Source: Elusimicrobia bacterium RIFOXYA12_FULL_57_11
Lineage (GTDB): Bacteria > Elusimicrobiota > Elusimicrobia > Elusimicrobiales > UBA9959
DNA: 32,077 nt
Direction of reading: 5' to 3'
Assembly: GCA_001800275.1 (NCBI GenBank)
Contig: MGVB01000129.1
Coordinates: forward strand, 1 to 32,077
In this document: positions 1-32,077 of the stretch, in pieces
Numbering within the stretch: position 1 is the stretch's first letter
Layout of the letters: every line of letters starts with the position of its first letter
Notes under the pieces: generated by a model
Seen by the model: only the letters and a program-made list of their open reading frames with translations
The model's database searches: none
What the model was told of the DNA's origin: nothing
Position numbers and translations under genes: made by a program

Positions 1-52
1 TAAGCCGCCCGCCAATATAACCCGTAGGGCCGGTAACCAGGATAGTTTTCAT
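1..52 (-). CDS. NAD(P)-binding Rossmann protein (NAD-dependent epimerase/NmrA-like), N-terminal fragment running off the window
   Basis: Reverse complement of 1-52 reads MKTILVTGPTGYIGGRL, the N-terminal TGxxGxIG dinucleotide-binding motif; truncated by the window edge. Confidence 0.75.
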   Translation of the reverse strand, partial: MKTILVTGPTGYIGGRL

Positions 53-91
53 TGATGGTTAAAAAAAACACGCGGGGACGGAGGCGGCACG

Positions 92-1570
92 CTAGACCGG
101 CAGAATATTCCTTTCTTTAGCCCAGCTGCGCAGCAGCCCCACGGATTCGGACTTTATAACGGACAGCGGACGGGTAAGCTTCAACTGCTCCAGCACATGC
201 CGGGTTGAGATTTTTTCCCCGGAACCCGAAGCGCTGTACAGGGCTGAAATAACGGCCTGTTCTATTTCAGCGCCGCTGAACCCTTCGCAATTCGCGGCCA
301 GGCCGGCCACATCGAACAGGGCGGGGGCAAGCGCGCGCTTTTCCAGGTGGATCCTTATTATCCCTTCCCGTGCGGCAGCGTCGGGGAGGTCGGCGAAAAA
401 TATCTCGTCGAAACGGCCCTTGCGCAGCAGCTCCGGCGGCAGGCTGTTAATATCGTTGGAGGTGGCGGCGATGAACGAGCGGTCCTTGCGCTCCTGCATC
501 CAGGTAAGCATGGTCCCCAGCACCCGCTTGGAAACCCCGCCATCCACCTCACCTGAAGAAGCGGCGAATATTTTTTCTATCTCGTCTACCCAAAGGCAGA
601 CCGGCGCCAGGCGCTCTACCGTGGCCAGGGCCCTGCGCAGATTCTCCTCGGTTTCGCCTATATACTTGGAGTAAAGCCGGTTAAGGTCCAGGCGGTAAAG
701 CGGGATAGCCAGCTCCCCGGAGATAACCTTTGCGGCCAGGGATTTACCGCAGCCCTGTACCCCCAGCAGCAGGAGGCCCTTGGGCGGCGGCAGCGGGCAC
801 TCGGTTAAAAAAGATTTCCGGCGATCCTGCACCCAGCGCTTCAGATTCTCAAAACCGGCTATGGCATTTTCATGCTCGGCGCCGAAATACTCCAGTATCC
901 CGTCCCGGTCAAAGGCCTCTTTTTTAAACTTCTCTATCACCGCCAGATCCGCCAGGTCAAACCGCGCGTCCTGCAGCAGGCAGATATTGAGCACGTTACG
1001 CACCTGCTGAAGCGAAAGACCTTTAAGAGTTTTAACCACACGGCGCAGCGTTTCCGGCGGCATATCCACCTCAAGGTGGACGCCTGAAAGTTTAAATTCC
1101 GAAACCGCCCGGTTGATCTCAGCCAACAGTTGCTTCTCGTCCGGATAGCCGCCAGATATGCGGGCGGCAAGAGCGGCAAGGTCAGCAGGCAGTTTCGCCT
1201 CGGCACCCAGCAGCACCACGGTAGTGGGCGTGTTCTTTATACTGTTCAGGATATCCTTGAAAAGACGGGCGGCGACCGCCTCGCCCAGGAACCGGTCGAG
1301 GTCGCAAAAAACGAATAAGGCGCGGTGGGGGTCCTTAATAAGATCGTTCACCACCCGCAGCATCGTCACCGCGTCGTTGGTCTTATAAAAAGCGTTTTGA
1401 TTAGCGCCTATGCGCAGGCCCTTGCTGAGGGTCCAGGAGTAAAAGGTCAAAGACTGGTCCTGCGCCACGCCGTGGAGCTGGCCCGTAACATAATCCTCGT
1501 CCATGGTATCTACGAGCACCAGCGGGTAGCGGGATTTTATAAGGAGTGAAATTTCTTCTTCGAAATTCAT
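92..1570 (-). CDS. AAA+ ATPase, Ycf46-like / FtsH-type AAA core
   Basis: Walker A GVQGCGKS, Walker B VCLWVDEIEK, sensor/Arg finger region ATSNDINSLPPELLRKGRFDEIFF; long N-terminal region typical of Ycf46-like proteins. Confidence 0.85.
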   Translation of the reverse strand: MNFEEEISLLIKSRYPLVLVDTMDEDYVTGQLHGVAQDQSLTFYSWTLSKGLRIGANQNAFYKTNDAVTMLRVVNDLIKDPHRALFVFCDLDRFLGEAVAARLFKDILNSIKNTPTTVVLLGAEAKLPADLAALAARISGGYPDEKQLLAEINRAVSEFKLSGVHLEVDMPPETLRRVVKTLKGLSLQQVRNVLNICLLQDARFDLADLAVIEKFKKEAFDRDGILEYFGAEHENAIAGFENLKRWVQDRRKSFLTECPLPPPKGLLLLGVQGCGKSLAAKVISGELAIPLYRLDLNRLYSKYIGETEENLRRALATVERLAPVCLWVDEIEKIFAASSGEVDGGVSKRVLGTMLTWMQERKDRSFIAATSNDINSLPPELLRKGRFDEIFFADLPDAAAREGIIRIHLEKRALAPALFDVAGLAANCEGFSGAEIEQAVISALYSASGSGEKISTRHVLEQLKLTRPLSVIKSESVGLLRSWAKERNILPV

Positions 1571-1622
1571 AAATAGGTTGCTGCGAACTGTTCACGCCCG
1601 GCAGGTGAGGACCGGCTTTAGA

Positions 1623-1778
1623 GCACAGCATAAGTATGCTGTGCGGAGTCTGGAATCGGTCACAGCTCTCTCCCTCGCCGTCGCTCGGTCGAGGCCGCGA
1701 CCCTGGCTCACCGCTGCGGACAGCTGCCCTCGCGGTTCCGCCTTTCGATTCCTGACGCGGGCCATAATTATGGCCCGC
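1623..1778. repeat. Nested inverted-repeat block between tRNA-Arg and the AAA ATPase gene
   Basis: GCACAGCATA-AG-TATGCTGTGC (1623-1644), imperfect 15-nt arms 1644-1658 / 1746-1760 (contain GGAATCG / CGATTCC), and perfect 22-bp palindrome GCGGGCCATAATTATGGCCCGC (1757-1778). Confidence 0.6.
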
Positions 1779-1801
1779 TCCGGGTTCCTTATAACAGAAT
1801 T

Positions 1802-1876
1802 TGGTGCGCCCGGCAGGAATCGAACCTGCACTAGAAGCTTCGGAGGCTCCTGTGATATCCATTTCACCACGGGCGC
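1802..1876 (-). tRNA. tRNA-Arg (anticodon CCG)
   Basis: Reverse complement GCGCCCGTGGTGAAATGGATATCACAGGAGCCTCCGAAGCTTCTAGTGCAGGTTCGATTCCTGCCGGGCGCACCA folds as a cloverleaf: acceptor GCGCCCG/CGGGCGC, anticodon loop CTCCGAA, T-arm GCAGG-TTCGATT-CCTGC, encoded CCA. Confidence 0.93.
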
Positions 1877-1909
1877 GAAAACTAAAACCTGCACAACCGT
1901 ACCGCGGGA

Positions 1910-3226
1910 TCAGTTTTTTGAGGCGTATTTTTTTTCAGTCGCCACATTCCCGTCCTTATCGAAATCCCGGAGCACAGAAAGCCTGTTCCCGGCAAAAACA
2001 AATTCTTTTTCCAGCTTGCCTTTCCCTGAATACGCCCGGGCGATCCCGTCCGGGCATTCCTTCTGTTCGGAAACTATGTTAAGTTTTCCGTCCACTGTTA
2101 TTTTACAAAGATATTTGCCATCTTCGTAAAAGCTGAACTCCCCCCCGCGGGCCAGTTTTACGGATTTCACGGTTATGGCCCTTTCGGCCGGGGCCGCCGC
2201 CACATGCCCGGCCGCGTAAAAAGTTTCGAATTTAACCGCCCCTTTATCGTCATATTCCCTGAAATACCCATCGGGAACGCCGTTCCTGAAATTCTGCTCG
2301 AACCGAAGCTTTCCGTTCTCATTGAATATTTTCACGGGGCCATCCAGCTGCCCGGCGCTGTAATACGCCTCGTTCTCAAGCCTGCCTCCGGGGAAATATG
2401 TTTTCAACGCCCCGTATTCCCTGGAATTTACCAGGATCTTTTCCGTTTTCAAAGCCCCGTCCCCGTAATATTCCCGGTAAACGCCGTCGGGCAGGGGCCC
2501 GGCGCTTTTCAGACGCCTGCCGTCTTTGCCGAAAACCTCTTCAGCGATAACCGCCTTACCTCGAAAATACGTCTTCTGGACCCTGCCGGATTTAAAATGT
2601 ACGGAACGGAAAGTATAACCTTCTTTCCCGCGAAAGCGGGCGACAAGCGCTTCCACATTGTCGCCGGCCGCTTTGCGCGCGGCCGGGTAATCTTTCCAGG
2701 TCTTTTTTATGGTTATTTTTTCAGCCACCACTATTTTGGCGGTCTGGACTATCAGTACCCTGGCATTTATTTCAACTTCATCTTCGCCCACGTCGTTCAA
2801 AGTCCCGGTCAGTACCGCTTCCGCGCCCAGCAGTTTCCCGACTTGCTGGGTAGACGCCTCATCCGTGGCCCCCGAAGCCTGCAGTTTCAACTCACCCGCC
2901 ACTTTTTGAAGGAGATTCCTTTCCATGAGCGTTATTTTCTTGTTTTTCGCGAAAAGAGTGGTCAACCGCTCCTGCACGACCACCGGGCCATCCGACCATT
3001 TCCCGTCGATATAGGGAAATTCCAGAACGGCCAGCTTGATATTCGGATAATCCTCAATGCCCCGCTGGAGTTTCACGGAAAGCTTTTCGAAGGGCCCCGC
3101 AAAAACCGGGAGGCAGCTGAACATCAAGACCAGAAAAAAACCAAACTTGCCGGGGAAAGTGGCCGCATGACCCGCTTTAAAAGAGAGATAACCCATAGTT
3201 CCCATGCAAAATCTGCGCTTATGCAC
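1910..3226 (-). CDS. Exported protein: CsgG/FlgO-like N-terminal domain plus MORN/YwqK-type repeats
   Basis: Signal-like segment FFLVLMFSCLPVFAG; LAVLEF...ITLMERNLLQKV...QVGKLLGAEAVLTGTL resembles CsgG/FlgO; repeats such as YREYYGDGALKTEK, LKTYFPGGRLENEAYY, VKIFNENGKLRFEQNF, YFREYDDKGAVKFETFY. Start codon uncertain; overlaps the alaS stop by 8 bp. Confidence 0.7.
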   Translation of the reverse strand: MHKRRFCMGTMGYLSFKAGHAATFPGKFGFFLVLMFSCLPVFAGPFEKLSVKLQRGIEDYPNIKLAVLEFPYIDGKWSDGPVVVQERLTTLFAKNKKITLMERNLLQKVAGELKLQASGATDEASTQQVGKLLGAEAVLTGTLNDVGEDEVEINARVLIVQTAKIVVAEKITIKKTWKDYPAARKAAGDNVEALVARFRGKEGYTFRSVHFKSGRVQKTYFRGKAVIAEEVFGKDGRRLKSAGPLPDGVYREYYGDGALKTEKILVNSREYGALKTYFPGGRLENEAYYSAGQLDGPVKIFNENGKLRFEQNFRNGVPDGYFREYDDKGAVKFETFYAAGHVAAAPAERAITVKSVKLARGGEFSFYEDGKYLCKITVDGKLNIVSEQKECPDGIARAYSGKGKLEKEFVFAGNRLSVLRDFDKDGNVATEKKYASKN

Positions 3227-5870
3227 GCTTTCCGGCTATCTCCAGAAGTTGCTTTTCAAAAGCGGGCATACTGGGCGGGATCTCTCCCCCGCCCTGGGCA
3301 AAGTCCTTGCGGCCGCCGCCCGAGCCGTTGATAGCCGCCGCCACCCCCTTGGCTATGGCGGAAGCGTCGGCTTTAACGTCGCCGGTATGCGTTATTATAA
3401 AGGAAAACTTGTCTTCGGCCCTGGAGTAGATGAACAACAAAGAGGCCTTGAGGCCCCTTTTTATCTCGTCGGAAAGGCCGCGCAGCTCTTTCATCTCCAG
3501 CAGGCCCGCATCGCAAACAACGAAGCTGGAACCGGAGCCATCTATGCTTTCCGACAGGGTTTTCCGGTTTTCCCCTGCGTGGAGGGGCTGGGCAGATTTG
3601 CCTTTGCCGGATTTCAGTTCTTTTATGTTCTGCAACAGCTGCTCCACGCGCGCGGGGAGCTCGCTTGCCGGTACCGAAAGACGGGCGGCAAGCGTTTCCG
3701 CCACGCGGGCCAGCCCGGAAAGGTAGAACACCGCGGCGGGACCCGCCACTCCCTCTATGCGGCGCACGCCGCGCGCCACTGAGGACTCCTTAAGTATCTT
3801 TATCACCAGCAGCTCCCCGGTGCGGTCTATGTGGGTGCCGCCGCAAAGCTCCAGGCTATAGCGGTCTTTTGCGGAGTCAAAGCCGCCGCGGTTGATAAGC
3901 ACGAACCGCGCCGGGTCCTTATATTTCTCACCGAGCAGCGTGGTGGCCCCAAACCGCTCCGCGTCGGCCAGGGGACGCTCGGCCTTGAAAACGCGGTAGT
4001 CCTCGCGCACCGCGGAATTCGAGATCTCCTCAACGCGCGCCAGTTCTTCTTTTGCTGGAGCCCTGGCGATGGTGTAATCGAAACGGAACCTGACCGGGTC
4101 CACTTCCGAGCCCGCCTGGCGCGTTGTTTCGCCGAAAACCTGCTTAAGGGCGGCGTTCAGGACATGGGTGGCCGTATGATTGCAGGCCGTACGGTACCTG
4201 TCGGCGGAAACGCGGGCTATGACCCGCATCCCGGTCTTAAGCGGTTCCTGCACGCGGATTGCGTGAAAGTACACCCTGGCCACCGGCTTTTGCGTGTCGG
4301 AAACCGAGGCGATTTCCCTGCCCCCGGAAAAGAACGAACCGGTGTCCCCGGCCTGGCCGCCGGACTGCGCGTAAAAAGGCGTGGCGTCCAGCACGGCGTA
4401 GCCTTCTTCCCCCTGCGCAAGGCTATCCACTATCTTGCCGCCCGCGTCAAGCAGCCCGATCACGGAGCTTTCGCTTTCAGCCGACTCATACCCGGTAAAA
4501 ATCGTAGCGGGCAGTTTTTCCTCCGCGGTCTGAAAGATGAAAGCGTTCTTCTCTCCGGAATCCTTCCAGCCGGCCTTGGCCACGCCCTGAGCGGCCTTGC
4601 GGGCCTCTTCGAAGCCCTTATCGTCCACCGGCACGCCTTTTTTCAGCGCCAGCTCGCGGGTAAGCTCCAGCGGGAAACCGTAGGTTTCATACAGGCTGAA
4701 AGCCTCTTTGCCGGGGATCCCGCGGGGGTGTTTGGCCAGCAGGTCCGATAGATACTTCTCGCCGGTTTCAAGCGTTTCTATAAACCCCTGCTCCTCGGAG
4801 CGCAAAGTCTCGCCTATCTGCCTGGCGGCGGCTTCAACTTCCGGGTAAACACCGCGGAATATCCCGAATATCGCCGGCGTGAGTTTATGCAGGAACGGGT
4901 CCTTCGCGCCCATTACGCGGCCATAGCGGCTGGCCCGGCGTATCAGACGGCGCAGCACATAACCGCGGCCCTCATTGGACGGGATAACGCCTTCGGAGAT
5001 AAGGAAAGAGGCCGCGCGCAGATGCTCGCTTATTATGCGGAAAGCGGAGACGGATTCATCCGAAGCTTTATACTCGGCGTTAAGCAGGGAGGACGCCGCC
5101 TCTATAACCGGGTAGAACAGCGAGGTTTCGAAAGGCGAGTCCTTACCTTCCACAATAAACGCAAGGCGCTCCAGGCCCATGCCCGTGTCGATATTCTTGC
5201 GCGGCAGCGGCTTGAAAGTTCCGTCCGGCTGTTTATCGAACTGGGTAAAAACATGGTTCCAGACCTCTATATACCGGTCGCAGGAACAGGCGCCGGGCCC
5301 GGCGCAGCCCTTATGGGCGTATTTTTCGCCGCGGTCCCAGTACACCTCTGAACAGGGGCCTGACGGCCCGGTGTCGCCCATCGCCCAGAAATTATCCTTG
5401 TCGCCCAGCTCGACTATATGGGAATGCAGATTTTTGGGCAGGATGTTTTCCCAGATAACCCTTGCCTCGGCGTCACGAGGGGCCACCCCGCCGCCGTAGA
5501 TGGACGGGTAAAATCGGTCCGCCGGCAGCTCCATTTCCTTCGTAAAAAAATCCCAGCCCCAGACCAGGGATTCTTTCTTGAAATAATCGCCAAAAGAGAA
5601 ATTGCCCAGCATTTCAAAGAACGTAAGGTGCCGGATGGTTTTTCCCACATTATCTATGTCGGTAGTGCGGAAACTTTTCTGGCAGGAAGCCGCGCGCTTA
5701 AGGTCGCTCTTCAATCCCAGGTAGTACGGCTTGAACTGCACCATGCCGGCCGAAGTGAACAGCAGCGAGGGATCGCCTTCCGGTATCAGCGGGCTGGACT
5801 TGATAACAGGATGTCCGTTCCGGGCGAAAAAATCCAAAAAACTTTTGCGTATCTGGCAGCTTTGCGTCAT
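3219..5870 (-). CDS. alaS: Alanyl-tRNA synthetase
   Basis: Full length 883 aa; SPLIPEGDPSLLFTSAGMVQFKPYYLG, RHLTFFEMLGNFSFGDYFK, HTATHVLNAALK, CGGTHIDRTGEL. Confidence 0.98.
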   Translation of the reverse strand: MTQSCQIRKSFLDFFARNGHPVIKSSPLIPEGDPSLLFTSAGMVQFKPYYLGLKSDLKRAASCQKSFRTTDIDNVGKTIRHLTFFEMLGNFSFGDYFKKESLVWGWDFFTKEMELPADRFYPSIYGGGVAPRDAEARVIWENILPKNLHSHIVELGDKDNFWAMGDTGPSGPCSEVYWDRGEKYAHKGCAGPGACSCDRYIEVWNHVFTQFDKQPDGTFKPLPRKNIDTGMGLERLAFIVEGKDSPFETSLFYPVIEAASSLLNAEYKASDESVSAFRIISEHLRAASFLISEGVIPSNEGRGYVLRRLIRRASRYGRVMGAKDPFLHKLTPAIFGIFRGVYPEVEAAARQIGETLRSEEQGFIETLETGEKYLSDLLAKHPRGIPGKEAFSLYETYGFPLELTRELALKKGVPVDDKGFEEARKAAQGVAKAGWKDSGEKNAFIFQTAEEKLPATIFTGYESAESESSVIGLLDAGGKIVDSLAQGEEGYAVLDATPFYAQSGGQAGDTGSFFSGGREIASVSDTQKPVARVYFHAIRVQEPLKTGMRVIARVSADRYRTACNHTATHVLNAALKQVFGETTRQAGSEVDPVRFRFDYTIARAPAKEELARVEEISNSAVREDYRVFKAERPLADAERFGATTLLGEKYKDPARFVLINRGGFDSAKDRYSLELCGGTHIDRTGELLVIKILKESSVARGVRRIEGVAGPAAVFYLSGLARVAETLAARLSVPASELPARVEQLLQNIKELKSGKGKSAQPLHAGENRKTLSESIDGSGSSFVVCDAGLLEMKELRGLSDEIKRGLKASLLFIYSRAEDKFSFIITHTGDVKADASAIAKGVAAAINGSGGGRKDFAQGGGEIPPSMPAFEKQLLEIAGKRA

Positions 5871-6006
5871 AAGGTGGACGTATCCTTTGTATATGGTGCT
5901 GAAGTGTAATTATACAATACTGCCACATACCCGTACTGCCGCCATTACCGCGCCACGCAACCTCCGCAGGTTACCCTGTAAGGCAATAACTTATGGAGCA
6001 TAAAGC

Positions 6007-6040
6007 AAAAAGCCCTCCTTAACAGTAAAGAGGGCTTTTT
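6007..6040 (-). terminator. Intrinsic (probably bidirectional) terminator downstream of pit
   Basis: AAAAAGCCCTC-cttaacagtaaa-GAGGGCTTTTT: perfect 11-bp arms with A/T tracts on both sides, just 3' of the minus-strand stop at 6053. Confidence 0.9.
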
Positions 6041-6052
6041 ATTCCGGTTAAC

Positions 6053-7043
<991 letters not shown>

Positions 7044-7051
<8 letters not shown>

Positions 7052-7670
7052 TTTTCACCATTATGGACTCGATAACTTTCGCCACATGCTCGCATTTGTC
7101 CAGCGTGCCTTCTGCGACTTCGTATATCTCTTTCCATTTTATTACCATGATAGCGTCTTTCTCGGTATCAAAAAGGCAGCTGATGGCTTTTTCACGCACC
7201 TGGTCGCCCATGTTCTCCAGGCGGTTGATCTCTATGCAATAGTCCAGCACACGGCGCTGGCGCTTGGTATCCGGCATATACTTTACAGCGCTGGCCAGGG
7301 CGGAAGCGGCCTGGTCTATCAGGTCAATGAACTGTGTAAAATGCTCATCCGCGGGATTAAGCTTGTAGAGCTTCACGCGGCCGGCCATGGCATTAAGCAT
7401 GTCCAGCACGTCGTCGAGCTGGTTGGCCAGCGCGTAAATATCCTCGCGGTCTATGGGGGTGATGAAGGTGCGGTTAAGCATGTCGGTTATCTCATGTGTG
7501 AGCGTATCCCCCTCATGTTCCAGATCGTGTATTTTTTTTGTTTCAGCCTCGTCAAGCACCCCGTCCTTCACGGCGGCTTTAAAAAAAGCGGCGGCTTTCA
7601 TCAGGTTCTCGGCCTGAAGATTCAGATAATCGAAAAACTTCACTTCTTTCGGCATGAAATTAATGGCCAT
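7044..7670 (-). CDS. DUF47 / PhoU-like Pit accessory protein
   Basis: DLEHEGDTLTHEITDMLNRTFITPIDREDIYALANQLDDVLD motif; overlaps the pit start by 8 bp; strong SD (AAGGAG) before ATG. Confidence 0.93.
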
Positions 7671-7718
7671 ATTTTCTCCTTAGTATCCGGTTGACTACCA
7701 GCATAGTTTAGGAAAAGC

Positions 7719-7758
7719 GCATAAAGGCTGTTTAAAGCCCGTGTAAAATGCGTGTAAA
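7719..7758 (-). promoter_or_regulatory. Pho box: four direct heptamer repeats with 11-bp periodicity
   Basis: Minus strand TTTACAC gcat TTTACAC gggc TTTAAAC agcc TTTATGC; plus-strand positions 7752-7758, 7741-7747, 7730-7736, 7719-7725, exactly 11 bp apart. Confidence 0.82.
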
Positions 7759-7781
7759 TCAAGGCCCTGGCGCCGGGCGCT

Positions 7782-8996
7782 TTATTTGGGGAGGGTAAAC
7801 CAGAAGACGGAGCCGCGGCCCTCGGCGCTTTCAACGCCCACGCCGCCGCCGTGAAGTTCAACAAGGTGCTTTACTATGGAAAGGCCGAGCCCGGTGCCGC
7901 CCAGTTCGCGGGAACGCGCTTTATCAACGCGGTAGAAACGCTCGAAGATCCTGGGCAAATGCCCTGCGGATATGCCCGGACCGGTATCTTCTATACAGAT
8001 CTTTACCGCGCCGCTCTCATCTGCGGCTGAAATCTTTATTTCACCGCCTTCACGGTTATATTTAGCCGCATTCTCCGTAAGGTTTATAAGCACCTGGGAA
8101 AGTTTATCCCGGTCGGCATTTACCTCAAGCCCGGCCGCTATACGGTTCAAAAGGGAGATCTTTTTTTTCACCAGTATCTCCGCCAGGCCGCGGCCGGTAT
8201 CTTCCACCAGAGCCTTCAGCGCTACCGGGGCTTTTTCCAGGACAATCCGGCCAGATTCCGCGTAAGACAGCTTAAGCAGGTCGTTGACCAGATTATCCAG
8301 GCGTACGGCCTGCTCGTATATGCTGCGGGCGAAGCCGGGCCCATGCTCGCGGTCTTCAAGCGCGCCGTTAAGCAGGGTTTCCGCGCAGCCTTTTATAGCG
8401 GTAAGCGGGGTTTTCAGCTCATGCGACACATTGGCGACAAAATCCCGCCGCATAGCTTCAAGCTTACGCGGCCCGGTGATGTCGCGCGCCACCAGCACGC
8501 AACCGCCTATCACACCGTTCTCCACTATTGGCGACGCGCTTACGCTCAGCACGGTGCCAGGGGAGGCGGACGGTTCCAGCTCGAAAGAAACGGGAGCGCC
8601 GCTGGACAGCGCCTTCAGGGCCGCGGAGGACAGTTCCGGCCCGCCGGGCAGGCCGGACAGGCGCATCCCCTCGGCGGCAAACCCCCTGACCCCCATAAGC
8701 TGGCGCGCGCGCGGGTTGATGCGTGTTACAACGCCGCCGCCGTCCGTAACCAGGATAGCTTCGGACATATCACGAAAAGCGGCCTCCAGCTCGAGCCGGC
8801 GCAATTCCGCCTCGCGCATTCTCAGGCTTATCTCCCCCGCCATATAATTAAGCGTTTCGGAAAGTTTTTTCAGCTCGCCGGAGGAACCGGCCGGGATACG
8901 GTAGTCAAAATCCCCGGCCGCAAAGCGTTCTGAGCCGGCAATTATCTCACCGAACTGTCCGCCAAGAAATAATTTAAACCGGGAAAGCAAGCTCAT
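7782..8996 (-). CDS. phoR: PAS-containing sensor histidine kinase, PhoR-like
   Basis: FVANVSHELKTPLTAIKGCAETLL (H box), NLTENAAKYN (N box), DTGPGISAGHLPRIFERFYRVD, GGTGLGLSIVKHLVELHGG; adjacent to phoB and phosphate transport genes. Confidence 0.9.
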   Translation of the reverse strand: MSLLSRFKLFLGGQFGEIIAGSERFAAGDFDYRIPAGSSGELKKLSETLNYMAGEISLRMREAELRRLELEAAFRDMSEAILVTDGGGVVTRINPRARQLMGVRGFAAEGMRLSGLPGGPELSSAALKALSSGAPVSFELEPSASPGTVLSVSASPIVENGVIGGCVLVARDITGPRKLEAMRRDFVANVSHELKTPLTAIKGCAETLLNGALEDREHGPGFARSIYEQAVRLDNLVNDLLKLSYAESGRIVLEKAPVALKALVEDTGRGLAEILVKKKISLLNRIAAGLEVNADRDKLSQVLINLTENAAKYNREGGEIKISAADESGAVKICIEDTGPGISAGHLPRIFERFYRVDKARSRELGGTGLGLSIVKHLVELHGGGVGVESAEGRGSVFWFTLPK

Positions 8997-8999
8997 GTT

Positions 9000-9689
9000 T
9001 TATTCCGCTTCGAACCTGTAGCCGTAGTTCTTTACCGTCACTATGCGCTTGCCTTCGGCGCCAAGTTTTTTCCGCAGCGTGCCTATGTGCACGTCCACGG
9101 TACGGGTCTCTATCTCTACAGAGGCGTCCAGCCCCCAGGCCTTCTCCAACAGGGCCTCTCGCGACAGCATTTTACCGCCTGAAGCCATTAACGCTTTAAG
9201 CAGTTCGAATTCACGGGCCGTCAGGCTCAGCGGCTTACCCTTAAGCGTAACCGCAACACGGGCGGGGTCCAGCTCAAGCTCCCCCGCCCGGCAGATATCC
9301 GGCGCGGGCGCCGCGGCGCGCGAACGCCGCAGCACGGCGCTAACCCGCGCAAGCAGTTCTTTGATCCCGAACGGCTTGGTGATATAATCATCCGCGCCAA
9401 GCCCGAGCCCGAGCACCTTATCGGATTCTTCCCCCTTGGCGGTCAGCATGATTACGGGGATAGCGGCAGTTTTCGCGTCCAGCTTCAGCCTGCGGCAGAC
9501 GTCCAGCCCGTCCAGGCCGGGCAGCATCAGGTCCAATAAGATCAGGGCCGGGCGTTCCTTAGCGGCTGTCGCGGCGGCAAAAGATCCGTCATGCAGCAGC
9601 AGCGTCTTATAACCCTCTTTTCTAAGGTTATAATCGAGCATCCGGGCTATGTCTTTTTCATCTTCGACTATCAGTATCTTCGTATCCAT
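9000..9689 (-). CDS. phoB: OmpR/PhoB-family response regulator (start trimmed from the ORF track to MDTKILIVEDEKD)
   Basis: REC domain ILIVEDEKDIARML...LILLDLMLPGLDG; winged helix SLTAREFELLKALMASGG...VDVHIGTLRKKLG...IVTVKNYGYRFE. Confidence 0.93.
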   Translation of the reverse strand: MDTKILIVEDEKDIARMLDYNLRKEGYKTLLLHDGSFAAATAAKERPALILLDLMLPGLDGLDVCRRLKLDAKTAAIPVIMLTAKGEESDKVLGLGLGADDYITKPFGIKELLARVSAVLRRSRAAAPAPDICRAGELELDPARVAVTLKGKPLSLTAREFELLKALMASGGKMLSREALLEKAWGLDASVEIETRTVDVHIGTLRKKLGAEGKRIVTVKNYGYRFEAE

Positions 9690-9729
9690 TTTAAATATTA
9701 AGATCAGTTTGCCGCCCAGGTCACGCCTG

Positions 9730-10581
9730 TCAACCGATAACCCAGCCCAGCAGTATGGAAACGCCAATAAAGACCAGGGCGTCTATAATTCCGGCCGCCT
9801 TGTTGGGCGGCGCGTGTTTATAGATCTCGTCGTTAAACGTGGCCTTGGGGAAAAGCCAGGCATCGGCCAGCCAGCGCGCCCCCAGCAGGGCGGCAAAACC
9901 AAAACCGAAATAACCGGTGCTCTCCAGCGTGCTTCGGGCAAAACCCAGGAACGGCCCCGAGATAGCCGTACGCACCAGGTTGCCGAAGGCTATAATGCCG
10001 CCGGCTATACTGAGCGCCGCCGGAAAATTCCCGCGGCCCAGCTCACCCTGAATATCCAGGCGGAATATCCGCAGGTAACCCGCCAGCGCCAGCGCCAGGA
10101 ACACCTGCCCAAGCAGCCAGAAATAAAGCATGATCCCCGGCCCGCCGGCATCGCCCCAGGAGGCCCCCAGTATCATAAGGCCCAACGCCACATAGTGGGC
10201 GGCTTCCACCAGCCCGCACTCTACGCTTCCATTTTTCAGGCCCCGGGCAAGGTTCCAGGAAGACATGTAGGTCTTTTCCGCTATAAGGTGAGAAGCGTTC
10301 AGCAGCAGCACGGCCAGCGCCCCGAAAACAACGGCTTCGAGCAAACCCAGCCACAAAGAATCGGACGCCCAGGAAATAGGCCCGCCCAGGCTGAGCAGGA
10401 TGGCCAGGTAGTACCCGCCCGAGCTGAGCGCGAGCGCCAGGTTCCCGCCGGAAAGTATACCGGCGTCGGCAGTCTTCCATTGCGGGAACCTGGCCCTTAT
10501 CCGTTTACCCGCGTAACACAGGCCAATACCTATAATGAGGTAAGCCGTAAATTTAAATATCGAATAAACGAACTCAGACAT
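9730..10581 (-). CDS. DUF350-family integral membrane protein
   Basis: Repeated hydrophobic segments with GGNLALALSSGGYYLAI and IYKHAPPNKAAGIIDALVFIGVSILLGWV, typical of DUF350; 8-bp overlap with the upstream gene. Confidence 0.75.
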   Translation of the reverse strand: MSEFVYSIFKFTAYLIIGIGLCYAGKRIRARFPQWKTADAGILSGGNLALALSSGGYYLAILLSLGGPISWASDSLWLGLLEAVVFGALAVLLLNASHLIAEKTYMSSWNLARGLKNGSVECGLVEAAHYVALGLMILGASWGDAGGPGIMLYFWLLGQVFLALALAGYLRIFRLDIQGELGRGNFPAALSIAGGIIAFGNLVRTAISGPFLGFARSTLESTGYFGFGFAALLGARWLADAWLFPKATFNDEIYKHAPPNKAAGIIDALVFIGVSILLGWVIG

Positions 10582-11593
10582 TACATACTCCTTTGTCCCT
10601 GGCAGAAATAGTCTCCAGCAGCAGGCGGGCCAACTGAGGGTAGAAATAGAAGTCGCGCGCGCCGCAGGTAACGGCGCGCCGGCCGCCGAACCGGAGCTTA
10701 AACGGGGTAAAGCGGCAATAAGCGTGCTGCGGCTGCCCCTCCGGCGCTATTCCGTAAAAGTCATATACCCGGCAGCCCCGGGCCCGCGCGTCGAGCATTA
10801 TCCGCCAATGCATGGCGTAAGGGGCCATGGCCGAACGCATGAAGGGGGCGCTGGCCCCGTACAGGTAAGTGGCTTTTCCGCCATAAAATACCACCACGGC
10901 CGTGGACAACAGCATGCCTTTATACCTGGCAAAATAAAGCTTGGCGCCGCCGGACGGGCCCAGGCTTTTAAAGAGGCCATCGAAAAAAGACGTCGGCTCG
11001 CCGCCAAAGCCATGGCGGGCGCATGTCAGTTCAAAAAGATCGTAGAATTCGCCAAGCTCTTCCGGCCCCGCGCAGGACACTTCCACTCCTTTGCGCAGGG
11101 CCAGACGCACATTGTAGCGGCCCTTGGGCTGCATAGCGCGCAGGATATCTTCTTCGGAACCGGAAATATCCACCAGCAGCGTGGGCGTAGGGACGAGGTC
11201 CAGCGGCGCGCGCGGGAATTTATCCAGGAAGTACGGCAATTCCCCCTCCAACAGCGGCTCAAACCTGGCCAGCGGCGCGCCGGTGCGGGCGGCCATTTCA
11301 GAAAGCCTGGCCGTCAGAAGCTCCAGACATTGCCCCGCCTTAAGCAGGTCTTTCCAGGGCAGCACCGGGCCATGCGGCATATGAAAAGGCGAAAGCCCGG
11401 CCTCCACGGAATAAACCAGCGCGCCGCCGGCCAGTTCCTCTCCGTCAAAAAAACCAAGCCGGGCCACCGACTGCCCCTGCGCGGCCTTGAACTCGGACCA
11501 GGCCCAGGACTGCATAAAACCGCTTTCAGGGCAGTTTTTTAACAGTGCTTCCCAGGCCGGAGCGTCTTTCTTCTCTAAGTTTCTGATATTCAT
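10574..11593 (-). CDS. FemAB-like / GNAT-fold aminoacyl-transferase (peptidoglycan bridge-type)
   Basis: SGFMQSWAWSEFKAAQG, MQPKGRYNVRLALRKGVEV, YGASAPFMRSAMAPYAMHWRIMLDARARGCRVYDFYGIAPEG are FemAB-type motifs. Confidence 0.88.
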   Translation of the reverse strand: MNIRNLEKKDAPAWEALLKNCPESGFMQSWAWSEFKAAQGQSVARLGFFDGEELAGGALVYSVEAGLSPFHMPHGPVLPWKDLLKAGQCLELLTARLSEMAARTGAPLARFEPLLEGELPYFLDKFPRAPLDLVPTPTLLVDISGSEEDILRAMQPKGRYNVRLALRKGVEVSCAGPEELGEFYDLFELTCARHGFGGEPTSFFDGLFKSLGPSGGAKLYFARYKGMLLSTAVVVFYGGKATYLYGASAPFMRSAMAPYAMHWRIMLDARARGCRVYDFYGIAPEGQPQHAYCRFTPFKLRFGGRRAVTCGARDFYFYPQLARLLLETISARDKGVCNV

Positions 11594-13706
11594 TTAAAGG
11601 CATTTCCACTTTTGACGCAGCAATTTTTGGCGCCGCGATTTTCGGCGCCGCTGCTGCCGGCGCAGCAAATCCTGAAACCGCCGGTTCGGAGGGTTTCACC
11701 AGCAGGCGCGCGGGATTACCCGGCGGCAGCGCCTGCGCTTTGCTTTCAAGCAAAGCCTTCACGAAGACGGCCAGCTCAGGCCCGGGCTGCAGCTGCACGG
11801 CATCCTCGAAAGCCGGCACTCCCGGCAGCGGAAAGCTGACAAGATCCCCGTCATCACGCAGGAGCATTACCGAGCCGGTATCGAAAGACACATATACCCC
11901 GGGCGCAATTTTCATGGACCGCGAGGGCAACTGCCCGGATTCCCGGTCCGGGCGCCCCAGCTTGCCGGCGGCATTGCCGAGAGCCGTTTTTATAGCCTGC
12001 ATATTCACGACCTCCTGCGATTCCCCTTTTATAGGGGGCAGGACCATCCCGGCCGGACCGGCCCACGCAAGCCACTTGCCATGGTCGGACATGGTTTTTT
12101 CCAGCGCCTTCTGCTGCAGCTGAATATTTACAGCCAGGCTCGCCACAGTTTCCGGGTCAGGATGGAACCGGAAAAGAGGCGCGGGATCGTTTTCCTTCAA
12201 CAGGATAAAACTTTCAGCTTCCAGCTTCAGGATGTAGGGCAGAGGCGCCAGCAGCATGAAGAGATTGCCTTCCGCGGAAACCCGCACATTATCAGTAAGG
12301 GCGTAAAAAGTTTTTTCCTGTTTCACGGCCCCGTCCGTAGCCTGCGCGCCTCCCCCCTCCCTGAAAGTAAAAGTTTTTGGCGGATACATCTTCCCGGAAC
12401 TGTCGGGCACAAAGCCGTGATACATCCCCGCGGACTGAAAAACCAGCCCGTGATACGGCGTCACGGTTTTGTTGGAGAAGAAAACTATATCTGCCCCGCT
12501 GCCGCCGCTGCGGGAGGAGTAACCCTTGGCGAACGCGTTGTCCGGGTAAGCCATATTTATCATGATAAGGAGGATGGCGAGCGCCGCCAGCACCCTGTAA
12601 ACCCGCTGCGCTCCGCTGCCGGAGCCGGAAAACAGCGAAGGCAGTTCCGCCCTGAAATCAGCCAGCTCGTCTTTGAGTTTTGCGGCGGCCTGGCCCGAAA
12701 TAGTACCGGCTTCGGCCAGCAGCCGGTCCCAATCGAAGGCGGCCAGAACGGCGGCCAGACGGTCTTCCCACGCCGCCAGCGTTTCCGCGCTCCAGAGCGC
12801 CGGATCTCCGGGGAAGCCGCCGCAGGGCAAAGTGCGGTTGGAGCGGCTGAAAAAATCCAGGCGGTCCAAGCCGGCGGCGGACGGTTCCGGCATATTCAGG
12901 AGGGCAAGGAGCTCGGCGGGATGTTTAAGCGGCGCGGCGATGCCGGCGCCGAACAGGGCCGTCTTCCGGTCAAAACGCATATTCTCACGCAGCACGGAGG
13001 GCGTAAGGAAAGAGGCCGGCACCGGTATTCCCAGGGCGCCCAGCTCCATGGGGGTAATGGCGCGCGGCGACGAAAAGAAAAAGCCCCACTTTCCGTAACC
13101 ATGCTCCGAAAACGAAGGGATGTCAGCGGCCAGCGGCTTTGGATAGAGCCCGGCCGCGCGCAAGGTCTTGTAGATGGCCCAATATGCGGGCGAAAATTTT
13201 TCAGGCGACACGGCATTAAGCGCGAAAATACCGCGCCTTGAAAGTACGCGGCTTATTCCGCTGAAAAAATCCCCGGTGAACAAAGAGCACCCGGCAAGGT
13301 CGCCGGGAAAAGTGAAATCAGCCAGCACAATGTCATACTTGCGTTTTGTGGCCCGCAAAAAAGCCCCGGCTTCGGAACAAGTGACGCTGACCCGGGGATC
13401 GCGCATGGCCCCGGCGTTACAACGCGCAAAAGCCGTGCGCCCAAGCTCCAGCACGGCCGGGGAATAATCAACAAGTTCGGCCGAAACCACCTCTTTAAAT
13501 TTCAAAACCTCCCTTAACGCCAAACCATCACCCCCGCCAAGAACGAGGGCCGAGAGCGGCCGCCGGAACCTGGCCGCCGCCAGGGAGGCCGCCGGCAGAA
13601 CAAGAGTTTCGTGGTAGATGACTTCATCACGGGTATTAAACTGCAGGCTCCCGTCTATATAAAAAGAGAGGGCGCCGCCATGTTCTATCACTTTAAGTTC
13701 CGGCAC
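11526..13706 (-). CDS. Spermidine synthase-like aminopropyltransferase domain, TM segment and additional C-terminal domain
   Basis: DEVIYHETLVLPA, ALVLGGGDGLALREVLKF, YDIVLADFTFPGD. TM-like VLAALAILLIMINMAY, then ~330 aa unassigned. Preferred start GTG at 13706 preceded by GGGAGG-gaaa. Confidence 0.8.
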   Translation of the reverse strand: MPELKVIEHGGALSFYIDGSLQFNTRDEVIYHETLVLPAASLAAARFRRPLSALVLGGGDGLALREVLKFKEVVSAELVDYSPAVLELGRTAFARCNAGAMRDPRVSVTCSEAGAFLRATKRKYDIVLADFTFPGDLAGCSLFTGDFFSGISRVLSRRGIFALNAVSPEKFSPAYWAIYKTLRAAGLYPKPLAADIPSFSEHGYGKWGFFFSSPRAITPMELGALGIPVPASFLTPSVLRENMRFDRKTALFGAGIAAPLKHPAELLALLNMPEPSAAGLDRLDFFSRSNRTLPCGGFPGDPALWSAETLAAWEDRLAAVLAAFDWDRLLAEAGTISGQAAAKLKDELADFRAELPSLFSGSGSGAQRVYRVLAALAILLIMINMAYPDNAFAKGYSSRSGGSGADIVFFSNKTVTPYHGLVFQSAGMYHGFVPDSSGKMYPPKTFTFREGGGAQATDGAVKQEKTFYALTDNVRVSAEGNLFMLLAPLPYILKLEAESFILLKENDPAPLFRFHPDPETVASLAVNIQLQQKALEKTMSDHGKWLAWAGPAGMVLPPIKGESQEVVNMQAIKTALGNAAGKLGRPDRESGQLPSRSMKIAPGVYVSFDTGSVMLLRDDGDLVSFPLPGVPAFEDAVQLQPGPELAVFVKALLESKAQALPPGNPARLLVKPSEPAVSGFAAPAAAAPKIAAPKIAASKVEMPLNEYQKLREERRSGLGSTVKKLP

Positions 13707-14766
13707 TTTCCCTCCCGGCGCTATCGGACAGAAAACCCGCAAGAACGCAAAGCCCCGTTGCCGCCAGCGGCAGTATGAAAGCCGCGGCGAACTGATAAAA
13801 AGCCCGCGGGCCCGGAGCATAAACAAGGTATTCCAGAAAACTGTAAACCCACAGGGCGGGGAACGCCCCGAAAAGCGCTACCTGGTAATAGCGGCCCGGC
13901 TCCCGCCCCGTGACCAGCGCCGCCAGCAGCCGGGTGAGCACAAGGCAGAGCCCGGAGCAGACCGCGGTCAGGTACCAGAAAGAAAGACCAAAACCATTGA
14001 ACCAGACCAGCGCGGCCACCGCCGCCCATACCACGGCCGAAAAAATAATTACATGGCGCGGCGGGCGCCGCAGCATCATAAGCGCCAGCACTCCCGCGGC
14101 CGGCCCGAAAGAGAAAAAATAATCTACAGGCAGCCCGTTGGTGATACCAATAAACCCGATGATCCCCACCGCGCCGAACCCGGCTTTCGCCTCGTCTCCG
14201 GACACGAACGCCGCGCCGGCGAAGACGCGGGCTTTTTTCCCCAGGATTGTAAAAGTGGAAGGGTCCACCACTATCCCGTCGTAAGCTTCGGGATAATCGC
14301 GGTCCGGCTCCTTCCAGATCTCGATAGCCAGGTTCCTTTTGCGGTCAGCCGAGAAATAATCCCAGGTGAGCTTGGGCACCATGTCGCCTTCATCGTCCTC
14401 GGCCTGCACGGAGGTTTCACCTTCGAAGGAAAAATACTGATTAACGAACTTCACGGAAGCCGGCGCGGAAGCCGGCATATCCAGTTCTTTAAAATTCGCC
14501 CACTGTCCCGGAGTTTTCTCGAACAGAATGCTTTCCAGGAGCGTCTGGCGCGTAAAAACCCAGGCCACAGTCGCTCCGGCGTCTCCCTTTTCCTCCGTTT
14601 CCAGCAGGTAGGCTTCCCCTCCGGGAGAACCCTGCAGCGTCCATTGGACCTCCAGGTAAGAACCGGATTGTTCACAGACCCTTTTCTCGGAAACGGTCCA
14701 TTCAGCGCCCTGATAGCTCAGCACATTCCCGGTATCTATGTCCTCCAGTTTCAGAATTTCACCCAT
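13693..14766 (-). CDS. DUF4178-domain protein with C-terminal TM helices
   Basis: LKLEDIDTGNVLSYQGAEWTVSEKRVCEQSGSYLEVQWTLQ resembles DUF4178; C-terminal hydrophobic helices. Confidence 0.65.
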   Translation of the reverse strand: MGEILKLEDIDTGNVLSYQGAEWTVSEKRVCEQSGSYLEVQWTLQGSPGGEAYLLETEEKGDAGATVAWVFTRQTLLESILFEKTPGQWANFKELDMPASAPASVKFVNQYFSFEGETSVQAEDDEGDMVPKLTWDYFSADRKRNLAIEIWKEPDRDYPEAYDGIVVDPSTFTILGKKARVFAGAAFVSGDEAKAGFGAVGIIGFIGITNGLPVDYFFSFGPAAGVLALMMLRRPPRHVIIFSAVVWAAVAALVWFNGFGLSFWYLTAVCSGLCLVLTRLLAALVTGREPGRYYQVALFGAFPALWVYSFLEYLVYAPGPRAFYQFAAAFILPLAATGLCVLAGFLSDSAGRESAGT

Positions 14767-14805
14767 ACATTACAGTTAGTTTATCAAAAATGTGCGCGCT
14801 TTTAT

Positions 14806-14811
14806 TATAAT
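14806..14811 (+). promoter_or_regulatory. -10 element (TATAAT) placing the tilS transcription start at or next to its ATG
   Basis: ttatTATAATgggataATG: 6 nt between the -10 and the start codon. Confidence 0.55.
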
Positions 14812-14817
14812 GGGATA

Positions 14818-15561
14818 ATGGATTCACGCAAGACCGTCACCATAAAACTCTGGAACAAGCTGATGGCCAATGTCCGCAAAAGACAGCTGTTCCCGGACGG
14901 GGCGTCTGTGTTGCTGGCGGTCTCGGGCGGCCCGGATTCCGTGGTCATGCTGGATTTTTTTGCCGGCCAGGAGCGTGCGCACCGGCTGCGCCTGTGCGTC
15001 TGCCACATCAACCACAAACTGCGCGGCGCCGCGGCCGGCGCGGACGCCTCTTTTGTAAAGGAACTCGGCGCACATTACGGGATAGAGACCGTCATACTTT
15101 CCGCTGACGTCAAAAAACTGGCCGCCAGGGCCGGCACCGGCATCGAGCAGGCGGCCAGGACCGCGCGCTACCGGCTGCTTTCGGCCACGGCGTTGAAGAA
15201 AAAATACGCCTTTGTAGCCACGGCGCACCACTCCGACGACCACGTCGAAACCATTCTTTTGAATTTGCTGCGGGGGACAGAACCCAAAGGACTGCTGGGC
15301 ATACCCGCCAGGCGGGAACTGTGCAGGAAAGGAAAGTTCAGGGTGGAGCTTATCCGCCCTATGCTGGCGGTGGCGCGGCGGGATATAGAGGTTTACCTGA
15401 AAGCCAATGGCCTTCCCTCACGTAAAGACCACACCAACGACGACGAACATTACAGGCGCAACTGGATAAGGAAGACCCTGCTGCCGCTGCTTGAAAAAAA
15501 GCAGCCGCGCTTGCGCGAACACCTGGCCGAACTTTCGGCAAAACTTGCGAAAACGCTGTAA
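14818..15561 (+). CDS. tilS: tRNA(Ile)-lysidine synthase
   Basis: PP-loop motif LAVSGGPDSVVMLDFF, CHINHKLRG, GIEQAARTARYRLL, ATAHHSDDHVETILLNLLRG. Start trimmed from the ORF track to MDSRKTV. Confidence 0.93.
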   Translation: MDSRKTVTIKLWNKLMANVRKRQLFPDGASVLLAVSGGPDSVVMLDFFAGQERAHRLRLCVCHINHKLRGAAAGADASFVKELGAHYGIETVILSADVKKLAARAGTGIEQAARTARYRLLSATALKKKYAFVATAHHSDDHVETILLNLLRGTEPKGLLGIPARRELCRKGKFRVELIRPMLAVARRDIEVYLKANGLPSRKDHTNDDEHYRRNWIRKTLLPLLEKKQPRLREHLAELSAKLAKTL

Positions 15562-15569
15562 GCTCTGGC

Positions 15570-16895
15570 TCAGACCTGCCGCGCCTCCGAAGGGACCATT
15601 GAAGCTTTCCAAAGCTTTTCCGATTTCGCCACATAAGCTACGGCGCTGAGGTCCCCATAAACGTTTACCGTAGTACGGCTCATATCAAGTATCCGGTCCA
15701 CTCCCAGAATTATAGCTATCCCTTCTCCCGGCACCCCGAACATAGCCAGTATGCCCACCATCAGCGGGATGGAGCCGCCGGGAACGCCTGCCGCGCCCAC
15801 TGCGGTTATAACGGCCATAACAACCACCACTATCATCTGCCCCAGCGTCAGGACTATACCGAACACCTGACACAGGAAGATAACGGTAATTCCTTCAAAA
15901 ATAGAAGTACCGTTCATACACATGGTGGACCCGAGCGGCAGCACAAAACCGGCTATCTGCGGCGGGACGCCCAGCCCCTGTTCCGCGGCGGCCAGCGCGG
16001 TGGGCAGCGTGGCGGAACTGGAACTGGTGGAAAACGCGGTCACCAGGGCCGACCGCACGCGGGCAAAGAACAGGGCCGGGGAAATGCCGACCGCAAAACG
16101 CAGTACCAACGACATATTAACCCCGGCGTGGAAAAGCAGGGCGCCCAATACCACCAGCACATACCCGCCCAGCGGCAGCAGCAGCGCGAAACCGAAACGG
16201 GACGTAACCCCGAAGATAAGCGCGGTCACGCCATACGGGGCCAGCTTCATGGCCATCCCTACTATGGAGATCACCACGCAATTGAGAGACTCCAGCACGT
16301 CTATCATGGGTTTTGCGCGGGCTGGCGGGATAAGCGTCAGCGCCGCGCCAAACATCAAACCAAAAAATATGATTCCAAGCATGTCCCCGTCGGCAGCCGA
16401 CTTCACCGGGTTACGCGTAACCATGTTGACAAAAGTCTCAACCCCGAAATTACCGGTCCGTGAGGCCGTCACCTTACTCTCGGCGTCGGCGGCGTAAGTG
16501 GCCATAAGCTCGCTCCTGACCGCAGGGTCAAGCCCGCTGCCGGGCTGTATGGCATTAACAAAGACCAGCCCCGTCGCCGCGGCAAGGAAGGTGGTAACAA
16601 GGAAGTACCCTACCGCCTTCCCCCCCACGCGGCCAACGCGACGCAGGTCGCCAAGGCCGGCCACGCCCATCGCTATTGAAGCAAAAACCAGCGGCATCAC
16701 TATCATGAAGAGCAGGCGCAGAAAAATCTGTCCCAGCGGACCGGCAATGAAATAATTCAACCATTCCACAAGCGGATGCTTTCCGCCCAGCTGCGTGTTC
16801 GCGAGTATCCCAAGCGAAGCCCCGGCCAGCAGACCGAGGAGTATCCTGGTATGAAGCTTCATCCCTTTCCTGCCGTCGTCTATTGATTTTGTCAT
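15570..16895 (-). CDS. Dicarboxylate/amino acid:cation symporter (DAACS family)
   Basis: FLRLLFMIVMPLVFASIAMG, SSSATLPTALAAAE, VLPLGSTMCMNGTSIFEGITVIFLCQ, LGVDRILDMSRTTVNVYGD. Confidence 0.95.
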   Translation of the reverse strand: MTKSIDDGRKGMKLHTRILLGLLAGASLGILANTQLGGKHPLVEWLNYFIAGPLGQIFLRLLFMIVMPLVFASIAMGVAGLGDLRRVGRVGGKAVGYFLVTTFLAAATGLVFVNAIQPGSGLDPAVRSELMATYAADAESKVTASRTGNFGVETFVNMVTRNPVKSAADGDMLGIIFFGLMFGAALTLIPPARAKPMIDVLESLNCVVISIVGMAMKLAPYGVTALIFGVTSRFGFALLLPLGGYVLVVLGALLFHAGVNMSLVLRFAVGISPALFFARVRSALVTAFSTSSSSATLPTALAAAEQGLGVPPQIAGFVLPLGSTMCMNGTSIFEGITVIFLCQVFGIVLTLGQMIVVVVMAVITAVGAAGVPGGSIPLMVGILAMFGVPGEGIAIILGVDRILDMSRTTVNVYGDLSAVAYVAKSEKLWKASMVPSEARQV

Positions 16896-17006
16896 TTCTT
16901 ATCCCCGGTATTTGGATTATTCCTTAACTCCAGCGGCGCTGCGGGCCCAAAAATCCCTCTTTGGACAGATGCCAGAAGCGGGCGGCGCCGGCCTCCCCCC
17001 GGAGTT

Positions 17007-17387
17007 TTAATTCTCCCCGGAGACAGGAGGCGGGATTAAGTCATCCATAACGCTCTGCAGCATTGCCAGGCCGAACGGTTTCTTAAGGAAACGCAGTTTG
17101 GGGTCCTGCTCCACGAGAGCGACCCCTTTCAGCAGTTCCACCCCGCTCCAGAGGATAAACGGCGCGTCAGCGTAGGCGGGCAGCGCCCGGGTTTTCCGGT
17201 AAAGCTCTATACCGTCGAAAACCGGGAGGTTTATATCCGAAATCACCAGGTCCGCCTTTGTGTCGGTTATCTTTTGCATGAATTCGGTCCCGTCTATGGC
17301 CAGCAGCACCGTATGCCCCTGGAATTCAAAATGCGGGAGCAGCATCATCAGCAGATTCTGGTCGTCGTCAGCGATGACTATTTTCAT
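17007..17387 (-). CDS. Stand-alone response-regulator receiver (CheY-like) protein
   Basis: MKIVIADDDQNLLMMLLPHF...DLVISDINLPVFDGIELYRK...LRFLKKPFGL; no output domain. Confidence 0.88.
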   Translation of the reverse strand: MKIVIADDDQNLLMMLLPHFEFQGHTVLLAIDGTEFMQKITDTKADLVISDINLPVFDGIELYRKTRALPAYADAPFILWSGVELLKGVALVEQDPKLRFLKKPFGLAMLQSVMDDLIPPPVSGEN

Positions 17388-17396
17388 ATATGCCTT

Positions 17397-18125
17397 TTAA
17401 GCGCGAGCCTCCTCGATAAGCACCTGCGGATACCCTATAGGCAGCACTTTTATTTTTCCCGTGTTCGGCTGCGCGTGAGCGGCCATGAGCCCGGTCTTGG
17501 CGAAACCAAGCGTAAGGGTAAGCCGGGCCATTATATAAACTCCGCTGTGATGGCCGGTATCCGGACTGAGCCCGGACGGAATGTCCACCGCTATTATGGG
17601 CCTGGCGCTCTTGTTCATCAGCTGTATGACACGGTGTACCGGCCCGGTAGGCTTGCCTACGGCGCTTATCCCCAGTAGGGCGTCCAGCAGGATATCGGCG
17701 GAAGAAAATTCCACGGCAAGGGCGTCAAGGTCCTCTTTGCGCAGCATCGCCACCGGCACGCCCGCCTCTTTGGCGGCCTGCAGATTCTTCACCACCAGTT
17801 CCGTATACCCTGTTTCCTTAGGAGACAGGATAAATACACTGACCCTGACCCCCGCGCCCAGAAGATAGCGCGCCGCGACCAGACCGTCACCGCCGTTATT
17901 ACCCTTTCCGCAGCAGACTACCACCTTAACCCCGCCCGGGACCTTCCCCAGCTCCTGCGCGGCGAATTCGATGGTTTCCCCGGCAATAGCGCGGCCGGCG
18001 TTCTCCATAAGCAGCGACGAAGGGATACTATGCTCCAGAGAAGCCTTCTTATCGAGGTATTTCATTTTCTCGGCGGTGACCACCGGCAGCCCGTCGAATT
18101 CACTTACCTGCGGTATTTTTGACAT
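17397..18125 (-). CDS. nnrE: NAD(P)H-hydrate epimerase (YjeF N-terminal domain), single-domain
   Basis: SSLLMENAGRAIA, VVVCCGKGNNGGDGLVAARYL, DILLDALLGISAVG, IIAVDIPSGLSPDTG. Confidence 0.93.
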   Translation of the reverse strand: MSKIPQVSEFDGLPVVTAEKMKYLDKKASLEHSIPSSLLMENAGRAIAGETIEFAAQELGKVPGGVKVVVCCGKGNNGGDGLVAARYLLGAGVRVSVFILSPKETGYTELVVKNLQAAKEAGVPVAMLRKEDLDALAVEFSSADILLDALLGISAVGKPTGPVHRVIQLMNKSARPIIAVDIPSGLSPDTGHHSGVYIMARLTLTLGFAKTGLMAAHAQPNTGKIKVLPIGYPQVLIEEARA

Positions 18126-18174
18126 AGAAATTTTGATTCCGGCGCTGTCACCATCGCACCAAAGCAGGTCCGCG

Positions 18175-18738
18175 TCAGATTATCAGCCAGATAAGCCAGG
18201 CCATGAAATAAGTGAAACCAAAAAAAACCAGGCAGACAACACCCGCGTAAGGCAGCCAGACCGAGAGCACGGCTTTGTTGGCGGACACCGGGTAGAGCCT
18301 GCGCACCAGCATGACCCGCGCATACAGAACGGCGGCGGCGCACAGGCAGAAACACAAGAACGCGTTAAGGGAGCCCAGCTTCGCGAAAAAACCCAAAGGA
18401 ACAAGCAGCGCCAGGAAAAAGTCCGAATATCCGAACGCCAGGAAAAGCCTTGCGGCGCGCCCCCGGGCGCCGGTAAGCTCCATAAACAGGTGCGTTAGGG
18501 CGGCGAACAGCAGGTTTGCGGCCAGCACAAAGAACAACACCATAAGAAAAGACAGTATTCCCGGCAGCACTACCGAGAACATACGGAGAAACACGAATAT
18601 CCCCAAGGCACCCGCAACATAGCCCAGCAGACCCACGCGCCCGAGGTCCGCTGGCGGTTCTTCACACGCAAGCAGCTCCGGCCGCTCTATAACCGCCCCT
18701 AAAGTATTAAAATGGTCCATTATTCCCTCCGGAGTCAC
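18175..18738 (-). CDS. Yip1-like integral membrane protein
   Basis: Several TM segments after a short N-terminal cytosolic region; general Yip1-like pattern, weak family support. Confidence 0.5.
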   Translation of the reverse strand: MTPEGIMDHFNTLGAVIERPELLACEEPPADLGRVGLLGYVAGALGIFVFLRMFSVVLPGILSFLMVLFFVLAANLLFAALTHLFMELTGARGRAARLFLAFGYSDFFLALLVPLGFFAKLGSLNAFLCFCLCAAAVLYARVMLVRRLYPVSANKAVLSVWLPYAGVVCLVFFGFTYFMAWLIWLII

Positions 18739-18768
18739 CTGAAGCGGCGCCGGCCGCGATAAATATTT

Positions 18769-19830
18769 TCACCGCCCGTACCAGCGGTATTCAAGGCGCG
18801 GTCCTGTCTCCAGCGCGTCAGCCACCGCCTTCGCCCCGAACAGCTGCAGCTTGCTGTCCATAAGCGAAAAAAGATTTTCAAAAGGATCGGAATCGGTGAT
18901 CACGCGCGGGTTCTTCCCGATCTTCGCCAATTCCCCGGCCGCGTCCAGGGCGTCGCGCAGGTCACCGAGCTTATCGATCAGTTTATTGGCCAGGGCCTGG
19001 CGCCCGGTATAGATCCTCCCGTCGGCCAGGATTTTCACTTCTTCCACGGTCTTTTTACGGCCTTCCGAAACCGCCGCCACGAACTGGGAGTAAGAATCGT
19101 CTATCAACCCCTGCAGCAGTTTGCGTTCTTCCTGGGTCATATCGCGCACGGGGGAGCCTATATCCTTGAACTTGCCGGATTTGATAGCCTCGTTCTTAAC
19201 CCCCACTTTTTTCATAAGGCCCTCAAAGTTGCTGACGCTGAAGATAACCCCGATGGATCCCGTTATGGTGCCCGGTTGGGCGACAATAAGGTCGCAGGCC
19301 GAGGCCACATAATAGCCGCCGCTGGCAGACACTTCGCCGAAACGGGCAACAAAAGGTTTTTTCGTTTCCTTCCTGGCGCGCAGTACCGCAGAATATATTT
19401 CCTGCACAGCGCCCACGGAACCGCCTGGAGAATTAATATCCAGCAGGATCGCTTTCACCTCTTTTTTCTCCGACATAAGCCGTATGCGTTTAGCTATCTG
19501 CTGGCTGCCGCGCTCCCAGGACCTGGAAGAACTCCCCTGTGTGATCACCCCGTAAAGAGGGATCACGGCCACGGCATCCTTTTTGCCCTGGACCAGGCCG
19601 GTAAGTTTTGAGATATCCATGTCGTTAGGCTTCAGCTTGCGGGCGGCGTCAGCCCTTGAGATCACGGCAAAAGCCGCGAACAGTGAAAGGGCGTAAAGGG
19701 CCGCTATGGCCCGCAACCAGATTCTGGTCTTTGAGTGCTGCGCGGGCTGGGAGGCGTTCAACGGCGCCTCGGTTGTCGGCGCCTGCTCCGGCTGCTCTCC
19801 CGGCAACCGGCTGCTGTTATTTTCTTCCAT
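18769..19830 (-). CDS. sppA: Signal peptide peptidase SppA (short type)
   Basis: LLDINSPGGSVGAVQEIY, GEVSASGGYYVASACD (catalytic Ser region), IIGSIGVI-like TITGSIGVIF; N-terminal TM. Confidence 0.94.
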   Translation of the reverse strand: MEENNSSRLPGEQPEQAPTTEAPLNASQPAQHSKTRIWLRAIAALYALSLFAAFAVISRADAARKLKPNDMDISKLTGLVQGKKDAVAVIPLYGVITQGSSSRSWERGSQQIAKRIRLMSEKKEVKAILLDINSPGGSVGAVQEIYSAVLRARKETKKPFVARFGEVSASGGYYVASACDLIVAQPGTITGSIGVIFSVSNFEGLMKKVGVKNEAIKSGKFKDIGSPVRDMTQEERKLLQGLIDDSYSQFVAAVSEGRKKTVEEVKILADGRIYTGRQALANKLIDKLGDLRDALDAAGELAKIGKNPRVITDSDPFENLFSLMDSKLQLFGAKAVADALETGPRLEYRWYGR

Positions 19831-19851
19831 TTATTCCTCCCTGGTGTAACT

Positions 19852-21114
19852 TCAGCTTACGCCGCCTGCGTCAACGACCCTGTTTCTGCCGTTTTCTTTT
19901 GCCGCATAAAGCGCCGCGTCCGCCCTGCCTATAACCTCGGCCGGGGTCCGCCCGTCGCGGGGGAAATGCGCTATACCTATAGAAACGGTAAGGCGCACCT
20001 TTTCAAGCCCCTGGGAAAAGACCTCAGCCTCTATACGGGCCCGGATGGTTTCCGCTTTCCTGAGTACCCCGGCGGCGTCGGCGCGGGGCAGCACTATGCC
20101 GAACTCTTCTCCGCCGTAACGCCCCACAAAATCGGTTTCATAAACCCCGTCTTTCAGCAGCTGCGCCACCCGCTTAAGAACGGCATCCCCGAACTGGTGG
20201 CCATAAGTGTCGTTCAGGTTCTTAAAATGATCGATATCCGCTATCATAAACCCCATGCTGGTCTTAAAAGCCGAAGAACGTCGTATTTCTTCCTTGATCT
20301 TCTCGTCAAGCGTACTACGGCGCCACAACCCCGTGAGGCCATCCGTAAGGGAAAGCCACTCCACCTGTTTAAAAAGCTGCACACGTTTAAGAGCGAAGGA
20401 AATCTCCCCGGCAAACCGGGCGGCGGCCTCCGCGTCGGCGGCAGAACGCTCCCGGCAGATTATCAGTCCCAACGCCGGGGCAACAGTCTCCGCCGCCTGC
20501 AGGGAAGCGTGGACGGGGGCGACCACAAAGCCGGAAACGGACACCGGCGCCCGCGGGACTCCCCCTGCAGCCGCAATAAGTTCCGGCAACGCCGGCAGTT
20601 GGGAACCCAAAGTTCCCTGCGCAAAAAGCTCCAGCTCGCCCGGAGTGTTCCCCGCAAGGTACAGCGCGGTTTCTTCCGTTAAAAAATAATCTGACAGGTA
20701 TTTCCCCAGCTGGCGACCCGCGGCAGAAGGGTCCACGGTCTCGGAAAGAAGTTTTACGGCCGAATATACCGCCAAAGATCTTTTTTCGCCCGAAGCGGCA
20801 AGGCGCGCCGCTTCTTTTACCGCCGCCAGTTCTTTTTCGAGGACCGCCGCTTTTTTTAATGAGGCATCCAGCCCGGACCGGCCCGGCATCAGCCCGGACC
20901 GGCCGTTAAGAAATACGGAATGAGCCAGCGCCGCGGCCGTCCAAAGCGCCAGCACGGCGAACGGCGCGCCGGCCTGGTCCCGCAACATGGCGGACGAGAC
21001 GCCGAAAAGCGCAAGCCCGGAGCCCAAACCCGCCCAGCGGTTCAACCGTCCCAGGAAATAAGACAGCAGAGGCGCGGCGGCGGCGGCGGCAAGCCACAAC
21101 TCGGGGTTATTCAT
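19852..21114 (-). CDS. Membrane-anchored GAF-like plus GGDEF diguanylate cyclase
   Basis: DHFKNLNDTYGHQFGDAVLKRVAQLL, GRYGGEEFGIVLPRA. Start trimmed to MNNPELWLAAAAAAPLL, overlapping the upstream gene by 8 bp. Confidence 0.9.
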   Translation of the reverse strand: MNNPELWLAAAAAAPLLSYFLGRLNRWAGLGSGLALFGVSSAMLRDQAGAPFAVLALWTAAALAHSVFLNGRSGLMPGRSGLDASLKKAAVLEKELAAVKEAARLAASGEKRSLAVYSAVKLLSETVDPSAAGRQLGKYLSDYFLTEETALYLAGNTPGELELFAQGTLGSQLPALPELIAAAGGVPRAPVSVSGFVVAPVHASLQAAETVAPALGLIICRERSAADAEAAARFAGEISFALKRVQLFKQVEWLSLTDGLTGLWRRSTLDEKIKEEIRRSSAFKTSMGFMIADIDHFKNLNDTYGHQFGDAVLKRVAQLLKDGVYETDFVGRYGGEEFGIVLPRADAAGVLRKAETIRARIEAEVFSQGLEKVRLTVSIGIAHFPRDGRTPAEVIGRADAALYAAKENGRNRVVDAGGVS

Positions 21115-22447
21115 ACACCACCCTGTTGCGGCCGGCCTCTTTGGCGCGGAAAAGCCGCTCGTCTGCGGCGCGGACAAGCTGGCTGGAAACCGCACCCTCG
21201 GAAGGGAACTCCGCCACGCCGAAACTAGCCGTAACGCGCGCGTCGCGCCCGCCAAAAGAAAAAGCGCGCCCGGCCAGCGCCAGGCGCAGGTTTTCGGCAG
21301 CCGCGGCGGCCTGCGCCTTACCGGCCCCGGTAATTATCAGGGCGAACTCTTCGCCTCCGTAGCGGGCGGTAAAGTCCACCTCCCTCACTCCCCCGGCCAG
21401 GACTTCAGCCACAACTTTAAGTACCGCATCCCCCGCCTGGTGTCCGAAAGTGTCGTTATAGCTCTTGAAATGATCGATATCCGCCATAATCAGCGCGAAC
21501 GGCGTCCTGGCCCGCGCGGCGCGGAGGATTTCCTCCTCAAGGCGGGTCTGGAAAGCGCGATGGGTATACAACCCGGTCAAACCGTCCTTTATGGCCAGTT
21601 CGCGCACTTTCTCGAACAGGTAGATATTTTCCATACTGACCCCGGCCAGCGCGCAGAAAAGTTCCGCGCCGCGCAGGTCCTCCGCCTTAAAACGGTCAGG
21701 CTCCTGGGCGCAAGCGCGCACAAAACCCACCAGGGCGCCGAACAGATGCAGCGGCAGCGCCATCATGGAGCGCTGCCCTGCGCCGAAAAACCCGCGGGGA
21801 AACCGGCTGTCGGCTTCGGAATTGCGCACCAACAGCGGGATCTTGCGCTCGGCCACCCAGGTGTCGGCGAAATCCCTTGGCGCCCCTGAATGCAGTTCTA
21901 TCGCAGCTCCGGGAAAATACTTTTTAAGGAGGTTTTCCAGTCTTTCTTTTATCTCGTCGGGAGTCGAGGCCGCGCCTATATCCTGTACGGAAGCAGCCAG
22001 GGCGCCCTTGTCGCGTATGCGGGCCAACGTGCTTTCCTGGTGAAGGCGGTAGCGGGCCAGTTCATCCGTGAGGTTCCCTATCCTCACGGCGGCCTCCGCT
22101 TCCCCGGCGGCCAGTTTTTCCCCGGCGGCGCGCCGCAAGCTCTCGGCCCGGGCTAAAGCGAAAAAAAGCAGCCACAGGCACAGGACTTCCACCATAGCCG
22201 CCGCCATACCCAAAAAAGAATCCCCGCCCGGGACCAGCTTAGGCAGACTGAAGCCGGCCGCGGTCACCAAAAACAGGAAAATATATTTAACTTCTTTTTC
22301 CCCGGACCAGTGGAACCAGATGAACAGCGCCCCCGCGGCCGGATAGAGCCACAGGAAATGCGCAGGCCACAACCAAAGCGCCCACGCCAGCCCGGCAACA
22401 ATAGCGGCAGGGCAGGCAACCTTGGTAAAAGCGTTGGCCTTCAGCAT
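21107..22447 (-). CDS. Membrane-anchored GAF plus GGDEF diguanylate cyclase
   Basis: N-terminal TM helices, GAF-like middle, DHFKSYNDTFGHQAGDAVLKVVAEVL, REVDFTARYGGEEFALIITG. Confidence 0.93.
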   Translation of the reverse strand: MLKANAFTKVACPAAIVAGLAWALWLWPAHFLWLYPAAGALFIWFHWSGEKEVKYIFLFLVTAAGFSLPKLVPGGDSFLGMAAAMVEVLCLWLLFFALARAESLRRAAGEKLAAGEAEAAVRIGNLTDELARYRLHQESTLARIRDKGALAASVQDIGAASTPDEIKERLENLLKKYFPGAAIELHSGAPRDFADTWVAERKIPLLVRNSEADSRFPRGFFGAGQRSMMALPLHLFGALVGFVRACAQEPDRFKAEDLRGAELFCALAGVSMENIYLFEKVRELAIKDGLTGLYTHRAFQTRLEEEILRAARARTPFALIMADIDHFKSYNDTFGHQAGDAVLKVVAEVLAGGVREVDFTARYGGEEFALIITGAGKAQAAAAAENLRLALAGRAFSFGGRDARVTASFGVAEFPSEGAVSSQLVRAADERLFRAKEAGRNRVVYE

Positions 22448-22505
22448 GTATATAGAATTCTACAATAAAAGTAAGGACGACAAAGACACCGGAGATGAGG
22501 AGCTT

Positions 22506-23726
22506 TTAAAAAGGCTCCTGGTTTTCAAGCCTGGCCAGCGCTGGAACCTCTCCCGGAGCGTAAGAGAAATCCCGGGCAGGCGCTTGAGGAGCTGCCACGG
22601 GAAAGCCCCCCGGGCGCCCTGCCGGCAGCGCGGGAATAGTCTGCGTTACGCAGTGTATGGAACCTCCCGCGGTTATGCTGGAATCCGAATTTATGGGGAT
22701 AACGCTGACTCCCGGCATGCCGGAGCTGTATGCGGCGGCGGCCTGGGCTTCCTCCGCGGAACGCCCGGAATAAGAAGGCATCAGCACCGTGTTGTTAACT
22801 ATCAGCGAATTGGTGTAGGTATACCAGGTCCCCGAATTTTCCCAGCCTTTTATGGTCAATATTCTATACGGTTGCCCGTCCGCGGCGGTACGGCCCCTGA
22901 ACCACGCCTGCGCCTTCTCGGAATTGGATTTAAACGGTTCCGAATCGGCCGCCGAGATCAAAACCGTATGGTCATTAAGCAGCTTCATGAACATGTCTAT
23001 ATGCCCTGTGCCGTCCTTTGGCTGGCCGGGGTAGCCGGCATAATCAAAAGTGTAGATATTCTTCGCCTTGAACTGAGCTTTTAAAGCGGCGTCAACCTGC
23101 TCCTGGCTCATGGAGGAATTCCAGGAATAGGTGCGCCGTGTCATGAATAAATTCCCCTTTGAATCGAACATGATATTCCCGCCGTCCAATATGACCTTCA
23201 CCCCGAAAACATCGACTCCCATGGTCTTGCCCAGGCTGGCGGGCATAGCGTCGTCGGACTGCCGGTACTGGTAATGCCTGTAAACCGAATCCACTATCCC
23301 CAGCCTGCCGGGGCCGGTCAGGCCGAAAGGACCGTAATCCCTGACCCATACCGTATCTACCGGAATATCCAAAGCTTTATAGCGGCCGGCCGGAACACCC
23401 GGGAGCGTTTCAGGAGCCCACACGCCAAAAACCTGCGCCTTGCCCGGGCCGGTTACGGCCCTGGCCACGGAAGTGAGCATGTCCGTATAACCCGCCCAAC
23501 TTATAACTACCGCACCCACCGGCTCATATTCCGCCGGGATACGGAAACCGGCAGGCGGCACCGCGGGCTCAATAGCTGAAGAAGAACTGCCGGGGAGAGG
23601 CTTGCCTGCCTGTTCACGGGACGGGTCCAGCCAGTTTGGAAGCGGGTTATTGAGGTCCAGGGCGTGCGCCGCCGAAGAGAAAACAACGATCAAAACCAAC
23701 AACGCGGCCCCTGAATTTTTTTTCAT
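22506..23726 (-). CDS. Exported agmatine deiminase / PAD_porph-family protein
   Basis: DTVWVRDYGPFG, VILDGGNIMFDSKGN, GTGHIDMFMKLL, ITAGGSIHCVTQTIPA (catalytic Cys region); signal peptide MKKNSGAALLVLIVVFSSAAHA. Start chosen after a GGGAG SD. Confidence 0.88.
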   Translation of the reverse strand: MKKNSGAALLVLIVVFSSAAHALDLNNPLPNWLDPSREQAGKPLPGSSSSAIEPAVPPAGFRIPAEYEPVGAVVISWAGYTDMLTSVARAVTGPGKAQVFGVWAPETLPGVPAGRYKALDIPVDTVWVRDYGPFGLTGPGRLGIVDSVYRHYQYRQSDDAMPASLGKTMGVDVFGVKVILDGGNIMFDSKGNLFMTRRTYSWNSSMSQEQVDAALKAQFKAKNIYTFDYAGYPGQPKDGTGHIDMFMKLLNDHTVLISAADSEPFKSNSEKAQAWFRGRTAADGQPYRILTIKGWENSGTWYTYTNSLIVNNTVLMPSYSGRSAEEAQAAAAYSSGMPGVSVIPINSDSSITAGGSIHCVTQTIPALPAGRPGGFPVAAPQAPARDFSYAPGEVPALARLENQEPF

Positions 23727-23758
23727 CAAACGCTCCCAAACTGTCGTCACGCCCGGCT

Positions 23759-24496
23759 TCAGCGAAGATAGCGGCGCAGGCCGTTCATGTCAGCGGCAAA
23801 TTCCGGTGCTTTTGAAAGATTGCGGTAAAGTTCATTGGCGAGTATTCTTCCGGCTTCGATATCAGTGGGATGGTGCACTCCGCCTATAACGCGGTTCAGT
23901 GCCGCCTCATCGGCGCGGGCCAGAAATTCCCTGCGCCTGGAAGGCACAAGGTCTCCAAGTATGAGCGCGAACAGCCGCGACATGGTTGCGTGGCCGCTGG
24001 GATAAGCGTAACCGCTTACCCTGGCTATGCAGGGTTTAAGCCGTTCGTCGCGCAGGAATGGCCGGGGCCGTTTGTAGATATCTTTCATGTAGCGGTGCGC
24101 GGCCACTGAATCCTCGCCCACATTTCCAAAGAACTCCCGCACCGCGGCCGGCTGCGGGCTGATAAAAGGGGTTATCTTGCCAAAAAACACTTCGTAAGAA
24201 TGCTCCATTTCGGCCCTGGCGCGCGTACAGTCGTCCTGTGTGCGGCCTGCCTGCCAGGCGAACAGCGCCTCAAAATCCGCCAGATCCTTCGCCGACCCGG
24301 GGGCCGGCGCAGCAGGTACCGCGCCGAGGTCCAGCGCCGGGATAGCCAGGTAATGGCCGGCCGCGCCCGCCTTGGCGTCCGCGTAAATATCCGCGCCGGA
24401 GTAAAACTCCCCGAATGAAACGGCGGCGCCGAAAACAGGTGGCAGAACGGTAATTGAAAAAATAAGGATAAAACTTCTGGATAGTTTGTTCAGCAT
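23759..24496 (-). CDS. Exported PAP2 / class A-type acid phosphatase
   Basis: KDIYKRPRPF, YPSGHATMSRLFALIL, NRVIGGVHHPTDIEAG; N-terminal signal peptide. Confidence 0.9.
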   Translation of the reverse strand: MLNKLSRSFILIFSITVLPPVFGAAVSFGEFYSGADIYADAKAGAAGHYLAIPALDLGAVPAAPAPGSAKDLADFEALFAWQAGRTQDDCTRARAEMEHSYEVFFGKITPFISPQPAAVREFFGNVGEDSVAAHRYMKDIYKRPRPFLRDERLKPCIARVSGYAYPSGHATMSRLFALILGDLVPSRRREFLARADEAALNRVIGGVHHPTDIEAGRILANELYRNLSKAPEFAADMNGLRRYLR

Positions 24497-24502
24497 GATT
24501 AA

Positions 24503-24530
24503 ATTCTAATCAAAAAGCGCCCCCTGTCAA
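24503..24530 (-). promoter_or_regulatory. Promoter of the PAP2-deiminase pair: TTGACA-N16-TAGAAT
   Basis: -35 at 24525-24530, -10 at 24503-24508; only TTAATC separates the -10 from the ATG at 24496. Confidence 0.72.
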
Positions 24531-24592
24531 AGGGTAAAAAGGCCTACCCCGGCCCGGGCAAAAGGGCAAGCTCCCCCAACATCTGTATAACT

Positions 24593-24790
24593 ATGAGCAT
24601 AAAAAAGAAAACCCTTGTTACGGCGTTCGAAGCATTTGCCGGCAGAAACTCAAATCCCGCGCTCGAAGTGCTTAAGAAACTTGCCACGGAAACAATCGCC
24701 CGGGAAAAGCACTCCGGGGCCATTCCCCCGTCCCTGCCGCTTTCAGTGCTCGTAAAAGCCGCCGAGGCCGCAATAAACGCCATAAATTGA
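24593..24790 (+). pseudogene. Probable internally deleted pyroglutamyl-peptidase I (pcp) remnant
   Basis: 65 aa: KTLVTAFEAFAGRNSNPALEVLKKL resembles the Pcp N-terminus (VTGFEPFGG..NPSWE); IPPSLPLSVLVKAAEAAI resembles its C-terminus; the central catalytic region is absent. Confidence 0.55.
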
Positions 24791-24807
24791 GCACCGATAC
24801 GCGGCTG

Positions 24808-25320
24808 TTACCCGGCTTTTCTTCTGCCGGCCAGGTCGGCCAGTATCCCGGGCAGCACCCGGCGCAGGAATAACGCCAGCAAATAACCGGCGGCGCCTGT
24901 AAGGGCGAACATGTCATCAAACTGGCCCGGTATATTCACTGGCAGCATCTCGTATAAAAAAACCAGCGCGGGGAACAGCAGCCATTTTTTCTCCACAGCG
25001 TAACGCTTGGCCATGGCCATACAGGCCCCCAGCATTATCCCCGCCCCGATAAAGGCCGGGGCTGAAAACAGGCTGCCCCCGAAACTGAACGGGGCGAGGA
25101 CCGCGGACCACAGTAAAGCGAAAACCGGGGGCAGCGCCGAATCGGTATAGCTGTAAGTCCTGATAAAAAAAATACTGGCCAGCGCGGCAATAAAAAAAAT
25201 CGTAAAAACCACGGCTCCGGCCAGCACCCCGAAACGAATATCCCTGAACGCCCAGCCGGCAATAAAGGCAAGCGCCGTAAACGGAAAAGATAAAACTTCT
25301 ATAGCTATAGCCCGCCACAT
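24808..25320 (-). CDS. Integral membrane protein of unknown function
   Basis: Hydrophobic ORF; preferred start MWRAIAIEVLSF after GGAGGGGAGGG (trimmed from the ORF-track start at 25383, which lies in the upstream terminator region). Confidence 0.7.
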   Translation of the reverse strand: MWRAIAIEVLSFPFTALAFIAGWAFRDIRFGVLAGAVVFTIFFIAALASIFFIRTYSYTDSALPPVFALLWSAVLAPFSFGGSLFSAPAFIGAGIMLGACMAMAKRYAVEKKWLLFPALVFLYEMLPVNIPGQFDDMFALTGAAGYLLALFLRRVLPGILADLAGRRKAG

Positions 25321-25384
25321 AAACCCTCCCCTCCACGTGCACATTGCCGGCAATTTCACAGCCTGGTTCCTGGCGCGGCGCATG

Positions 25385-25571
25385 GAAAAGCGAGAGCCCC
25401 CGGAAGCGGGGGCTCTTCACACGGCACAGGGGCCGGATATACGGGGCAGGCCGGGGAACCGCGCCGGGGCCGGGGCAAACCCCCGAAGCCCAACCGCACA
25501 ACCAGGCTGACCGAAACCAGCTTGACCACACGCTGCACCGATCGGCGCACACCAAAGAGATCAAGACCGCA
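25385..25571 (-). ncRNA. Structured ~185-nt RNA; 6S RNA-like candidate or cis-regulatory leader
   Basis: TTGACA-N17-TATACT promoter upstream, long rod-like self-complementarity, intrinsic terminator at the 3' end, no credible ORF. Confidence 0.6.
25393..25416 (-). terminator. Intrinsic terminator of the structured RNA
   Basis: AGAGCCCCCG-loop-CGGGGGCTCT 10-bp stem with tetraloop, followed on the minus strand by CGCTTTTCC. Confidence 0.85.
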
Positions 25572-25576
25572 CTCCG

Positions 25577-25605
25577 AGTATAACAGAGGGCATTTTACCT
25601 GTCAA
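25577..25605 (-). promoter_or_regulatory. Near-consensus sigma70-type promoter TTGACA-N17-TATACT
   Basis: -35 at 25600-25605, -10 at 25577-25582, spacer exactly 17 nt. Confidence 0.85.
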
Positions 25606-25741
25606 GGCCCAGAAAAAAACACCATAACACCCCTCCTCTCACCGCCGAAAACCGGCCACCCGGCCAGGTTGCGCAGGCGGCTTTCCTAAGGCTATAATAA
25701 CGGTTGATTGAAACACCACAACGCCACGCCCGGCAAGACAC

Positions 25742-26977
25742 ATGATAAACGAAAAAATAAACGCATTATTCGCGGAAGAAGAAAAAAGCGGCGAACAAAA
25801 AGTAAACATAATACGTCTGGCGGCTATCGCGGTATTTTTTGCGGATGAGCTGCTGAACTACCACGTACTGCATGCAGTGGAACCTGGCATACACGCGCGC
25901 ACGCTCTGGACGCTTGTGGCCTGGGAAACGTTCGCCCTCATGGCCTGGCATCAGGTGAACCTGCGAGGCGCGTACGCCAGGTGGATGAAGTACGTTTCCA
26001 CCGGGGTGGACGTCCTCTTCCTCACGTTCATAATAATAGCGCTTGAGGCCAACAGCGGCCCCCTGATCTCGCTCTACTACCTTTTAATAGCGCATTCAGC
26101 CCTGCGCTACAGCAGGCGGGCCATCCTGGCCGTTACCGGACTTTCAGCCGCGGGCTACGCCGCCGTATGGTGGTCCTCTTTCGGCAATCCGCGCATCCCG
26201 TCCGTTTCCACCTACGCCGCGGGTATACATATAATAGCCATGCTGGTTATGGGCGTAATCGTAAGCTACGTAGTCAAGAAGATGCGGGGCCTGGTGCTGA
26301 AATTCGCCGACAGCCTGGTACGCCGGGAACTGGCCGAAAACGCCCTCCTGCGATACGTCTCCCACCAGGTAGCGCGGCAGATACTCGATTCCCCCGACGG
26401 CGGTGCCACAATGCAGGATGGCCGGCGCACGCACGTAGCTATTCTCATATCCGACATCCGCGGCTTCACTCCCATGTCGGAAGCTATGGAACCGGAAGCC
26501 CTGTTAAAACTGCTTAACAGCTACTTCCGGCGCATGGTGGATATTGTTTTCAGGCACAACGGGACGCTGGACAAATTCGTGGGCGACGCGCTTATCGTGG
26601 TATTCAACGACCCGTTCGACCAGCCGGACGCTGAAAAGCGGGCCGTGACCTGCGCCATGGAGATGCAGAAGGAAATCATCCTCTTCAACAAGGAGCAGGA
26701 AACCGCGGGAGGAAACACATTGGGCGTAGGCATAGGCGTGCATTGCGGCCCCGTAATAGCCGGGAACGTGGGATCGGAATCCCGCATGGACTACACCGTG
26801 ATCGGGGACACTGTAAACTTCACCTCACGGTTGCAGGGCAAAGCCCCGGCTGGCGCCATCTACGTTTCCGCAGCCGTTCGAAACAGGACCAGGACCGACT
26901 TCACCTACCGGGGCCTGGGCCTGATGGAATTCAAAGGCTACAGCGAGCCGGCCGAGATACATGAACTGGCAAATTAA
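25742..26977 (+). CDS. Membrane-anchored class III adenylate/guanylate cyclase
   Basis: HVAILISDIRGFTPMSEAMEPEALLKLLNSYF, GTLDKFVGDALIVVFNDP, GVGIGVHCGPVIAGNVGSESRMDYTVIGDTVNFTSRLQG; N-terminal TM helices. Confidence 0.94.
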   Translation: MINEKINALFAEEEKSGEQKVNIIRLAAIAVFFADELLNYHVLHAVEPGIHARTLWTLVAWETFALMAWHQVNLRGAYARWMKYVSTGVDVLFLTFIIIALEANSGPLISLYYLLIAHSALRYSRRAILAVTGLSAAGYAAVWWSSFGNPRIPSVSTYAAGIHIIAMLVMGVIVSYVVKKMRGLVLKFADSLVRRELAENALLRYVSHQVARQILDSPDGGATMQDGRRTHVAILISDIRGFTPMSEAMEPEALLKLLNSYFRRMVDIVFRHNGTLDKFVGDALIVVFNDPFDQPDAEKRAVTCAMEMQKEIILFNKEQETAGGNTLGVGIGVHCGPVIAGNVGSESRMDYTVIGDTVNFTSRLQGKAPAGAIYVSAAVRNRTRTDFTYRGLGLMEFKGYSEPAEIHELAN

Positions 26978-27048
26978 CGGGCACCGACGCCGCGATATTG
27001 CCGGGAACCGTCCATTTTTGTAGCATTCAATACAGTCTGCCGACAGCC

Positions 27049-28335
27049 ATGCCATTATTCATCACGGCCATCATCGCCCTTTACGCAATAACCCCGGGAC
27101 AAGCCGCCCAGGCTTTTCGCTGGCAGAATGCCGCCGAAACCGCGCAGTTCCGCGCCCCCTCCCCCGGCCTTCCGGCGGACACCCTGGACGCCTGCCCGAA
27201 GCTCAACGCCCTGCGGGCTACGGACCCCTACCCGGATTCCCCGCCGGCGGTAAGGGAAGTATCCGAAGCGGGCGCGGCCTCCCTCCCCCTCCCGGCGGAC
27301 GACCTGGACAGGGCCGGCCTGCTGGAAGCGCTGCGCACCAGCCTCGACTACTGGAACTCCCGACCCGACAGCGCAAAGATAACCCTTGGCGCGGACACCT
27401 ACACAGCGGCACATCTGCGCAACACCGTAAACACGCTTATAGAGATACTTTCCACGGACATACCGGCGCAAGAGCTCCTTAAAGCCCTTCAAGCCCGCTT
27501 CCGCGTTTACCGAGCCTCCGCCGACGACGGCACAGGGAAAACCGTCATCACGGGTTATTACGAAGCGGACATACAGGTCTCAAGGAACCGGGACGAGAAG
27601 AACAGGTATGCCATACACCTGAAACCGGCCGACCTGGTAAAGACCACCCCCGCCATGGGCGCGGATTTCGACTACGGACGCTACAATGAGGCTGGAACCC
27701 TGGTCCGCCATTATTCCGCACAGGAAATACACTCCGGGGCGCTGGCCGGCAGGGAGCTGGAGCTGGTGTGGACCGAACACCCGGCCCGCCTTATGCTCAT
27801 GCAGATACAGGGCTCGGGGATATTGCGCTTCCCGGACGGCGGCCACCTGCGGGCGGGCTTTAACGGGGCCAACGGCTGGCCCTTCCGCAGCGTTCAAAAA
27901 ATCCTGATTGACTGCGGCGAGACGCCCGCGATGTCCTTCAAGGATTTCATCAGCTACCTTTCCAGTTTGCCGGCAGACAGGGAAGAGCGGCTTACGGACC
28001 TGAATCCGCGCTATATTTTTTTCCAGGCCAGGCCGAAAGAAAGCCTCCCCTACGGAGCCATAGGCCGGCCGCTGACGCCGGGCCGCTCCATAGCTATCGA
28101 CCCGGCGCACATCCCGCTTGGCCTGCCGGGCCTGTTAAAAACCAGACGGCCGGTAGCGCGGCCCGAGGGACTTGAATTCAGGGAATTCACCCGCTTTATA
28201 ACCACCCATGATACCGGCTCGGCCATACGCGGCCCAGGACGGGTAGATCTTTTCTGGGGCTCCGGCGCCACCGCGGAGACGGAAGCGTCGTCCATGAAAG
28301 CACCGGGAGAACTCTATCTCCTGGTTTTGCGCTGA
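27049..28335 (+). CDS. mltA: Membrane-bound lytic murein transglycosylase A (MltA plus 3D domain)
   Basis: VITGYYEADIQVSRNRD, LMQIQGSGILRFPDGGHLRAGFNGANGWPFRS, FFQARPKESLPYGAIGRPLTPGRSIAIDPAHIPLG, THDTGSAIRGPGRVDLFWGSG. Confidence 0.93.
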   Translation: MPLFITAIIALYAITPGQAAQAFRWQNAAETAQFRAPSPGLPADTLDACPKLNALRATDPYPDSPPAVREVSEAGAASLPLPADDLDRAGLLEALRTSLDYWNSRPDSAKITLGADTYTAAHLRNTVNTLIEILSTDIPAQELLKALQARFRVYRASADDGTGKTVITGYYEADIQVSRNRDEKNRYAIHLKPADLVKTTPAMGADFDYGRYNEAGTLVRHYSAQEIHSGALAGRELELVWTEHPARLMLMQIQGSGILRFPDGGHLRAGFNGANGWPFRSVQKILIDCGETPAMSFKDFISYLSSLPADREERLTDLNPRYIFFQARPKESLPYGAIGRPLTPGRSIAIDPAHIPLGLPGLLKTRRPVARPEGLEFREFTRFITTHDTGSAIRGPGRVDLFWGSGATAETEASSMKAPGELYLLVLR

Positions 28336-28408
28336 CACCCGGCCGCCTCCCGACTCACCGCCCAAGCCCCCCGCTCCAGCCAAAAGCTTGACATGTCAAG
28401 AACCCCCC

Positions 28409-28436
28409 TTGACAAAACGTATAAATCTGCTATACT
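28409..28436 (+). promoter_or_regulatory. Near-consensus promoter TTGACA-N16-TATACT of an orphan sRNA
   Basis: -35 at 28409-28414, -10 at 28431-28436; 14-bp palindrome CTTGACATGTCAAG at 28387-28400 just upstream. Confidence 0.82.
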
Positions 28437-28442
28437 ATCCAT

Positions 28443-28530
28443 GGAGCGGAACACCTTATCGACGGTTGCTTTCCGCTCCTTCCTTTTGAGGGAGACAGCA
28501 GCGCGGGCAAGTGCCCGCGCTTCATTTTTA
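28443..28530 (+). ncRNA. Putative small RNA (~88 nt) with its own promoter and terminator
   Basis: Hairpins 28443-28451/28471-28479 (GGAGCGGAA/TTCCGCTCC) and ~28479-28484/28489-28494, then a terminator at 28501-28520; no ORF of note. Confidence 0.68.
28501..28520 (+). terminator. Intrinsic terminator of the sRNA
   Basis: GCGCGGGC-aagt-GCCCGCGC followed by TTCATTTTTA. Confidence 0.88.
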
Positions 28531-28558
28531 TAACTTGATAATGGAGAGCCGCAGATGA

Positions 28559-28695
28559 CCGGAGGGGGGCCCCGGGGTCTGGCTAGCAAAACCTTCCGAA
28601 GGCCGAGGCTTGCGTAGCGCCGAGGCCTGAGGAGGAGTGAGGCCACGGTGTGGCCGAACGTGTTTTGATAGCCAGACCCCGGGGCCCCCCTCCGG
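28559..28695. repeat. 137-bp inverted-repeat element with a structured core
   Basis: Left arm 28559-28592 and right arm 28662-28695 are reverse complements at 33 of 34 positions; the core has hairpins at 28600-28628 and 28641-28655. Confidence 0.85.
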
Positions 28696-28710
28696 CGACC
28701 TCACCTGGCA

Positions 28711-29439
28711 CTATATTTTTTTGGAGAGCTCGTAGAAGACTATCGCAGCGGCGTTGCCGGCGTTCAGGCTTTCCACGCCGCCTTTCTGCGGAATGGAGAT
28801 CAGCTCATCGCAATGCTCGCGGGTTTTTGCGTGCAGCCCGGAACCCTCGGAACCTATAACGATAACCGCCGGCAGCGTAAAATCCACTTGCGGCAGGGGC
28901 TTGCCGCCCATCTCCATGCCGTAAATCCAGAAACCTTTTTCCTTCAGCTTTATTATAGTCTGGTTAAGATTGACGACCTCTATAACGTTCAGCCGCTCTG
29001 CCGCCCCGGAGGCCGCCTTCTGCGCGGTAGGCGTAAGGCCCGCGGAACGCCGCTCCGGCAGGATGATCGTTGAGACCCCGAGACACGCGGCCGACCTTAT
29101 TATCGCCCCCAGATTCATGGGATCAGTGATCCCGTCCAACCCCGCCCAGATAGTTTTTTTCAGGTCTTTCTCTAGCGCTATGGCGCCATCGACATCCACC
29201 TTGCCCGGCATTTCAGCTTCCACCATCACGCCCTGGTGATTACCGCCCCTGGCGAGTTTCTCCAGAGTACGCTGGTCGCAAAAATCCACGGGCACCCCCT
29301 TATCCCTGGCCAGCGCCACCAGGTCCCGCACGCGCTGCCCGCCTTCCCCGCGCGACAGATACAGACGTAAAACACGGCGGCGGCCGGCAGCAAGCACCTC
29401 TTCGGCGGTATTAAAACCATACAAAAACTCAATAGCCAT
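28711..29439 (-). CDS. rlmB: TrmH/SpoU-family 23S rRNA 2'-O-methyltransferase, RlmB-like
   Basis: LYGFNTAEEVLAAG, LDGITDPMNLGAIIRSAACLGVSTIILP, VIVIGSEGSGLHAKTREHCDELISIPQKGGVESLNAGNAAAIVFYEL. Start trimmed from the ORF track to MAIEFLYGFN. Confidence 0.92.
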   Translation of the reverse strand: MAIEFLYGFNTAEEVLAAGRRRVLRLYLSRGEGGQRVRDLVALARDKGVPVDFCDQRTLEKLARGGNHQGVMVEAEMPGKVDVDGAIALEKDLKKTIWAGLDGITDPMNLGAIIRSAACLGVSTIILPERRSAGLTPTAQKAASGAAERLNVIEVVNLNQTIIKLKEKGFWIYGMEMGGKPLPQVDFTLPAVIVIGSEGSGLHAKTREHCDELISIPQKGGVESLNAGNAAAIVFYELSKKI

Positions 29440-29480
29440 ATTATTAGCCGGAAGATTAAGATTCTTTACAGGGCACGCCT

Positions 29481-31127
29481 TTAAAACGGAGACGGGTAGA
29501 CCGGGTCCTTCTCTCTGGAGATGACATACAGCAGCGCTATCAGAATCTGCGCCGGATGCGCGAGGCGGGCGAAATCGTAATCCATGTGCACCTGGAAACG
29601 GTCCGGAGAAGAGGGGTCCAGGAAAACAAACCCGGCCCTGCGGTCCTGGACAAAAATACCATAGCGGGCCCTCAGCGCGCCGCCCAGGTTGCCGAAAAGC
29701 TTCCGCATCAGGCGGATCCTGGGACAATCGTCCTGTATCGCAAAGATCACGAGGTTATCCGTATCCACAAAATCCCACCTGCGGGCGGGAGCGCCCTTTT
29801 TGGGAACCAGGCGCGCAACCTCTTTTCCGGACCCGTCACGTATGAGGCAGTATGTTATTTCCCGGGCAGCCTCCATCACAAGGTTAGATTGCGCGTCATA
29901 AAGGGACATTACGCGTTTCGTCGTCGCGTACGAGATAATGCCCATAAAAAGCGGCACGATAAACACACCTTCGGGCACGGACGCGAAGAAGCGCCCGCCA
30001 GGCAGCCATAAAAAAGCGTCTATCACGGCAGCCCCGCGGCCGGTAAAGTCCAGCACACTCCAGGCGGCGTGGAAGAACAGACAGCCATAAACAGCGACCA
30101 CAAAATAAATTTCGTGCCCATACTGGAACGACGCCATAAGCAGCTGTTTTTGCCTGGTAACCACGCTATACGTGACGTCTTTTATGGTGGCCGCCCTTGA
30201 AACGATAAATGGGAAAAAGAAGTCCGGCGGGACCTCGGCCGGGGGAGGAGACAGCTTGGGATTCCGATAAGATGACGCCATGGAGCGCGCCAGGAAAGAC
30301 CCCAGGAACCAGAAAGCCAGGAGCCCGCCCCAGAAAATGACCGGCAGGGGCTTGCGCTCGTAGTAGGGGGCAGCCGATTTGTCCCTGGTCTTTTTCGCCA
30401 GCTCCTCGAACAGGTCATGCGCAGCGCGGCCGGCGGAATCGGCGACCAACTGCGCCGCGGACGGGGGAGCATCCACAACGGCCACCCCCGGCTCCGCCTC
30501 CGCAGAAGTCAAACTGGAGGCGGCCACAGCGGCGCTGGAAACCGCCGCTTCCGTCTCCGGGCCGCTGACATTCTTCGCGCCGGGGTCACCCCCGGGCTCC
30601 TCCGCTTCGGCCGCTTCCTTTTTTACGCGGACGACTTTTGGCCGCTTTGAAAGCTCTACATTCTCCCCGGGCTTGCGCACAGTAGAAAGTACGCCGCGGA
30701 AGTCTCCTTCCGCGATATTGATGGCGGCCACCGAATAAGAAACCCCGTTGTAAGTAAGAAAAGCCATGCAGGCCTGGTTACCGAACATCTCATATGCCGC
30801 GTAATGGGCGCTCGCAACACCATGCAGCGTCAGTGTTTTTATGTCGCCGTAAATAACGGCGCCTTTGCCGCGCAGGGAGTCGACGTTCTCTTTGACACGG
30901 GCTTTAAGGTAGTAATCGCTCAGCTCAGACTCCTGCTTCGCGAACTCGAAAGTGGACCGCCCCTTTTCCAGCTTCAGCGTAACGAACGGGTCGTCACTTT
31001 TCCCCTGAGTCCAGCCCGCGGGGAAATCCACGGCTATTTTCTCGCTCCTGTCACGAAATTCCCCGGCCAAAGCCGGAAGGGACAAAGCAAGAACCATGGC
31101 CGCACTGACAAAAGACATCTTTTTCAT
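29481..31127 (-). CDS. Exported/membrane protein of unknown function
   Basis: Signal peptide MKKMSFVSAAMVLALSLPALAG, N-terminal domain, Ala/Glu-rich linker, several TM segments, C-terminal soluble domain. Confidence 0.75.
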   Translation of the reverse strand: MKKMSFVSAAMVLALSLPALAGEFRDRSEKIAVDFPAGWTQGKSDDPFVTLKLEKGRSTFEFAKQESELSDYYLKARVKENVDSLRGKGAVIYGDIKTLTLHGVASAHYAAYEMFGNQACMAFLTYNGVSYSVAAINIAEGDFRGVLSTVRKPGENVELSKRPKVVRVKKEAAEAEEPGGDPGAKNVSGPETEAAVSSAAVAASSLTSAEAEPGVAVVDAPPSAAQLVADSAGRAAHDLFEELAKKTRDKSAAPYYERKPLPVIFWGGLLAFWFLGSFLARSMASSYRNPKLSPPPAEVPPDFFFPFIVSRAATIKDVTYSVVTRQKQLLMASFQYGHEIYFVVAVYGCLFFHAAWSVLDFTGRGAAVIDAFLWLPGGRFFASVPEGVFIVPLFMGIISYATTKRVMSLYDAQSNLVMEAAREITYCLIRDGSGKEVARLVPKKGAPARRWDFVDTDNLVIFAIQDDCPRIRLMRKLFGNLGGALRARYGIFVQDRRAGFVFLDPSSPDRFQVHMDYDFARLAHPAQILIALLYVISREKDPVYPSPF

Positions 31128-31221
31128 AGCGTCAAAAATAAAAAGCGGACGGGACTCCCCGCAAAGCCGTTAACGACAGGCACCGCGCTTGCAAAAGTAT
31201 AGAACATTATATGGCGCAAAG

Positions 31222-32077
31222 TCACACATGCCCGTGCCGGTGATGCGCGTCCGGAAGATGCGGGTGCGCATGCTCCACGGGATCGTGCCGGTGAAGGTGG
31301 GAATGCTTTGGTTCGATAAATCCCTCATGCGCGTGGGCATGGTGCCCGTCACCGTGCGCGTGGGCATGGTCGTGCGCCAGCGGGTCATGCCGGTGGACGT
31401 GGGCGTGGCGCTCCAGCGCCAAAGCAAGAAAAGCCGCCAGCATAAGGGCGCCGCCGGCCAGCAGGCGCGCCGTGAACGGCTCTCCTAACACTAGCACGCC
31501 CAGTGCCGCGCCCATGAAAGGATACGAACCAAAAAAAGCGCCGGCCCTGGATGCCCCGAGGCCCCTCATCGCCATGATAAAAAGAACAAGACTTGCGCCG
31601 TAACTCACAAAACCCAGGGCCAATGCGGCAAGAACGGACTTCCAGGGCGGGAAGCTCCCGTACAAATAGAGCGCCAGCAGGCCGTTCACAGCGCCACCCG
31701 CCAGGCCTTTTATAGCGCCAAGTATTACAGGGTCCTTAATTGACACACGGGCGGTAAGGTTATTGTCCACCGCCCAGAACAAACTTGAAGCCAGCACCAA
31801 GACGGCCCCCGGTCCCAACCTTATCCCCCCGCCTTCCCAGGAAAGCACACAGGCCCCGCAGGTTATCAACGCGGCCGCCGCCCAGAAACGCCGCCCGCCG
31901 TGCTCCCTGAAAACAATTACGGCGATCAGCGAGGTGAACACTAGTTCGAAATTAAGCAGCATGGAAGCCGAAGACGAAGACGACAGGTTCAGGCCGGTAA
32001 ATAACAGCAGCGGGGCCAGCACACCGCCGGCGAGGACAAAACCCCCTACATACGGCAGGTCGCGCCGATCCAGCGGG
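31222..32077 (-). CDS. EamA/DMT-family transporter with a His-rich C-terminal tail (5' end beyond the window)
   Basis: EamA-type repeats; the frame stays open to the window edge (LDRRDLPYVGGFVLAGGVLAPLLLFTGL); tail HAHVHRHDPLAHDHAHAHGDGHHAHAHEGF...HSHLHRHDPVEHAHPHLPDAHHRHGHV. Confidence 0.88.
   Translation of the reverse strand, partial: PLDRRDLPYVGGFVLAGGVLAPLLLFTGLNLSSSSSASMLLNFELVFTSLIAVIVFREHGGRRFWAAAALITCGACVLSWEGGGIRLGPGAVLVLASSLFWAVDNNLTARVSIKDPVILGAIKGLAGGAVNGLLALYLYGSFPPWKSVLAALALGFVSYGASLVLFIMAMRGLGASRAGAFFGSYPFMGAALGVLVLGEPFTARLLAGGALMLAAFLALALERHAHVHRHDPLAHDHAHAHGDGHHAHAHEGFIEPKHSHLHRHDPVEHAHPHLPDAHHRHGHV

Follow-up and report, generated by a model that had tools for sequence, protein, structure and literature searches.

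The window, the whole 32,077-nucleotide stretch of DNA analyzed here, derives from a genome that RlmB relatives place in the Elusimicrobiota. A 137-bp palindromic element at positions 28559-28695 lies in an intergenic interval shared by an mltA-like gene, a small-RNA candidate, and rlmB. The small-RNA candidate (28409-28530, + strand), which lies between the mltA-like gene and rlmB, combines a TTGACA/TATACT promoter, the hairpin GGAGCGGAACACCTTATCGACGGTTGCTTTCCGCTCC, GAGGGAGACAG, and a GC-rich terminator-like hairpin with a T-run. Its sequence hardly varies across 30 genomes of the genus, and it matches no Rfam family.

The initial annotation described the element as 34-nt inverted arms enclosing a two-hairpin core and predicted a three-way junction on a very long stem. 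The letters are as described: the arms match at 33 of 34 nt, and the 5' arm CCGGAGGGGGGCCCCGGGGTCTGGCTAGCAAAAC and the 3' arm GTTTTGATAGCCAGACCCCGGGGCCCCCCTCCGG have a single noncomplementary place, G28586 opposite A28668. The predicted fold is indeed a three-way junction, with a folding energy (RNA parameters, 28540-28715) of -118.3 kcal/mol compared with -73.3 +/- 4.7 kcal/mol for dinucleotide shuffles (z = -9.65; 0/200). The portion common to other copies, hereafter the head, measures about 80 nt, spans 28586-28668 (+), gives the repeat its Y shape, and is exchanged between copies at orthologous sites. It sits on a stem whose locus-specific 5' arm (28559-28585, +) pairs with its complement, the 3' arm (28669-28695, +); the arms of other copies are unrelated to these and self-pairing. 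Within the head, helix P1 (CAAAAC/GTTTTG, 28587-28592/28662-28667, +) is flanked by the G28586/A28668 mismatch and is followed by hairpins P2 (28593-28635, +; tip CTTGCGTAGCG) and P3 (28637-28659, +; tip CACGGTGTG). The RNA fold pairs AGGCC (28600-28604) with GGCCT (28624-28628) and, inside it, GGC (28607-28609) with GCC (28619-28621), adds an extra helix CTTCC/GGAGG (28593-28597/28631-28635), and forms P3 from GGCCAC (28641-28646) and GTGGCC (28650-28655). Symmetric GA/GA internal loops, two in P2 and one in P3, separate these helices and are favorable on the + strand, the opposite strand reading TC/TC there. Neither these loops nor the extra helix figures in the initial annotation. The hairpin is not an assembly artifact, a possibility that the initial annotation had raised against itself, because about 44 copies occur in the same genome and tens more in independently assembled relatives.

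Sequence searches recovered many scattered copies with a conserved core in the source genome and its relatives, the pattern by which the initial annotation proposed to recognize a mobile repeat. BLAST found about 30 further places in the source genome at E < 1e-3 or so, and a covariance model built from 61 heads (R1) counted 44 copies in its 2.3 Mb. The same model found 21-101 copies in eight other genomes of the genus and 26-57 in four further ones; all genomes compared are draft assemblies, in which the repeats sometimes break contigs. Across 121 genomes of the order, copies are present in all 32 genomes of the source genus and in 14 genomes from five other genera of the same family, with none in the sampled genomes of the order's other family. 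No description of repeats of this kind in Elusimicrobia or Elusimicrobiota came up in the literature searched.

The fold is preserved by pairing across copies. In alignment A1, 85% of the pair cells of the structure hold standard pairs, compared with 72% in shuffles, and sliding the structure along the alignment lowers the value to 41-47%; the rows of A1 were chosen by a motif on two loop sequences, and the invariance of the loop columns, which holds by construction, is excluded as evidence. Double substitutions occur at 33 of the 43 pairs (0/500 shuffles), although the rows are akin to one another and these counts are not independent events. The P2 helices covary in the 61 copies, and the outer P3 pairs change from G-C to C-G. 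Only one strand is favored: the + strand is more stable than the - strand in 60 of 61 copies with RNA parameters and in 57 of 61 with DNA parameters, and over the 61 copies, G-U outnumbers A-C by 100:45 and G-A outnumbers T-C by 122:57. These asymmetries therefore show that one strand, as RNA or single-stranded DNA (ssDNA), is kept foldable, and in the window it is the + strand.

The long stems follow a different rule, being unrelated between copies and paired within them. For 22 of 23 copies in the source genome, no 3' arm pairs better with the 5' arm than that of the same copy, with a mean duplex energy of -46.5 kcal/mol within copies and -23.3 kcal/mol between copies. Source-genome copies whose heads are more than 90% identical have arms that are 53% identical, near the 46% of shuffled arms. 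Near-identical heads in genomes G008 and G004 come with similar inner arms, and their outer arms are locus specific yet paired. Some near-identical copies in G025 and G029 have arms in common, so arms can travel with heads. Derivation of the arms from palindromes already present at the target is not supported, as 800 kb of G029 contained few long headless hairpins of this kind and, for one copy (L362), the allele that lacks the element bears an unrelated short hairpin.

Comparison of orthologous sites shows both presence/absence of the element in relatives and block replacement within it. Of 30 genomes, 13 lack the element at the mltA-sRNA-rlmB site itself, and different subfamilies occupy that site elsewhere. 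The suggestion that the element insulates mltA and the small RNA from rlmB is accordingly not supported, and the window copy has no evident function for any of the three. Element-free orthologous sites, which the initial annotation had proposed to look for, were found at other places as well. Six paired units of G019 (described below) correspond to G006 sites without the unit, some of which may hold other hairpins. Three element-free alleles bear another hairpin instead. The G015 copy L362 is missing from G005, where the short hairpin mentioned above takes its place, and in the sister genomes G002 and G011, two copies are replaced by another palindrome, TGGGGTCAGGTCTTGCATTT...AAATGCAAGACCTGACCCCA (L181/L221 and L196/L229). 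Where sister genomes share a site, heads and stems have been replaced block-wise with pairing kept, twice in the opposite orientation. At L354/L392, both sites have the same outer arms (GCAGGGCGGACCGG) around heads of different subtypes in opposite orientations, the switch point adjoining the GTTA/GTT internal loop; at L352/L382, the head is flipped too and the arms are changed. In the nine orthologous pairs checked, to which this comparison is restricted, mean identity is 92% in the flanks, 77% in the heads, and 66% in the arms, and each copy's own arms pair better (-32.1 kcal/mol) than crossed arms do (-25.9 kcal/mol). Most sites are common to both members of the two closest genome pairs, so part of the turnover reflects exchange at long-occupied sites and not fresh insertion.

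The copy in the window stands alone, as a single module; other copies occur in pairs. About 20 loci in G019 carry two divergent heads, - then +, with roughly 40-70 nt of spacer between them. The spacer varies even among near-identical units, and the unit is bounded on the outside by constant sequences, end A (CCGCGAGATGCGAAGTCGGGG) and end B (CGGTAGGCCGCCC). The units of G025 and G029 are similar, but one partner is a different Y-hairpin. Near-identical units with the same outer ends recur at many sites in G019, G025, and G029. No target duplication was seen by eye around the paired units, whose empty sites are too diverged for exact breakpoints. Next to the window copy, GAGAGCCGCAGATG (28544-28557, +) is possibly a decayed end A, given a weak by-eye likeness to GAGCCGCGAGATG, which stands at the outer end of such units in G019 and G029. 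Another family of Y-shaped hairpins (arms GGCGGGGAGGGGCCCC..., hairpins AAACCGTTGCGCGGTTT and GCCTTGGGAATTTAAGGC) occurs beside or apart from the main repeat, at L147, L153, L157, and L158 (G025/G029) and also at L313, L315, and L323. Some heads contain extra small hairpins at the P2/P3 junction, at the P3 tip, or as a module of about 120 nt (L168; L195-L198 in G002/G011; L260 in G027; L012/L025 and L015/L029 in the source genome). At L167 and L168-L170, 0.5-1.9 kb of gene-bearing DNA lies between the divergent heads. The stretch enclosed at L167, 1.3 kb long, holds two hypothetical open reading frames (ORFs), neither a recognizable transposase by inspection, and is absent from the sister genome (L186); repeats may thus mark gene gain and loss.

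Copies are intergenic. Among 84 loci examined with a simple ORF caller, 69 gaps could be classified: 19 are convergent and 4 divergent, and in the co-directional gaps the head runs along both neighbors in 20 and opposite to them in 26. Divergent gaps are avoided, and orientation has no link to the direction of transcription. Replication-strand bias is expected for ssDNA transposition; 12 of 15 heads on contig C51 of G029 lie on the G-rich strand, and contig C40 points the other way.

These properties overlap with those of several known elements. Small nonautonomous intergenic miniature elements (MITEs) of the ERIC, RUP, and Correia types are about 100-150 bp long with strong secondary structure, and the Elusimicrobiota repeat resembles them in size, location, and structure, as well as in having dispersed copies that are present or absent among relatives. 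Those elements have conserved terminal repeats, and several make target duplications, whereas here the outer stem differs from copy to copy and no duplication was recognized. The attC sites of integrons are recombination sites folded on a specific strand, in which structure outweighs stem sequence. In attC, however, the outer boxes are conserved and the center is variable, the reverse of the conserved center and variable outer stem seen here, and no cassette arrays were seen with the repeat. The closest likeness in organization is to REP/BIME (REPIN) elements, which are also high-copy intergenic palindromes found mostly in convergent and co-directional gaps, with frequent inverted pairs whose 20- to 100-bp spacers may vary (PMC3733652, PMC2817692). 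REPs are reported to avoid divergent gaps (PMC3733652), and only 4 of the 69 classified gaps are divergent here; the pairs of G019 supply the inverted arrangement with short spacers. A REP is a single hairpin of 20-40 bp whose palindrome sequence is conserved, with an unpaired GTAG or CGTC tag at one end (PMC3733652), whereas the Elusimicrobiota repeat is about 140 nt long (137 bp in the window, with two hairpins on a long stem), forms a three-way junction, varies in its stem while keeping it paired, and is mostly untagged and without linkage to RAYT genes. The family behaves like REP/BIME elements yet falls outside their published definitions in size, tag, and RAYT association (PMC3733652, PMC2817692).

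A shared tip on site-specific, self-pairing stems points away from a gene or gene switch and toward a mobile repeat that is recognized through the shape of its fold. The window copy is thus probably one member of a family of nonautonomous, REP/BIME-like palindromic mobile repeats that act as a folded single strand. This retains most of the MITE-like mobile repeat suggested by the initial annotation, namely, the conserved core, the scatter of copies, and sites left empty in relatives, though no target duplication was recognized. Under such a mechanism, an enzyme supplied in trans would recognize the folded strand, either as ssDNA during replication or as a cruciform. Recombination between dispersed copies would homogenize the heads and exchange them between copies, and fold-back (template-switch) repair, selection for pairing, or both may keep the changing stems self-complementary.

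The RAYT (Y1 HUH) transposases encoded in the genus could be that enzyme, making this a classical REP/BIME family, but we consider this unlikely. Proteins of the RAYT type (PF01797) are present in 27 of the 32 genomes of the genus, and the inverted pairs with variable spacers are organized as in REP dimers (PMC3733652). Up to nine such proteins occur in one genome (L117-L146). GGAG and GTAG letters stand at the feet of one subfamily (GTAG at the 3' foot, in G019, G025, and G029), but by inspection neither GTAG nor CGTC is found at the foot of the window copy or of most copies in its genome. A RAYT gene is reported to have its REPs on either side in every case (PMC2817692), whereas a covariance-model scan of 30 RAYT loci of about 3 kb detected no copy within about 1.5 kb and therefore no RAYT gene flanked by two. 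Moreover, four genomes that are at least 90% complete and have no PF01797 hit still carry 26-57 copies.

The structured RNA that the initial annotation offered as its other reading would, in dispersed form, be a functional RNA family of independent small RNAs or mRNA elements spread through the genome. It draws on the strong covariation with G-U pairs and on GA/GA loops confined to one foldable strand, a part of the suggestion that stands. Such a family also seems improbable to us, given that heads show no preferred orientation relative to neighboring genes (20 versus 26), that presence at the same place varies among relatives and the head can flip at one site, and that Rfam gave no match at the gathering threshold, only sub-threshold matches of the microRNA type.

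A bolder reading, which we rate as quite improbable, takes the head to be an exchangeable cassette. A dedicated enzyme would insert and remove it, in either orientation, at the tips of locus-specific hairpins formed as cruciforms or in ssDNA, a structure-addressed recombination with sequence-unrelated stems as sockets.

Very unlikely, in our view, is an old immobile hairpin repeat at fixed intergenic sites that is homogenized by gene conversion only and retained, for example, as bidirectional terminators or chromosome-organizing sites. The shared sites with exchanged heads in the two closest genome pairs, the other hairpins in three element-free alleles, and the avoidance of divergent gaps would all suit it. 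Against it are the six empty sites, even if some hold other hairpins, the recurrence of near-identical paired units, outer ends included, across many sites in G019, G025, and G029, and the fact that a T-run is not required. An RNA gene at one syntenic site is rejected, since the copies are scattered and 13 of 30 genomes have none at the rlmB site.

Families of palindromic repeats are as a rule recognized by the sequence of the palindrome itself, which is conserved. In this probable mobile repeat, by contrast, conservation lies in the tip, the long stem can vary provided that its arms still pair, and the unit is exchanged block by block at fixed sites, even in flipped orientation. Long perfect hairpins are usually thought to be unstable in bacterial chromosomes, and the many copies in this uncultured bacterial family provide a natural series on how such hairpins arise and persist. 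If the exchange is enzymatic, it would represent a structure-guided recombination system of a new kind; if it comes from recombination and fold-back repair alone, the repeats would be a clean example of compensatory evolution in sequences other than RNA genes.
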